NCBI GenBank assembly: GCA_026707735.1
Contig: JAPOWH010000008.1
Span: forward strand, 1-64,000
Reading direction: 5' to 3'
Source: Gammaproteobacteria bacterium
GTDB lineage: Bacteria; Pseudomonadota; Gammaproteobacteria; Pseudomonadales; Azotimanducaceae
Length of the DNA stretch: 64,000 nucleotides
Shown: positions 1 to 64,000 of the stretch, piece by piece
How positions within the stretch are numbered: the stretch's first letter is position 1
Layout: every line of letters starts with the position of its first letter
Position numbers and translations under genes: made by a program
Notes under the pieces: model-generated
Seen by the model: the letters and a program-made list of their open reading frames with translations, nothing else
What the model was told of the DNA's origin: nothing
Databases searched by the model: none

Positions 1-1
1 T

Positions 2-1567
2 GGACATAGCACGGCGGGCGGGATCTACGGATACCTCGAATTCAAGCTGCATATGCGCCTGAACCAATCCCTAAACCACACCCTTAGATCAAATCTGTTT
101 GCGCGGATAACTTCGTTCTCCATGACAAAACATGAGGAGCAGCGCATCGGCGATTCGATCTATCGCGTGATGTACGACACTCCGCAAATCAACGAGATCT
201 TCTACGAAATAACACATACGCCGTTCATGTCAACTGTGCTTTGGGCACAAGCGTTCTTCATGCTGATGAATGCCTACTCCGGTATGCCAGAAATTGCCAT
301 ACTGACCGTATTCATCATGCCAACTTGGGCATTGATATCGGCAGTGTTTGGCCGGGTGATACGACGGCGCGGACAAGCCGCTCGTGCATCCGGTGCAATA
401 ACTACAGCCACTATCGAAGAAGGAATGGACAACGTATACGCCGTGCAAAGTCTCGGCGGAAACACTGAAGAAAAGGGCCGATTCGATGCCGACAGCAAAG
501 AATCCTTTTCGCGCTACCGCCGTGTAACACTGTTGTGGATCATAGTGATCACAATGAGCGACATGGTGAGCCATTTAACGTGGATTGCCTTCATGTGCTA
601 CATAGTCCACAAGGTAATACAAGGCGATCTGACTCCCGGCGACGTAGGAGCAATCGGCCTGATCTTTGGTTATCTGCGCGGACCAGCCATGGCATTGGGG
701 TGGCTTTGGATTAGGTTCATGGACAACGTCGTTGCGATGCGCCGAGTCTTCGCAATTATGGACATCGAACCAGAAGCCGACATGGGGAATACAAATCTCC
801 CAATGATCCAAGATGGCATAACACTGCGCGATGCAGGCCTTGTATATCCCGATGGGCGGCGCGCACTGGAAGGCGTCAATTTGGAGGCGAAAATCGGTGA
901 AATTGTTGCTTTCGTCGGACCCACTGGAGCCGGTAAGACAAGCTTGGCCTACTTGATTCCACGCTTTCACACCGTCACCGAGGGCGAAGTCCTCATCGAC
1001 AACCGCAACGTGAATACGCTCACTCTAGACAGCTTGCGGAGCCAGGTTAGCTATGTGTTTCAAGAGACCCAACTGTTCTCAGAGACGATTCGGGACAACA
1101 TTTGCTACGGAAAACTAGACGCAACGCAAGAGGAAGTTGAGCGTGTCGCCAAAATTGCTGGCATACACGACTTCATAGTCTCGCTGCCGGAAGGCTACGA
1201 GACTAAACTTGGAGCGTCTACGGCTAGCAAGCTTTCGGTTGGGCAAAAGCAAAGAATCGCAATTGCCCGAGGGCTAATTCGCGACTCGAAAGTTCTTGTA
1301 TTGGATGAACCTACTTCGGCTCTCGATCCTGAAACCGAAGAACATTTGGTAAATGCGCTGCATGAAGCAGCGAAAGACAGATTGGTGATCATCATTGCTC
1401 ATCGTTTGTCCACCATAGCTCAAGCCAGCAAGATCGTCTTCCTGGAACAAGGATCCATCCTCGAACAAGGAAGCCACGAAGAATTGTTGGAAATACCTGA
1501 CGGGCATTACAGGCGTTTTGTGGAGCTGCAAACGACAAGTGCAGGTCAAGGTGGTTCGGCCAGCTAA
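2..1567 (+). CDS. ABC exporter, fused permease-ATPase (5' end outside window)
   Basis: This is a half-size ABC exporter (membrane domain followed by ATPase domain) of the inner membrane; the substrate is unknown. The frame is open to the left edge, so the N-terminus is missing and the Met at base 53 is internal. About 520 codons are visible against about 580-600 for the family. The first ~230 residues carry the remaining transmembrane helices. The ATPase domain has Walker A GPTGAGKT, a signature LSVGQ (LSGGQ is usual), Walker B VLVLDEPTSALD with the catalytic Glu, and the switch His in IIAHRLST. The PhyH gene follows 34 bases downstream. A partner half-transporter may lie to the left, but that is inference. 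Confidence 0.9.
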   Translation, partial: GHSTAGGIYGYLEFKLHMRLNQSLNHTLRSNLFARITSFSMTKHEEQRIGDSIYRVMYDTPQINEIFYEITHTPFMSTVLWAQAFFMLMNAYSGMPEIAILTVFIMPTWALISAVFGRVIRRRGQAARASGAITTATIEEGMDNVYAVQSLGGNTEEKGRFDADSKESFSRYRRVTLLWIIVITMSDMVSHLTWIAFMCYIVHKVIQGDLTPGDVGAIGLIFGYLRGPAMALGWLWIRFMDNVVAMRRVFAIMDIEPEADMGNTNLPMIQDGITLRDAGLVYPDGRRALEGVNLEAKIGEIVAFVGPTGAGKTSLAYLIPRFHTVTEGEVLIDNRNVNTLTLDSLRSQVSYVFQETQLFSETIRDNICYGKLDATQEEVERVAKIAGIHDFIVSLPEGYETKLGASTASKLSVGQKQRIAIARGLIRDSKVLVLDEPTSALDPETEEHLVNALHEAAKDRLVIIIAHRLSTIAQASKIVFLEQGSILEQGSHEELLEIPDGHYRRFVELQTTSAGQGGSAS

Positions 1568-1601
1568 CTTGGCTAATCGGCAAATCGACTTTCCTTGAAC
1601 A

Positions 1602-2810
1602 ATGAACGAGACGGTGGCTGAAACCGAGACCTTCAACGAAAGAGCTGTAGTCGTAGATCGTCCTAAGCATCACCATGTCCTCCTAGAATGCGCGGACGGC
1701 AGGTTTGCATCGTTCAATGGTGCCAAGCTGGAACTATCCAACGTCGGTGACGACAACATTATTTGGGATTTGCACGGCGACAACCATTTTGTTCACGTGA
1801 AGGCGGGGTTGCAGGTCGAAAGAGTTCCTTCAGACTCAGGTTTCAGTATTGGGGTGCTGTCCTCAACACTAAACGTAGAAAACAAGATTTCCTCTGTTGC
1901 TCTTAAGACTGTTCACGGTCCGGCTGAATTGCCTTCGGCATATTTGCGTCGCCTTAGGTCTGACGGGTGGGTATGCCTTGCTTGTATTTTGAGCCCGGAT
2001 ACGTTGGATGGCCTGGAGTGGGTTGCCTGCACAGATCGATACGCGAATCGTGAACGGACTCGAGAAACGGCGATTGCTCAGCACATTTCCGTCGCGAGGA
2101 CTGTCGCGGAACCTATTTCATTGTGGTTGATCAGGCAATACCTGCGATCACCCGATGTTCGTCTATCACACGCGCCGGGTATTGCAGTCTTACACCGGGA
2201 TGACGGAAGCCGCAACGTTCAGGGATGGCATTCCGACTTCCCCTACCACTGGGGAACCGGACATAAGGGTCAAGTTCCCTCCCCCTCGGGCAATACCATC
2301 CTAGGGGTGCAACGCAATGTCTGCATTTCGGACTTTAGCAAGGAACGTGGAGCCACAGCCTTCAAGCTTGGTTCGCACGAACTAGATGAACCACCGCCAA
2401 ACGCATGGGGATCAGCGAAGTTGCACGCGCGTCCGGACTATCGATCGCAGAACGGGCTTCCCTATTCTGGTACCGAGGCAGATGTCATCGAAGCACCGGG
2501 TGGAAGCATCATACTTTTCGATTCCAGGACGTGGCATCGCGCAGGGGTAAACAGAACTAATCACAAGCGAGCTGCCATGCTCTTGGCCATGACGCCCATA
2601 TATGTCTTCCCTAAAAATGACACTAGTAGGGCTTACCTAGCGTTTCGCGACAGTGAGGTCTTCGAGCAGGCCAACGAGAGAGAAAAACGCGAGGTCGAAA
2701 ACCTCATGGTGCATCAATTCATTGGACCGGGAGGCGAATTCGCGATTGCGCCGGATCGAGATTTGACGGGCACTTTGCAGCCAGAACGGCTAGCAACAAG
2801 CCGCTACTAG
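1602..2810 (+). CDS. Phytanoyl-CoA dioxygenase (PhyH) family protein
   Basis: This is a predicted non-haem Fe(II)/2-oxoglutarate oxygenase of 402 aa. The iron-binding HxD is visible in GWHSDFPYHWG (about residues 209-213). The distal His is in TWHRAGVNRT (about 312), and a basic residue suited to 2-oxoglutarate lies about ten residues later (NHKRA). The first ~100 residues, before the PhyH-like part begins, are Gly/Asp-rich and look beta-stranded; I do not recognise them. PhyH proteins hydroxylate lipids, natural products or small acids, and the substrate here cannot be read from sequence. Its neighbours are an ABC exporter and a FemAB/GNAT-like acyltransferase on the same strand with short gaps, so the three may be co-transcribed. 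Confidence 0.8.
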   Translation: MNETVAETETFNERAVVVDRPKHHHVLLECADGRFASFNGAKLELSNVGDDNIIWDLHGDNHFVHVKAGLQVERVPSDSGFSIGVLSSTLNVENKISSVALKTVHGPAELPSAYLRRLRSDGWVCLACILSPDTLDGLEWVACTDRYANRERTRETAIAQHISVARTVAEPISLWLIRQYLRSPDVRLSHAPGIAVLHRDDGSRNVQGWHSDFPYHWGTGHKGQVPSPSGNTILGVQRNVCISDFSKERGATAFKLGSHELDEPPPNAWGSAKLHARPDYRSQNGLPYSGTEADVIEAPGGSIILFDSRTWHRAGVNRTNHKRAAMLLAMTPIYVFPKNDTSRAYLAFRDSEVFEQANEREKREVENLMVHQFIGPGGEFAIAPDRDLTGTLQPERLATSRY

Positions 2811-2859
2811 CGAATACTACCGGCGGTGTGGTAAATGCAAATCGTTTAGCGCAAGTATC

Positions 2860-4062
2860 GTGGGAAGCAGCGACATAAAGCTTGAAGGCTATGTTCGGCA
2901 TTCGATTACAGACATACCATCCACGACTTGGGACGCGTGTGCAAATCCCTCGAATCGTCCCTACAACCCCTTCATAGATCACCGATTCCTAGCTGCTTTA
3001 GAGCAAAGCGGTTGCGTGTCCGCGAATACAGGCTGGCAACCATTCCACATCGAACTACGACGGCAGCGAAGTACTTTGGGCGTCATTCCCATGTACCTAA
3101 AATCCCACTCACGGGGAGAGTTTGTATTCGACGGGAGTTGGGCGAACGCCTGGTACTCTGCGGGCGGCGAGTACTATCCCAAATTGCAGTCAAGCATTCC
3201 CTTTACACCTGCAACGGGACCCCGGTTACTGACTGCGCAATCTGGCGCCAGAAAACTGATCGAGAGTCAGCTGCTCGGAACCATGGTGCAGGTAACTCGT
3301 AAACTCAAGCTCAGCTCTGCCCACATTACATTCATGACAAAGGACCAGTGGGACAGAGCGGGCGAACTAGGATTTCTGCAGAGAGTCGACACTCAGTTCC
3401 ACTGGTACAACGCGGGCTACCAAACTTTCGAAGAATTCTTGGCGGACTTGTCATCAAAGAAACGCAAAAACATACGACGCGAACGCCGTGATGCGATGAA
3501 CCAAGGAATTTCCATCGAGTGGATTACAGGTTCCGATCTCTGCGAATATCACTGGGACGCGTTCTATGATTTCTACGCTGACACTGGCTATCGGAAGTGG
3601 GGACAACCCTATCTCAACAGAGAATTCTTCAGTCGAATTTCTGAGGCAATGCCCCATCAAACGCTACTAATAATGTGCCGACGCGGGAGCAAGTACATTG
3701 CCGGCGCTATCAATTTCATAGGCGGCGAAACGTTGTATGGAAGAAACTGGGGATGTATCGAAGATCACAAGTTCCTGCATTTTGAGACCTGCTACTATCA
3801 GGCGATCGATTTCGCCATAAATCGTGGTTTGAAGACTGTAGAAGCTGGTGCACAAGGAGGGCACAAGATTGCTCGAGGTTACCTGCCTCAACCCACATAC
3901 TCGGCACACTACATTGTTAACGACAGCTTTCGAGACGCTGTGCATCGATTTCTGAACGAGGAGAAGCAATACGTTGCACACGACATTGAATATATCGAAA
4001 CGCATTCGCCGTTTCGCCACGATGTCGACCTTAGCGAGTATCGCCGTCAAACCAAATTCTGA
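2860..4062 (+). CDS. FemAB/GNAT-like N-acyltransferase (COG3146 / DUF482 type)
   Basis: This 400-aa protein starts at GTG. It resembles the predicted N-acyltransferase family COG3146, related to peptidoglycan-bridge (FemAB) enzymes with tandem GNAT folds. Supporting stretches are NPFIDHRFLAALEQSG near the N-terminus, LADLSSKKRKNIRRERR in the middle, and VEAGAQGGHKIARGYLP near residue 330, all typical of that family. No signal peptide or membrane helix is visible, so it is probably cytoplasmic. It starts 49 bases after the PhyH gene, and the RDD operon follows 42 bases later. The substrate is unknown; the link to the PhyH enzyme is by position only. Confidence 0.8.
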   Translation: MGSSDIKLEGYVRHSITDIPSTTWDACANPSNRPYNPFIDHRFLAALEQSGCVSANTGWQPFHIELRRQRSTLGVIPMYLKSHSRGEFVFDGSWANAWYSAGGEYYPKLQSSIPFTPATGPRLLTAQSGARKLIESQLLGTMVQVTRKLKLSSAHITFMTKDQWDRAGELGFLQRVDTQFHWYNAGYQTFEEFLADLSSKKRKNIRRERRDAMNQGISIEWITGSDLCEYHWDAFYDFYADTGYRKWGQPYLNREFFSRISEAMPHQTLLIMCRRGSKYIAGAINFIGGETLYGRNWGCIEDHKFLHFETCYYQAIDFAINRGLKTVEAGAQGGHKIARGYLPQPTYSAHYIVNDSFRDAVHRFLNEEKQYVAHDIEYIETHSPFRHDVDLSEYRRQTKF

Positions 4063-4104
4063 CTCCAACTCATAGGCAGCGTTTCGTTCTAGCGATTAAG
4101 TAGC

Positions 4105-4884
4105 ATGACCGCGCAATCGACGTCAATACCCAGCCAAAACGTCCCATTGGAGGAGGTAGGCGGAACGTATTGGTCCTATGCGTCACCCCTTGCAGGTGTT
4201 GTGATCGATACGCGAGAGGATCTAGAGACTCCGGAAGGAGCAATCATGCACGTCCGGCCTGCTGGGATTGCAATTCGCGCCGGCGCCTTCCTAGTGGATG
4301 AAATGATAAAGATGTGCATCAATGCAGCTGTCTGGTTTCTGGCGGGAATCATTCTGTCTGGACGGCTTGGCATGATGATATTCGTTCTCACGATGTTTCT
4401 CGTGATGTGGTTCTACGGGGTTCTTTTCGAGATCTTCAACGACGGACGCACACCTGGCAAAGCCATGGTCAACTTGAAGACCGTAAATGCTGACGGCACT
4501 CCCATTCGACTGCCCGCATCGCTTATTCGCAATATCTTCAAAGTTGTGGAAGGGATTCCACTTCTCGGCATCCCCGCTGTAGCAAGCATGGCCATCACCA
4601 AGAATTTCAAGAGAATCGGAGATGTCGTAGCCAATACTATCGTGGTCTACGATGACAAACCACCAGTATTGAAAAATTCGGCAGCCGTTGCGGCAAAGCC
4701 GCTGCCTACGAACCTCACGGCAGAGGAGCAGGTCATTCTGTTGGAGTATCAATCTCGATCGGCATCCTTTTCCCGTCCGCGTGCCACGGAACTGGCGGAA
4801 ATCCTAGAAGTGCTTCACGGTGAATCCGGAGAGGAAGCAGTCGACGCGACGCTGGGGTATGCGCAAGGTATTCGCGGCCAATGA
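4105..4884 (+). CDS. RDD family membrane protein, first gene of MoxR/DUF58 operon
   Basis: This is a 259-aa integral membrane protein with an RDD domain. A membrane helix begins near residue 52 with the Arg and Asp in AIRAGAFLVDEM, a second hydrophobic stretch follows, and the family motif GRTPGKAMVNLKTV lies in the centre. The end of the domain, FKRIGDVVANTIVVYD, is also typical. A soluble ~70-residue tail follows. RDD proteins are poorly defined; some have been linked to ion exchange. It overlaps the next gene (SpoIIM-like) by four bases (ATGA), so translation is probably coupled. The next five genes form the standard cluster around a MoxR ATPase. Confidence 0.88.
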   Translation: MTAQSTSIPSQNVPLEEVGGTYWSYASPLAGVVIDTREDLETPEGAIMHVRPAGIAIRAGAFLVDEMIKMCINAAVWFLAGIILSGRLGMMIFVLTMFLVMWFYGVLFEIFNDGRTPGKAMVNLKTVNADGTPIRLPASLIRNIFKVVEGIPLLGIPAVASMAITKNFKRIGDVVANTIVVYDDKPPVLKNSAAVAAKPLPTNLTAEEQVILLEYQSRSASFSRPRATELAEILEVLHGESGEEAVDATLGYAQGIRGQ

Positions 4885-5885
4885 AACAGGACTACTTTGT
4901 CAAATCTCGATCGAAAAGCTGGGACGACTATCTTGAAGCACTAGCAGAGTATGAGAAGAAACCGTCGCATGCAAGGAGACTTGCTCCACAGGAATTCGTT
5001 GCCAGCTATCGGAACATTGCCAGAGACCTTGCGGTTGCACACTCTCGCAACTACAGCAACGATCTAGTAAATCGACTAAACGATTTGGCAGTTCGGGGGC
5101 ACAACATTGTCTATGTGAGCCGATCCGGATGGATGGCAAAGTTCCTTGAGTTCCTTTCTCATGGGTTTCCTCAGAGCGTTCGCGAACACGGAAGAATTCT
5201 ATTACTGTCTGTGTGCTTGGTGATGATCCCAGCGTTGATCGTCAGTGCACTCATCGTTGAGGACGACCAAAACGTCCACTCAGTCCTCTCTGCAGGAATG
5301 ATTGAACAAATCGAAACAATGTACGACCCAAACGCTAGAAGCCCAGGCCAAATTACCGAAGCCGATTCTAGGGTCCACGCGTTCGGACTCTACATTCTAA
5401 ACAACGCTTCCATTGGATTGAGGACGTTCGCGCTTGGCATTTTTTTCGGCTTGGGCACCGTGTATGTTCTGGTCTACAACGGCGTAATTCTTTCTGCGAT
5501 TTTCACCCACCTACTAGTCGCAGGATACAGTTCCACTCTCTTGCCATTTGTCGCTGGACACAGCGCAATGGAACTGACGGCAGTCGCTATAGCCGGAGCG
5601 GCCGGTCTCCGACTTGGCAAAGCGACGGTTGCCCCAGGCGAATTGTCAAGATCAACGGCGATTCTGCAAGGTGGTCGAAAAGCGGTTGTACTTGCATTCG
5701 GTTCCTTTCTTATGTTTGTGGCTGCCGCATTCATCGAAGCCTTTTGGTCGGCGCTGCAGTTGCTACCGACTATCAAATACACCGTAGGTATAGTCATGTG
5801 GTTGCTGGTAATCGGCTACTTCATGTTTATCGGTCGCCGAGGTGACCAATCGAGCACCACCGCATCGTCGCAATTCACTACTTAA
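4881..5885 (+). CDS. SpoIIM-like (stage II sporulation protein M family) membrane protein
   Basis: This 334-aa protein has a soluble N-terminal part of ~100 residues, then about six hydrophobic segments (from residue ~110 onward). The sequence HGFPQSVREHGRILLLS followed by IGLRTFALGIFFGLGTVYVL and LLPFVAGHSAMELTAVAI is characteristic of the SpoIIM/DUF95 family. The name does not imply sporulation: in proteobacteria the family sits in MoxR-DUF58-RDD clusters, as here. The start overlaps the stop of the RDD gene (ATGA) and the next gene begins six bases after its stop. The role is unknown; a membrane complex served by the MoxR ATPase is inferred from context. Confidence 0.88.
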   Translation: MKQDYFVKSRSKSWDDYLEALAEYEKKPSHARRLAPQEFVASYRNIARDLAVAHSRNYSNDLVNRLNDLAVRGHNIVYVSRSGWMAKFLEFLSHGFPQSVREHGRILLLSVCLVMIPALIVSALIVEDDQNVHSVLSAGMIEQIETMYDPNARSPGQITEADSRVHAFGLYILNNASIGLRTFALGIFFGLGTVYVLVYNGVILSAIFTHLLVAGYSSTLLPFVAGHSAMELTAVAIAGAAGLRLGKATVAPGELSRSTAILQGGRKAVVLAFGSFLMFVAAAFIEAFWSALQLLPTIKYTVGIVMWLLVIGYFMFIGRRGDQSSTTASSQFTT

Positions 5886-5891
5886 CCCAGA

Positions 5892-7316
5892 ATGCAATTC
5901 GACAACGCTCAAATTGAAATCCGCCAGCGATCGAGCATGGAGGCATTGGATCTGGGAGTAATGATGGCGCGCCGCTATTGGTGGTCGCTGCTCGCAGGAT
6001 GGTTGATTCTTGCTGTTCCCGTCTTCATTGGAGCGTGGCTCGTACCAAACCTGTTGTTTGCTCTAATGCTGCTGTGGTGGTTCAAACCGCTCTATGAGCG
6101 CATACCTCTGACGATAATCGCCGCGTCGATATTCAAAGGACACGCGACGTGGAGAACGATTCGAAAAAATATTCTGTCTGCTGACTGCTGGCTGTGGCTC
6201 ACGCTTTTCCGGCTTTCCCCGGGGCGTAGCACGCTGTCGCCAGTTGCAGCATTGGAAGGCAATCACACTAGGGAAGGCATCGTCTCGACGCGACGTTCTC
6301 TAATTAGAGAGCGCACTATGGGAACCTACATATGGCTTCTCATCTTGGGTTGGTTCTTGGAGGTGTGCATTGTTATCTTCTTGTTGTTTACTGTGTCGAG
6401 CATGATGGGCATCGAGATACCCGATGACCTTCTCAACGATCCAGACACAGGATTCACAGGGATGTTTACAACCGACGCTTTCCAATATTGGACGGCGAAG
6501 CTTGTGCTCACATTATTTTTCGTCGCGTATGCGGTAGTAGCGCCCTTTTACATTTGCTGTGGCTTTTCTCTGTACCTAAACCGTCGCATCGAACTCGAAG
6601 GCTGGGATATTGACATCGGATTTCGTAAGTTGATTCAGCGAATCGCTCCCATTCTTGCAATGATCTTAGTTGTGCTGTGTTTTGACTCCTCGTGGGCGCA
6701 ATCCGACCAACCAGGAGGAGAAGATGCGCAAAAATCCGCCATGCAGCACGAGATAAGAGAAATTGTTGACAGTGACGTCATTTCCAAAAAGAGAGTTCGA
6801 ACGGCATTCGATATTGAGCCGACACCAATCGAAGCTCGATCCTATCCGTTTCTGCAGCCGATCCTCAAGATTCTTGCATGGGGCTTGCTCATCGCTGCTG
6901 TTGTGTTTCTGCTCTATCAGCTTCGTGTCTGGGAGTATGCGAGGTTCTTTCGCAAAGAAGGCGCGAATTCTCGTCGAATTCATAGCAATGTGCCCCAGCT
7001 CAAGCGCGAGCTGAATCTGCCCGACAATGTCTCGCGAGAGGCAACTGCGCTGTGGAATAGTGGACAGTGTCGCGAAGCGCTGTCGTTGCTGTACCGAGGT
7101 GCACTCTATGCATTGGTTACGCATCACCGCTGCAAGATTGACATTAGTTTCACAGAAGCGGCCTGCAAGCGGGAAGTAAAAGCAACCGTGCCATCCAGAT
7201 CGAAGTCCTTCGATTTGATCACATCCGGGTGGCAGCAACTTGCGTATGCCAACAGGCCGATAGCCGATAGCGATTTCGTGTCATTGAGGGACAGCTATGT
7301 CCAAGACTTCGACTAA
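5892..7316 (+). CDS. DUF4129 domain membrane protein
   Basis: This 474-aa membrane protein has about five hydrophobic segments in residues 25-270. A signal-peptide-like stretch (residues ~253-270, ending SSWAQS) is followed by an extracytoplasmic linker, one more membrane helix (~325-345), and a C-terminal cytoplasmic DUF4129-like region. Conserved-looking parts of that region are LSLLYRGALYALV and SFDLITSGWQQLAYANRP. This layout is usual for DUF4129 proteins in MoxR clusters of gammaproteobacteria. Its end overlaps the following DUF4350 gene by 20 bases, which supports one operon. The biochemical function is unknown. Confidence 0.82.
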   Translation: MQFDNAQIEIRQRSSMEALDLGVMMARRYWWSLLAGWLILAVPVFIGAWLVPNLLFALMLLWWFKPLYERIPLTIIAASIFKGHATWRTIRKNILSADCWLWLTLFRLSPGRSTLSPVAALEGNHTREGIVSTRRSLIRERTMGTYIWLLILGWFLEVCIVIFLLFTVSSMMGIEIPDDLLNDPDTGFTGMFTTDAFQYWTAKLVLTLFFVAYAVVAPFYICCGFSLYLNRRIELEGWDIDIGFRKLIQRIAPILAMILVVLCFDSSWAQSDQPGGEDAQKSAMQHEIREIVDSDVISKKRVRTAFDIEPTPIEARSYPFLQPILKILAWGLLIAAVVFLLYQLRVWEYARFFRKEGANSRRIHSNVPQLKRELNLPDNVSREATALWNSGQCREALSLLYRGALYALVTHHRCKIDISFTEAACKREVKATVPSRSKSFDLITSGWQQLAYANRPIADSDFVSLRDSYVQDFD

Positions 7317-8520
7317 AGGCTTGGTCATAGTCTACGTGCTTCTCTTGGCCGCACTTTTTGCGGTCATTGTTCTCGCTGTGGTGTGGTGGCCCCGAGGGGA
7401 TAGTGAGTACATACAAATTCCTACGGAAAAAGCTAGGTCAAATCCTTGGTTGGCGGTTTCAACGTTTCTTGAAACGCACAACATTTCCCTTCATAGAGAG
7501 ACACCGTTCAACGAGGAGTCCGTTCCGTCGTACTCAGACACCGTGGCAATTGTCGATGGACCTCTGTCTATAGTTCAAAAGTCCCAGAGCGACGAACTAG
7601 AGGAGTGGGTTCGCAGTGGTGGGACGCTCATTTACGCAGCCAAAGATGTCGTGAATGAAGAACGGGTCATACGCGACTACCACGATCTCTTTCCAATGAA
7701 TCTGAACATATACCGCCAACGCACGTCTGCGGAATCGGATTTCAGGCCATTCCTAGAGTTCGGAGAGTGTCAGAGTGCATCAACAGAGGTCACGTTAGCC
7801 AATGGTGATACAGCTGAATTGCAAAGCGCCACAAGCCCCCGCGTCGACACATTTGACCTCAGCAATGTGCCAGGTGACCTTGGCGTGCAAGTATTGGCAA
7901 AGGACCTGATGCTTAGAATTCCCTACGGCATTGGCGAAGTCTATGTCTTTTCCGACTTAAGGCGTTGGAACAATGCCAATGTTGCGTGTTTCGACCACGC
8001 ATACATATTGCACTCGATCCTAACTAACTCAGCTCCCGACACTAGAGCCGGGGAACCAATAAGTTTGTGGATATTGCCGCTTGTGGAAGTTCCTTCTTTA
8101 GCACTCATGCTGTGGAATCGCTATCCATTCGTAATAGTTGGGTTGGCCCTCGCGTTGGTGATGGTCCTCATCAACTGGAATGTAAGGCTCTCGCCTCCAA
8201 AATACGAGATCTTCAGACCTCGACGTAGTGCATTCGAGTACGCAACTAGCGGTGCGAAATTTGCGTGGCGAACACGACATTTGGGTCCCTACCTAAAGGC
8301 GCTGTGTTCGTATGCCTTGCACAATCGTTCGGATTTGGAAAAGGAAAGACATACAAAGCAGGCTGCACAAACCATGGGGGTTCCCGAGACATTTGTGAAA
8401 GAGGCGATACACTCGCAATCCACTCCTGTGAAAGAAGGTTCCCTGATTGAGCGCGTGCGGCTCGTTCAAGCCTTCTACAAGAGCAAAGAACCTGCCCTAG
8501 ACGAGCCTTCCCGATCTTAG
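7297..8520 (+). CDS. DUF4350 domain membrane-anchored protein
   Basis: This 407-aa protein has an N-terminal membrane helix (residues ~5-28), an extracytoplasmic domain (~30-255) and a second helix (~260-295), then a cytoplasmic tail. The domain begins SNPWLAVSTFLETH and includes LEEWVRSGGTLIYA and GEVYVFSDLRRWNNAN. These match DUF4350, a GATase-like fold that normally accompanies DUF4129 and MoxR genes. The start lies inside the upstream gene. The MoxR gene follows after 24 bases. The function is not established; in this cluster it is presumed to act at the inner membrane together with the DUF58 and DUF4129 products. Confidence 0.82.
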   Translation: MSKTSTKGLVIVYVLLLAALFAVIVLAVVWWPRGDSEYIQIPTEKARSNPWLAVSTFLETHNISLHRETPFNEESVPSYSDTVAIVDGPLSIVQKSQSDELEEWVRSGGTLIYAAKDVVNEERVIRDYHDLFPMNLNIYRQRTSAESDFRPFLEFGECQSASTEVTLANGDTAELQSATSPRVDTFDLSNVPGDLGVQVLAKDLMLRIPYGIGEVYVFSDLRRWNNANVACFDHAYILHSILTNSAPDTRAGEPISLWILPLVEVPSLALMLWNRYPFVIVGLALALVMVLINWNVRLSPPKYEIFRPRRSAFEYATSGAKFAWRTRHLGPYLKALCSYALHNRSDLEKERHTKQAAQTMGVPETFVKEAIHSQSTPVKEGSLIERVRLVQAFYKSKEPALDEPSRS

Positions 8521-8544
8521 CAACCACTTCTTTTAGGTAATTCA

Positions 8545-9558
8545 ATGAACGAAGAATGGACACCGGCACCAAGCCAGAACCTCCAAGGACCCTCCGAAGC
8601 AGATATTTTGGAGTGCGCAGAGAGCTTCGAAGAGATTTCGCGAAATGTCAATGCCATTCTCGTTGGACAAGAAAACGTTGTTGCACAGGTTCTTTGTTGC
8701 TTGGTAGCCAATGGCCATGTGCTATTGGAGGGTGTGCCAGGACTGGGCAAGACGCTCTTGGTACGAGCACTTGCAACGAGCATAGAGTGCTCGACCACAC
8801 GAATTCAATTTACTCCAGACCTAATGCCCAGCGACGTTACGGGGCACGCCCAATACAACATGAAGGAGGAGCGTTTTGTAATAAGAAAGGGGCCCGTGTT
8901 CACCAATCTGTTGCTTGCCGACGAAATCAACAGAGCGCCCGCAAAAACCCAGTCCGCATTGCTTGAAGTAATGCAGGAACGTCAAGCCACGATTGAGGGA
9001 GAGAGCTTTCTAGTTAATCGACCCTATATGGTGCTTGCCACAAAAAACCCCATTGAATTCGAAGGGACCTATCCGCTTCCCGAAGCGCAACTAGATCGAT
9101 TCATGCTAAACGTTTTCATCGATTTTCCCGATTTTGAGGATGAGGTCACACTTGTGGACCAAGTAACAACGGGGAGACCTACGGATTCACTGGATACGTC
9201 GGCAATTCAGTCTGTCGCAACGTCGGAAATTGTTGAGAAAGCACAGCGTATAGCTTCTGAAGTGCTGATTGATGAAGCGGTACTGCGTTACGTCGTTAGC
9301 ATTGTGAGAACCTCTCGTGAATACGAAGGAATAACCAATGGTGCGAGTCCGCGTGCTGCCATTGCGATAGTTCGAGTCGCACGAGCGCTTGCGTTGCTTT
9401 CCGGGCGAGGATTCGTTACACCTGATGACGTTCGTGAAGTTGCAATTCCCGCGATGCGGCATCGGATTGCCCTTAGCCCCGAGTATCAGATCGAGGGCAT
9501 GTCAAAGGATCAAATCCTGACAAGTGCAATTCAAAGCGTCGAAGCACCGCGGACGTGA
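8545..9558 (+). CDS. MoxR-family AAA+ ATPase
   Basis: This 337-aa cytoplasmic AAA+ ATPase is of the MoxR type, which acts as a chaperone or activator for partner proteins. The P-loop is GVPGLGKTLL (about residue 71). Walker B is NLLLADEINRAPAKTQ, and the sensor-1 region is VLATKNPIEFEGTYPLPEAQ, diagnostic of MoxR. The C-terminal helical lid (ASPRAAIAIVRVARALALL) is complete. The stop overlaps the start of the DUF58 gene by four bases (GTGA). Pairing of MoxR with a DUF58 protein is a near-universal arrangement and suggests that the DUF58 product is its direct partner. Confidence 0.95.
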   Translation: MNEEWTPAPSQNLQGPSEADILECAESFEEISRNVNAILVGQENVVAQVLCCLVANGHVLLEGVPGLGKTLLVRALATSIECSTTRIQFTPDLMPSDVTGHAQYNMKEERFVIRKGPVFTNLLLADEINRAPAKTQSALLEVMQERQATIEGESFLVNRPYMVLATKNPIEFEGTYPLPEAQLDRFMLNVFIDFPDFEDEVTLVDQVTTGRPTDSLDTSAIQSVATSEIVEKAQRIASEVLIDEAVLRYVVSIVRTSREYEGITNGASPRAAIAIVRVARALALLSGRGFVTPDDVREVAIPAMRHRIALSPEYQIEGMSKDQILTSAIQSVEAPRT

Positions 9559-10844
9559 AGCCAACCAAAAATCTAGCCCTTGCAATTCTTCTATTAGCAG
9601 GCTTGTTCTTTTTTGAAGAGCTGCGGACAATTGCAATTGTGCTGTCTGTTGTAGTTGCCGGCATGACAGTCTTTGACGCAGTGGCCGTGTTTACTCAAAG
9701 CATTCCAACCGTGAAACGGCGGATTTCTTCAAGTCTGGCTTTCGGACAAGAGTCGACGGTGCACTTAGAAATCAACAATGAATGCAAGCACAAAATCAGA
9801 TTGACTGTCAACGATAGGTGTCCTCTTGAGCTAAATCCGACAGGGATGCCCTTGACTGAAAGCGTCCAGACCGACAATGCACTTGTTATCGACTACACGA
9901 TAAGACCTGCATTGAGGGGCGACTTCGACTTCCACTATGTAGACATTGCAGTGGACTCACGGATCGGTTTTTGGCAACGAGTGTTGCACATTGGCTGTGA
10001 AGACCATGTACGCGTCTATCCAGACTTTTCCCAGATTACCACCTATCTCAAGCTTCTCATGGTTCATCAAACAATCCAACTCGGGATAAAGAAGCAAATT
10101 CGGCGAGGTGAAGGGCTCGAGTTCCTGCAGCTAAGGGAATACCGGCAGGCCGATCCGCTGAACCGCATCGATTGGAAGGCAACGTCCAAGAGACGAAGCC
10201 TAATATCTCGTGAGTTCCAAGACGAACGTTCACAGCAAATATTGTTTCTTGTCGACACGGGTCGCCGTATGCATAGCCATGATAGCGAGGTGTCCTTGTT
10301 CGATAGGACGCTAGATGCGATGACTCTATTGTCATTCATTGCATTGCGCCAAGGCGACCGAGTGGCCGTATTGTGTTTCGGTAACGAACAGAGGTGGATA
10401 CCTAGTCTGTCCAGCCTTTCTTCCATAAGTGAATTGCTGCATCACACATACGATCTTCACACCGGCACAGTTGCATCAGACTATATCGCGGCTGCGGAAG
10501 CAACGCTAGTACGGCAACGAAAACGCTCGCTGGTAGTCTTGCTTACGTCTCTGCGGGACGACGACCAAGAGTTGCCATCGGCTCTACGATTGCTAGCCAC
10601 CCGTCATAGCGTATTGCTTGCAAGCCTTCGAGAAAACGTGCTCGAAGAGTCGCTAAACATGGATGTCCAAGACATTGACGATGCCCTGGCGGTTCTTGGT
10701 GCGGCAAAGTATGTAGAGGAAAGAAGCAACGTGTTGGGCAATTGCAAGAACTCGTGCCACATGGTAGTGGACTCTAGACCTCAGGACTTTCCCGTTAGAA
10801 TAGTCAACGCCTACTGGCAAATGAAGAGATCGGGCCAGTTTTAG
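9555..10844 (+). CDS. DUF58 domain protein (MoxR partner)
   Basis: This 429-aa protein starts at GTG within the stop of the MoxR gene. Two N-terminal hydrophobic stretches (residues ~5-45) are followed by a beta-rich region. Then comes the DUF58 hallmark, GEGLEFLQLREYRQADPLN followed by RIDWKATSKRR (about residues 184-213), leading into a von Willebrand A-like core (ILFLVDTGRRM). The MIDAS-like DxSxS is reduced to DTGRR, so metal binding there is doubtful. Known DUF58 proteins are substrates or adaptors of MoxR ATPases. It is the last gene of the operon; a 223-base gap follows. Confidence 0.9.
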   Translation: MKPTKNLALAILLLAGLFFFEELRTIAIVLSVVVAGMTVFDAVAVFTQSIPTVKRRISSSLAFGQESTVHLEINNECKHKIRLTVNDRCPLELNPTGMPLTESVQTDNALVIDYTIRPALRGDFDFHYVDIAVDSRIGFWQRVLHIGCEDHVRVYPDFSQITTYLKLLMVHQTIQLGIKKQIRRGEGLEFLQLREYRQADPLNRIDWKATSKRRSLISREFQDERSQQILFLVDTGRRMHSHDSEVSLFDRTLDAMTLLSFIALRQGDRVAVLCFGNEQRWIPSLSSLSSISELLHHTYDLHTGTVASDYIAAAEATLVRQRKRSLVVLLTSLRDDDQELPSALRLLATRHSVLLASLRENVLEESLNMDVQDIDDALAVLGAAKYVEERSNVLGNCKNSCHMVVDSRPQDFPVRIVNAYWQMKRSGQF

Positions 10845-11067
10845 ACTTTCGGGCAACGCTTCGGCGCAAAGTCCCTACCCATCACCAGCACCGCTTGATT
10901 TCATACACTACCTTGATGTTGCCTTTTGATCTGCGATTCGTCTTGCTCTGGCCTTTAATTCCATCCTCTTGTAGAGTATGGAGTGTGGGAATTGAGCCGT
11001 ATAACGTTTACCCCGCGAGTAACGTCCAGGGTTCAGTAATTAACACGGTACACGAATGTCCTAAGAC

Positions 11068-11661
11068 ATGACAGAGCCACCCGAGCAGACCGATAATCCA
11101 TACGCCATACCTACTGCTAGGCTATCAAAGAAGCTCGCACGCCCCACAGAAATCGTGCTTGCCTCTCGTGGCGAACGACTCCTTGCGTACGTGCTCGACG
11201 TGCTAATTCTCTCTTTGGCAATGTTCATTGGCGCCATGGTAGGTGTCATAATTTTGGTCAATACTTCGCAAAATCCGCAAGTCTTATTTGAGTATGTTAT
11301 CGAGCAAATGAATGCACCAGCACCTTCCCTTTGGGCTATAAACATACTTGACAAATGGGTTTATTTACAGGTGATCACTCCATTGGTTCTTTACTTCCTT
11401 ATCAATGGCTATTTGTTACAAACGAGAGGACAGACCTTAGGAAAGTCTCTGATGTCAATCGCAATAATTGACAAGGACTCACAGGAGATTCCACCTATTA
11501 GTACTATATTACTGCGTAGATACATTCCCTTCAACTCGATGGCTATTGTAAACGTCGTTCTACAACTTCTCATATTTTTCTCTGATGTCTTGTCAATATT
11601 TAGAGAAGACAAGAGAATGCTACATGATCTTGCTGCCAATACAATTGTTATAAAAGTTTAA
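11068..11661 (+). CDS. RDD family membrane protein
   Basis: This 197-aa protein has three to four hydrophobic segments. It starts with a soluble segment containing DNPYAIPTARL, an N-terminal motif frequent in RDD proteins. Next come the Arg/Asp-bearing first helix (RGERLLAYVLDVLILSLAM) and the central LQTRGQTLGKSLMSIAI, and it ends LHDLAANTIVIKV. The DNA is visibly AT-richer than its surroundings. It has a tandem paralogue 82 bases downstream. It may have been recruited beside the MoxR operon, whose first gene is also an RDD protein, but a 223-base gap argues for separate transcription. The function is unknown. Confidence 0.82.
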   Translation: MTEPPEQTDNPYAIPTARLSKKLARPTEIVLASRGERLLAYVLDVLILSLAMFIGAMVGVIILVNTSQNPQVLFEYVIEQMNAPAPSLWAINILDKWVYLQVITPLVLYFLINGYLLQTRGQTLGKSLMSIAIIDKDSQEIPPISTILLRRYIPFNSMAIVNVVLQLLIFFSDVLSIFREDKRMLHDLAANTIVIKV

Positions 11662-11743
11662 TATGCGTAATTTTTGTATGAGTAGATTGCCGAATACTCG
11701 CTGTGTTAGAGATTAATTGGTGCGCCAGACTTCGTAGAGCCGC

Positions 11744-12364
11744 ATGGACTCAAACCCTTCAAACTCAATAAACCCTTACGCTACTCCTACAACAGATCTT
11801 GGAGTAGAAGAGAGAAACTACTCTCATCACCCAAAGGCCTCACGGTTCAAGAGGCTGGTAGCAATTACTATTGACTTTCTACTTCTTGGACTAATTGAGA
11901 TGCTGATTCTTATTGTTATAGACCAAATCTTTAGTACCAATCTTTTTGAAGAGTTTTGGAGTGACTCTGCACAAGATGATGGATCCTTTTGGCTTGAATC
12001 AGGGTTGCTTGAACCCGCTGTATACTTCGGAGTAATATCGGAAATGCTAATTTTCTTTTCGATAAATGGCTATTTTCTTTATACTCGAGGTCAGTCGTTG
12101 GGGAAAATGGCCATGAACATTGTAATAGTCGACGCACGATCCATTGAATTGTCGTCTTTTCCTAACTTGTTTCTGTTTCGTTATTTGCCTTTTTGGGGCG
12201 CAATAGTGATTTCCCCCATTGTCTATGTACTGTATGTGGTTATAGATGCTTGCTTTATTTTCGGTGACGAGCGCAGAACGATTCATGATCGCCTTGCTCG
12301 AACGGCTGTGCTAGATCTAGGAAAACTTTCCGCAGGTGAGCACTCGACCTCAGCGACTAATTGA
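11744..12364 (+). CDS. RDD family membrane protein, tandem paralogue
   Basis: This 206-aa RDD protein has the same plan as the one just upstream: SINPYATPTTDL near the N-terminus, a first helix with Arg and Asp (RFKRLVAITIDFLLLGLIEM), the central LYTRGQSLGKMAMNIVI, and a C-terminal IHDRLARTAVLDL. The two proteins clearly share a template but are not near-identical, so the duplication is old. Several lines of this gene that I counted by eye run at about 32-40 percent GC, against about 52 percent for nearby asnS. No enzymatic motif is visible. Its role is unknown. Confidence 0.8.
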   Translation: MDSNPSNSINPYATPTTDLGVEERNYSHHPKASRFKRLVAITIDFLLLGLIEMLILIVIDQIFSTNLFEEFWSDSAQDDGSFWLESGLLEPAVYFGVISEMLIFFSINGYFLYTRGQSLGKMAMNIVIVDARSIELSSFPNLFLFRYLPFWGAIVISPIVYVLYVVIDACFIFGDERRTIHDRLARTAVLDLGKLSAGEHSTSATN

Positions 12365-12446
12365 CTGAATCGCGTTTATCGCATTGCATAGTGCTCTTAG
12401 CGAGGATCTCTAAAGGTCTATTGCGAAGAAAAACTCGCAAAATCAA

Positions 12447-12504
12447 TTAGGTGTAGTAATCGATCCCTAGTTTCAGCTTGCTGCACTACAATAGCGACAC
12501 CTAA
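12447..12504. promoter_or_regulatory. Inverted repeat in the asnS leader
   Basis: TTAGGTGT at 12447-12454 is exactly complementary to ACACCTAA at 12497-12504, with a possible -10 box TACAAT between them. A second smaller dyad, TTGCGA ... TCGCAA, lies just upstream (12421-12440). These could be operator or leader structures ahead of asnS. No -35 box of good quality was found, so the promoter itself is not firm. Confidence 0.3.
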
Positions 12505-12560
12505 CTAGGCTAGACCCACTAACTAGTCGGTCACAAGTCTACTCAAAACGAACTCTACCC

Positions 12561-13934
12561 ATGTCTACTCACACTATAAGGGAAATCCTGCAGAATGAAG
12601 TGGCCATTGATAGCACTGTTGCAGTCAATGGCTGGTTGCGCTCCGTACGGCATTCAAAAGGAGGCTTTTCGTTCCTCGCGATCCACGATGGATCAAGTTT
12701 TGGCCACCTGCAAGCTGTCGCGGATGGATCCCTATCCAACTACGCCGACATCCAATCTCTAACAACCGGTGCCGCTGTCAGAATAATTGGGACTCTGGTC
12801 GAATCACAGGGTCGAGGGCAAGACAGGGAATTGCAGGCTACAGACGTGCAAATCGTGGGTAGGGTTGCGGAGCCGGACCAGTATCCAATCGCCAAGAAAC
12901 GCCATACCTTTGAGTACTTGAGAACCGTCGCGCATTTACGCCCTCGAACCAACACGTTTGGAGCGATAGCTCGTCTTAGACATGCCACATCAATTGCAAT
13001 CCACGAATACTTCCATTCGCGGGAATTTGTCTGGATTAGCACTCCGATCATTACAGCAAGCGATTGTGAGGGTGCTGGCGACCTCTTCCGAGTTAGTACC
13101 CTAGAAACAGCCAATCGAGATCAAATTGACTATACGGACGACTTTTTTGGCCAAGAGACTTTTCTCACAGTTTCGGGTCAGTTGAATGTTGAGTCGTTTT
13201 GCCTAGCCTTGTCTCGGGTGTATACGTTTGGGCCCACCTTTAGAGCCGAAAACAGCAACACAAGCCGACATCTTGCAGAGTTCTGGATGGTCGAACCAGA
13301 AATTGCATTTGCCTCACTTAAGGAAAATGCAGATCTCGCAGAGGACTTCTTGAAGTGCGTGTTTACATCCATCATCAAGGCTGTACCAGAGGACATCGAC
13401 TTCTTCCAGCAACGCATCGACAAACAAGTGGGCGCTCGCATCCAGCAGGTAATAGAACGCCCGTTCGTACGAATCGACTACACAGATGCCATTGCAGAGC
13501 TTCAAAAGGCGACTAAAGAGTTCGAGTTTCCGGTAGAGTGGGGCCTCGATTTGCAATCCGAACACGAACGTTACCTTACTGAGATCGCCGATGCGCCAGT
13601 AATCGTTACGAACTATCCAGCGGGCATCAAAGCGTTCTATATGCGACTGAACGACGACGAAAAGACGGTCGCTGCAATGGATGTGTTGGTACCTGGAGTC
13701 GGAGAGATCATTGGCGGCAGCCAACGTGAAGAACGTCTTGACGTGCTCGATGCTCGCATGAACGACGAAATGCGGGATGAATTGTGGTGGTACCGTGAAT
13801 TGAGAAAGTATGGGACGGTTCCTCATGCAGGGTTCGGCGTAGGATTCGAGCGTCTGGTTTTATACCTCTCTGGAATGGAAAACATTCGAGATATCGCACC
13901 GTTTCCTAGGGTGCCGAAAAACGCCTCCTTCTAG
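12561..13934 (+). CDS. asnS: Asparagine--tRNA ligase
   Basis: This cytoplasmic class IIb aminoacyl-tRNA synthetase charges tRNA-Asn. It is 457 aa, close to the usual ~466. The N-terminal OB fold for anticodon binding covers residues ~15-110 ([20 protein letters not shown]). Class II motif 2 is [20 protein letters not shown], and motif 3 is [20 protein letters not shown] with the ATP-binding Arg. The motif [11 protein letters not shown] and the ending [10 protein letters not shown] separate AsnRS from AspRS. The ABC exporter pair begins 22 bases after its stop and may be read through from the same transcript. Confidence 0.97.
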
Positions 13935-13956
13935 TTAGTTCTTCGCAACTGCCAGT

Positions 13957-15726
13957 ATGTTTCGTGATCTTCTACGCCTTGTACCGTTTATTCGCAAATA
14001 TAAGGGACGGCTGATAGGCGGAATAACCCTCTTTTTCATTGCACGTTTATTTGAGGCAGCAGTTCCGCTGTGTCTGATGGTGGGAATCAACAGGCTGGAA
14101 CGTGGCGAAGCCGACTTGCTGTTGCCCGTCCTCGGAATCGTTGGCGCAGTGGCGGGAAGGTTCGTAATCGTGAGCTGGGCGCGAATAGCCGTGCGCAGGG
14201 CTGGCTTCCTTGTGCAATTCGATCTGCGTGACGCCTTCTACAAGCACCTTCAATACATGGGGCCTAATTTCTTCCGCCAATACGCAATTGGCGATCTAAT
14301 GACGCGGGCGGTCGCTGACATTCAGCTAATAAGACGGCTTGTTGGCAATGGTACGACCATGATCGTGATTTTTTGCTTTGCAACCATTGTGGGATTCTCC
14401 TGCATGACATTGCTTTCGCCAACATTGACGCTTTTCGTTCTGCCTCCTCTTCCAATTCTGTTTTTCTATACATGGCGTTCCTCTCTCAAGCTAGGACTGG
14501 CCTCCCGCAAGGTACAAGAAAAACTATCGTCATTGGGTGCCCAGGTTCAGGAGAACCTGTCGGGAATCCGAACAATTCAAGCAATGGCACTTGAAGACGA
14601 GGAAGTGCGGCGGTTTGACGATCACAATCAGGCATATACGGATGCGTTCTATTCCCATGCCAGAATCCACTCGATTATGCATTCGGTCATGCCCACGCTG
14701 GCTGCCGCTTCTGCTGTGGCCATTTTGGGCTATGGCGGGCACAAAGTACTGCAGGGGACATTGAGCATTGGAGCGTTTACTGCCTTTTTTGCCTACGTCA
14801 CTATGGTTGTTCAACCATTTCGAGTTGCTGGCATGATCATCAGCATGCTACAGCGTGCAGCGGTCGCGTCTCGAAGATTGTTTGCGGTTTTTGACTACGA
14901 ACCGGAAATTCCTGACCAAGGAATCCCCTGGGTGCCGGAGACCATACGAGGGTCCATTTTCCTCAACGATTTGACTTTCACCTATCGGGGGTCCAATCAG
15001 CCCGCAATTGCCAACATCAATCTAACCATCCAACGTGGAGAAATGGTTGCGTTCATGGGACGAATTGGATCTGGAAAGACCACGTTGCTTAAGCAGATTG
15101 TCCGGTTGGTCGACACGCCCAAGGATGCGGTATTTATTGACGACTTTGACGTCTGCGACTACTCGCTGAATCAATTGCGGACGCAAATCGCCTACGTACC
15201 TCAAGACCCATTTCTGTTTGGCGAACCTCTGAGAACCAATATTTCCTACGATCAGCCGCGACGCAAGATCGACCAGGTGTGGCAAGCAGCCGAAGCGGCA
15301 AACTTCGCCCAGTCGATTGATGAAATGGCATTCAAGATGGAGACAATAGTTGGCGAGAGAGGGGTAACGCTTTCGGGTGGACAAAAGCAGCGCGCAACTC
15401 TGGCTCGCGGCTTGATTCGTCATTCTCCTGTGCTGATCCTCGATGACTGCTTTTCTTCGGTCGACACGGAGACCGAGGAGCAGATTCTGTCCCACCTTGC
15501 CGCGGTGCGTAGCAACAAGACGACGCTATTGGTGTCGCACCGCGTCTCGACAGCTCGGCACGCAGATCGCATCGTTGTGCTTGATGATGGCCAAGTTGAA
15601 GAGGTTGGAACTCATGATGAATTGCTGAAGCACGAAGGCATCTACGCTGAATTCGAACGCATTCAACGAGAAGGTTCGGATGAAGACCGGTCTTTGCAAT
15701 CGCAAATAGGCCTTGTAAGCCGATGA
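13957..15726 (+). CDS. MdlA-type heterodimeric ABC exporter subunit
   Basis: This 589-aa half-transporter has six membrane helices (residues ~15-300) and an ATPase domain from ~330. Walker A is GRIGSGKT (from about residue 368) and the signature is LSGGQ (about 472-476). Walker B is LILDD at about 493-497, with Asp where the catalytic Glu normally sits. The switch His is in LLVSHRVST. This pattern, one subunit with a degenerate Walker B and a partner with the full set, is the mark of heterodimeric exporters such as MdlA/MdlB and TM287/288. It overlaps the next gene by four bases. The substrate is unknown; lipids and hydrophobic drugs are typical for the group. Confidence 0.9.
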   Translation: MFRDLLRLVPFIRKYKGRLIGGITLFFIARLFEAAVPLCLMVGINRLERGEADLLLPVLGIVGAVAGRFVIVSWARIAVRRAGFLVQFDLRDAFYKHLQYMGPNFFRQYAIGDLMTRAVADIQLIRRLVGNGTTMIVIFCFATIVGFSCMTLLSPTLTLFVLPPLPILFFYTWRSSLKLGLASRKVQEKLSSLGAQVQENLSGIRTIQAMALEDEEVRRFDDHNQAYTDAFYSHARIHSIMHSVMPTLAAASAVAILGYGGHKVLQGTLSIGAFTAFFAYVTMVVQPFRVAGMIISMLQRAAVASRRLFAVFDYEPEIPDQGIPWVPETIRGSIFLNDLTFTYRGSNQPAIANINLTIQRGEMVAFMGRIGSGKTTLLKQIVRLVDTPKDAVFIDDFDVCDYSLNQLRTQIAYVPQDPFLFGEPLRTNISYDQPRRKIDQVWQAAEAANFAQSIDEMAFKMETIVGERGVTLSGGQKQRATLARGLIRHSPVLILDDCFSSVDTETEEQILSHLAAVRSNKTTLLVSHRVSTARHADRIVVLDDGQVEEVGTHDELLKHEGIYAEFERIQREGSDEDRSLQSQIGLVSR

Positions 15727-17615
15727 GCGAAGCCGCGGAACCACGTCGCAACTATGAGCTTTTTGATGCGGAGCTGTCTGGGGCTGTGCTTAACACCCGA
15801 CTGCTCCTACGTCTCCTCAAATGGATGCGACCCTATTGGAAAACGCTCGCTACTAGCTTGATTGCCGTATGCGCAACGTCATTGCTGGCGATCGCGCTGC
15901 CAATCATTATTTCAGTAGTCGTGATCGACCATGTTCTTCACCCGCAATCCACAGTGGTCGCGCCAAGTTTCGGCATGGTCTGGCTGACTGAGTGGATAGC
16001 GTCCAATACCGGCTGGTCCCTGCTCATTTCAGCTTGCGCGCTCTACATAGCTGCACAGTTGATCTGGGCGTTTACATCCCACCTCCATCGAATGACTCTC
16101 ACGCAGACCGTCATAAACGGACTCCGCGACCTTCGACACGACCTGTTTAAGCATCTCGAGACTCGGCCATTCACGTTTTACGACAATGTTGCTGTGGGTC
16201 GAGTCATGACTCGCGTTACCAACGATGTGGAGTCTCTGTACGAGCTGCTTCGAGGCTTGGGTACGTTGGTCGGTGAATTGATGCCATTTGCATTTGCTCT
16301 CGTCGTCATGCTGACGCTGAACATCGAAATGTCCCTGATCTTGATGCTCTACATTCCGATTCTGGTAGCGGTGACACTTGTGTTTCGACGCTACACGCGA
16401 CGCCTCTTTCGCCTAGTTCGACAGTCGGTGTCGGCGCTGAACCAAAATCTGCAAGAAAACCTCAGCGGACTTCAGGTTGTTCAGTTGTCAACGAGAGAAG
16501 ACTACAACCTGCGGCGCTACCACAGAATCAATGGAAACAATCTCTTGTTTGAATCTCGTTCCATGCGATTGGAAACTCTCTATTCGTCATTCAATGACAG
16601 CATGGCATCTGTGGCAACCGGCGTAATCCTTTGGTACGCGGGTGGTCAAGTCATTCAGGAAGAAATCTCGCTGGGCGGCATGGTTCTGTTCACTAGGTTC
16701 ATCGACATGTTGTTCCACCCTATCGTCGTCCTCGGAGAGCAAATCAACATCTTGTTCCGCGCAATGGCGAGCGGCGAACGAATATTTCAAGCGTTAGATT
16801 GGGATGAAGCCATCCACGAACCCGAAGTTGCCGTTAAGCTCCCTGCTCGACTGAAAGGATCTGTCGAGTTTCGAAATGTCATATTCAGCTACGGCGACTC
16901 GCCCGTAATAAAGGACGTTTCGTTTTCTATTGAACCCGGAGAAAAACTTGCCATCGTTGGCACGACCGGCTCAGGAAAAAGCACTCTCATTCGGCTACTC
17001 AGCCGGTTCTACGACATTTCCGACCAGTCGATATTTGTAGATGGCATTGATGTCAACCGAATACATACACATGATCTGCGCAGTCGCATAGGAGTGGTTC
17101 TTCAAGATTTCCACATGTTCTCCGGAACGATCTACAGCAACATTTGGCTAGGCAAGCCAAACGTCGACGAAGAGGCTGTCGTCAAAGCCGCCAAGACAGC
17201 AAACGCACATGATTTCATCATGGCTTTGCCAGACGGCTACCACACAAAGCTTGCGGAAAGAGGGCAGAACCTCTCGCAGGGCCAAAGACAACTGCTCGCG
17301 TTTGCACGCATTCTTACAACCGATCCCGAAATACTTGTGCTCGATGAAGCCACCGCAAATATTGACACGGACACAGAGCTACTTATTCAGGACGCGCTGA
17401 AGACGCTTACCCGAGGAAGAACATCAATAATCATTGCGCATCGTCTCCAGACCATTCAGGACTCTGACCGCGTGTTGGTATTGGACGACGGCGAAGTGGC
17501 AGAGATTGGAACCCATGACGAGCTCTTGGCGAAGCACGGAATCTTCTATACCCTGCATTCGCTGCAATTCCAACCCGTTGATCACGACGAATTACAGCAG
17601 CGGCACCAGCGCTAA
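15723..17615 (+). CDS. MdlB-type heterodimeric ABC exporter subunit
   Basis: This 630-aa half-transporter is the partner of the preceding gene (ATGA overlap). Six helices span residues ~35-340. Walker A is GTTGSGKS (from about residue 413). The signature is LSQGQ (about 517-521), a deviation often seen in the MdlB side. Walker B is LVLDE with the catalytic Glu at about 542, and the switch His is in IIAHRLQT. The consensus ATP site of the dimer should therefore use this subunit's Walker B and the LSGGQ of the MdlA-type partner. A converging channel gene ends 29 bases downstream, with no strong terminator hairpin visible between them. Confidence 0.9.
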   Translation: MSEAAEPRRNYELFDAELSGAVLNTRLLLRLLKWMRPYWKTLATSLIAVCATSLLAIALPIIISVVVIDHVLHPQSTVVAPSFGMVWLTEWIASNTGWSLLISACALYIAAQLIWAFTSHLHRMTLTQTVINGLRDLRHDLFKHLETRPFTFYDNVAVGRVMTRVTNDVESLYELLRGLGTLVGELMPFAFALVVMLTLNIEMSLILMLYIPILVAVTLVFRRYTRRLFRLVRQSVSALNQNLQENLSGLQVVQLSTREDYNLRRYHRINGNNLLFESRSMRLETLYSSFNDSMASVATGVILWYAGGQVIQEEISLGGMVLFTRFIDMLFHPIVVLGEQINILFRAMASGERIFQALDWDEAIHEPEVAVKLPARLKGSVEFRNVIFSYGDSPVIKDVSFSIEPGEKLAIVGTTGSGKSTLIRLLSRFYDISDQSIFVDGIDVNRIHTHDLRSRIGVVLQDFHMFSGTIYSNIWLGKPNVDEEAVVKAAKTANAHDFIMALPDGYHTKLAERGQNLSQGQRQLLAFARILTTDPEILVLDEATANIDTDTELLIQDALKTLTRGRTSIIIAHRLQTIQDSDRVLVLDDGEVAEIGTHDELLAKHGIFYTLHSLQFQPVDHDELQQRHQR

Positions 17616-17643
17616 CTGCTTTAAAGAAAATTCGGGGATGGGT

Positions 17644-18477
17644 TCAGTCCGCAACGGACTGTGGGCGTCCCTGAGTTTCCAGACTTTCCTGGACACGCCG
17701 CAAGGCATCGCGAGTTTGCTGCAACTCGGCAATCACTTCGTCCGAGTGAATAGCCGCCTTGAGCTCCTGTAGCGACTTTTCACGCGCTTCTTGTACATTT
17801 GTAATCACTATGCCAATGAAGAGGTTGATTACCACGAATGTTCCAACCACAACGAAGCTGAGGAAGTAAGCCCACGCCCACCAGTAGTGTTCCAGAGCGG
17901 TGTACATGATGTCAGTCCAATCCTCCAAGGTAACTATCCGAAACAGCGAGAGCATTGCTATACCCAGTGTGCGCCAATGAGTGGGATCGATATCGTGGAA
18001 CAAGTGGTAACCAGTAACTCCATACACATAGAAGATGATCGACATCAAAAGGACAATGTTGAACATACCTGGAACCGAGTGGATGAGAGCGGTCACCAAG
18101 ACCCGCAACTGAGGAAGTGCCGATACGAGCCTCAAGACTCGTAGCACGCGGGCTAGCCGAGCGATTGTCGCGAGTTGTCCTGTTGTTGGGATGAGACAGA
18201 ACACAATAATCACGAAGTCGAATATGTTCCATCCATCCTTGAAGTACAAATGACTGCGCGGATACGTTGCCATCATCTTGGTAATTGCTTCCAAGATGAA
18301 GACAACCAGAATTATGTCGTTAATCCACTGAAATATGTATGAGAAACGATCATGCAGGTAGCTTGAGGTGTCGAGCCCGACGACTAGTGCATTGAAGAGG
18401 ATTATGATCGTGATTCCGTGGGTAAACCAGCCAGAATTCACGATCCTCGCTGCCAATGTCTGAACTTTCTTTAACAA
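17644..18477 (-). CDS. One-domain voltage-gated cation channel (NaChBac/BacNav-like)
   Basis: This 277-aa inner-membrane channel subunit is expected to form a tetramer. Helices S1-S4 lie in residues ~18-120. S4 carries Arg at 107, 110, 113 and 116, the voltage-sensing three-residue repeat. The pore S5-P-S6 spans ~135-228, and the selectivity filter is TLEDWTD at 183-189 (TLESW in NaChBac). A charged, probably coiled-coil C-terminus (228-268) follows, as in bacterial sodium channels. The start is TTG, with AAGAGG about eight bases upstream. The two extra acidic residues in the filter may favour calcium or mixed permeation; this is an inference. Confidence 0.9.
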   Translation of the reverse strand: MLKKVQTLAARIVNSGWFTHGITIIILFNALVVGLDTSSYLHDRFSYIFQWINDIILVVFILEAITKMMATYPRSHLYFKDGWNIFDFVIIVFCLIPTTGQLATIARLARVLRVLRLVSALPQLRVLVTALIHSVPGMFNIVLLMSIIFYVYGVTGYHLFHDIDPTHWRTLGIAMLSLFRIVTLEDWTDIMYTALEHYWWAWAYFLSFVVVGTFVVINLFIGIVITNVQEAREKSLQELKAAIHSDEVIAELQQTRDALRRVQESLETQGRPQSVAD

Positions 18478-18924
18478 ACTCGAGCCTCTTGAGAATTGAA
18501 GGTGGGGGGACTACAGGATTCGCCGGATGCAATCGATTCAGACGTCAGCTAAACGACGAGCCCTATGCAGATTGCCAGACAGTAGTTGGTTGGCCACAAT
18601 TCTAGTGTCTACGCCAACGTCACGCGTAGTAGCTTTCCACAAGTATTTTGATCTCTTGGGTTTCTTGTTGACAAGCTTCTCCAAAGCGAAGCCGTCATCT
18701 ATGCGGCCAGGCACTCCAAAAGCAGGCGGATTTTAAAACAGCACAAACTCCTACTCCACCAAGGTCCGCTCATTGAGATGCGCTCTCCTGCTCGTTGGAC
18801 TCCAGAGTCGCGAATCGACTAGTCGAGAACTCGAGAACGTTGCTCCGTTTTATTGCAACTAGCGCGTGGGGAAACACGAGACAGGCGCGAAACGAATTAG
18901 CGTGGTATTCCTCGGCGTATCAAT
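18478..18924. other. Gene-free interval between channel and sterol reductase genes
   Basis: These 447 bases hold no open frame that looks coding. It is the upstream region of the leftward channel gene and the downstream region of the leftward sterol reductase. No confident promoter, RNA gene or repeat was seen. A short stretch near 18510-18530 vaguely resembles a tRNA 3' end but does not fold as one. Confidence 0.5.
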
Positions 18925-20028
18925 TTAGTAGATGCCCGGTATGATCCTCTTCGGAGTTTTCTTGCAGTATTGAGCCCATGCTTCTCCATACTTCTTGGCA
19001 CAGAACTGATCGTCGGTACGTTGCCGATGAATGAATAGCCCCACAATGAAAACCACATAGATCCATGCCCAGACGTTGAGAAAGTGTCCGAAAGCCAACG
19101 CCATCGCCAACGCCATCAGAAATTCACCAAAGTAGTTCATGTGCCGCGACGCCCCCCAAAAACCGCTGCACAAGATCTTTGCTTCGCCACTGCCTAGTGT
19201 TCGTGGCGCGATAAAGCCCAAGAATTTCCGATCAGGCCATCTCTTGAATGTGTATTTTTGCCAATTGGACCCCCGAGAGATGACCCAGCCAATCAAGAAC
19301 AGTAGGCAGATACCACCAAGGTAATACAGTGAACCGCCCTCCAAAAATCCAGGGGCGGGAAAGTGAGATAGTCCCCATAGAGGAATTAGGTAGAGATACG
19401 CATAGACAACTAGACAACCCCAAATGAGCTTGAAACCAAGCGTCTCATGAATGATGTCGTAGGTATAGAGCTGAACTCGCTCGAAACTGAAGTAGTCAAT
19501 AACGAAGAATGTCCACATTCCGGCATATACGAGCACACCTAAATTAAAACTCTCGCCATACAGACCAGCATGGTAGGCGGCCCCAGACAGAGCATTCAAG
19601 GAAAGAAGCGTTCCGCCAAAAATGTACAGAACCATTTTGACATCCACGCGATTGCCCAGCTTTGGATTCAATTCCCAGCCGTTCCAAAACTTGCGTAAGC
19701 CATTGCGACCCTTGTCGCGTACGCCAAGCATCAGAACCAAAGTGATCAGGAAAGCCAACACGGTTGATCCCGCTACAGAGTAGAAGGTTGCTCGAAAAAG
19801 CCAGTCTCTGGGAATCCCGCCAACTTCGAACCACCAAACCCCCAAAGCGACGGCAAATACAAGCAACCCATTCAATCGGTAGTTCAGTAGCTCTCCGGTT
19901 TGCTCGTTTCGAACATACCCCTCAACTTTCAGTGCTGGAAGAGTTACATGCAGAAGGACAAGCAACCCGAAAACGACAAATGGCGTAAGAAACGCGTAGA
20001 CGGCAGCAGTTGTTCCCAGATCTAACAT
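18925..20028 (-). CDS. ERG4/ERG24-family sterol C14/C7-type reductase
   Basis: This 367-aa polytopic membrane protein has about nine hydrophobic segments. It belongs to the ERG4/ERG24 family (delta14-, delta7- and delta24(28)-sterol reductases), NADPH enzymes that saturate sterol double bonds. The evidence is the conserved C-terminal half: GSNWQKYTFKRWP, ASRHMNYFGEFLMALAMAL, RQRTDDQFCAKKYG, and the ending YCKKTPKRIIPGIY, nearly the eukaryotic consensus. The open frame extends 65 codons further upstream, but that part is Arg-rich and unlike the family, so I place the start at ATG 20028, just before MLDLGTTAAVYAFLTPF. Which double bond is reduced cannot be told. No other sterol gene is in the window. 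It is divergent from the dihaem protein gene. Confidence 0.85.
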   Translation of the reverse strand: MLDLGTTAAVYAFLTPFVVFGLLVLLHVTLPALKVEGYVRNEQTGELLNYRLNGLLVFAVALGVWWFEVGGIPRDWLFRATFYSVAGSTVLAFLITLVLMLGVRDKGRNGLRKFWNGWELNPKLGNRVDVKMVLYIFGGTLLSLNALSGAAYHAGLYGESFNLGVLVYAGMWTFFVIDYFSFERVQLYTYDIIHETLGFKLIWGCLVVYAYLYLIPLWGLSHFPAPGFLEGGSLYYLGGICLLFLIGWVISRGSNWQKYTFKRWPDRKFLGFIAPRTLGSGEAKILCSGFWGASRHMNYFGEFLMALAMALAFGHFLNVWAWIYVVFIVGLFIHRQRTDDQFCAKKYGEAWAQYCKKTPKRIIPGIY

Positions 20029-20349
20029 TTCGACTCTCTCGCAAGGCAACCCAGAGCGATTCTCATTCGATAGTACACGAAATCTTGTAGTCGAATCATG
20101 ATCATAAATGGGTAATGCATAGCGCTGAGGCTCGAGTCGTTCCGATGCACGAAGGGGTCTCCTCAATGACGAAACTTGGCTACCACTTTGTCCTCGCGTG
20201 AGCGTGCTCTTATACTTGTGCAACCCGTTATGTAGAGGTCCAATTCACTATCCGACTCAGCACCGTGAGTGCAAACCACGGTGTTTACTGCGTGGCATGC
20301 ACTCCTCAGAGATTGCAAGCACTTGAATGGACTATTCCAGTCGACACTC
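20029..20349. other. Divergent intergenic region with a dyad
   Basis: These 321 bases separate the leftward sterol reductase from the rightward haem protein and must contain both promoters. A perfect dyad lies at 20261-20283. An upstream extension of the reductase frame and an extension of the haem protein frame both enter this interval, but neither looks coding. Confidence 0.45.
20261..20283. promoter_or_regulatory. Dyad CACCGTG-N9-CACGGTG, putative operator
   Basis: Two perfectly complementary 7-base arms, 20261-20267 and 20277-20283, are separated by nine bases. The dyad sits 67 bases before the start of the dihaem gene. Size and symmetry suit a dimeric repressor or activator; the regulator is not identifiable. 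Confidence 0.4.
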
Positions 20350-21708
20350 ATGACTAGAGCGCTGAAGACTCGCACTCCATCAAGAAATCCCAGAAAACGT
20401 GCGCTATTGGCGTTAGCCGCAATCATGTTGAGTCTAGTAGCCATTGCTGGACTTGCAGGCAACAAAGACGCTCATCTGAAAACTTCAGCCAAGGAAGGTG
20501 GACACAATTTCCCGCCAACGGCTTGGGACTACGCGCAGTTGGTAGAACCAATCTTGGGAGTTCCACCCAAGGTAGACCTTGGCGAAGCAATAGAAATGCC
20601 CTTGTACGTCGAGGGCGTACAGGTTCACGGTGTTTTCAAAGATTGCGACAATCCAAGCAGACTTGGCAAGGGGTGTATATCAGGTTCTGTTGTACAGAGC
20701 TATGAAGGAAGGACAGCGGAGGGAAGCCCGTTACCAGAGGTTGTCTGGGTAGCATTTGGTCGAAACTCTACTCAGCTTGACATGGGGATAGCTGGGTCTG
20801 TGCAAATGATCGGTTATCACAAGGTTACGGGTGCAACAGCTTTCTTTGAGAGCAGCGATGCAATTGAGCCGTGGGCCTATCTAGACGAGGAAACGCAGCG
20901 ATTGAAGGGAGTCATGCCTTGGATCGACGATCCCGCTGAGTTCAATCGAGCATTCCGCACTCCTGGAGAGATTCAGTGTGTGGGTTGCCACCAAAACGAC
21001 CCATTCGTTCACAACTCCTTCATCGACGCTGCGAGGAATCCAGAGACTGGAAGACCCGTAGTACCGGTCGTACGCACACGAGACTTGGAATTTGAGAGTG
21101 ATTTGCCCTATTACGTAATAGGCGGCGAAAATTGGGACATGAGAACGATCTACATCGAGAGGAATGGGTGCGTAGGGTGTCATAGGATAGGAATGGCAAC
21201 ACTCAACATGTATATGCGGACCGGTTGGAATCCACATGAGGAAATGCCACCAGCTAATCCCGGAAAGTTCAGGGACGACTTCGAGGAGTTGATGGATTGT
21301 TGGACAAACACTCCAGAGAAGACTGAAGACTGTGATTGGATTGTTCCTCCCGCCGGCTCCGCACCGGGACGAATTGTCGGAGATGACTATCCCTTCAAGG
21401 CGGAGTTCAATTTGCCTGGATTGGAAAAGAGTAAAGGAGACGACGGGTTCAATATCAAGCAGGAACTTGGTGATATAGAGGCTGCAATTGAAGAGATTGA
21501 GCACGCAGAGAAAAGTGGCTCGCTTACGTCAGAAGAAGCAAAGGAACAGAGAGAAAACCTGGAGCATTGGATTGAGCTTCTGAAGCAATACCAATCGGGC
21601 TTGGATGAAATAGACGCCGCATTGGCTGAGGGAAAGCTAAATGAGCAGCATGCGTATTTGAAACGAGTTGAGCTAGAGAGTCGACTATTTGGCAAGGGCA
21701 AAGACTAG
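20350..21708 (+). CDS. Secreted protein with two haem c (CxxCH) motifs, family not recognised
   Basis: From ATG 20350 this is 452 aa with a basic N-terminus and a hydrophobic stretch (residues ~17-37) like a Sec signal peptide, so it is probably periplasmic or anchored. Two haem-attachment motifs are visible: CVGCH at about 209-213 and again CVGCH at about 274-278. A Cys pair precedes them (CDNPSRLGKGC). The last ~90 residues are highly charged and predicted coiled coil (many Glu, Lys and Leu). I do not recognise the family; a dihaem cytochrome used in electron transfer is the plain reading. It is divergent from the sterol reductase and may share regulation with it. Confidence 0.75.
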   Translation: MTRALKTRTPSRNPRKRALLALAAIMLSLVAIAGLAGNKDAHLKTSAKEGGHNFPPTAWDYAQLVEPILGVPPKVDLGEAIEMPLYVEGVQVHGVFKDCDNPSRLGKGCISGSVVQSYEGRTAEGSPLPEVVWVAFGRNSTQLDMGIAGSVQMIGYHKVTGATAFFESSDAIEPWAYLDEETQRLKGVMPWIDDPAEFNRAFRTPGEIQCVGCHQNDPFVHNSFIDAARNPETGRPVVPVVRTRDLEFESDLPYYVIGGENWDMRTIYIERNGCVGCHRIGMATLNMYMRTGWNPHEEMPPANPGKFRDDFEELMDCWTNTPEKTEDCDWIVPPAGSAPGRIVGDDYPFKAEFNLPGLEKSKGDDGFNIKQELGDIEAAIEEIEHAEKSGSLTSEEAKEQRENLEHWIELLKQYQSGLDEIDAALAEGKLNEQHAYLKRVELESRLFGKGKD

Positions 21709-21863
21709 AATTTTTGTACGCAAGCTTGGATAGTCGTTAACTGTAGATTTTCTTAGTTGCGTAAGATTCTCACTATTCGCAATCCCAATCCACCCTCCCC
21801 CGCTGAAGTTGTATCCCAAATTTCATGGGGCGATGTATAGTCGGGCGTTCTTACAATCATGTA

Positions 21864-22844
21864 ATGGACTCTAAAGTGCAAAGCGGTCTCAAATACACGA
21901 CTGCTCAAGGTTTTACCGCAATCCGCGACGGCATCCCGTCGAGTGGCGCCGCGAAGCTAATACCTTCCGTCAGCGTAGGCATGGCAGTACGCAAGCCAGA
22001 GTGGCTCCGTGTCCGCCTTCCAAGCGGCAGCAAGTACCGCAAAGTGCATCAGGCAGTAGTTCAAAATTCGCTCAACACCGTCTGCTCGGAATCGCACTGC
22101 CCCAACATCGGCGAGTGTTGGAGCAATGGAACGGCAACTCTAATGCTTATGGGGGCTGTGTGTACACGAGCTTGTCGATTCTGCGCGGTCGACACCGGGA
22201 ACCCCCGCGGTTGGCTGGATGAGAATGAGCCCGAAAATTGTGCTAAGGCAGTGTTGCTAATGAATCTCACGTATGTTGTATTGACCTCCGTGGATCGTGA
22301 TGACCTACCGGACGGAGGCGCTTCGCACTACGCAGCTTGCATTGAAGCCATTCACGACAAAAATCCAAGCACGACGATTGAAGCGTTAACGCCAGACTTT
22401 CGAGGGAATCTCGATTCGGTCGACACCGTGGTTAGCACGTCGGTAAAGGTATTTGCCCAAAACTTGGAGACTGTGCGAGGCCTAACGAGAAGAGTGCGGG
22501 ATCCTAAAGCAGGATACGAACAGACGTTAGAGGTGCTGCGTCATGCCAAGCGATCTGGAGAGGTCTTCACGAAGTCAAGCCTGATGCTCGGACTGGGCGA
22601 GAGCGAAAGCGACGTGATTGAGGCATTTGAAGACTTGCGAAGTCATGAGGTCGATTTCTTGACAATCGGACAATACTTGCGACCCACGAAAAATCACTTG
22701 CCCGTAGCCAAATGGGTGCACCCCGATGAATTCGCCAACTACCGAGAAATCGCATTGTCCTTGGGATTCAGGGACGTTGCAGCGGGACCTCTCGTTCGCT
22801 CAAGCTATCGCGCAGACCAGCTCGCAGCGAAGATGTGTAGCTAA
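21864..22844 (+). CDS. lipA: Lipoyl synthase
   Basis: This radical SAM enzyme inserts two sulfurs into octanoyl groups on lipoyl domains. Both iron-sulfur motifs are present: the auxiliary cluster [12 protein letters not shown] (CX4CX5C) and the radical SAM cluster CTRACRFC (CX3CX2C), followed by [12 protein letters not shown]. The C-terminal [17 protein letters not shown] and the final RSSYRADQ, with the Ser that ligates the auxiliary cluster, are also present. The chosen start, ATG 21864, gives 326 aa and matches the family's N-terminal pattern ([10 protein letters not shown]); an in-frame ATG at 21825 is possible. lipB is not adjacent, unlike in many relatives. Confidence 0.96.
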
Positions 22845-23009
22845 GGCGATGCCGTCCCGTAAAGCAATCCAGTGTGCAAGTGCGCGGATGCCAATGCACA
22901 TTGAACATCCATGATCCAATTACCATTGGCACTACCATCCAAGGGCAAATTGTTAGTGTAGTATTCGCAATTCTGCCAACTCAATCGCCAACCTGAATCG
23001 GGAGTCTAC

Positions 23010-24383
23010 ATGTTAGTTTTTGAATCTTCGGAAAATGCCACACCCATCGAGCTGGTTTCGGCGAGTGACATCAAGGAATGGCGCAAGAACCAAAGCGACC
23101 TTGTGTTGGCTTGGGCTGATCGCTCAAAGTTCAAAGGTTCTGCCAATCACTACTTCACTGTTCCCGATGAGCGTGGTTTCCCAGCACGAGTTGTTGCTGG
23201 AATCGGCAAGTCCGTTAATGTTGAGAGCATCGGATCACTCTCACAAAGATTGCCCGCTGGCGAGTACTGTCTCGACGATGTAGATCCCGCATCTATCTAT
23301 ACACTGGCGTTGGGCTGGGGAATGGGTTCTTACCAGTTTTCCAAGTACAAAACTAAGGAAAAGAAGCCCGACGACAAGCCTCGTCTCTTTGTTGGTCCCG
23401 ATCACGCATCGATCAACGAAGAACTGAGTTCAATGAACCTGGCTCGCGACCTTATCAACACCTCAGCCGGCGACCTGTTGCCCGATCAACTAGAAAGTGC
23501 TGTGGAGGATGTCTGCTCGAAGTTTGACGTGAGCCTGAACGTTACTCGTGGTGATGAGTTGTTGCGAGCAGGATTTCGAACAATTCACAGTGTGGGACGG
23601 GCAAGTTGCTCCGACCCAAGACTTTTGGACTTCACATGGGGAAACGACGACTCGCCCAAAGTGGCAATTCTCGGCAAGGGTGTGTGCTTTGATTCAGGAG
23701 GACTAGATCTCAAGTCTGCAGCCGGAATGCGAGAGATGAAGAAGGACATGGCCGGTGCTGCAATTACGCTAGGACTTGCTCAGCTCATTATGTACCGCAA
23801 CTTAAACGTACATCTTCGCGTCTTGATTCCTGCAGTAGAAAATGCCGTCTCCAGCAATGCCTACCATCCCGGTGACGTCATAACGACATACAAGGGAACC
23901 ACCGTGGAGGTTGGTAATACAGACGCCGAGGGTCGCCTGATTCTCTGCGACGCGTTGGCTCTTGCTGCCGAATCTCAACCAGAACTCATGATCGATTTTT
24001 CAACCCTGACAGGTGCTGCCCGAACAGCAGTTGGAGCCGACATATCAGCAATGTTCTCGAACGACGACGAAGTTGCCAATGGCCTTTTGGAGGCGGGAAA
24101 CGACGTTCTTGATCCAATTTGGCGCTTGCCTCTATACGCCGGCTATCGAGAGTCGTTGAAAAAGTCCATCGCCGATCTGTCAAACATCGGTAGCCAATCG
24201 ATGGGCGGTGCTATAACAGCGGCTTTGTTCTTGGAGCACTTTGTAGCGGGTACTCCATGGGTTCACTTCGATTTAATGGGCAGCAACACTAGCACGAGAC
24301 CTGCACATCCGTCCGGTGGAGAGGCGATGGCATTGCGCGCCGTCTTCCACTACCTACAACAACGGTATGGTGTCGCAAGCTAA
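23010..24383 (+). CDS. Leucyl aminopeptidase family M17 protein
   Basis: This 457-aa cytoplasmic zinc/manganese aminopeptidase removes N-terminal residues from peptides. The metal-binding signature NTDAEGRLILCDAL is complete. The region GKGVCFDSGGLDLKSAAGMR, followed by MKKDMAGAA, supplies the remaining ligands and the catalytic Lys. The N-terminal domain (~1-150) is short and divergent, as in PepB-like members. The C-terminal HPSGGEAMALRAVFHYL is near the usual end. It stands alone between lipA and cysS, with gaps of 165 and 97 bases. Confidence 0.93.
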   Translation: MLVFESSENATPIELVSASDIKEWRKNQSDLVLAWADRSKFKGSANHYFTVPDERGFPARVVAGIGKSVNVESIGSLSQRLPAGEYCLDDVDPASIYTLALGWGMGSYQFSKYKTKEKKPDDKPRLFVGPDHASINEELSSMNLARDLINTSAGDLLPDQLESAVEDVCSKFDVSLNVTRGDELLRAGFRTIHSVGRASCSDPRLLDFTWGNDDSPKVAILGKGVCFDSGGLDLKSAAGMREMKKDMAGAAITLGLAQLIMYRNLNVHLRVLIPAVENAVSSNAYHPGDVITTYKGTTVEVGNTDAEGRLILCDALALAAESQPELMIDFSTLTGAARTAVGADISAMFSNDDEVANGLLEAGNDVLDPIWRLPLYAGYRESLKKSIADLSNIGSQSMGGAITAALFLEHFVAGTPWVHFDLMGSNTSTRPAHPSGGEAMALRAVFHYLQQRYGVAS

Positions 24384-24480
24384 CCACAGCGAACAAAAAC
24401 AGACTCAGATTGTCCATAGTGTGGTCCGGCCATTTCGGCGGGCCCGGTACTACCCCTTACTTATGCACTGAAACTCTTTC

Positions 24481-25893
24481 ATGGTGAAGGTCTACATTTA
24501 CGACACCAGAGCGCGCCGCAAGCGTGTGTTCGAACCCATCGACTCAAGCAACGTGACCATCTACGTTTGCGGACCAACGGTCTACGACTACATTCACATC
24601 GGTAACGGACTGTCAGCGGTCGTGTTCGATGTGTTTGTGCGATTGATGCGTATCGTGTATCCAACAGTAACCTACGTGCGCAACATCACCGACATTGAAG
24701 ACAAAATAATCGCTGCATCGTTGGAAAACAATGAACCGTACGACGAACTAACAGAGCGATTCGTTGAGGCATTCCACGAAGACATGGACGCACTGTATGT
24801 ACTTGCTCCCGACGTAGAGCCACGTCCCACAATGCTTCTTCCAGAAATTACCGACATGATCGAGAGGCTATTGGAACGGGGCCACGCATACGTAGCAGAG
24901 GGCCATGTGTTATTCAGTGTGCAGTCATTTCCCGAATATGGCAAACTGTCAAATCGATCTCTGGAAGACATGATTGATGGCGCCAGGGTTGAGGTTGCGC
25001 CCTACAAGCGAGACCCCAAGGACTTCGTATTGTGGAAGCCATCGTCCGCAGAATTGCCAGGTTGGGCGAGTCCGTGGGGCCGAGGCCGGCCAGGTTGGCA
25101 CATAGAGTGCTCAGCCATGATTCGAGAACACTTGGGTCCTACGATCGATATACACGGCGCGGGCAGCGACCTCGTCTTCCCTCACAACGAAAATGAGATT
25201 GCACAGGGACGCTGCGTTGAAGACGGTGTCGACTATGTCAATTACTGGATGCACAACGGAATGCTAAATCTAGGTGGGCGCAAAATGTCCAAGAGCCTAG
25301 GCAATGTTGTTTCAATCAAGCACCTGCGATCGTTGCATAGCAACGAAACTATTCGTTACGCCCTATTGACCGGACACTACCGACAAAGCCTTCTTTGGAA
25401 TGAACGCCTTCTTGACCAATCTCGAAGGAGTATTGATACGCTCTACCGATCCTTACGTCATGTGGCGGAGAAGACCGGCGCAGAAGAGCGAACGTGCGCG
25501 GATTTCAGCCAGTCGCCTTTGGAGATCTTTCCTGATTCCGTGGTGGCGGCTCTGTCCAACGACTTGCATACGCCAAAGGCTCTTGCTGAACTTCATGCAA
25601 TTGCAAGGGAGATTCAACAGACGCAAAATACTGGCACGATGCGCCAACTAGGTGAGAAACTGCTTGCTGGGGCCTGGTTGTTAGGCCTCTTGAACCGCAC
25701 CCCATCAGACTACTTCGGATCGTCCGAACAGATAGATGCAGAAACTATCGAGAGCATGCTGGTAGAACGGGATGAAGCGCGCGCGAGGAGAGACTTTGCG
25801 AGAGCCGACGAGATTAGAGCGGAACTCGCTTTGCGTGGGATCGAAATCGAAGATACGAAAGACGGAACAAGGTGGTCGAATCGTGATCGATAG
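24481..25893 (+). CDS. cysS: Cysteine--tRNA ligase
   Basis: This 470-aa class I synthetase charges tRNA-Cys. The zinc ligand Cys is in VCGPTVYDYIHIGN near residue 30; the HIGH motif reads HIGN, a variant known in proteobacterial CysRS. Other zinc ligands are in WHIECSAM and in FPHNENEIAQ (HHENE in most homologues; the ligand His and Glu are kept). The KMSKS loop is KMSKSLGN. The C-terminal anticodon region (LAERDEAR-like VERDEARARRDFARADEIR) is complete. It starts ATG GTG at 24481. Confidence 0.96.
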   Translation: MVKVYIYDTRARRKRVFEPIDSSNVTIYVCGPTVYDYIHIGNGLSAVVFDVFVRLMRIVYPTVTYVRNITDIEDKIIAASLENNEPYDELTERFVEAFHEDMDALYVLAPDVEPRPTMLLPEITDMIERLLERGHAYVAEGHVLFSVQSFPEYGKLSNRSLEDMIDGARVEVAPYKRDPKDFVLWKPSSAELPGWASPWGRGRPGWHIECSAMIREHLGPTIDIHGAGSDLVFPHNENEIAQGRCVEDGVDYVNYWMHNGMLNLGGRKMSKSLGNVVSIKHLRSLHSNETIRYALLTGHYRQSLLWNERLLDQSRRSIDTLYRSLRHVAEKTGAEERTCADFSQSPLEIFPDSVVAALSNDLHTPKALAELHAIAREIQQTQNTGTMRQLGEKLLAGAWLLGLLNRTPSDYFGSSEQIDAETIESMLVERDEARARRDFARADEIRAELALRGIEIEDTKDGTRWSNRDR

Positions 25894-26035
25894 GGATTGG
25901 GTTCCCTTTCCGTGTAATTCGTTTGTTGTGGGTACTGTCTTTGAAGGACTCGATCCTACGACGTACAAAGCCTAGCGGGTACCGTGTTGGCAATGGGCAC
26001 TTCAATGACTAAAGACAGTGGAAAGCGATCACTTC

Positions 26036-27724
26036 ATGTCTGAAGCGCTCGGCAACATGCTCAACTCGGGTTCAAACTTCGGACGACCAACTCGTGTCGC
26101 AGTTTTGGTCGGTTTGCTCGGTTTTGCGCTAAATGCAGTTGCCGCAGGCACGTATGCACCCCTAGACACTCCTGCGTCAATGCCTCTTGAAGGGACAATC
26201 AAAGTCATCGGCACTGATCTAAACCTTACTGAGGTACACAGGGATACGTGGCTACCGTCAGCCGGAACCACGTTGCCGGTAATGGAATTTGATGTGATTT
26301 CTGTCGATCGTTCCGTCGTTCCACGACCGCGTTCGCTCCAAATCTCGACCCATTCGCTATTCGACTACATTGTGAGTCCCGGAAAGTCTTGGTCCGATGG
26401 CGACGAGAACTGGGCTAGCCTTCCATTCACACTCATAAACCGGTGGGTGAATTGCACGCACAACGGCCTCTTGAAGTTTCGATTCGACGAATCTCAAATC
26501 GATCAGGCGTCAATTCGGATTGATCAAGAGACGTGCCACTTTCACAAATTCGATATGTCAGGAGATGTTCAAATCGATTTCGCATTGCGCGAAATCGACG
26601 ACAAGGAAGAACTGCGTGAAGAATTTCTGATCGAGACTGACGGTCGATTGCCAACCGCGACTTTCGACGACTTTACTGCAACGTACGAAGTAGACGCCGA
26701 AGATTTCTTGGTTGGATTGCCCCGCGACCACGATCTCGCCGTGGCGGGAATTTTCTACGAAGGAGTCCACTACCGCACGGAATGTCGGACTCGCAACGAA
26801 CCATACCCCTATTGTGATCACATGCTGTTGACTTCGTTTTCCACAGCAAAATCCGTCTATCCGCCGCTTGTATTGATGCACCTCTCATTGAATAGGCAGC
26901 CTCCTGTCAATGATGAGAATGTCGTTGACTACTTGCCAGAAACTGGAGACTCTCCAGGATCTTGGGACAACGTAACGTTTGATCACTTAGTGGACATGAC
27001 ATCAGGAAACTTTGAAGTCGACTTTCCGTTGATTGATCCCGCACCTGGAAACTTCTATGGTTTGGTTGACGCAGCAACAAAACTTCAAGCCGCTTTGTCA
27101 TGGGAGAACGGGGCAGAAGCTGGAACTCGATTTATCTACCAAACCGCTGACACCTACATTCTCGTTACAGCTTTGGATCGATTTCTGCAATCCAATGGAT
27201 ACGGTTATAGCGATTCGTTTGCGTTCGTGGTCGACCGCATTTACCGTCCGCTAGGGCTGTCGCCAGCTGTATTAGCCACTCGTAGAACCTATGAAGCCGA
27301 TCAACCCAACACGGGAAGAGCGTATGGCGGCTACGGCATGTGGTGGGATACCGACTCCATCGTCAAGCTTGCTCGTTTCATGTTGTTGAGCGATGGAACC
27401 GTGAATGACGAGACACTCATCGACCCGACGCTCCTGAACGCAACTCTGCAACGTCTTGAATCTGATCCAGGCATAGATACCCGGGTAGTGGGCATGCGCT
27501 ACAACAACGGTATGTGGGCCATTCCCGCGCACGAGCTAGGCACGGATCTCGAAGATTGTGAGACCTGGGTGCCAAACATGAGTGGCCTATCAGGAATTCG
27601 GGTTTTTCTAATGCCGAACGGAATGATTGTCTACTATTTCAACGATGCCCAGCTCTTTCCTTCATACCCGGTCATTTCGTCTTCCAATCAAGTGAGTTCA
27701 CTGTGCGAGGATGACCTGGACTAA
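26036..27724 (+). CDS. Secreted serine beta-lactamase/penicillin-binding family (class C fold) protein
   Basis: From ATG 26036 this is 562 aa; a GTG six codons upstream is also possible. A signal peptide precedes AVAAGTYAPLD. The first ~200 residues form a separate, probably beta-sandwich, region. Then comes the serine hydrolase domain: STAK (SxxK, in LLTSFSTAKSVYPP) carries the nucleophile, and YQTADTYIL stands at the YxN position, so Asn is replaced. The C-terminal segment MSGLSGIRVFLMPNG lacks a clear K/H-T-G. It is therefore a PF00144-type esterase or peptidase relative rather than a proven beta-lactamase. Location is periplasmic or outer-membrane associated. The TonB receptor gene follows on the same strand. 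Confidence 0.78.
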   Translation: MSEALGNMLNSGSNFGRPTRVAVLVGLLGFALNAVAAGTYAPLDTPASMPLEGTIKVIGTDLNLTEVHRDTWLPSAGTTLPVMEFDVISVDRSVVPRPRSLQISTHSLFDYIVSPGKSWSDGDENWASLPFTLINRWVNCTHNGLLKFRFDESQIDQASIRIDQETCHFHKFDMSGDVQIDFALREIDDKEELREEFLIETDGRLPTATFDDFTATYEVDAEDFLVGLPRDHDLAVAGIFYEGVHYRTECRTRNEPYPYCDHMLLTSFSTAKSVYPPLVLMHLSLNRQPPVNDENVVDYLPETGDSPGSWDNVTFDHLVDMTSGNFEVDFPLIDPAPGNFYGLVDAATKLQAALSWENGAEAGTRFIYQTADTYILVTALDRFLQSNGYGYSDSFAFVVDRIYRPLGLSPAVLATRRTYEADQPNTGRAYGGYGMWWDTDSIVKLARFMLLSDGTVNDETLIDPTLLNATLQRLESDPGIDTRVVGMRYNNGMWAIPAHELGTDLEDCETWVPNMSGLSGIRVFLMPNGMIVYYFNDAQLFPSYPVISSSNQVSSLCEDDLD

Positions 27725-27913
27725 GGATCCTGAGAGGTCTTCGGTTCTGAAGGAAAACATCTGACATTGGAAACCTGTGCGCGCAAATCGCCTGTTCGAA
27801 GACTCGATTAGTATGAAGCAGATTCATTCATACACCCAGATTCCTAACATTCAATTCATACTATGTTTGCTATGCTCTCTCGTTCGAATCTAGACGAAGG
27901 TGTCAGGCAAACA

Positions 27914-29800
27914 ATGGAATCAACCACTTATTGCTCCAAACTCAGATTGACTCCGCTACGGCTACTCAGCCTTATAGCTGGTGCAACAATGGTTGCGGGA
28001 TGTCTCAATGCCCAAACGGAGAGCTCGACTGAATCGGAAGATTCTGCGGGAGAAATCACCACAACAATCGTGAGCGCCAGCAGATCTGAAACTGAAGATC
28101 GGGCGGTTGTTGTAATTCGTCCTGGTGTTGAACCCAACCACCTTAACGTTGTAGATTTGCTCCGGTCAATTCCGGGCATTGCCGTTTCGTCGACGGGAAA
28201 TCCAGCCACGTTAGCCCAAGTGCGCATACGCGGTGCTGAAGCAAACCATACGCTTGTGCTCATCGATGGAATCAACGCCAATGATCCAGCATCGGAGTTC
28301 AACTTCGGAGCTTTAACTCCGGCCGGCATCGAAAGAATCGAGGTACTTAAGGGACCTAGTAGTTCCATTTGGGGAAGCGACGCACTAGCTGGAGTCGTCT
28401 ACTTGGACACTCGACCCACTCGCAACCAAGCTCTGATGAATGTCGATCTGGGAACGCAAGATCACAGAGGTGTTTCAGCCGATTGGTCCCTTAAAGAGAC
28501 GAGCCGATTTGCTCGAGTCTCCCTTCTGGATCGCAGGAACTCGGGATTTAATGCAAACCCGATTGGCGATGAGTCCGATGGTCTAGAGCAACGTTCAATC
28601 AATCTGCATGGAGGTGTAACCAAATCGCGCTGGGAGAGTTCAGCAGCTATCCGCTGGCTGGATTCAATCTCGGACTACGATCCATATCTTGGAGACGGAC
28701 CACTTCAGGTAGATACCCAACGCACAACGTTCATGGCGAAAACGTCATACGCCGTTTCGAAGACATGGACGCCAAGACTACGGTTCGCCAAGTCTCGGAC
28801 CTATGTAGGTAACCTATCCCGTGGTAGTCGTACAAATCACAACGTCGGGTCACGTAGAGCAATTTCTTGGGAAAATCGCATTGACCTCGGCGACCACGGT
28901 CTCGCACATGCCGTATTGGAAAACATTCATGAAGGATACAGCCAACGTTCACCAGCTTCAATTTTTGGAGACCCGAACCAGGACCAGGACATTGATCGAT
29001 GGGGAGTGGCGATTGAGTACAAAGTATCCATCGAGCCTGTTACGTTCCAAACGTCCCTACGTAGGGACTTGAACTCCAATTTCAGAGACTCAACCACCTG
29101 GAGCGTAAGAGTTCACGCTCCAATCTCATACATTAACTGGTTCGCCGCGGTCGGAGTGGGCAACAAGAATCCTTCTTTCACCGAACTGTACGGTTACTTC
29201 CCAGGTTCCTTTGTAGGCAATCCACAACTTGAACCCGAGACTTCCTTGCAGTGGCAGCTAGGATCGCAGTTCAATGTTGGTAGTGCGCACATTGAAGCTA
29301 CATGCTTTGCCGCCTCGCTGGAGAGCGAAATCAATGGTTTCGTCTACTCCCCGGAAGCAGGTACGTTCACAGCCCAAAACGTCACGGGTGAGAGTTCGCG
29401 TAGGGGAATCGAATTCAGCCTGGAGTCTCAGTGGCGCGAAGTAGACCTGCGATTTGGGTACGCGTTTATCGATTCTGAAGCACAAGGAATGCACGAAATC
29501 CGCCGACCGCGGCACAGTGCTAGCGCAAGAGCGCTGGTGCCTGACTTCTTTCAGTGGAGAGTTTCGGTTGGGGTTGTCCACCACGGATCACAAAACGATA
29601 CAGATTTTGGTACTTTTCCAAGCAAACAGGTCGAGTTGGACCCATTCAACCTAGTAACAATCGAAGCGGAACGAGCCATTTCGGATTTGCTCAAATTGAG
29701 CCTGATCGTCGAAAATGCGATGGATGTTGAGTATGAGGAAGTATTGAATTACGCTGGTCCTGGCTTGAGTGTAAGAGGAGGAATTAGGCTCACACTATGA
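27914..29800 (+). CDS. BtuB-like TonB-dependent outer-membrane receptor
   Basis: From ATG 27914 this is 628 aa. The exported N-terminus carries a lipobox-like VAGC (LIAGATMVAGCLNAQ). The TonB box-like TTIVSASRSE is followed by the plug domain, with LLRSIPGIAVSSTG, VRIRGAEANHTLVLIDGIN and IERIEVLKGPSSSIWGSDAL, all typical of BtuB/CirA receptors. A 22-strand barrel follows from ~200, ending in RGGIRLTL. The substrate may be a cobalamin-like or other chelate, but no cobalamin riboswitch was found upstream. It overlaps the M20 peptidase gene by four bases, which hints that the imported ligand may be a peptide or amide. Confidence 0.88.
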   Translation: MESTTYCSKLRLTPLRLLSLIAGATMVAGCLNAQTESSTESEDSAGEITTTIVSASRSETEDRAVVVIRPGVEPNHLNVVDLLRSIPGIAVSSTGNPATLAQVRIRGAEANHTLVLIDGINANDPASEFNFGALTPAGIERIEVLKGPSSSIWGSDALAGVVYLDTRPTRNQALMNVDLGTQDHRGVSADWSLKETSRFARVSLLDRRNSGFNANPIGDESDGLEQRSINLHGGVTKSRWESSAAIRWLDSISDYDPYLGDGPLQVDTQRTTFMAKTSYAVSKTWTPRLRFAKSRTYVGNLSRGSRTNHNVGSRRAISWENRIDLGDHGLAHAVLENIHEGYSQRSPASIFGDPNQDQDIDRWGVAIEYKVSIEPVTFQTSLRRDLNSNFRDSTTWSVRVHAPISYINWFAAVGVGNKNPSFTELYGYFPGSFVGNPQLEPETSLQWQLGSQFNVGSAHIEATCFAASLESEINGFVYSPEAGTFTAQNVTGESSRRGIEFSLESQWREVDLRFGYAFIDSEAQGMHEIRRPRHSASARALVPDFFQWRVSVGVVHHGSQNDTDFGTFPSKQVELDPFNLVTIEAERAISDLLKLSLIVENAMDVEYEEVLNYAGPGLSVRGGIRLTL

Positions 29801-31209
29801 ATGTTCAACGCATTGAGGAAATTGTCGCTAGTCATTGGGAGGGGCATATTCTCGATGTGTTGACGGAATACATCACAATCCCCAATGTGTCTCCCGTATT
29901 TGACCCCGATTGGGAGCAAAACGGTCACATGCACAAGGCGGTTCAGCTCTTTCACGACGCGGTCGAACAATACTCGATCGAGAATATTGACACTCGAATC
30001 GTAGAAATTCCACAAAAAACACCGCTGCTCTTCTTGGTGGTACCAGCAATGAATGGTGGTAGTGGCAACGTCCTACTTTACGGGCACTACGACAAGCAAC
30101 CTGAATTCACAGGTTGGCATGCTGGAAAGGGTCCGTGGATTCCTGTATTGGAAAACGGGCGTCTCTACGGACGAGGCGGCGGCGACGACGGCTACGCTCT
30201 TTTTTCTAGTTTGTCAGCAATTGCAGCGTTGCAGCAGACAGGTGCACCTGTGCCGAGATGCACAATTGTTATCGAGGGCTGCGAAGAGAGCGGAAGCTAC
30301 GATCTGCCACACTACATCGAGCTTCTAGCCGACGAAATCGGCACGCCAGATTTAGTTGTTTGCCTGGATGCTGAGTGTGGAAACTACGACCAGCTGTGGT
30401 TGACTACTTCGCTTCGCGGAATGTTGAGTGGAACGCTAAATGTGGAGATTCTCAATGAAGGTGTGCACTCCGGTGCAGCTGGTGGCATTGTTCCCTCGAG
30501 TTTCCGAATCCTGCGCTCACTGATTGAGAGAATTGAAACAAGCGAAACGGGCCAACTCCACGACAGGTTGTATACCGACATTCCCTCGTGGGCTAGGGAA
30601 CAATCCTCTGAAGTAGCAGCGACCCTTGGCCATACCGTTATTGAGCGCTATCCATGGGCTCGAGAACCGACTGCAAAGACGGACAATCTGAGCGAGCTTC
30701 TAATCTCCAATACTTGGCAACCAAGTCTCGCGACTGTTGGAATCGGCGGCGCCCCTTTGCCGCAAAATGCGGGCAACACTCTTAGACCCTCAACGTCTGC
30801 GAAGCTAGTTTTCCGCTTGCCACCCAATGCCAACGCAGGTGAATGTGCAGAATTCGTCAAAGCCGAGCTTGAACGAGATCCGAACTATGGAGCAGTTGTA
30901 GAGTTCAATTGCGATGCAGCCGAGTCCGGATGGCACTCTAAACCCGTCAGCCAGTGGCTACACAATTCGTTGGATCGCGCATCCAACCACTTCTTCAGTA
31001 AACCCTATCGGCGAATGGGAACAGGCGGCACAATTCCGTTCATGAAAATGCTAGGGGAGCAATACCCGAATTGCGAGTTCATGGTTACTGGAGTATTGGG
31101 TCCGCATTCGAACGCACATGGTCCAAACGAGTTCCTGGATCTCAAAACAGGGGAACGGGTGACAAGCTGTGTGGCCTATGTCTTGGCCACACTAGCTCAG
31201 GCGAATTGA
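29797..31209 (+). CDS. M20-family metallopeptidase
   Basis: This 470-aa zinc peptidase of the M20 (carnosinase/CNDP-like) group hydrolyses dipeptides, amides or N-acyl amino acids. The metal ligands are all visible: YGHYDKQPE (His, with catalytic Asp), GRGGGDDGYA (bridging Asp), GCEESGS (catalytic Glu and metal Glu), CLDAECGN (Asp) and NAHGPNE (His). The dimerisation domain is inserted at about 210-320 (LNVEILNEGVHSGAAGG). No signal peptide is seen, so it is cytoplasmic. It starts inside the stop of the TonB receptor (ATGA), so the pair is translationally coupled. Confidence 0.92.
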   Translation: MNVQRIEEIVASHWEGHILDVLTEYITIPNVSPVFDPDWEQNGHMHKAVQLFHDAVEQYSIENIDTRIVEIPQKTPLLFLVVPAMNGGSGNVLLYGHYDKQPEFTGWHAGKGPWIPVLENGRLYGRGGGDDGYALFSSLSAIAALQQTGAPVPRCTIVIEGCEESGSYDLPHYIELLADEIGTPDLVVCLDAECGNYDQLWLTTSLRGMLSGTLNVEILNEGVHSGAAGGIVPSSFRILRSLIERIETSETGQLHDRLYTDIPSWAREQSSEVAATLGHTVIERYPWAREPTAKTDNLSELLISNTWQPSLATVGIGGAPLPQNAGNTLRPSTSAKLVFRLPPNANAGECAEFVKAELERDPNYGAVVEFNCDAAESGWHSKPVSQWLHNSLDRASNHFFSKPYRRMGTGGTIPFMKMLGEQYPNCEFMVTGVLGPHSNAHGPNEFLDLKTGERVTSCVAYVLATLAQAN

Positions 31210-31233
31210 TGCCCAGACCACTGAGCGAACTCA

Positions 31234-31848
31234 CTAGTCGCCAATGAAACCCCCGTTCGACTCTCTGTGTCGACGACCCGAACTAAATTGAGCTTCCAAG
31301 AAGGACATTTGGTCCCCAAGTATGCGCCCTGAATTCGTCAGAGCCAAGTATTCAGGTAGGTTGGGCGTATACGGCAGCGCAATCAATTCCCAATCGCAAT
31401 CTTCCAGCAACCTATTTCCCTTTCGATGATTGCACCTCTTGCAGGCGGCCACGACATTGTCCCACTGATCTAGTCCACCGAGGGACTTGGGAACCACGTG
31501 ATCTCGAGTCAAGTTGGAATCTCGCTGTTTGAAACCACAATACATGCAAAAATTGTGATCCCGGGCAAAAAGAGCTCGATTAGTCAAGGGAGGCACGGTT
31601 TTGTAGCTAGAAAATATTTCGCCATCGCACGCAATAATGCTGTTCACGTCAATGATTGTTCGACTTCCATCGAGCCGCGAATAACCCCCACGAATCCTGA
31701 GAACTGATTCGCCCAAGGTCCACCGCACTATTTCTCGCGTGTAGAGACACACAGCGTTTTGCCAGCTAATCCAACCAATCGGTTGCCCAGCAATATTCAA
31801 ACGCAAAATGCGCGGAACGCGTCTGAACTGATCTAGTGTGGCCAACAT
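31234..31848 (-). CDS. HNH endonuclease family protein
   Basis: This 204-aa protein has an HNH nuclease domain in residues ~95-150. The zinc-finger-like FCMYCG and CKRCN supply four Cys, and the catalytic core reads LTRDHVVPKSLGGLDQWDNV. The ~90 residues before it (GWISWQNAVCLYTREIVRW) are typical of the solitary HNH proteins found in many proteobacterial chromosomes, which are not clearly tied to restriction or phage. Nothing mobile flanks it. It converges with the M20 gene, with 24 bases between the stops. Confidence 0.9.
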   Translation of the reverse strand: MLATLDQFRRVPRILRLNIAGQPIGWISWQNAVCLYTREIVRWTLGESVLRIRGGYSRLDGSRTIIDVNSIIACDGEIFSSYKTVPPLTNRALFARDHNFCMYCGFKQRDSNLTRDHVVPKSLGGLDQWDNVVAACKRCNHRKGNRLLEDCDWELIALPYTPNLPEYLALTNSGRILGDQMSFLEAQFSSGRRHRESNGGFIGD

Positions 31849-31971
31849 TGTCCTGAATTGTGGTCTTTGCCTTTACCTTGCAGATCCAACGACTTTAGCA
31901 AGATTCCATAGTGTAAGGTTTTTTATAACAAGCAGGTGACCAGTCGACCACTAGTGGTCAAACTTCGCTGG

Positions 31972-32868
31972 TTAGATCACCGCTTCAACTCGATTAGCTC
32001 GAACGTCAGGCATGGTAGGTGCAGACTCTGTCTCCGGTTCGCCCGCAATTCTGACATGTCGCAGCACACGAGGTTCCCCCGTATTGTAAGGACGGGCTCG
32101 ATGCAGCACACATCGATTGTCCCAAATCGCCAGGTCTCCCGCCTGCCAACTGTGCTCGTAGATGCGTGGAGGCTGGCACGCAAAATCCAGTAACTCTCGG
32201 AGCAACGATTGTGCGTCGCTATCGTCCATTCCAGGGATGTGGTAGGCGTGGCGGCCAATATAAAGCGCTTGTCGACCAGTTTCCGGATGCGTCTTGACGA
32301 GGGGCCGCAGGGGCGCTCCCAAAGTATGGAATCCGTAGCTCGATCCGGTCTGGGCTATGTGTCCTATCTTCGACTGCGAGTAATAGAGAGAGTGCAGAGC
32401 AGACAGCTTCTCAATTCGTTTCTTCATTGGTTCCGACAGTTCGTGATACGCCGCCCGCATATCCGCCCAACCAGTGCCTCCTCCATTCTCCGGCATCCTC
32501 AATGCACTTAGGCACGAGGCCTTGGCTGAGAGGGGCATGTATGAACTGTCTGTATGCCAACCCTCATTGCCGCGCAACAAACTCACAGAGAATGCCTTCT
32601 TGTCCAATACATCACCATCCTTTCGGACGTTAGAAATCATCACGGCCTTTAGTGTCTTTGAGGGATCCAAATACTCGATACTGCCAAATCGCTCGCAAAA
32701 ATTTATCTGCACTTCTTTTGAGGCATGCTGATTCGGAAAAATCAACACTCCGAATTCGAGGAATGCTTCCTTGATACGAAATGCATCGTCGTCAGATAGA
32801 CTGTCAAGGCTTACGCCCGTAACGTATGCACCCAGCGTTGCGCTGGTTGCTTCTAATCTCAAAGACAT
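31972..32868 (-). CDS. TauD/TfdA-family Fe(II)/2-oxoglutarate dioxygenase
   Basis: This 298-aa oxygenase belongs to the TauD/TfdA group, which releases sulfite from taurine or opens aryloxy-acids and other substrates. The iron-binding HxD is in GWHTDSSYMPLSAKAS, the distal His in VLHRARPYNTGE, and the 2-oxoglutarate Arg in PRVLRHVRIAG. The start region LEATSATLGAYVTGVSLDSL is the normal family N-terminus. It is monocistronic. The substrate is not identifiable; the full length argues for a functional enzyme. Confidence 0.92.
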   Translation of the reverse strand: MSLRLEATSATLGAYVTGVSLDSLSDDDAFRIKEAFLEFGVLIFPNQHASKEVQINFCERFGSIEYLDPSKTLKAVMISNVRKDGDVLDKKAFSVSLLRGNEGWHTDSSYMPLSAKASCLSALRMPENGGGTGWADMRAAYHELSEPMKKRIEKLSALHSLYYSQSKIGHIAQTGSSYGFHTLGAPLRPLVKTHPETGRQALYIGRHAYHIPGMDDSDAQSLLRELLDFACQPPRIYEHSWQAGDLAIWDNRCVLHRARPYNTGEPRVLRHVRIAGEPETESAPTMPDVRANRVEAVI

Positions 32869-33171
32869 CTAAAGAATCCCAATTCAATCGTTCTTGGACA
32901 ACGCTACGCAGCAAAACCTACATTATGGCCCAATTGCCATTGTGTCAACACTCGTCGGTGGGTACCAGCCTATTTACGGATATTCGAAACAATCCGCATC
33001 AATTGACTACGAGGATCGGACTTTACGCTAAAGCCCCGGTTGGGGTAGCACAACAGTGCAATGGTTAGCCTCTTCTCTACTAACAAATCGGATCAAGTGT
33101 GAAGCTCTACGCCAAAAGTGCTAATATTGCTTACTGACTTATCTCAACATGGATGTTTACGAGGTAATCCC
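32869..33171. other. Divergent intergenic region before SPOR lipoprotein
   Basis: These ~300 bases lie between two divergent genes and should carry both promoters. A small hairpin, CCCC-GGTT-GGGG, lies near 33033-33044. No other structure was recognised. The weak reading frames here are not credible as genes. Confidence 0.4.
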
Positions 33172-33897
33172 ATGAAAAAGCTTCAGTGGCTTGTCATAGC
33201 CCTTCTAGCCGTTTCACTCTCCAGCTGCGCGATGTTTCGCCAGGTTCCACCCGATCAATTCCACTCTCCGACCGCTGGTGCCAAGGGCGAGTGGGAGTGC
33301 ACTGGCAGTAAAGCCAACGGCGACTGGGATTGTCAGCGAGCATCGGACGAGGAGGAAGCTTCCTTTGCTGTTTCCGAACCGGACGCCGGTGATGTGGCAA
33401 TGCCCGCGGTCTACACTGACGAAACGCCCACCAATTCATTGCAGCAGGTACCCGTAAGAGTACATAGGTACGAACCTCCAGGGACTGGCACGATTCAGGA
33501 AACAATTGCCCAATCAGGGGCGACCTCAAATGCACGAGGGGACGAACCAGAATATCTGTGGCTGTCCCATCGACCAGATGCACCAACATTAATCGAGAAT
33601 TTGCCGGACACGTTCTATGCCGTTCAGCTTGCGGCATTTAGCGACATGCAAAAGGCAAACAATTATGCTAGCAATGCATCCTGGTTGGTCGAACCACGTG
33701 GCGTCAAGACCGCATCTGGCGGAAAAACCTACTACGTGATCTTGCTCGGGATATATGAGACTCGAACCCGTGCCGAACGGGCCGTTAGCAGTATTTCCAA
33801 GCATATTGGTTCGGACAAGCCGTGGATTCGGTCCATGACGTCGCTCAAGCCAGCTATCCGTGCCGCGAACGGAAGCGGCGGAGGCGACCGGCTCTAA
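33172..33897 (+). CDS. Lipoprotein with C-terminal SPOR domain
   Basis: From ATG 33172 this is 241 aa, with GAGG about seven bases upstream. The lipoprotein signal is MKKLQWLVIALLAVSLSSC, with the lipidated Cys at 19. A short cysteine-containing segment with paired GEWEC and GDWDC units (residues ~36-55) follows, then an acidic linker. The SPOR domain lies at about 143-220 (FYAVQLAAFSDMQKANNY ... YYVILLGIYETRTRAERAV). SPOR domains bind denuded peptidoglycan at division sites, so an outer-membrane lipoprotein acting in cell-wall or division processes is likely. Confidence 0.88.
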   Translation: MKKLQWLVIALLAVSLSSCAMFRQVPPDQFHSPTAGAKGEWECTGSKANGDWDCQRASDEEEASFAVSEPDAGDVAMPAVYTDETPTNSLQQVPVRVHRYEPPGTGTIQETIAQSGATSNARGDEPEYLWLSHRPDAPTLIENLPDTFYAVQLAAFSDMQKANNYASNASWLVEPRGVKTASGGKTYYVILLGIYETRTRAERAVSSISKHIGSDKPWIRSMTSLKPAIRAANGSGGGDRL

Positions 33898-33979
33898 CGA
33901 ATCTCACTGCTAGATCTTGCCACCGTTCCCATGTGAGAGATGTGCGCGGACGCGGCAGACTGCTGTTGTGCGTTCGTGC

Positions 33980-34591
33980 TCAGGAATTAGTTGCACGCGT
34001 TGCTGGTCGGTCCATGCAACGCGTCAACCAATCGTCTAGGCTGGGTAGATGGGACATGGGCAGATTCGCCATGCGAGCCCAAGCGAAGACGCTGGCCACG
34101 TTTAAGTCTGCCACAGAAAACTCGTCTCCCAATAGATAGGTACTCTTTGCGAGTTCCCCGTTCAAGACAGTAAATGGTCTGTCAAGTTGCTCTTGAATCT
34201 GGGCGGCACGTTGATCATCCTTTGTAGCTCCCAGGATGCCTAGTGTGTAGCGAAGGCAATCGAGCAAGTGCGAATCCACAGAAGTCATAACCCAAAACGA
34301 CCACTGCCAAGCAAGAGCTTCCTGTTCCAGAGACTTTGGCGCCAGGCAATCGTATTTCCGCGCAAGGTACAGGTTGATGGCCATCGACTCATGAAGTACA
34401 AATCCTTCTTGGTCGATTACTGGAACCTTCCCCATCGGATTCAAGGACAGCAATAGGCTGCGTTCCTCATCAGATGAAAAAATGCGTCCGTCGTGAACAT
34501 ATCTGACGCCCTTTGCAATCCGAAGCTCTTCGGCCATCCATAGCGTTCGAAATGTTCGACTCTGTGCGTAGCCGTAGATAGTTAGAGACAC
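33980..34591 (-). CDS. Glutathione S-transferase family protein
   Basis: This 203-aa protein, starting at GTG, has a thioredoxin-like N-terminal domain (SLTIYGYAQSRTFRTLW, with a Ser that could activate glutathione). The cis-Pro is in GKVPVIDQEGFVLHESMAI, followed by Glu-Ser that bind the gamma-glutamyl part. The C-terminal helical domain contains the conserved folding Asp in LGDEFSVADLNVASVF. It is encoded next to a peroxiredoxin on the same strand, 76 bases away, which suggests detoxification or redox defence. Confidence 0.92.
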   Translation of the reverse strand: MSLTIYGYAQSRTFRTLWMAEELRIAKGVRYVHDGRIFSSDEERSLLLSLNPMGKVPVIDQEGFVLHESMAINLYLARKYDCLAPKSLEQEALAWQWSFWVMTSVDSHLLDCLRYTLGILGATKDDQRAAQIQEQLDRPFTVLNGELAKSTYLLGDEFSVADLNVASVFAWARMANLPMSHLPSLDDWLTRCMDRPATRATNS

Positions 34592-34667
34592 GATTGCGCG
34601 ATTGATCCTTGTTCCAAGCGTCTTGTACTACACGAATCGCATTGGCGCCAACAATACTTGAATCAAG

Positions 34668-35147
34668 CTAGAGTGCTTCTAAGATGGATTCCGCTTTGCT
34701 GACGTCGAACTTTCCGGGTCCTTCCACTGCCAGTTTTGTTACCACGCCATCGTCGACAATCATTGCATATCGTTCAGAGCGTTTCCCAAGACCAAAGCCG
34801 CTCCCATCCAAGACAAGTCCTAAGGCTTCGGTAAAGGTACCATTGCCATCTCCCGCCATGATGATGGCGTCTGCATCGCGGTCTCTTCCCCATGCATCCA
34901 TTACAAAGGCGTCGTTCACGGCTACACAAACAATGTCAGAAACGCCTTTTGACTTGATCTCCTCAGCGTGACGAACGAATCCGGGCAAGTGGTGCTCTGA
35001 ACAAGTTGGCGTAAACGCGCCTGGCACCGCAAAGATTACGACTTTCTTGCCAGCTGTGAGCTCCGCAACGGATACTGCCTGAGGCCGACCATCTCTCATC
35101 ACATGCAGGTCCGCATCTGGCAGACGATCACCTTCTTCAATCGACAT
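34668..35147 (-). CDS. Prx5-type peroxiredoxin
   Basis: This 159-aa thiol peroxidase reduces hydrogen peroxide and alkyl hydroperoxides. The active site PGAFTPTCSEHHLPGF holds the peroxidatic Cys at about residue 49. The later VCVAVNDAFVMDAWGR and GFGLGKRSERYAMIVDDG are specific to the Prx5/redoxin group. No fused glutaredoxin domain is present. The reductant may be glutathione, consistent with the adjacent GST gene, but that is inference. Confidence 0.94.
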   Translation of the reverse strand: MSIEEGDRLPDADLHVMRDGRPQAVSVAELTAGKKVVIFAVPGAFTPTCSEHHLPGFVRHAEEIKSKGVSDIVCVAVNDAFVMDAWGRDRDADAIIMAGDGNGTFTEALGLVLDGSGFGLGKRSERYAMIVDDGVVTKLAVEGPGKFDVSKAESILEAL

Positions 35148-35313
35148 TTTTCTTCCTCAACCAAAATTCAAAATTGGACATTTGGGTCGTCTGGCATTGC
35201 CTCGGTACAAGTATGCGTGCAATAGGCAACCAGATTCCGCAATATCTATGATTATGCCAAGACATGCAACCTACACCTATCCTACGGGTGCACGATTGGT
35301 CTCTCTCTCATTT

Positions 35314-36396
35314 TCACACGCTGGGAAATTCGTGCTCTATGTCGAGTTGCTCAGTCATGTTGCGGAACCACTGAATAACTTCTGGATGGTAGGGAATTCC
35401 ATTCGCCATCCGATCAATTTCGGCTTCGTGCTCTACGATCCCGGGATAGATGACTCGATCCTCGCCCGGTGCAGTTCGGCAATCTAGCAAAGCCCGTAGG
35501 TACTCATCCATGTCGTTCCTGAATGTGTCCAGCTCGGTAAATCTGCTTATGTCCAGCGCCATGAAGTAATGTCCCACACCGCGACGACGAAAAGGGCCTC
35601 CACCTGTGCCAAGTAGCACGCCGCAAAGAACTTCGATCATCATTGAAAGGCCGAATCCCTTGTGTGAGCCGATTTCGCGAGTAGCACCTAGAGGCAACAT
35701 CATGAAGTCCTGCGGCACTTGAGACTCAGCCATGATGGGTGTGCCATCCGAGTCAGTGATCCAACCAGGCAGCACGTTTCCACCTACCCGCTTGAGCAGC
35801 TCGATCTTATTGCCAGCGACACTGCTCATCGAAGCATCAAAAATGAATGGAGCCTCCTTATTGGATGGCACCCCTATTCCGATAGGATTCAATCCTAATA
35901 GGCGTTCTGCTCCGTGAGTCGGGGCAACCAACACTCCTCCCGCAGTCATCGAGATGCCCACCATGTCATTGTCAAGACCAATGTGAGCATAGTAGGCACA
36001 CGCACCGTAGTGCCTTCCGTTGTAGGCGGTGACTACAGCAGTTCCTGTGTCCCTTGCCCGGTCGCAGGCAGCTTGCATCATTTCGCGACTCTGCGCCAGT
36101 CCAAGTCCCCTGTCGCAGTCGTATGAAATTGCAGCGACATGGTCCAGCGTACGAGTCAACTTTGGAGTTGGATTTATCTGGCCAGCACGAAACCCCGCGA
36201 CATATGCGCGCATCATGTTTGAGACACCGTGCGAGTCGATGCCGCGGATGTCCGCATACATGAGGACATCCGCGGCGGCTTTGGCGTCTTCATCTGGCAT
36301 CTCAAATGCCTTGAATATTCCTTCGACGGCGTTGCGCATGACGCTCTGGTCAACGCGAACCGCGATTTCATCGGGTACCTTGAATCTATCAAGCAT
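35314..36396 (-). CDS. Ldh2-family malate/L-lactate (ureidoglycolate-type) dehydrogenase
   Basis: This NAD(P)-dependent oxidoreductase reduces 2-oxo acids or the reverse. From ATG 36396 it is 360 aa, with a good AAGGAG ribosome site seven bases upstream; a longer frame reaches 36444. Family marks are ADIRGIDSHGVSNMMRAYV near the N-terminus (catalytic His), NGRHYGACAYYAHIGLD, NPIGIGVPSNKEAPFIFD and GSHKGFGLSMMIEVL (substrate and cofactor residues). The specific substrate in this family (malate, lactate, sulfolactate or ureidoglycolate) cannot be read with confidence. The dehalogenase gene lies 98 bases further upstream on the same strand. Confidence 0.92.
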   Translation of the reverse strand: MLDRFKVPDEIAVRVDQSVMRNAVEGIFKAFEMPDEDAKAAADVLMYADIRGIDSHGVSNMMRAYVAGFRAGQINPTPKLTRTLDHVAAISYDCDRGLGLAQSREMMQAACDRARDTGTAVVTAYNGRHYGACAYYAHIGLDNDMVGISMTAGGVLVAPTHGAERLLGLNPIGIGVPSNKEAPFIFDASMSSVAGNKIELLKRVGGNVLPGWITDSDGTPIMAESQVPQDFMMLPLGATREIGSHKGFGLSMMIEVLCGVLLGTGGGPFRRRGVGHYFMALDISRFTELDTFRNDMDEYLRALLDCRTAPGEDRVIYPGIVEHEAEIDRMANGIPYHPEVIQWFRNMTEQLDIEHEFPSV

Positions 36397-36493
36397 TTGT
36401 CGCTCCTTGGACTCTACAGGTCTCTCAAATTCGGGCTCTTGCATCTATCAGCCCATTGATCGACCCAGAATTTCACTTTCTCGCTATGAGTAA

Positions 36494-37456
36494 TCAATTT
36501 TTCTGCATGGTTTTTGGCACGTCTCGCAACCAATCTGTTAATGCCTTAGCGACTTCGGTCGGAGCATCTTCCGGCACGAAGTGCCCGGCATTGACGGTTA
36601 TTTCAGTTTGATTGGCCCAGCTCCTGCAGAACTCGCGTTGCGATCCTGTTAGGATCGCGCCAGGCGCGGCATTTATGAAAAGTTTTGGTACCACGCTTGA
36701 GCGTAGCCAATCAGAATAGCGATCTGCAATTTCGCACACGTCTGAAGGGGCTCCTTCTATTGGAATCTGTCTTGGCCAGGTCAACGTTGGACGCCGGGCC
36801 TCACCGTTGCGTAAGAAGGGTCGACGATACTCATCCATCACCTCGGGCGCAAGGGTGCTCAACACAGAGCCAGGAAGCACACGTTCGACAAAGAGGTTTT
36901 TCTCAAGAATCATTTCCTCGCCAGCTTCAGATCGGAATCCCTGAAATATCCGTCGCGCCTCTACGGGCCACTCATCCCAAGTCAGCTGCCTAACCAATGC
37001 TTCCATATAGCAAATGCCTCGGACTTGCCGTGGATGAATATGGCACCAATGAAATGCCAAAGCCGATCCCCAATCGTGAACGACAAACACGACTTTCTGG
37101 CGTCCCACGAGCTTGTTCAACGCCAGTTCGAAATAGTGAAATTGCTCCTGAAATCCATAACTTGATGCTGTGGATTTGGCTAGCTTGTCAGAATCGCCCA
37201 TGCCGAGCAGATCCAAGGCTATGCAACGGAACTGATTAGCCAATGCAGGCATGATTTTGCGCCATAGATAGCTAGAAGTTGGGTTGCCATGTTGAAAGAC
37301 AACGGGCATTCCGTCGCCGATTTCGACATACGCAATGTTCACTCCTCCCACTTCAACGAATTTCTTGGGAAACCGCATCAATCGATCGTCTGCTGCTCGA
37401 ATTCTGCACATGATTGTAGGGAGGAGTCCTTGTCTGATCGGTTCTGCACAGGCCAT
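36494..37456 (-). CDS. Haloalkane dehalogenase, subfamily II-like
   Basis: This alpha/beta hydrolase cleaves carbon-halogen bonds of haloalkanes to alcohols. In the 320-aa frame the full catalytic set is visible: nucleophile Asp128 and halide-binding Trp129 (VVHDWGSALAFHW), second halide ligand Asn58 (QHGNPTSSYLWR), acid Glu152 (CYMEALVRQLTWDEWP) and base His292 (NAGHFVPEDAP). The Glu position after strand six and the cap sequence resemble DhaA/LinB-type enzymes. The true start could be downstream (Met at 37411 or 37378), since the first ~26 residues are outside the family pattern and no start has a clear ribosome site. Confidence 0.88.
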   Translation of the reverse strand: MACAEPIRQGLLPTIMCRIRAADDRLMRFPKKFVEVGGVNIAYVEIGDGMPVVFQHGNPTSSYLWRKIMPALANQFRCIALDLLGMGDSDKLAKSTASSYGFQEQFHYFELALNKLVGRQKVVFVVHDWGSALAFHWCHIHPRQVRGICYMEALVRQLTWDEWPVEARRIFQGFRSEAGEEMILEKNLFVERVLPGSVLSTLAPEVMDEYRRPFLRNGEARRPTLTWPRQIPIEGAPSDVCEIADRYSDWLRSSVVPKLFINAAPGAILTGSQREFCRSWANQTEITVNAGHFVPEDAPTEVAKALTDWLRDVPKTMQKN

Positions 37457-37626
37457 TGGATAGAGAAGCCTAGAGCTACTAGTTCAATCTTGTCGTCAAG
37501 CTCACCTTTCATGCAGGTGTCCCGCATTGCTGACAAGACGCATTGAATTAAGTCCTCAATTTTGTTAGATCTCCACATGTTCCGGGATCCAATGGCGTGC
37601 TACGCATGTAGGTTAGCCTAGGGCCG

Positions 37627-38256
37627 GTGAGTAGACTGCGCTACACTAGCAAAGAGTTTCCTTGGAGCGCTTTCTTGGCATTTACATTCCACTTCGTAAA
37701 GGGCTCGCAACCATACCCGCGAATCTACGACGAAATTTCCCTAGACAACAGAGCTGCGCTTGCTCCTGCACAATTGTGGGGAGCTTTCTACGGTTTGTTC
37801 GGCCTAGGGTCCAACGAGCTCATTGTCATGTCAGTCGGTGACAATGCAGGAGCGCACACCGTTCTGGACGCAATGGAGACTACCAGAGTGATTCGGTCCA
37901 TTAACCTTGAGCCTACTGTGCGACCTTCTAACGAACAGCCCGTGACCAAGAGTGGTCTCTATGTGTTCAGGTTCTTTGGCGTGCATAGCAAGGACATCGA
38001 TAAGATCGCGCAGCTCTCCAAGGAAGCTTGGACGTACTTTGAGGACTCCACCAGTTACAAAGCGGAACCACAAGGCTTGTTCTGCGAAACCGATCGGCAA
38101 AAGGAACACGGTCTAATGCTGCTTGTCACTTGGTATGACGGACTCAATTCCTGGCAGGTTTCTCGTCGCCCCGCCCCCGAAGCAACAAGGAACTTTCGAC
38201 AACGAGCTGCATTGACCACATTTACCAAGCCGTTTGCTACGCGGCTGATCGTGTGA
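37627..38256 (+). CDS. Hypothetical protein, possibly dimeric alpha/beta-barrel (NIPSNAP-like)
   Basis: This 209-aa protein starts at GTG. No named domain is certain. The C-terminal half (residues ~110-200: GLYVFRFFGVHSKDIDKIAQ, then HGLMLLVTWYDGLNSWQ and a helix RNFRQRAALT) has the strand-helix-strand rhythm of dimeric ferredoxin-like barrels such as NIPSNAP or stress-response A/B proteins. The N-terminal half could be a degenerate second copy. No signal or membrane helix is seen. It stands alone, divergent from the dehalogenase, and converges with the broken P450 gene. Confidence 0.6.
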   Translation: MSRLRYTSKEFPWSAFLAFTFHFVKGSQPYPRIYDEISLDNRAALAPAQLWGAFYGLFGLGSNELIVMSVGDNAGAHTVLDAMETTRVIRSINLEPTVRPSNEQPVTKSGLYVFRFFGVHSKDIDKIAQLSKEAWTYFEDSTSYKAEPQGLFCETDRQKEHGLMLLVTWYDGLNSWQVSRRPAPEATRNFRQRAALTTFTKPFATRLIV

Positions 38257-38347
38257 TCGTAGCTAGTGGTTTAGCGTACTTGGACCAAGACGGCAACATC
38301 GCCGCACGACAAAGATAGGCTTGCGAACTAAGGCAAAGACGTCCGGG

Positions 38348-39687
38348 CTAGAACCTTGGACGTAGCTTCACGGGCAAATGCTTGATGCTATGGAGGAAGT
38401 TGGACCAAACGTAGACTGGGTCTCCTACAACCTCAACCTGTGCAAACCGCTTGTGGATTTCTTCCCATAGAACGCGCAATTGCATCTCTGCCAGCCTGTA
38501 GCCAAGGCATCGATGAATGCCAATCCCAAATCCCAAGTGCTTACGAGCATTCTCGCGATCAATTTGAAAGACATTTGCGTTGGGAATCGCGTCTTCGTCA
38601 CGATTGCCGGATATGTACCACAGCGCGAACCTGTCCCCTTGTTTGATTGACTTTCCGCGAAATTCGCAGTCCTGCGTCGCGGTCCTCGCCATGTGGGCGA
38701 TTGGAATCGCACTATTTCTGACACCATGTTGGGGATCAAATTGGGATCTTCCAGCAGCTTTTGGTACTCCTCTGGAAACTGATTGAGGAAGAGAACGCCA
38801 CCGGAGATCGAATTACGCGTTGTGTCGTTGCCCCCCACGATCAACAGAAGCAGGTTTCCTAACAACTCGTTCGGCGGCATGTTTCGCGTTGCTTCGCCGT
38901 GCGCCAGCATTGAAATGAGGTCGTTCCCGACTTGCTTTTCTTTCTTGCGCGCTTCGAAAACTTCTGAAAAATATGCGTGGCACTTCCAAAGTTCCTCGAA
39001 CGCAAGCCCAACAGACTTGAACGCAAGTGGATTGGACATGTTTTGGACAGTGTCTGACCAATGAATGAGAAGATTGCGGTCCTCTTGGGGAATGTCAAAT
39101 AACGTCGCCAACATCCGACCCGTCAAATCGATCGAAACATTCGGCACCCAGTCAAACTCCTCGTTCAGGGGCAACCCATCGAGAATCTCCGCGGCACGCT
39201 CCCGGATTACAGGTTCCAGCAGTTGCAATGGACGTTGCAAGAACAAAGGCTGAACCACACCGCGTTGCTCCCCGTGCTTAGGTGGATCCATCATGATGAA
39301 CATCGGCAAATTGAATTTTGGATCCGGTTGATCGGAGTCGTAGGGCTGACCTCCAATTTGAATCCCGCCGTATCTCTGCTCAGAAGAGAAAAGGTCGTAG
39401 CGCTTCTCCATTTCAACGATATCGTTGTATTTCGTAACCGACCAATGGGCACCGTACATTCCACCCGGGCAAAAATGCAGCGGATCTTCCTTTCGCAGTC
39501 GTTCAAAGTACGGAAAAATTGTGTCGGACTCGAAAAGACTGGGATGAGAAGGATCCAGCTGATCCAAGGGTATTTCGTAGGGATCTCGATGTGGATCTAT
39601 TGCAAACTCAGCTTTGATCTCCTCGTTGGAGGTTGCAAATCGTTCGTTGATGGGTGCTTGATAGTCGCGGGTATGTATTTCGCTCAT
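38348..39687 (-). pseudogene. CYP153-type cytochrome P450 (alkane hydroxylase), frameshifted
   Basis: The N-terminal ~310 residues read in one frame from 39687 and the remaining ~110 in another frame ending at 38348. Together they form a full ~446-aa P450. Marks are the I-helix LLLLIVGGNDTTRNSISGG, the K-helix EIVR, and the haem-binding FGIGIHRCLG. MFIMMDPPKHGEQR and NDLISMLAHGEATRN point to CYP153, soluble P450s that hydroxylate alkane ends using ferredoxin. The break lies at about 38698-38704, and adding one more copy of CGATTGG restores the family sequence exactly. The gene may be dead, phase-variable, or misassembled. No ferredoxin genes are adjacent. Confidence 0.88.
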
Positions 39688-39807
39688 GGTTTGTATTCAG
39701 TTTCAGATAATGGTTCTACAGCTTATTGCCCAGTTAATTGAACGCAATTCGATGGTATCACGGGAACGAAACTGTCCTTGCTGACCCGCACAGACACTGG
39801 GCTCAAC

Positions 39808-40953
39808 CTAGTATCCGTTGAGCTCTCCGTAACGATTGCGATGAAAATACATGTCTCCAAACGTCTGTTCCGCTACAGCAGCACGCTTGATAAAGAATCC
39901 GATGTCAAACTCGTCAGTCATTCCTATGCCACCGTGCATCTGAATGCCTTCGCGGGAAACGGTGTGAAACATCTCTCCGATCTTAGCCTTGGCCAAACTC
40001 GCCAATATGGCAATTTCTTTGGCGTCGCGGCCTTCGTCCAAGGCGGTTAGCGCTTCCAAAACCACTGACTTAGACAGTTCAACCTCGCAAAACATGTTGG
40101 CTGCACGATGCTTCAGCGCTTGAAAAGAGCCGATAGGAACGCCAAATTGCACTCGATCCTTCAAATATTGAACAGTTCGTTCAAAACATTCTTGCGCACT
40201 TCCGAGCATTTCGGCTGCAAGTCCAATACGAGCGATGTCGAGTGTTGGATCAAGAACTTCTGCACCGTTGTCGATTTCTCCAATCACGCTGTCCGCGCCT
40301 ACATGAACGTTGTCAAACTCGATATTGGCCGCGTTCCGACTGTCCACCATGATCGTGCGGGTAACGTTTAGTCCTTCGCTAGCGGCATCAACTACGAACA
40401 GCGAAATTCCTGCTCGCTCACCGGGGTTTCCCGAGGTACGAGCAGCGACAAGCAATTGATTGGCCACATGTCCGTCAAGCACAAATGTCTTCTTTCCGGA
40501 CAACAAAAAACCCTCTGAGTTTCTTGTTGCTGTAGCAGCTACGCCGTAAGGGTCATGCTTGTGGCTCTCTTCCAGAGCGAGGGCCAGCAGCGTTTCCCCG
40601 GTGACGACTCCTCCGAGCAACTCCGACTTCTGCGTTTCAGTTCCTCCCATGCTCACAGCTGTGCCTCCAACCCACACTGTGGCAAATAGAGGGCTAGCCG
40701 TCAACGTTCTTCCTGTCTCCTCAGTTACTACTCCCAGCCCCTTGTAGCCGAAATTCAGCCCGCCAACACTTTCCGGAAACGGAATCGCAGCCCAGCCAAG
40801 CTCGACCATCGATTTCCAAGTTTCGGGATCAAAGCCATCGACCGAATTGTCGTCACGGAGCTTTCTCAGCTGAGAGATTGGAGCTTTCTCAGAACAGAAT
40901 TCACGGGCCGTATCCCTAAGAATGGTTTGATCTTCATTGAGAATCATTGGCAT
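39808..40953 (-). CDS. Acyl-CoA dehydrogenase family protein
   Basis: This FAD enzyme is expected to oxidise acyl-CoA at C2-C3. From ATG 40953 it is 381 aa; the frame runs 21 codons further upstream, but the family start is MILNEDQTILRDTAREF. The flavin-binding middle domain includes LALALEESHKHDPYGV and LSGKKTFVLDG. The C-terminal helices contain RVQFGVPIGSFQALKHRAAN and QMHGGIGMTDEFDIGFFIKR. The catalytic Glu at the usual C-terminal site is not obvious, as in FadE28/FadE-type partners that work as heteromers. It lies upstream of the CYP153 gene on the same strand. Confidence 0.9.
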   Translation of the reverse strand: MPMILNEDQTILRDTAREFCSEKAPISQLRKLRDDNSVDGFDPETWKSMVELGWAAIPFPESVGGLNFGYKGLGVVTEETGRTLTASPLFATVWVGGTAVSMGGTETQKSELLGGVVTGETLLALALEESHKHDPYGVAATATRNSEGFLLSGKKTFVLDGHVANQLLVAARTSGNPGERAGISLFVVDAASEGLNVTRTIMVDSRNAANIEFDNVHVGADSVIGEIDNGAEVLDPTLDIARIGLAAEMLGSAQECFERTVQYLKDRVQFGVPIGSFQALKHRAANMFCEVELSKSVVLEALTALDEGRDAKEIAILASLAKAKIGEMFHTVSREGIQMHGGIGMTDEFDIGFFIKRAAVAEQTFGDMYFHRNRYGELNGY

Positions 40954-41112
40954 ATTGCGATGTCTGCTACTAGTCGAGCAGCCTCCTTCTTGACGGCGCG
41001 GCAGAACGCGCTCCATCCCCTACGTTCGTGATCCGCCGGAATCGTGTGGCCGGCCACATGCTCATGCAGTGTCGTTTAGACGACGGAGCTAATTGTAACG
41101 ATGCATGACGAG

Positions 41113-41868
41113 TCAATGAGATGGATTGGCGGACGTCGCATGGAACACGAGCGCATGCATTCGATCGATGTCTCTATCGATCAGCGCCAATTCAGTTTGG
41201 ATGGCAATCGACTCAAACCAGCCTGCCATCTCTAGGGGCGACTCGAATCCAAAAATCAGTACTAGATTGGGATCGAAAAATCGTTTACCCCGTAAGGCAA
41301 TCCCCCTCTCCGCCGCAATCAACGTTGCATCGTCGCGGGCAAGCGTTGCACACTTGACTCGAAGACTCTCTATTCTCCGACGATCCTTGACGTCCAATAG
41401 CAACACCAATTGCGTGTTCGCGGAGTTCGCTGGCCATGTGATTGGGACAACGACGTCCACGCTACTTTGCACTAGAGTTGAGTGTCTTGATGTGTGTTCG
41501 CGCAGTGCGACGCTCGCAGCAAAATGGGAATAGTCGCTGCCGCGTTGCATCCAAAAGATGCTAGCTTTGTCCCATTCTTTGTGGTCCGATCCAAGCTCGA
41601 GAGACTTTGCGAATTCAACATCCATGAACGTCCCACCGTATCTAGCCACCACATCGTTCCACAAGGGTGTGCGTTGCGGCAATTGCGTTTGCAGATCGGC
41701 AAAGGCAAGAAATCTCTCCAAATGGATGATTGTGACAGGCGTAGTCTGCCAGTAGGAGTTGAAAGAGAATCGAACGAAATTGGAACCCGTGGCCAAACTG
41801 TCGTAGACCCACCAACAACAACCTAGGGCAATCAATCCCAATAGGCTCCACTTTCGCAATCGAGACAC
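41113..41868 (-). CDS. Hypothetical membrane-anchored protein
   Basis: This 251-aa protein starts at GTG. One N-terminal membrane helix (residues ~6-22, WSLLGLIALGCCWWVYD) is followed by a soluble, probably periplasmic domain. The region VVPITWPANSANTQLVLLLD and the later LVLIFGFESPLEMAGWFE look like beta-alpha elements, but I recognise no family. Its neighbours, a leftward acyl-CoA dehydrogenase and a divergent crotonase, do not clarify its role. Confidence 0.65.
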   Translation of the reverse strand: MSRLRKWSLLGLIALGCCWWVYDSLATGSNFVRFSFNSYWQTTPVTIIHLERFLAFADLQTQLPQRTPLWNDVVARYGGTFMDVEFAKSLELGSDHKEWDKASIFWMQRGSDYSHFAASVALREHTSRHSTLVQSSVDVVVPITWPANSANTQLVLLLDVKDRRRIESLRVKCATLARDDATLIAAERGIALRGKRFFDPNLVLIFGFESPLEMAGWFESIAIQTELALIDRDIDRMHALVFHATSANPSH

Positions 41869-41946
41869 AACGGGAGGTCTTTGGCAAAAAGCAAATGTTA
41901 ATGGGGCAGGTTATGATCTTCGATTCAAATCTGCAAAGAGAATTTC

Positions 41947-42783
41947 ATGTACGCGGAAATCTTGTACGAAATAGACGGTTCGGTGGCAGTCATCACGATG
42001 AATCGACCGGAAACGTTGAATGCTCTGACCGACCTGACACAGGCAGAAATTAGGCATGCTCTCGATCAGTCTGAGCGGAACGCAGGAGTAATTGGAACCG
42101 TTCTTACTGGCGCCGGCAGAGGATTCTGCTCTGGGGTGGACATGAACGCGCTCGGGAAAATGTCGGAAGCCGGCCGACGACTTGGTTCGACGCACGAACA
42201 TCTAGCGGCCAACCCGGGCAATCCGGACAAAGACCCAAACTTCACCGCTAGCCCAACCTATTTCCTGGCACTGCGGAAGCCTTTGATCGCCGCAATCAAT
42301 GGTGCTTGTGCAGGATTAGGGTTCAGTTACGCAACTTTCGCAGACTTGCGATTCGTGGATCGGAACGCAAGATTGACGACGTCGTTTGCCCAGAGAGGAT
42401 TGATTGCGGAACATGGCACTAGCTGGATGCTGCCGCGATTGATAGGTCCAGCAAATGCATTGGATCTGTTCTGGACATCCAAGAAATTCAATGGCGAAGA
42501 GGCATTTCGCATCGGTTATGCAAATAGGCTGTGCAAACCGGGTCAATGTGTGTCTGATGCGGTTGAGTATCTCCGAGAAATCGCCCTTAGATGCGCGCCC
42601 GCGTCAATCATGATGATGAAAAAGCAGGTATTTCGTCATCTCAATCGGGAACTGGGGCCGGCGATGCAAGAATCCATTGAGTGGATGGACGAGAGTCTCA
42701 AGCATTCAGACTTCAAGGAAGGTGTCCAGTCCTTTGTAGAGAGGCGGGATCCGAAGTTCTCGCGCATCGAAGTGGCAGATTGA
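41947..42783 (+). CDS. Enoyl-CoA hydratase/isomerase family protein
   Basis: This 278-aa crotonase-fold enzyme is expected to act on CoA thioesters. The oxyanion-hole region GAGRGFCSGVDMNALG and the core NGACAGLGFSYATFADLRF are clear. Both Glu residues of classical hydratases are absent (Ser and Gly stand there), while Glu in RGLIAEHGTSWMLPRL takes the place of the Asp used by isomerase-like relatives. Double-bond isomerisation or another crotonase reaction is therefore as likely as hydration. The DUF169 gene starts 27 bases after its stop and is probably co-transcribed. Confidence 0.9.
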   Translation: MYAEILYEIDGSVAVITMNRPETLNALTDLTQAEIRHALDQSERNAGVIGTVLTGAGRGFCSGVDMNALGKMSEAGRRLGSTHEHLAANPGNPDKDPNFTASPTYFLALRKPLIAAINGACAGLGFSYATFADLRFVDRNARLTTSFAQRGLIAEHGTSWMLPRLIGPANALDLFWTSKKFNGEEAFRIGYANRLCKPGQCVSDAVEYLREIALRCAPASIMMMKKQVFRHLNRELGPAMQESIEWMDESLKHSDFKEGVQSFVERRDPKFSRIEVAD

Positions 42784-42809
42784 GTGATAGCTGGAGCGAG
42801 GTGAAGTTT

Positions 42810-43592
42810 ATGGTTGCCATTGCATCCGATGTTGAGAACATCGACTGGCCAAATCTCGTCGGCGAGCTGAACCGATTCCTTAGATTGCGAACCACACCCG
42901 TTGGTTTAAAGATGTTTGAGCGCACTGAAGAGATGGAGCAAATCGAACGCATACGTCGACCAAAAGCCATTCATACAACCGATCAAATCATTGGCCAGGC
43001 AAGCAGAAACGGCTGGACCGTAGGCATAACTGCCGAAGACTTAGTTGGAGCGCAGTGCCGCACCGTTATCGGACTCTCGCCTCGAAGCGAAGAATGGCTC
43101 TCGGGCAAGCACATGGCCGGTGTCTGGTATGAGAATGAAAACGAAGCTTCTCTGCACCAGCACTCGATGGATGTAGTGCCATACGGAAGGTACAAGGCCA
43201 TGGCAGTAAGTCCGTTGGTTTCGGGTCGTCTCGACCCGCCAGACATTTGCCTAATCTATGCAACTCCCGCACAGATGATCCTATTCATCAATGGATTGCA
43301 GTGGACAGGATTCAAGAAACTCGAATGGGGTTGCGTTGGCGAAAGTTCATGTGCGGACAGCTGGGGACGTGCGCTGCTAACTGGGGAGCCGAGCCTGTCG
43401 ATTCCCTGCTTCGCGGAGAGACGCTACGGCGGCGTGTTGGAGGACGAATTGCTCATGGCAATCCCTCCTTCTTATCTGCCTTCGATTATTGAGGGACTAA
43501 ATCGGCTTTCCCGAAATGGATTGCGCTATCCCATTCCACAATATGGAATAAACAACGACGTGCGGGACGGCATGGCAGTAAGCTACAGCTAA
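42810..43592 (+). CDS. DUF169 family protein
   Basis: This 260-aa cytoplasmic protein starts at ATG 42810, with GAGGTG about seven bases upstream; the frame is open further left but overlaps the crotonase gene. Family features are LRLRTTPVGLKMFE at the N-terminus, GQASRNGWTVGITAEDLVGA with Cys soon after, and YATPAQMILFINGLQW in the middle. DUF169 proteins have unknown biochemistry and often keep conserved Cys residues (here GAQCR, WGCVGESSC and SIPCFAE), which could bind metal or a cluster. Its position just after a crotonase suggests a role in CoA-ester metabolism, but this is inference. Confidence 0.82.
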   Translation: MVAIASDVENIDWPNLVGELNRFLRLRTTPVGLKMFERTEEMEQIERIRRPKAIHTTDQIIGQASRNGWTVGITAEDLVGAQCRTVIGLSPRSEEWLSGKHMAGVWYENENEASLHQHSMDVVPYGRYKAMAVSPLVSGRLDPPDICLIYATPAQMILFINGLQWTGFKKLEWGCVGESSCADSWGRALLTGEPSLSIPCFAERRYGGVLEDELLMAIPPSYLPSIIEGLNRLSRNGLRYPIPQYGINNDVRDGMAVSYS

Positions 43593-43612
43593 CTCCGGAT
43601 TCGGCCGATCGA

Positions 43613-44656
43613 TTAGGCTATTGCGGCTTCCAACACGCCTTCGTCCATCAAGGCATCGAATTCCTGTCGTACGCGATCGTGGCCAGGCATATCCTTGATC
43701 TGCTCTAAGATACCCTCGTAGACTTGGCGTGCAGCCAGTAGCGACTGTCCTCCGGTAGCCCATGAGACAAGATCACTCCAATATGGGTCGATTAACGTCG
43801 ACCCCTTGACGGTGCCTCCAGCAATCGTGCTAAGATTCAATTCCCGCAACTCTCCCAAGTAGAGACAGAGGGACTCGACATGGATTTTCTCGTCCTCTCG
43901 TATTCGCTCGACGATTTCAGCCGCCAATTCGGCCTCCTCTCTGCGGTCCGCGAATAGTCCCTTGGCTCGCAATGTCTGCTGCGTCGCTGCAAAACCGTTC
44001 TCCGCTCTAAACTCGATTAAGAGAAGATTCATGAGAAATGCGAGGAAAGCTTCAATTTCCGGTGCGATCTGAGGCATCTTTCTCTCGCCAGTATCGGGGC
44101 GAGATATTCGCTCGGGCGGCTCTACATCAGGCCATGCACTTTCCCCTAGAGCTAGGTCACGCGCTACAAACCACATGACATCGTGCCCACCAATCTGCTT
44201 TTCCGGTTCGCCGCCCTCGTCAATGCCATGGGCGAACATTAGCCCTTTGTCTAGGTGGCCAATGGCCATGCTCGAAATGTCTTCTACGATGTAGGATTGG
44301 AGGTCGGGCAGTGGCATCGTAGCAAGCATACGCCCGCGTCCTTCAATCTTGCCCGTAATCGTCAGCGTGTTCCAAAAAACGCGACTCATTCCCTCCCGAA
44401 TAAGTAAACACTGCTGCTCCACGTTAGGACAACGGGAACCAGACAACAAACTAGAGTCTGCAGCGAGCAGGTCTCCGCCGCGTTCTCTCAAAGCTTGTGT
44501 CCAGTTCGCAATCGCTTTGGATCGTCCCTTTATTCGTGGGGGAACATACTTGCCTGATTTATCAAATCCACCGTGCATCGTCTTTGTTCCAAGGACGTTC
44601 GGCCGAGCGTATTCATGGCTCTGGAGCAACTCCTCTCTTGTGAACTGTAGCTGCAT
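43613..44656 (-). CDS. Hypothetical protein, possible ferritin-like diiron fold
   Basis: This 347-aa, largely helical protein matches no family I recognise. The helices contain carboxylates and His spaced as in ferritin-like proteins: E125...H134 (VEDISSMAIGHLDKGLMFAH), E215/E219 (LLLIEFRAENGF) and E256-x-x-H259 (EDEKIHVESLCLYL), the last an ExxH motif. A diiron oxygenase or oxidase is therefore possible. The N-terminus has THGGFDKSGKYVPPR-like text (residues 27-41) with Gly and Lys. It converges with the DUF169 gene (20 bases between stops). The gap to ligA upstream is 258 bases. Confidence 0.6.
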   Translation of the reverse strand: MQLQFTREELLQSHEYARPNVLGTKTMHGGFDKSGKYVPPRIKGRSKAIANWTQALRERGGDLLAADSSLLSGSRCPNVEQQCLLIREGMSRVFWNTLTITGKIEGRGRMLATMPLPDLQSYIVEDISSMAIGHLDKGLMFAHGIDEGGEPEKQIGGHDVMWFVARDLALGESAWPDVEPPERISRPDTGERKMPQIAPEIEAFLAFLMNLLLIEFRAENGFAATQQTLRAKGLFADRREEAELAAEIVERIREDEKIHVESLCLYLGELRELNLSTIAGGTVKGSTLIDPYWSDLVSWATGGQSLLAARQVYEGILEQIKDMPGHDRVRQEFDALMDEGVLEAAIA

Positions 44657-44914
44657 AGAGATTCCCTATCCTATGATTTGTTCCTAGACAGAATTGACTT
44701 TTCAAGTTCGGACACAACTATACCTTACTCGACCCCAGCTAGTGAAATCGAGTCACTGTGTTAAGAAGTCGAAGAGCTCCTGTGACCTCGACTGCGTGAA
44801 TTGCAATGCGAATGGCTCCAATTGCGGAGAGACGCCACAAAACGGACAAGTAGATTGGAATAGGATTCTTGAAGCCAAAAGTGTCGAGGCCGCGAGCGCG
44901 CTTTAGCACTCGGC

Positions 44915-46933
<2,019 letters not shown>

Positions 46934-46954
46934 TTAAGGCTAACAAAGGCTGAG

Positions 46955-48061
46955 CTACGCAAACATCGTAAGCTGTCTGCGTCTAAATTCTGACACTCGC
47001 TGTCGATAGTGCGCCAAAGTTTGATTGCTCATTGCATTGTAATTTTCGTCTTTCACAGCGCCTGAAAACGTCTCGGCGCAACCATTCGCAAGAACAAGCA
47101 TGTGCTCGAACACATCTCGGGCATTGCTTACATTCGAGGTCCTCATGACCAACGAGATGCCAGCCGTGCGATAGGTTTCGAAAGAATCGACGTCAAAAGT
47201 TCCTGGATAGAACACGTCTGCGACCTTAAATAGGACCTCACCAGTAGATTGATCCTTCTTGCAAAAGAGCCCCATATCATCAACGACCAAATCCTTCGAA
47301 AGCAAGAATCGGCTAATCTCGCTCATGCGAAAAGACGTGTCATGCTCGCCTAATACAAACAACACAATGAACTCGTCCCGTGCGTGGCGTCCCGCCGAAT
47401 CGGAATGCGACGATCCCTCCTGCTTCTCCTTCTTTCGTTTGGAACGCAGTGGTGGTTTTCGTTCAATTCGAGTTGCCTTTTTGGAAGAGAAAGACTGCTT
47501 TCTAGAGGTTCGCTTCTTGATTTCCTTCGTCGTTGGTACTCCGCGAGGGTACCTGAACCGATCCAAACCATCGTCTACCGCATTCGACTCTTCCGAACTC
47601 TCTGAACTGTCATTTGCTTCAACCGCGATCTTGTCTTGTACAAGTTGCGGTCGCTTGCTCAAGGGTCCCAATAGTGAATCCGTCGTGTGGTCGCCATCCG
47701 AAGGCGCTGAAGCCTTATCTTCGACCGGTTCTTCCGGGCTTGCTGTCGGCGAGTCTTCGATTGACCCTGTTGCGCGATTGTTTTCGCGTAATTCAACAAA
47801 GCTATTTCGCCGAACTGACACACTAGGAGATACCACTGGTTCCCTGTCCACATCCAAGGATGTGCTTGGTTCGGAAACGTTTACACGCGGGTAGATGCGC
47901 TCTGGCGTTTCAGTCAAGTCGGAGAATTCGTCTCTTCCCGCGGGGACGCGAACCAACTCCAATTGGTTCCGCTGCCAATTGCGGTATAAGCCGTAGCTTA
48001 GTACCCCAAGGAACATCACACTCAACAGGAAACAAAGGGTAAGTACCTGAAAGACATCCAT
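46955..48061 (-). CDS. zipA: Cell division protein ZipA
   Basis: ZipA tethers FtsZ to the inner membrane. From ATG 48061 (good AGAGGTGAT ribosome site) this is 368 aa; an upstream in-frame start is at 48088. A single N-terminal membrane helix lies at residues ~5-25. A long charged and Ser/Pro-rich linker follows (~40-235). The C-terminal FtsZ-binding domain (~240-368) includes FIVLFVLGEHDTSFRMSEIS, VLFKVADVFYPGTFDVDSFE and the closing TLAHYRQRVSEFRRRQL. ZipA occurs only in Gammaproteobacteria, and its place between smc and ligA fits known gene order. Confidence 0.93.
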   Translation of the reverse strand: MDVFQVLTLCFLLSVMFLGVLSYGLYRNWQRNQLELVRVPAGRDEFSDLTETPERIYPRVNVSEPSTSLDVDREPVVSPSVSVRRNSFVELRENNRATGSIEDSPTASPEEPVEDKASAPSDGDHTTDSLLGPLSKRPQLVQDKIAVEANDSSESSEESNAVDDGLDRFRYPRGVPTTKEIKKRTSRKQSFSSKKATRIERKPPLRSKRKKEKQEGSSHSDSAGRHARDEFIVLFVLGEHDTSFRMSEISRFLLSKDLVVDDMGLFCKKDQSTGEVLFKVADVFYPGTFDVDSFETYRTAGISLVMRTSNVSNARDVFEHMLVLANGCAETFSGAVKDENYNAMSNQTLAHYRQRVSEFRRRQLTMFA

Positions 48062-48106
48062 ATCTATCACCTCTGACATTGCCCACAATGAAAATCCCCT
48101 TGGTTC

Positions 48107-51100
48107 TTATGCCGCCGCTTCGAATGCTGTCTCTAAATCGACGGTCACCAATCGGGAGACTCCAGCTTCCTGCATGGTCACCCCGATCAGGGATTCGGCA
48201 ACCTGCATTGTAGCCCGATTATGAGAAATGAGCAAGAATTGCACCTCCTGCGACATTTCACGTATTAAGGACAAAAACCGAGCGACGTTTGAGTCGTCCA
48301 ACGCCGCATCTACCTCATCTAGAACGCAGACCGGGCTAGGATTTAGCTCGAACATTGCAAATATGAAGGCAATGGCAGTCAAAGTCTTTTCTCCGCCGGA
48401 CAATTGATTGACGCTCTTGTTTCTCTTGCCAGGCGGCTGAGCATGAATTGAAATTCCAGATGTGAGAGGATCTTGTTCTGTCAAGACTAGCCGGGCAGAG
48501 CCTCCGTCGAAGAGCTTGCTGAAGACGGACTGCAGCTTGTCGTTGGCTTGTTCAAGTGTCTCTTCAAACATGCTCAAAGTCTCGCGATCAATCTTCTGAA
48601 TTGCCTCCAGCAACGTTGTCTGCGACGTTTCCAGATCTTCGATCTGTCTGACGACTAAGTCGTGCTCCTCGCTAAGCACTGCCAAGTCTTCGACAGCTGC
48701 CAGATTGACGGCGCCCAATCTCTCGATTCGATTTGAAATCCTCGTGCGAGCTCTCTCTAGAGTCTCTTCGTTGTCTAGTTCCGTTAGCGAATTGGAAGCT
48801 TCTTCAAATGTGCATTGAGTGGACACAATTCCGTCAAGCAAGTGTCGTCGCTCGGCATTTAACTGAATCTGTCGTTCGCGATGTGATTCGAGTTCGTGCT
48901 GAGAGTCTTGTGCCGTCCTTTCTTGCAGAACAGCGGCATTCGACTTTTCCCGAATACTGAACGATATAGTGTCGCGTGTACTCTGGGTCTCTCTTAGTCT
49001 TTGCTCAGTCTGAGTGAAAGCTTGGAGAGCAATTTCACGTTCTTGAGAGAACTTCTCAACTTCTTTGTTCAAATCAACGCAACTAGACCGCAATCGCTCC
49101 ACTTGGCGGTTTAGTTCACTAATATCGCTTTCACGTCGAATGCACGATCGTTCCAATGAACTCCTGCTCGATGTCATCGTGTTGAACTTTACGTCGAGCT
49201 CACGAAACTCCTCACCGGCATTTTGAGCTTCTAGCAACACGGACTCCAGATCCTTTGCGTTTCGCTCCCGCTGGCCCTCCAAAAGCTCTCGTTCCGCCTC
49301 TAGCAATTCCACTTCTTTGGAGGAGTGATCGTAGATTTTCGACTGTTTCTCGGAATCAAAGGCTAGCTCGTCTTCCTGGCCGCCAATTCGTTCAAGGTCG
49401 ACGAATGCTCTCTCTCTGCGTTCCTCGCTCTCTGCCGTCCGCATTTGCTCACGCTGCAGATCAAGTTGCAGCGATGCACATTTTGAAGACTGTTCGTTGA
49501 GAGCTGTTTGAAGTTTCCGAGACTCGACGCGTAGTTGAACACTTCGTTCGTGGCGCTCGTTCAGGTCATCTTGCATTTTTGAGTAGTCCGACTCTAAATC
49601 GGCAAGCCGCGATTCCAGCCCGGCAATTGACTCTCGAATCTCCATGACGCCTTGCCTTTTTATGCCTGAACCAGCCACTCTAATCCAATGTCGCCCTATC
49701 CAAACTCCGCTCTGAGTGATAGCACTCTCATGTTCGGCCAAAGTGGTGCGCACTTTCAGCGCTTCCTCAACTGATTCGCAGGCACGAATTGACCTACACA
49801 TCGCTTCAACGAGCTCGCGTCCTTCCAAAATGTGGTTCAGCAGAGAGTGTTGTGGAATCGATGACGTCGACGCAGCGGACTCCAACAATGTGAAACTTCC
49901 ATCAATTTCTTCATTCAATCGAGAAGCTATTGCTGTGAGATCAGGGACTGGTATTGCTTTGATGTTGTCGCCAAGAACTAGCTCCACAGCTTTCTGCCAC
50001 TTAGAGGACACCTTGACTTTCTCGACCAAGCGTGGCCTCTCCGCTAGACCATGGCTCGTGAGCCAATCGTCATTTGTTGACGTCGATCCTCGACCTAATG
50101 CACTTTCCAGGAACGCATTGTTCGCCGTCAATTGATCTCGCGTGGATTGCAGGAGTTCTTTTGATTCGTTGTGTGCAAGTTGGTCAATGTTGTGTTGGTT
50201 CTCAATCTGCGTCGCTTCCTCTTCCAAAGCCTGGAGAGACTCTTGCATCGAGTCGCGGTGAAGTTCAGCCTCCGACAGTTCCTGTCTGATCAGATTTACT
50301 CTCTCAATGTCCACTTGCAAATCGGCATCGTTTTGAGAGCGTTGCTTGCGAAGTTTGAGATCCTCAAGCGTCGATGCGATGTTGGTCAGACGTGCCTGCG
50401 CGAACTGTTTGTCGCGCTCCAAGTCTCCAATTTCTTGAAGTAGTTGGTTCCACCGTTCTTGCCAATGATTGAGGTTCTCTTGTGCTTCGCCAACCCTCGT
50501 ACTAGCCGCTGTTGCTCTTTCACGTGCTGCATGCAAAGACTTTTCGACGTGTTCATGTTCAAGGTCAATTTCTTCTATTGCTTGCTTATCTTCGGCAAGT
50601 TCAGTCTCAAGCTCGTCTTTTCGTCGGCTCAGTAGATCTGCTTCCCCCTCCAATTCGCCGATTCGCGAACGTCTGCTTGAGATTTCGTCCTCGATGCGGC
50701 TACTTCGCGACCGAGCTTCAAACGCTTCGCCTTGAACCTTGTTGAACAGTTCGTTGATCTGAACTTCCTCTTCGCGCAGGCCGTCTATGGCGGTTCTGGT
50801 CGATTGAAGCTCCGTTTGTTGTCTTTGCAGCTCTAGTTGCGATTCTTGAACGAGGGCGTCTTGCTCGGATATGACGGAATCAAGGGAGCGTATTTGAAAA
50901 GCCAACAATCGCGCTTGAGCTAATCTTTCGCGGTCTTTGAGTTCTGTGTAGCGCTGCGCCTCCCGTGCTTGACGTTTCAGACGGGCGATGTGCCGCGCCA
51001 ATTCAGCACTGTTGTCTCTAACTCGCTCCAAGTTCTCGTTTGTAATCCGAATACGTTTTTCGGTGTCTCGTCTGCGGTCACGGTACTTTGAGATTCCAGC

Positions 51101-51601
51101 AACTTCCTCGATGTGTTCGCGAACCTCTTCGGGACGCGCGTCAACCAAGTGTTCGACAAATCCCTGCTCAACAATGGCATAGCCTCTTGCGCCAAACCCC
51201 GACCCCAAAAAAAGATCCTGTATATCCTTGCGACGACAGACTCGACCGTTCAGAAGGAACTTTGAACGCATGTCTTTGTATATCTCGCGACGCAACGAGA
51301 CTTCGGAATACTTTGCATATGGCCCAGCAAGTCCTTTGTCGGAATTGTCAAAGAGCAGTTCCACGCTCGCCTGGACCGTAGGAGGTCGCGAATCGGTTCC
51401 TTCAAAAATCACGTCGGAAAGCGAATCGCCCCGAATCTGAGTGGCTCGACTTTCACCGATCACTAGGCGGACTGCATCGACAACGTTCGATTTTCCACAC
51501 CCGTTTGGCCCTACAAACACGCTTATGTCGTGGGGTAGTTCAATCTCCGTAGGATCGACAAACGACTTAAACCCTGAAAGGCTGATGGACTTCAATCGCA
51601 T
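48107..51601 (-). CDS. smc: Chromosome segregation SMC protein
   Basis: This 1164-aa condensin ATPase organises the chromosome. Walker A is GPNGCGKSNVVDAVRLVIGE near residue 32. Two very long coiled coils (~170-500 and ~660-1000) flank a hinge (~510-640, with VKVSSKWQKAVELVLGDNIK). The C-terminal half has the signature QLSGGEKTLTAIAFIFAM and Walker B VCVLDEVDAALDD. Length and order match the family. scpA/scpB are not in the window. It is the first gene of the leftward smc-zipA-ligA set. Confidence 0.96.
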   Translation of the reverse strand: MRLKSISLSGFKSFVDPTEIELPHDISVFVGPNGCGKSNVVDAVRLVIGESRATQIRGDSLSDVIFEGTDSRPPTVQASVELLFDNSDKGLAGPYAKYSEVSLRREIYKDMRSKFLLNGRVCRRKDIQDLFLGSGFGARGYAIVEQGFVEHLVDARPEEVREHIEEVAGISKYRDRRRDTEKRIRITNENLERVRDNSAELARHIARLKRQAREAQRYTELKDRERLAQARLLAFQIRSLDSVISEQDALVQESQLELQRQQTELQSTRTAIDGLREEEVQINELFNKVQGEAFEARSRSSRIEDEISSRRSRIGELEGEADLLSRRKDELETELAEDKQAIEEIDLEHEHVEKSLHAARERATAASTRVGEAQENLNHWQERWNQLLQEIGDLERDKQFAQARLTNIASTLEDLKLRKQRSQNDADLQVDIERVNLIRQELSEAELHRDSMQESLQALEEEATQIENQHNIDQLAHNESKELLQSTRDQLTANNAFLESALGRGSTSTNDDWLTSHGLAERPRLVEKVKVSSKWQKAVELVLGDNIKAIPVPDLTAIASRLNEEIDGSFTLLESAASTSSIPQHSLLNHILEGRELVEAMCRSIRACESVEEALKVRTTLAEHESAITQSGVWIGRHWIRVAGSGIKRQGVMEIRESIAGLESRLADLESDYSKMQDDLNERHERSVQLRVESRKLQTALNEQSSKCASLQLDLQREQMRTAESEERRERAFVDLERIGGQEDELAFDSEKQSKIYDHSSKEVELLEAERELLEGQRERNAKDLESVLLEAQNAGEEFRELDVKFNTMTSSRSSLERSCIRRESDISELNRQVERLRSSCVDLNKEVEKFSQEREIALQAFTQTEQRLRETQSTRDTISFSIREKSNAAVLQERTAQDSQHELESHRERQIQLNAERRHLLDGIVSTQCTFEEASNSLTELDNEETLERARTRISNRIERLGAVNLAAVEDLAVLSEEHDLVVRQIEDLETSQTTLLEAIQKIDRETLSMFEETLEQANDKLQSVFSKLFDGGSARLVLTEQDPLTSGISIHAQPPGKRNKSVNQLSGGEKTLTAIAFIFAMFELNPSPVCVLDEVDAALDDSNVARFLSLIREMSQEVQFLLISHNRATMQVAESLIGVTMQEAGVSRLVTVDLETAFEAAA

Positions 51602-51995
51602 TGTTGTGCGCCAGCATGTTCCTAAGCGTAATTATGCGAGTCAGACTCCACACCAACGGAATCACAACTAGGAACTTGCAGAATTTAGGGTCGGAATAGA
51701 ACTAGCGCACCCCAATCAGACACGAGTTGCATTGACTCTCGGTCAAGATTGTTGGGGGACTCTCGGCGATTTAAGACGTGCCTTGTTGCTGTTAGATGAA
51801 AGACTCAACAAATTATGAATGAACTCACATTAGATTCCCGTTCACCCAACAAATACGCTTGAACCTACAAGCGATCTGAGTTAATTCAACACAAGAACAA
51901 GCCCTAGGAGCGTTTCAATACGCAACGCACGGTCCGAAAGAACTGTTGCGAAATGAAAATCGTTCAAATGCAGAGCAAGAATTACACAACGCTAA
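51602..51995. other. Gene-free region upstream of smc
   Basis: These ~390 bases, between smc and the hairpin at 51996, hold no credible open frame. The smc promoter should be here. CATAAT on the reverse strand near 51630-51640 could be its -10 box, but no matching -35 box is convincing. Confidence 0.4.
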
Positions 51996-52035
51996 AGGGG
52001 TATTGCACTGCAACCGAAATTGCTACAATACCCCT
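51996..52035 (-). terminator. Strong hairpin, likely terminator of the small unit
   Basis: The arms AGGGGTATTG (51996-52005) and CAATACCCCT (52026-52035) pair perfectly over ten bases, and an inner stem GCAA/TTGC closes a CCGAAA loop. Read leftward, the stem is followed by TTT. The run of T is short, so termination is likely but not certain. On the forward strand the same sequence holds TTGCAC and TACAAT boxes 15 bases apart, so a rightward promoter is the alternative. Confidence 0.5.
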
Positions 52036-52066
52036 GAGGCGTTCGTCAAACGCAAGGCGTAACGCG

Positions 52067-52297
52067 TCAAAACGACGGAAATAGGAGCCTATCCATGTCG
52101 TGCGAGGAGACATCCATGTCTCGATAGGTGACTTCCTTGGCTCGTTGCACTCCTGTGTCTATTTCCGCCGGGCTAACTATTGACTGCGTAACATGCGACC
52201 CGCATGTGGAGGCAACTGCGTTGCACTCCGAAACACCATCCCGACCAGTGCTCCAGACTTCCTTGTCAAGCATTGGTCGTTTGGTTCTTCCTTCCAT
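52067..52297 (-). CDS. Possible small protein or small RNA gene downstream of the MerR regulator
   Basis: This is a 76-codon frame, Met-Glu-Gly-Arg at the start and Pro-Ser-Phe at the end, with no recognised domain, no signal peptide and two Cys. The frame alone would not convince; an opposing frame of similar size exists at 52128-52325. The argument for a gene is context. A promoter-like TTGATC-17-TAGTAT lies 29 bases upstream of the ATG, two palindromes overlap or precede it, and a strong hairpin lies 30 bases after the stop. A weak GGGG could serve as ribosome site. The transcript may equally be a non-coding RNA of about 330 bases. Confidence 0.35.
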   Translation of the reverse strand: MEGRTKRPMLDKEVWSTGRDGVSECNAVASTCGSHVTQSIVSPAEIDTGVQRAKEVTYRDMDVSSHDMDRLLFPSF

Positions 52298-52325
52298 ACC
52301 CCAGTCAACGGTCCCCCAAAACTGA

Positions 52326-52354
52326 ATACTAAATCAAAAATCGTTTTTGATCAA
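52326..52354 (-). promoter_or_regulatory. Promoter with 19-base palindrome, reading left
   Basis: On the reverse strand, -35 TTGATC (52349-52354) and -10 TAGTAT (52326-52331) are 17 bases apart. The palindrome ATCAAAAA-N3-TTTTTGAT (52333-52351) fills the spacer and touches the -35 box, the place where MerR proteins often bind. It may drive the small unit at 52067-52297. Confidence 0.45.
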
Positions 52355-52367
52355 GTTTGTCCAGTTT

Positions 52368-52380
52368 GTGTACTGTACAC
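52368..52380. promoter_or_regulatory. Palindrome GTGTAC-T-GTACAC
   Basis: This perfect 13-base palindrome lies 13 bases upstream of the -35 box at 52349-52354 and 9 bases beyond the MerR gene stop. It contains TGTACA, which also occurs at 53315-53320 in the MerR gene's own promoter region, so it is a candidate binding site of that regulator. Confidence 0.4.
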
Positions 52381-52389
52381 TATTTTCGC

Positions 52390-53262
52390 CTAACTTTCAA
52401 CAAAAAGTTCATATTCTTTTGCAACGCGCTGTAAGGCCTCCTCCATTCTTGTGGTGGAAAGCCTGACCAAACCAGCGAGTTCGACCTCAAATGCACCATT
52501 GGTGTGACGCTGAATGTGATCGACCAGCGCGCGTTGCGAAAGCACTATGTCGACGAAATCCTTTGGTGCGAACGTACCACTTGAACGTGTACGACTCAAG
52601 TGATAAAGCTCCTCGTCCTTGTAGAGGTTGTGTCCGACACCGTGATCGACCTTGCTTATCACACTCTTGCTGAGCTCAGTCATTAGATCGGACCAACTGA
52701 CGTTACCAAACTTAAAGACGCGCATGCCCCTTTCCTTTGCCTCGATCGTGTCGTCTTTGCTGGCAAGACGATAAACGACGACAAATGGCACTGACAGCAC
52801 ACTGACAATCTGCTCAATACGATCAGCGTCGAGACTAGGAACTTCAAGAACTAACGCGTCGAATTCTGGCAAGTCGTCGAGCCGTGATTCCATTTCATCC
52901 AGCGAACAAAATCGTTGTGCAATTTCGCCAGGCTCTGAAACGTCCGTATCTGCCATGTCTTGCACGCCTTGGCCAGCGATCACCAATCTAAGCTGCGGTG
53001 CATCGGGTGCAGTTCGACGTGTATTGAGCAATTCCTGCAATTCTGGAGAAGCGAGTTCAACAAGGTGCCCAATCGAATGGCCTTGATCAAGTAGCTCTTT
53101 GATCAAAGAAAGCCGCTCGAGTTGATCCTTGTCGTAGTACCGAGTCCGATTGACTTTGTGCGCTGGTTCAACGCCGTGTCGGCGTTCCCATGCACGGAGC
53201 CGCTCAACAGACAATCCAGTCCTTTGAGCGACGGCACCAATCTTATAAAGTTGCTTTTGCAC
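52390..53262 (-). CDS. MerR-family transcriptional regulator
   Basis: This 290-aa regulator starts at GTG 53262, with GGAAGG about five bases upstream. The winged-helix MerR DNA-binding domain is at residues 1-75 (YKIGAVAQRTGLSVERLRAW, then RYYDKDQLERLSLIKELLDQ). The C-terminal ~200 residues have the size of the sensor in LitR/CarH regulators but lack the DxHxxG cobalamin motif, so the signal sensed is unknown. A strong promoter with TGTACA just downstream of its -10 box suggests autoregulation. No photolyase or carotenoid genes, common LitR partners, are in the window. Confidence 0.88.
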   Translation of the reverse strand: MQKQLYKIGAVAQRTGLSVERLRAWERRHGVEPAHKVNRTRYYDKDQLERLSLIKELLDQGHSIGHLVELASPELQELLNTRRTAPDAPQLRLVIAGQGVQDMADTDVSEPGEIAQRFCSLDEMESRLDDLPEFDALVLEVPSLDADRIEQIVSVLSVPFVVVYRLASKDDTIEAKERGMRVFKFGNVSWSDLMTELSKSVISKVDHGVGHNLYKDEELYHLSRTRSSGTFAPKDFVDIVLSQRALVDHIQRHTNGAFEVELAGLVRLSTTRMEEALQRVAKEYELFVES

Positions 53263-53314
53263 GATACCTTCCTGGCTGCGTGTCCGTACAAACGGATACT
53301 CTTTTTACCTTCCT

Positions 53315-53320
53315 TGTACA
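53315..53320. promoter_or_regulatory. TGTACA half-site downstream of the merR -10 box
   Basis: On the reverse strand the text reads TATACAAAACCTGTACAA, two ACA-centred direct units 11 bases apart, just downstream of the -10 box. Such repeats resemble operators of LitR/CarH-type MerR proteins, so autorepression is plausible. Confidence 0.35.
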
Positions 53321-53332
53321 GGTTTTGTATAG

Positions 53333-53361
53333 ATTGTAGCACTAGAAAAGGCAGATATCAA
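53333..53361 (-). promoter_or_regulatory. Sigma-70-type promoter of the MerR gene
   Basis: On the reverse strand, TTGATA (53356-53361) and TACAAT (53333-53338) are each one base off consensus and exactly 17 bases apart. The start codon is about 70 bases downstream. It is the best promoter match I found in the window. Confidence 0.6.
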
Positions 53362-53796
53362 AATCAATTGTTAGCCGATGTTCGGACAGCTAATGGTTCC
53401 CTGACAGAATCCACGAAGGCGTCTTCGCCAATTGAACACACAATGCAATCCAATGAGCCCGTCCATGATTCTTGTCCTTTAGCCAACGGATGACGTAGAG
53501 TTGTCGACAATATTGAAATCTTGTGAGAGCGACGTCAATGCGTTTTGCGCTCCCAGCTACAGCTCATCGCGCAAAAAGTACTGTGTCCTTCTCAACGTAG
53601 TGTGCCGAGAGATAGGCAAGAAGCGAATGACACTTGAAAGTGCAATCCAAATTGGTTTAACTTGAGAATCAGATTGAGACTTGTGTAAGACTGTTGAGAA
53701 CTGTAGAGACTCAGTAGTAGTCCATTCTCCAGGAATGGAAGCGGCAGTTTCGTCAATGCATCTAGTAGTACCACAGCAAAACAAGGCCCAGCTTCA

Positions 53797-54798
53797 ATGC
53801 ACACTCAAGACTTGCACCACCGGTTGATTCCCTTTTGCAGGCACCATCTCGAAGACGAGAACGCTGAGGTGCTTGATGTTGACACAATGCCGGGTCATGC
53901 AGGCTTTTCCTACGGATTCAGCGTCAAATCCCACGGCGAGACGTCTCGTTGGTTCATACGATTGCCACCTCCAAACGTGAATTGGCGAGGAACTGCAGAT
54001 GTGCTGAGACAAGTGGCTGTATTGAACGCGCTCGACGGAACAGAGGTCCCTCATTGCACGATCCAGTGGTCTGGAGACGATCTCAAGTGGTTTGGATGTC
54101 CCTATTTTGTTGTTCCGCTCTTGGATGGGGACGTGCTTCGCGTGGGTCCAGGCGAATGGGGATCGAGACTTTCCGAGGACCAATGCCTCCAACTTGGTAG
54201 AGAGATCATGGAAGCTCTAGCAAACATACACAGGGTTGATCCTGCAAGAGCGTCGTACCTCGGTGCTCCAGTACCGTTTGACGAGGATGTTAAGAGGTGG
54301 GATCGGTTTTATGATCGTGCCGCAGATCCGCACTTGTTGGCTCTCGTGCCCGAATGCCGAGAAAAATTACTAAATACGCTCCCCAGCTCTGCTCCCATAG
54401 GAATTTTCCATGGAGACTTCCAAACATCCAATCTCTTTTGTAGCTTGGACGGTCATCTCAAAGCGGTCATCGATTGGGAATTGACGGGCGTAGGAGCTAC
54501 GCTAAACGATGTTGGTTGGATATGTACGTTCAGCGACAGAGCGGCTTGGCATCAGGGATCAATTAGCAGGCCGATCTTCTTAGACCCGGAAACACTCTCA
54601 ACGCTTTATGTAGACGCATATGGTGATCCACTGCCAGACATCAGGTGGTATCGTGCACTGGCAGCGTACAAGTTCGCGATTATTACAGGGTTCAACCTAA
54701 GTCTGCATCGCCGCGGAAAGAGACCAGACCCAAGCTGGGAACAGACCAAGCTGTCGATGAAGCCACTCATCGACAGAGCGCTTGAATTGCTCGGCTAG
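53797..54798 (+). CDS. APH-fold phosphotransferase family protein (acyl-CoA metabolism type)
   Basis: This 333-aa kinase-like protein has the catalytic loop IFHGDFQTSNLF (His-Gly-Asp, Asn) near residue 205 and the metal-binding VIDWELTGVGATLNDVGWI. The N-lobe has HAGFSYGFSVKSHGETSRWF. The pattern DWEL...DVGW is that of the phosphotransferase group encoded with acyl-CoA dehydrogenases and crotonases (ACAD10/11-like) rather than true antibiotic kinases. In this window a crotonase and an SDR gene lie 1.5 kb downstream. It is cytoplasmic, and the phosphorylated substrate is unknown, possibly a hydroxyacyl-CoA. Confidence 0.88.
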   Translation: MHTQDLHHRLIPFCRHHLEDENAEVLDVDTMPGHAGFSYGFSVKSHGETSRWFIRLPPPNVNWRGTADVLRQVAVLNALDGTEVPHCTIQWSGDDLKWFGCPYFVVPLLDGDVLRVGPGEWGSRLSEDQCLQLGREIMEALANIHRVDPARASYLGAPVPFDEDVKRWDRFYDRAADPHLLALVPECREKLLNTLPSSAPIGIFHGDFQTSNLFCSLDGHLKAVIDWELTGVGATLNDVGWICTFSDRAAWHQGSISRPIFLDPETLSTLYVDAYGDPLPDIRWYRALAAYKFAIITGFNLSLHRRGKRPDPSWEQTKLSMKPLIDRALELLG

Positions 54799-54836
54799 GG
54801 TATTCGAAGACTCCTCAAGACCTCCCATTAAAAGCG

Positions 54837-55343
54837 CTATAGCTCGAGCGATCTAGTCGTCGACAAGTTTTTGACCATATGCCATGCATTCTCTGAGAGT
54901 CCATTGGGACCGCGGTAATAGTCAGCAATTAGCTTCTTCTTGAGATAGCCTAGCGAGTGATAGAACGCCAATGCAGAACTATTGCCTTGACGGACCTCTA
55001 GATGTATGGATTGAATTCCAGCGTATCGTGCTGTCTTTTCCAACCACGCAAGGAGACGTCTCGCAATACCTCTCCGTCTATGCGTCGGTGCGGTAGCCAA
55101 CAGTCGTAAGTGAGCGTCCTTGACACCATAGTTCATGACGCCAAATCCGGCAACATCCGACGTTTGGGACGGTTCTGCGCGCGCAACAAGGACAACTGTT
55201 TCTTTTTCGCGCATCAACGCCTTGAATCTGTCAGGACGATAGTTCCAACCGAATCCAGATTCAATCTCGTCGCGAGTCAGTAGAGAAAGAGCCAACGCAT
55301 CCCGTTCATCGGCTAGTTCGACGACAATCGCTTGGTCACTCAT
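54837..55343 (-). CDS. GNAT-family N-acetyltransferase
   Basis: This 168-aa protein has a complete GNAT domain. The acetyl-CoA pyrophosphate loop is in LLATAPTHRRRGIARRLLAW (R/Q-x-x-G-x-G/A), preceded by the strand DAHLRLLA and followed by HLEVRQGNSSALAFYHSLGY, the typical motif B. The last part resembles RimI-type protein acetyltransferases, but the acceptor cannot be told. It overlaps the upstream APH-like gene by four bases (ATGA), so the two are made together. Confidence 0.9.
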   Translation of the reverse strand: MSDQAIVVELADERDALALSLLTRDEIESGFGWNYRPDRFKALMREKETVVLVARAEPSQTSDVAGFGVMNYGVKDAHLRLLATAPTHRRRGIARRLLAWLEKTARYAGIQSIHLEVRQGNSSALAFYHSLGYLKKKLIADYYRGPNGLSENAWHMVKNLSTTRSLEL

Positions 55344-56239
55344 GGTTCGGCATACAACCTAGTTCCTGCTACTTCTTCTATTCTCTTGCGCAATCGAGTT
55401 CGAGTAGCAATGTTTGTTGTTCTATTCCTAGCATGTGCAAGTTTATATCGGCCGATGCAATAGATCAGTCCCCAAGAGCGAATAAGCGCCCATTCGCTAG
55501 AGTCCGGCATTGCGCCGTAGTGGCAGAGAGACTCCACCACAAACTCGTCTCCGCCCCAACCCCACAAACCTATGAAGTCGAAGAACCGATTCCCCAAACA
55601 CGAGTTGGACCAATCAATGATGCCCCGCAAGTGCCGTGCTCCGTCTGTAATGATGTGTTCGACGCCCAAATCCCCGTGTATTACCACCACGTCTTTGCTT
55701 GCTTGGTTGGAGTCGTTTCGGTATTGGTTCAAGAATGCTTGAGCCTCCTCTATTTCCTCGCGGGAGAACTCATCTAGCCCAATCCAAAGATCATCATTCG
55801 ACTGTTGCAACCAATAGTCCGTTCGTTCAGATTGGTTTGGCACCGACTTCGTTCTGTGCCCGTGCAGCACGCCGAGCACGTCGGCAATTTCAATTGCAAG
55901 CGATGCAGCATCACAGGATTCAGGTTGCAGGCTCTCCAAGATATCTCCACGAATGATCCGATAGCCAGCAACCGGAACAGGATAGCCCGAAGGATTGGTC
56001 TCCCAATACTTGAACCTAGGTGTGCGAACTGGAATCGTTAACGCTTTCAGAAACTCTCGCTCATGCAGGAGCTTATCGGCATTGGCCCACGATTTGGGAA
56101 ACCGAAAAACCCATTCGTCGTTGATCAAGTACGAGACAAAGTCATTACCCTCCCCCAAGAGAGAAGCTTTGACTACTTCAAGATCGGTGCTCTCTTGTAC
56201 GATCCATTTGGCTTTGACTAACGTCAGGTCGAGATTCAC
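55340..56239 (-). CDS. Aminoglycoside/macrolide phosphotransferase-like protein
   Basis: This 299-aa APH-fold kinase starts at GTG. The nucleotide-binding N-lobe (GEGNDFVSYLINDEWVFRFP) lacks a recognisable second Lys motif but matches the antibiotic-kinase pattern. The catalytic loop is VIHGDLGVEHIITDG and the metal site GIIDWSNSCLGNRFFDFIGLW. HGDLGVEHI is seen in the APH/Mph-like group. Resistance is possible but not shown; such enzymes are also chromosomal with unknown substrates. It shares an operon with the GNAT gene through a four-base overlap. Confidence 0.85.
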   Translation of the reverse strand: MNLDLTLVKAKWIVQESTDLEVVKASLLGEGNDFVSYLINDEWVFRFPKSWANADKLLHEREFLKALTIPVRTPRFKYWETNPSGYPVPVAGYRIIRGDILESLQPESCDAASLAIEIADVLGVLHGHRTKSVPNQSERTDYWLQQSNDDLWIGLDEFSREEIEEAQAFLNQYRNDSNQASKDVVVIHGDLGVEHIITDGARHLRGIIDWSNSCLGNRFFDFIGLWGWGGDEFVVESLCHYGAMPDSSEWALIRSWGLIYCIGRYKLAHARNRTTNIATRTRLRKRIEEVAGTRLYAEP

Positions 56240-56330
56240 GAACTCACTCTCATAAGCTTGTATTTCGATACGGCGACAACTTCGTGCACAATCCTAAGGG
56301 CGACACCAAATCTGGAATATAGGGAGAATC

Positions 56331-57110
56331 GTGGAATTCAGCAAGATCGAATACGAGATTCGCAATGGAGTGGCCATAGTTCGTTTCAACGATCCCTCTG
56401 TAATGAACGCTATCGGCAATGAAATGCTTGGTGAACTTTCGCAAGTCGTTGCCTCGATAGCACGGTCCGACAGTGGTGCACGATGCTTGCTACTCACTGG
56501 TGTTGGTCGAGGATTCTGTTCCGGTGCGAATCTCGCCGATACAAGTACTACCAAGAAAGTTGATGGCAGTCTGCGGGGCGGTTACCACCCAGTGCTGCTC
56601 GCATTGAGGGACATGAACATGCCGATTGTGACAGCAGTCAACGGTGCAGCAGCGGGTGTTGGCATGAGTTTCGCCATGATGGGCGACATCGTGTGTGCCT
56701 CGAGAGACGCGTTTTTTCTTCAAGCCTTTGCGAAAATTGGTCTGGTTCCCGATGGAGGCGCAACTTTCCTACTTCCTCGCTTGATTGGCTGGGGTCGCGC
56801 TGTCGAGCTTTCGATGCTTGCTGAACGCCTGCCTGCAACCAAGGGTTTTGAATGGGGTTTGGTTAATCGGCTATACGACGACACTGACGAATTGATGACT
56901 GGGGCAATGGAGCTCGCTACGAGACTGGCAAAGGGACCCGCGTCCCTTGCCATGATCCGCCGACTCTACTGGGCTACATGGCACAGTGCCTACGAACAAC
57001 AACTCGACATGGAAGCTCGCTTACAATCCGAAGCAGGCAAGACTCAAGACAACGCCGAGGGAGTGAGAGCTTTCTTGCAGAAGCGAGAACCCGATTTCAA
57101 AGGACATTGA
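56331..57110 (+). CDS. Enoyl-CoA hydratase/isomerase family protein (PaaG-like)
   Basis: This 259-aa crotonase-fold enzyme starts at GTG with GGGAG upstream. GVGRGFCSGANLADT and NGAAAGVGMSFAMMGDIVCA form the CoA site and oxyanion hole. The classical Glu pair is missing, and Asp in GLVPDGGATFLLPRL is at the position used by PaaG-type isomerases, so an isomerase function is likely. The stop TGA shares its last base with the ATG of the SDR gene, so the two are coupled and probably act in one pathway of CoA-ester or ring-acid breakdown. Confidence 0.9.
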   Translation: MEFSKIEYEIRNGVAIVRFNDPSVMNAIGNEMLGELSQVVASIARSDSGARCLLLTGVGRGFCSGANLADTSTTKKVDGSLRGGYHPVLLALRDMNMPIVTAVNGAAAGVGMSFAMMGDIVCASRDAFFLQAFAKIGLVPDGGATFLLPRLIGWGRAVELSMLAERLPATKGFEWGLVNRLYDDTDELMTGAMELATRLAKGPASLAMIRRLYWATWHSAYEQQLDMEARLQSEAGKTQDNAEGVRAFLQKREPDFKGH

Positions 57111-57889
57111 TGACATCGCTCGAAGGCAGAATTGCGCTTGTTACGGGTGGAGGACGCGGCATTGGGCGAGCCATCTCGCTGGCCCTTGGTTCGGCTGGGG
57201 CCGATGTAGCAATCAGCTACAGACGCGACCAGTCGGCGGCATCGGACGCCGTAGCCGAAATTGCCCAGGAAGGCCGGCGATCTAAAGCGTATTGCGCACA
57301 GCTGCAAGTCGAAGAAGACTGCGATTCATTGGTGCAGCAGGTTCTAGGCGATTTCGGAATTCCAACTATTCTCATCAATAACGCCGGGATTGCGAGTCGC
57401 GGATTGTCAGTCGCCGAGACTAACTCCGCGGAGGTCGCGGAGGTCATGGCCATTCACGCTTTTGCCGCACATACTCTGTGCCGACTTCTCATTCCACACA
57501 TGCGTACAGCGGAGCGGGCTGACATCGTGATGATCTCAAGCGCCACAACGTCCGATCCCATCGCCAACGGCGCACCGTACAACATGGCGAAAGCAGCATT
57601 GGAGATGTTGGCGTATACAGTGTCTCGCGAAGAGCGCGAACAGGGCATTCGCGCAAATGTCGTAGCGCCCGGTCTGGTGGATACCGAAATGGGACGACGG
57701 CTAATGCGAGCTCGCGCAGGAGTATTGAACATTAGCGAACTTGACAGCGTCTCACCGTTTGCGCATGTCTGCAAACCAAGTGAAGTGGCAAAGCTCGTGG
57801 CGTTCCTTGTGTCGTCTGAAAACTCCTATATGACCGGAGCCCGCATTCCGTTCAATGCTGGTGGCACGGTCGACTATGAGTGGTACTAA
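57110..57889 (+). CDS. Short-chain dehydrogenase/reductase
   Basis: This 259-aa NAD(P)-dependent oxidoreductase has the Rossmann motif TGGGRGIG and the structural NNAG (ILINNAGIA). The catalytic Ser is in VMISSATTSD and the Tyr/Lys in APYNMAKAALE. SYRRD after strand two, with Arg, suggests NADP preference. PGLVDTEMG is the usual segment after the active site. It resembles FabG-like 3-oxoacyl or 3-hydroxyacyl reductases. The start at 57110 overlaps the crotonase stop (TGATG); a longer frame begins inside that gene and is rejected. Confidence 0.93.
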   Translation: MTSLEGRIALVTGGGRGIGRAISLALGSAGADVAISYRRDQSAASDAVAEIAQEGRRSKAYCAQLQVEEDCDSLVQQVLGDFGIPTILINNAGIASRGLSVAETNSAEVAEVMAIHAFAAHTLCRLLIPHMRTAERADIVMISSATTSDPIANGAPYNMAKAALEMLAYTVSREEREQGIRANVVAPGLVDTEMGRRLMRARAGVLNISELDSVSPFAHVCKPSEVAKLVAFLVSSENSYMTGARIPFNAGGTVDYEWY

Positions 57890-57954
57890 ATCAACTCGTG
57901 CACATTGCCTTCCGAAGCCAACTAGCCAGATCTATTCGAAACTAACGCTCAGTT

Positions 57955-60900
57955 GTGACCTCCGCGCAACTTCAGAACACTCATAGCTTCCATCCTTTAA
58001 TTGAGGAGTGGTTTCACAACAAGTATGGAGAGCCCACTGCCGTACAAAGTCAGAGCTGGCCCCGCATCGCAAACGGCGAAAACCTGGTGGTTTCTGCACC
58101 GACCGGAAGTGGAAAGACTCTTACCGCATTCCTCGCGCTAATCGATCAATTCGCCCGAAACGACTTGGAATCAGGTGCGATTAGAGTGGTGTACGTGTCG
58201 CCACTCAAAGCACTCAACAACGACATACAACGCAATCTGCTAGAGCCCCTAGGCGAACTCCGAGCCACATTTGCTCGTTCTGGATACCCGTTCCCATCTA
58301 TTCAAGTACAAACACGCAGCGGAGATACGCCACAATCCGTACGACAACGAATGCTCCGACAGCCACCGGAGATTCTCGTAACAACGCCCGAGAGCTTGAT
58401 GTTCATGCTCACGGCTCGTCGCAGCCAAGATCTGTTTGATCATGTCGAGACCGTGATTTTGGACGAGATTCACGCACTGGTCGAAAACAGGCGCGGCGCG
58501 ATGCTTATGGCATGCCTTGAACGAATCGTCGACATGTCAGGAGAATTTCAGCGCATAGCGCTTTCGGCTACCGTGCGACCCATGTCAACAATCGTCAAAT
58601 ATGTCGCAGGCTACGATCACCACGGCCAACCAAGAATTGTTGACTCGATTGACGTCCGAGGAGCCAAGAGACTAGAGCTTTCGGTGCATTTGCCCAAGAA
58701 GGCCATAGAAGCATACGAGCAAGGCCAGCCGATCTGGGAGCACTTGATCAGCGAATTCAATACGGCAATCCAAACAAACCGCTCGACGTTGGTCTTTGTT
58801 GGCTCCCGACGCATGGCCGAAAAGATCACTCACGACGTAAATCGCGAAGCCGAGTCGGTACTTGCCTATTCTCACCATGGCTCCCTCTCACGTGAAATCC
58901 GAGAGGAGGTCGAATCACGACTGAAACGTGGCGAACTCAAAGCCATCGTGGCAACAAGCTCACTGGAAATGGGAATCGACATCGGCTATCTCGATGAAGT
59001 GTTGCTGGTCCAGTCTCCGCCTAGCGTGTCGTCCACTCTACAGAGAATCGGCCGATCAGGTCATAAAGTCGGCGATGTCTCACGCGCAAAGCTCTACCCA
59101 ACGCACGCGAGAGACTTGGTTGATGCCGCGGCTCTTATGCAAGCAGTAGAAACCCGAGACATAGAGCCAATGAGTCCATTGGTTTGCCCATTGGACCTCT
59201 TGGCTCAGCTGATCGTCTCGCATTGCGTTGCTAGTGGCACTCGGAAGGACGCGATCTTCGCCACTCTCACACGTAGCTTCCCGTTCGCTGAACTTAGCCG
59301 AAAGCATTTTGATCTCGTCGTGGGAATGCTGACCGGCAGGTACGAAGATGCCCGCATCAGAAGCTTGCAGCCACGCATTTCTCATGACCGCGCTAGTGGC
59401 AAACTCACTGTCCGCAAGGGCGCATCGCTTGCTCTGTATTCCTCTGGTGGCACCATTCCAGATCGTGGTTACTATCGTCTGCGTCATGTGGACTCCGGCG
59501 CGTTGATTGGAGAGCTTGACGAGGAGTACGTCTGGGAGGCAAAGATCGGACAGCATCTGACCTTTGGTTCACAGCAATGGGAGATAGCGTCAATAACACA
59601 CAATGACGTAAATGTGAGATCGAAAGGCTCGTCATCTGCGCCAATCCCGTTCTATCGATCCGAATTTACCAATAGAGAATTCCATTTCGCGCGTCTAGTC
59701 GGGAATTTTCTTGAAACCGCCGAACATTTCCTTAACCAAGACAAAAAGGAATCGCTCCTCAATCTCCTAACTGAACGCGGATTTGAAACTACAGCCGCTT
59801 CAAACCTGATAGAGCTACTTGAACGACAAAAGCAAAGCACAGGCGTTCTACCACATACAAACAATCTGATTGTCGAGTGGTTGACCTCTGGACCAGGCGG
59901 TTACGTTTCAGGAGCTAGCGACGATCAAGCTGTCCTCCATACGAGTTGGGGAGGAAAAGTAAACCGTCCTATTGCGCTTGCAATGGAGTCAGCGTGGAGA
60001 GAGACGTTTGCTAGCGAACCCGACATCACCTGCGACAACTACTGCATCGCAATCCAACTCAAGCAGGGGGCATCCATCGAATCCATTTTGGGATTTCTCG
60101 AACCAACAAGATTCAAGCAGCGATTGTCCGAGTCGCTGGAGAAGTCCGGATTCTTTGGTGCAAGATTTCGCGAATGCGCTGGTCGAGCATTGTTGCTAAA
60201 CAAGAACAGGTTTGATCAGCGCGTGCCGCTATGGATGACTCGAATGCAGTCCAAAAAACTGCTTGCGGCCGCGCAGACCTACAAGGATTTCCCCATACTT
60301 ATCGAAGCACTCCGTACCTGCTACAGAGATGAGTTCGACCTTGATGCTGCAATGCAGGTGCTTCACAAAATCCAGCAAGGCTCCATTGATATTCAGGTTG
60401 TCAGAAACAAGCTTCCCAGTCCCTTTGCAACCGACATCACGTTCGATCAGATTGGAAGGTACATGTATGCCGACGATGAGCCAGAAAAGAAGAGGCATTC
60501 GGCCGTAGCCGGTGATTTGATTGAGGGTGCGATCCGAAATCCCGAACTTCGACCATTGCTCGACGAAAACGTCGTAAACGACTTCGAGCTAAAAATTCAG
60601 AGACGGTTCCCATCTTACGAGCCGATCGAGCCGCTTGAAGTTGAAGAGTGGGTGAAGACTCGGGTGTGGATTCCCATAGACCAGTGGTTCGCTGACACAG
60701 AAATTCCCGCGAATGTTGAGCGAATAGAGATTCGAGATTGGACCGGTTTAGTCCATGTGGAAAACCGAGAACTAATTCAAAACAATCCCCTGCAAGCTGT
60801 TGCCAACGCACTACAGTTCTACGGTCCGCACTCCCGCAATGAACTCAATGGGTTCATCCCAATAGACGATGATGACCTCGGCCCAATCCTTGGGGAGTTG

Positions 60901-62214
60901 ATTGATAGCGAGACCTTGACAGACGATGTTCGCGTCGCAGATCGCGCGTCATTTCAATTGTGTGACCGCGAGAACTTGGACGCTCTGCTGCGCTACCAGC
61001 GCTTGGCGAATAGACCGATCGTCGAACCAGTGTCGATACGCAAGTGGACAAGCTTCGTGTCCGAATGGCAAGAGTTCGGACTGAGTAAAGATGAGACAGA
61101 CCCCGTACTCGACGTTGTTGACTATCTTCGAGGCTATAGTGCGCCGGTGTCCTTCTGGCTGCGTGATGTGTGGTTGCCCCGATGTGGATCTATTCCTGCG
61201 GAGAGATTGAGCGAATCCCTTGCTTCTCAGGAAATCTGTTGGAGGGGCACGGGTCGCGAAAAAGTGTGCGTGGGACAACCCGACGACATCGCGTTTCCTC
61301 GCAAATCACAAACTGGCTCCAAAGTACTCAGGAACCTTTTTGTAGATCCAAATGCAAGGTACACGTTCTCTCAACTTTACGCTCGCAGCCAGAATTCTCT
61401 AAGCGAATTCAACGATCTATTCTGGGAGTCCGTTTGGAGCGGAGACATTTCGTCTGACAATATGAGCTCCCTCAAATCGGGTCTAGAAAGAAGGTTCAAG
61501 TGCGGTTCCGTCAGTACTCGCGCTACACCTCGAACCTTTCGTGCAACTCGCCGCAACTCAAAGATTCGAAGGACCATTTGGCCAGGCACCTGGTATTGGA
61601 TCGAGTCTCAAGGTACTTTGGAGGACCCAATTGGCGAGCTTGAAGATGCAAAGGAGCGTGCTCGTTTGTTGCTAGACCGCTACGGGTTCGTTACAAGGGA
61701 AATCGCAAATCGAGATGGTGGGGAGTTTCGCTGGTCGCTGGTTTTTCCAGCATTAAGAATCATGGAGTTGGCCGGAGAGGTAACGGTGGGTCTGTTTTTC
61801 TCAGAGTTGTCCGGACCCCAGTTTGCACGACAAGATGCACTACGGTTGCTCACGAATTGCAGGTCTTGTGAACCCCGTTGGTTGGCTGCATATGATCCGG
61901 CAAGTCCTTGTGGAATGGGATTGAACTGGTCAGAACTTCCCGCGCGGCGAAGTGGCACCTTCATTGGGGTTGCTGGTGACGAAGTACTTTGTACAAGCTT
62001 GGCGAATGGCAGAAAGCTAAAGGTATACGTGGACGCTGATGACGCACGCCTTAGCGAATTGTTCAAAGAGTTTCCATCTACAGTAAGTGACGCGAGGACG
62101 TTAGTCATAGACGAAATCAACGACGAGTCAGCTAGATCAAGTCCCTACTTTCCACTGCTTGCCCGAACGACTCCAGCGTATCGCGACCATCAGAGAATTT
62201 ACGTCGAGAGTTAG
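57955..62214 (+). CDS. lhr: Lhr-family large helicase
   Basis: This 1419-aa ATP-dependent DNA/RNA helicase is of the long Lhr type (about 1500 aa in E. coli), starting at GTG. The Lhr core (~1-870) has the Q-motif region, Walker A SAPTGSGKT (about residues 48-56), DEIH (about 169-172), motif III SATV, and motifs V-VI ATSSLEMGIDIG and QRIGRSGH, then winged-helix and core-specific domains. The C-terminal ~500 residues match the Lhr-CTD, including a winged-helix stretch ALQFYGPHSRNELNGF, a region shown to act as a DNA glycosylase in relatives. A nucleic-acid repair role is therefore likely. It is monocistronic. Confidence 0.92.
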   Translation: MTSAQLQNTHSFHPLIEEWFHNKYGEPTAVQSQSWPRIANGENLVVSAPTGSGKTLTAFLALIDQFARNDLESGAIRVVYVSPLKALNNDIQRNLLEPLGELRATFARSGYPFPSIQVQTRSGDTPQSVRQRMLRQPPEILVTTPESLMFMLTARRSQDLFDHVETVILDEIHALVENRRGAMLMACLERIVDMSGEFQRIALSATVRPMSTIVKYVAGYDHHGQPRIVDSIDVRGAKRLELSVHLPKKAIEAYEQGQPIWEHLISEFNTAIQTNRSTLVFVGSRRMAEKITHDVNREAESVLAYSHHGSLSREIREEVESRLKRGELKAIVATSSLEMGIDIGYLDEVLLVQSPPSVSSTLQRIGRSGHKVGDVSRAKLYPTHARDLVDAAALMQAVETRDIEPMSPLVCPLDLLAQLIVSHCVASGTRKDAIFATLTRSFPFAELSRKHFDLVVGMLTGRYEDARIRSLQPRISHDRASGKLTVRKGASLALYSSGGTIPDRGYYRLRHVDSGALIGELDEEYVWEAKIGQHLTFGSQQWEIASITHNDVNVRSKGSSSAPIPFYRSEFTNREFHFARLVGNFLETAEHFLNQDKKESLLNLLTERGFETTAASNLIELLERQKQSTGVLPHTNNLIVEWLTSGPGGYVSGASDDQAVLHTSWGGKVNRPIALAMESAWRETFASEPDITCDNYCIAIQLKQGASIESILGFLEPTRFKQRLSESLEKSGFFGARFRECAGRALLLNKNRFDQRVPLWMTRMQSKKLLAAAQTYKDFPILIEALRTCYRDEFDLDAAMQVLHKIQQGSIDIQVVRNKLPSPFATDITFDQIGRYMYADDEPEKKRHSAVAGDLIEGAIRNPELRPLLDENVVNDFELKIQRRFPSYEPIEPLEVEEWVKTRVWIPIDQWFADTEIPANVERIEIRDWTGLVHVENRELIQNNPLQAVANALQFYGPHSRNELNGFIPIDDDDLGPILGELIDSETLTDDVRVADRASFQLCDRENLDALLRYQRLANRPIVEPVSIRKWTSFVSEWQEFGLSKDETDPVLDVVDYLRGYSAPVSFWLRDVWLPRCGSIPAERLSESLASQEICWRGTGREKVCVGQPDDIAFPRKSQTGSKVLRNLFVDPNARYTFSQLYARSQNSLSEFNDLFWESVWSGDISSDNMSSLKSGLERRFKCGSVSTRATPRTFRATRRNSKIRRTIWPGTWYWIESQGTLEDPIGELEDAKERARLLLDRYGFVTREIANRDGGEFRWSLVFPALRIMELAGEVTVGLFFSELSGPQFARQDALRLLTNCRSCEPRWLAAYDPASPCGMGLNWSELPARRSGTFIGVAGDEVLCTSLANGRKLKVYVDADDARLSELFKEFPSTVSDARTLVIDEINDESARSSPYFPLLARTTPAYRDHQRIYVES

Positions 62215-62231
62215 CGCTTGCTGCAATTTCG

Positions 62232-62918
62232 CTAAGCTCTTTGTCGTCGAGACCGCAAGTACGAAACTGTCCACTTCGCCACAAGCGGAAAGATGCCCAG
62301 CAAAACTAATGCAACAATCAATGTCGGAGAAAGAATCCCTGAAAGCGATTCCAACTGTCCAAGTTGACTACCAGCATTTACGAACACTATGGTTGTTGCA
62401 AGCATGCCAATTTGGCTTACCCAAACGAATGACCAGAACTTAATGGTCGTGAGGCCCATGGCAGCGTTAACAACAAAGTAAGGAATCGTCGGAACCAACC
62501 TAATTGCAAACAGATAGAAGATTCCATCCCTGTCGATGCCATCGTTAATGGGTCCCAACTGAGTTGCGAACTTATTTTGGACCACGTCTCTGAACAAATA
62601 GCGGGCAAGCAGAAATGCGAGACCTGCACCGACTGTACTTACGATCGATACAACAATAACGCCAGTGACTAAGTCGAATATCGCTCCGGCGAGCAACGTA
62701 AGTCCAGTTGCGCTTGGAATCGAAAGCGATGTCAATCCTATGTAAACCAATGCGAATAGAAGTATTGTGACCACAGGATTCTCACTATAGAACTCGACTA
62801 GCTTCGCTCTCTGTTCCTGGAGGTATGCAAGGGAAAAGTAATCTGAGATATCGAGGGCAAAGAAAAGAACCACGACGCTCACGACTACGAGCACAAGAAT
62901 GATCTGCGGTGGTTTCAT
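62232..62918 (-). CDS. TVP38/TMEM64 family (DedA-like) membrane protein
   Basis: This 228-aa inner-membrane protein has about six hydrophobic segments and the VTT/DedA core. Typical features are GLTLLAGAIFDLVTGVIVVS, with glycines in a re-entrant loop, then FLLARYLFRD and RLVPTIPYFVVNAAMGLT (Arg-x-x-Pro and Asn). Such proteins are thought to flip phospholipids or support membrane homeostasis. It converges with lhr, with 17 bases between stops. The window-edge acyl-CoA dehydrogenase lies to its right on the same strand. Confidence 0.9.
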   Translation of the reverse strand: MKPPQIILVLVVVSVVVLFFALDISDYFSLAYLQEQRAKLVEFYSENPVVTILLFALVYIGLTSLSIPSATGLTLLAGAIFDLVTGVIVVSIVSTVGAGLAFLLARYLFRDVVQNKFATQLGPINDGIDRDGIFYLFAIRLVPTIPYFVVNAAMGLTTIKFWSFVWVSQIGMLATTIVFVNAGSQLGQLESLSGILSPTLIVALVLLGIFPLVAKWTVSYLRSRRQRA

Positions 62919-63077
62919 TTGTGGCGAAGAATGCTGTGTGAGTGTTGCAAGACAAGTGAGGGTGCCTGTTGGTTTTGGGAATGGATTTCCAAGACAAGCT
63001 TTGGCGGCCTCGCCGCTATCTGCAACCCTCCTCAGATTGGGACTGAACCCATTCTGCCGGCGTAGTTGTCCAAACAG

Positions 63078-64000
63078 CTAGTCCGGCAAACCCAACACTC
63101 GTTTGGCGACGATATTCCTTTGAATTTCATTGCTACCACTATATATAGATGAGGCCCGACCGGCCAACCAAGCGCGAGTGTCACCTATGTTGCGTGGAGA
63201 AAATCCAGCTCCGCTCCAGCCAAGACCTTCACAACCTCGCATTTCGACAAACAGCTGAGAGCGTTGCTGTTGCAGTTCAGTGCCATACATCTTGAATATT
63301 GAAGTCTGGGGACCAGGAGTTTTGCCGTCTTCCGTTTCTTCTACAGTACGACGTTGTGTCAATTGAAAAGCATGTGAGTTCATATTGGCGACCACAACTC
63401 TGCTTCGCAGCACTTGGTCCGCAATCTTGTGGTCGATTTCTCCAACATACGATTTTGCTTCTTGCTCCAGCGATGGACCGGGGTCTCGGGTCGCGCCACC
63501 ACCTACCAAAGAAGCCATACTTCCTCGTTCATGCTGCAAGAGTCGCTTTCCGACAGTCCACCCCTTGTTCAAATCGCCCAACAAGTCTTCCTTCATGGCT
63601 ATCGCGTTGTCAAAAAACGTCTCACAAAAGGGCGACTCGCCGGAAATGAGGCGAATTGGTTTTACAGTAATCCCTGCCTGTGACATGTCCATAAGAACAA
63701 AGCTAATGCCTTCATGCTTGGGTACATCGGGATTGGTGCGAACAAGTACGAATATCCAGTCGGCGACCTGTGCGCCCGACGTCCAGATCTTTGATCCATT
63801 GACTATAAAGTGATCGCCATTGTCGACGGCGCGTGTTTGCAGCGAAGCCAAATCGGAACCAGCGTTGGGTTCACTATAGCCTTGACACCAAGCGACTTCT
63901 GCGCGAACAATGCGAGGGAGATGTCTTTGCTTTTGATCTTCAGTTCCAAATTCCAGAAGGGTGGGGCCAATTAGAGAAATCCCCATTCCAGCAAGAGGAG
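63078..64000 (-). CDS. Acyl-CoA dehydrogenase family protein (5' end outside window)
   Basis: The reading frame is open to the right edge, so the ~90 N-terminal residues of this FAD enzyme are missing; about 306 codons are visible. The flavin-binding part shows WCQGYSEPNAGSDLASLQTR and VNGSKIWTSGAQVADWIF. The C-terminal helices contain the long QRSQLFVEMRGCEGLGWSG and the flavin contact SIYSGSNEIQRNIVAKRVLG, with SGSNEIQ typical of the FadE17/FadE28-like group. No catalytic Glu assignment is attempted. The Met at 63986 is internal. Confidence 0.92.
   Translation of the reverse strand, partial: PLAGMGISLIGPTLLEFGTEDQKQRHLPRIVRAEVAWCQGYSEPNAGSDLASLQTRAVDNGDHFIVNGSKIWTSGAQVADWIFVLVRTNPDVPKHEGISFVLMDMSQAGITVKPIRLISGESPFCETFFDNAIAMKEDLLGDLNKGWTVGKRLLQHERGSMASLVGGGATRDPGPSLEQEAKSYVGEIDHKIADQVLRSRVVVANMNSHAFQLTQRRTVEETEDGKTPGPQTSIFKMYGTELQQQRSQLFVEMRGCEGLGWSGAGFSPRNIGDTRAWLAGRASSIYSGSNEIQRNIVAKRVLGLPD

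Follow-up and report, generated by a model that had tools for sequence, protein, structure and literature searches.

The CYP153 family of cytochromes P450, whose members hydroxylate alkanes or fatty acids at the terminal position, is delimited by more than approximately 40% identity to its named members, and its proteins carry the P450 signatures GGNDTT, ExxR and the haem motif (FxxGxxxCxG). Two further described systems are relevant here. Small deletions between short direct repeats are a known class of events generating pseudogenes, and phase-variable genes, such as those of Neisseria and Haemophilus, carry tandem repeat arrays.

The stretch of DNA analysed here (64,000 nucleotides in length, referred to as the window) belongs to an 85-kb contig of an uncultured gammaproteobacterium and contains a P450 gene that resembles the CYP153 family in its GGNDTT, ExxR and haem motifs and in that CYP153A7 (PDB 3rwl), CYP153D17 (5h1z) and 8b2p rank with the best solved-structure matches of its two halves. 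It differs from the family in that the frame is broken, with 7 bases missing between the part containing ExxR and that containing the haem motif. The gene is also like the pseudogenes produced by direct-repeat deletion, since a small deletion is found where one of the two nearest relatives, G007 (the other being G003, both of the same genus as the window), has a short direct repeat of the same spacing, although such a repeat in the window's own ancestor can only be presumed. With the phase-variable genes of Neisseria and Haemophilus the shared idea would be a change in repeat number that shifts the frame; unlike those genes, the P450 junction has no array able to gain or lose units, but one copy of a repeat that is not conserved. 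No frame-broken CYP153 gene is mentioned in the titles and abstract openings listed by the literature searches.

The features under discussion, in window coordinates, are as follows.

39687-38348, minus strand: CYP153-like P450 gene, whole, in two reading frames
38698-39687, minus strand: 5′ part of the gene, 330 codons; best PDB match CYP153A7 (E 1.2e-87)
38693-38697, minus strand: frame junction; 5 bases versus 12 in relatives, 7 missing
38348-38692, minus strand: 3′ part of the gene in the other frame; 114 amino acids from an internal ATG, with FGIGIHRCLG
38425-39687, minus strand: reading frame truly open from the P450 start codon; 420 amino acids, the last approximately 90 out of frame
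39808-40977, minus strand: acyl-CoA dehydrogenase-like gene, directly upstream of the P450; adjoins it in G007 and G003 too
37627-38256, plus strand: ORF without Pfam or NCBIfam match; adjoins the P450 in G007 and G003 too
36494-37456, minus strand: haloalkane dehalogenase (NCBIfam equivalog NF002938, 378.7 bits, cut-off 241)

A CYP153 gene in two reading frames

The match to CYP153 proteins in the first frame (39687 to 38698) ends at ...EIVRFQS, and the matching frame is picked up again at 38692 (MARTATQDCEF...) to continue to a stop at 38348. The initial annotation had described a gene in two frames meeting at this point, and both this layout and the coding-strand letters that it quoted for the junction are confirmed. 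GGNDTT and the ExxR helix (EIVR) lie in the 5′ part and the haem motif FGIGIHRCLG in the 3′ part, the signatures ExxR and FxxGxxxCxG being thus both present, one per frame.

The assignment to CYP153, also made in the initial annotation, is borne out by each half: the 5′ part shares 146 of 288 aligned residues with CYP153A7, its top solved-structure match, and 64 of 111 residues of the 3′ part are identical to 8b2p, a chain titled alkane hydroxylase (E 7.8e-38; CYP153A7 follows with E 1.1e-33), so that each exceeds approximately 40% identity. In domain scans, the 3′ part scores above the cut-off of the Pfam P450 model and the 5′ part taken by itself is unmatched in Pfam at E 0.001; neither Rfam (at its gathering threshold) nor a tRNA scan gave any hit in the window.

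A single open frame for a haem-binding protein is not present in this gene, being divided between two frames with 7 bases absent, and the 420-residue open product is without the haem cysteine. Because that haem-ligand cysteine sits in the downstream frame, the 420-residue product should be dead. Judged from its sequence, the gene is a CYP153 pseudogene rather than a CYP153 enzyme.

Seven bases missing at the junction

The link between the matched halves amounts to 5 bases in the window and to 12 in all 58 loci outside this genome that join cleanly (50 distinct genes), counting only loci whose match starts at query residue 1 and reaches residue 330; L004, the nearest other P450 of the same genome, falls outside the count by this rule. 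Seven bases are therefore missing from the window, and the 7-base loss claimed from the sequence alone is upheld by comparison at the same locus. The two halves share 74.5% and 80.0% identity, respectively, with G007, and 72.4% and 76.4% with G003, so the two-frame pattern is not a matter of chance. Furthermore, both relatives read SPIAHM at the site, which makes Pro-Ile the most likely missing residues, in support of the earlier proposal.

The break is isolated on the contig. When ORFs of G007 of at least 120 amino acids were compared with the contig and matches below 50% identity were dropped, the P450 was the sole frame break among 44 matches, and the same single break was found among 41 matches of G003 ORFs. 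In the reverse direction, window ORFs gave 48 matches in G007, with the P450 break only, and 44 in G003, with the P450 break and one split on the G003 side; some antisense ORFs in these lists may be spurious, and breaks near gene ends could escape the survey. With a single break among the ORF matches surveyed, the record appears poor in frame errors. The split on the G003 side concerns the match to window ORF 4881-5885, which lies in two frames at approximately 87369-88408 of G003:C118 and is a possible frame break in G003.

Constraint and age of the lesion

Apart from the junction, coding is unbroken: the 1332 bases of the two halves contain no further stops or frame-breaking indels. For the invariant columns, 49 relatives (loci L007-L035 and L043-L062) were gathered, and the columns were defined on the 48 that were aligned with the window after removal of repeats; L036-L042 (copies, by identity, of genomes already present), the frame-broken L063 and the additional copy of the gene in L043 were excluded. 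None of the 53 invariant positions of the 5′ part or of the 24 of the 3′ part is changed in the window (0/77 together), a comparison of limited power because, in leave-one-out tests, 37 of the 48 relatives (5′ part) and 41 of the 48 (3′ part) also deviate nowhere. The view that the rest of the gene, including the haem motif, is intact is thus supported. In the comparison with G007, pN lies well below pS in each half, the values being 0.166 and 0.848 in the 5′ part and 0.148 and 0.796 in the 3′ part.

When neutral decay was simulated without indels, a median of 18 substitutions elapsed before a first stop, and 95% of the runs had acquired one by 76 (approximately 0.057 per site), the 95% point dropping to 34 or 20 events when 5 or 10% of the events were indels. 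Synonymous sites are saturated between the window and its nearest relatives, which indicates that the lesion arose long after that split. A dN/dS clock for the lesion was dropped on account of the same saturation. Of the possibilities raised initially, recent inactivation is favoured by the single lesion and by the invariant positions that have been kept.

Differences unique to the window, counted at codon positions 1, 2 and 3, are 15, 12 and 19 in the 3′ part of the P450 (27 at positions 1 and 2 versus 19), 44, 29 and 91 in the acyl-CoA dehydrogenase (73 versus 91) and 50, 31 and 44 in the intact neighbouring ORF 37627-38256 (81 versus 44). The lean of the 3′ part to positions 1 and 2 might hint at relaxed constraint, in raw counts and with the intact neighbour leaning more.

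Probable deletion route and alternative explanations

The observations are best explained, with a probability of roughly 0.75, by an ordinary recent, probably one-way loss-of-function deletion of 7 bases in a CYP153 gene. A vertically inherited, single-copy CYP153-type P450 gene would have been recently inactivated, probably by replication slippage or by short-homology misalignment between CCAAT-like direct repeats that, by chance, may have been spaced by 7 bases within the codons for Gln-Ser-Pro-Ile. The shift just past the ExxR helix would give approximately 90 wrong residues, and the cysteine that binds the haem iron would never be made; the product should be inactive and the loss, in effect, one-way. 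The deletion route, the age of the lesion and the loss of activity are the parts of this reading that we infer.

As to the route, the initial annotation had proposed the contraction of two exact 7-base copies to one. The 7-base loss stands, whereas the exact two-copy repeat is unproven: the window junction holds one copy of the unit only, an earlier second copy would have to be assumed, and the lost unit is unreadable from the window, because any seven letters comprising the third base of the Ser codon and the next two codons leave the present sequence. G007 has TCCAAT twice at the site with a 7-base spacing (a period-7 run of 6) and no exact 7-base tandem, and this 6-base repeat in the nearest relative makes slippage, or a short-homology deletion, a plausible route. 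A period-7 run of at least 6 is found at the site in one of the 50 distinct relatives and one of at least 5 in two, and an exact 7-base repeat is absent in all 50; the repeat seems to have arisen incidentally from the codons used in a few lineages rather than to be a kept feature. Nor are such tandems frequent on the 85-kb contig, where five two-copy 7-base tandems were seen as separate loci and 4.6 ± 1.7 were expected (second-order Markov model, 12 simulated sequences). An apparent excess by position count in the window (10 versus 3.35 in mononucleotide shuffles) was gone in this contig locus count. A perfect 7-base tandem (AATCCCA twice, plus strand) does occur at 38522-38535, within the haem-motif codons of the P450, where the haem motif is equal in length to that of the relatives.

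The main rival to the deletion is an error in the consensus, by which the organism would have an intact gene and seven bases would have been lost in assembly or a minority variant recorded. That all but seven bases of the gene looks functional, and that the assembly is a draft consisting of 29 contigs, speaks for such an error; the P450 as the only frame break among the 44 matches of G007 ORFs speaks against it, as do the lack, at the junction, of any homopolymer of more than 3 bases or of a tandem array, and base-calling errors do not typically remove 7 bases. The stretch is also single-copy, a DNA search of the genome returning its own locus and 11 short matches, none with an E value better than 0.02, and sequencing reads are far longer than a 14-base repeat. 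An assembly collapse, which had been suggested as one cause, is on these two grounds unlikely, and for a consensus error as a whole we consider the odds low, though not negligible.

Far less probable is that the gene still works, either by −1 recoding, the protein then lacking two residues, or in the form of two pieces, the one with the haem motif being started from the internal ATG at 38692. That both halves are open and conserved speaks for this, but by eye there is neither a slippery heptamer at the junction nor a Shine-Dalgarno-like stretch ahead of the internal ATG, the two missing residues adjoin the ExxR helix, and we know of no P450 split between its ExxR and haem parts. A reversible slippage switch of an alkane hydroxylase, also raised initially, is highly improbable and finds no support: the 6-base repeat with 7-base spacing in G007 would suit it, but the single copy remaining in the window offers no template to slip back, the repeat is unconserved among the relatives, the contig has no more 7-base tandems than expected by chance, and known phase-variation switches use longer repeat arrays.

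Neighbourhood and other candidate hydroxylases

Four of eight tested neighbours are found near the P450 in the 20-kb stretches of both G007 and G003, namely the acyl-CoA dehydrogenase, ORF 37627-38256, an enoyl-CoA hydratase and a 347-residue ORF. Absent from these stretches are the haloalkane dehalogenase, an Ldh_2-family dehydrogenase, a peroxiredoxin-like and a GST-like gene, which lie approximately 14 kb farther off in G007, the matching DNA of G003 being approximately 16 kb off. At the point corresponding to window 37456-37627, G007 has a block of approximately 13.7 kb with eight ORFs of at least 180 amino acids, of which seven have a counterpart in the contig of G003 and none matches the 85-kb contig at E 1e-10.

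No second CYP153 copy was found in the window's own genome, this gene being the sole match at E ≤ 1e-40. Four other P450 matches occur there; the nearest (C10, L004) shares 26% identity with the 5′ part and 41.5% with the 3′ part, and L001-L003 gave no match to the P450 query at E 1e-10. The genome also has three matches to the FA_desaturase family, each no more than a candidate AlkB-type hydroxylase.

The P450 across the genus and implications

Among 17 other genomes of the genus, the P450 frame is open (at least 445 amino acids) in 12. In G009, another species of the genus, the frame of the orthologue (L063 4001-5297; L066 9398-10694; G009:C82) is broken by a one-base shift that falls between query residues 184 and 185, near 4513-4515 of L063, and which, as read from the sequences, is independent of the window lesion. 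In G016 the P450 is cut by a contig end, with the junction unbroken; G013 matches solely in the 3′ part, at 56%, and no P450 match was found in the draft genomes G004 and G011. On the basis of the 7-base loss described here, the independent one-base break in G009 and the lack of a match in G004 and G011, we would put forward, tentatively and as the less probable case, that the CYP153 step has been repeatedly and recently lost in the genus, as a parallel erosion of a once useful hydroxylase.

On its own, the P450 lesion is a routine recent pseudogene. Its main value is as a caution for reading hydroxylation potential off draft genomes: a domain scan reports a P450 here, the 3′ part passing Pfam, where the gene as recorded could not yield a haem-binding enzyme, so that such potential can be overstated. 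If the break in G009 is also real, the genus would offer a modest natural example of an enzyme being lost more than once.
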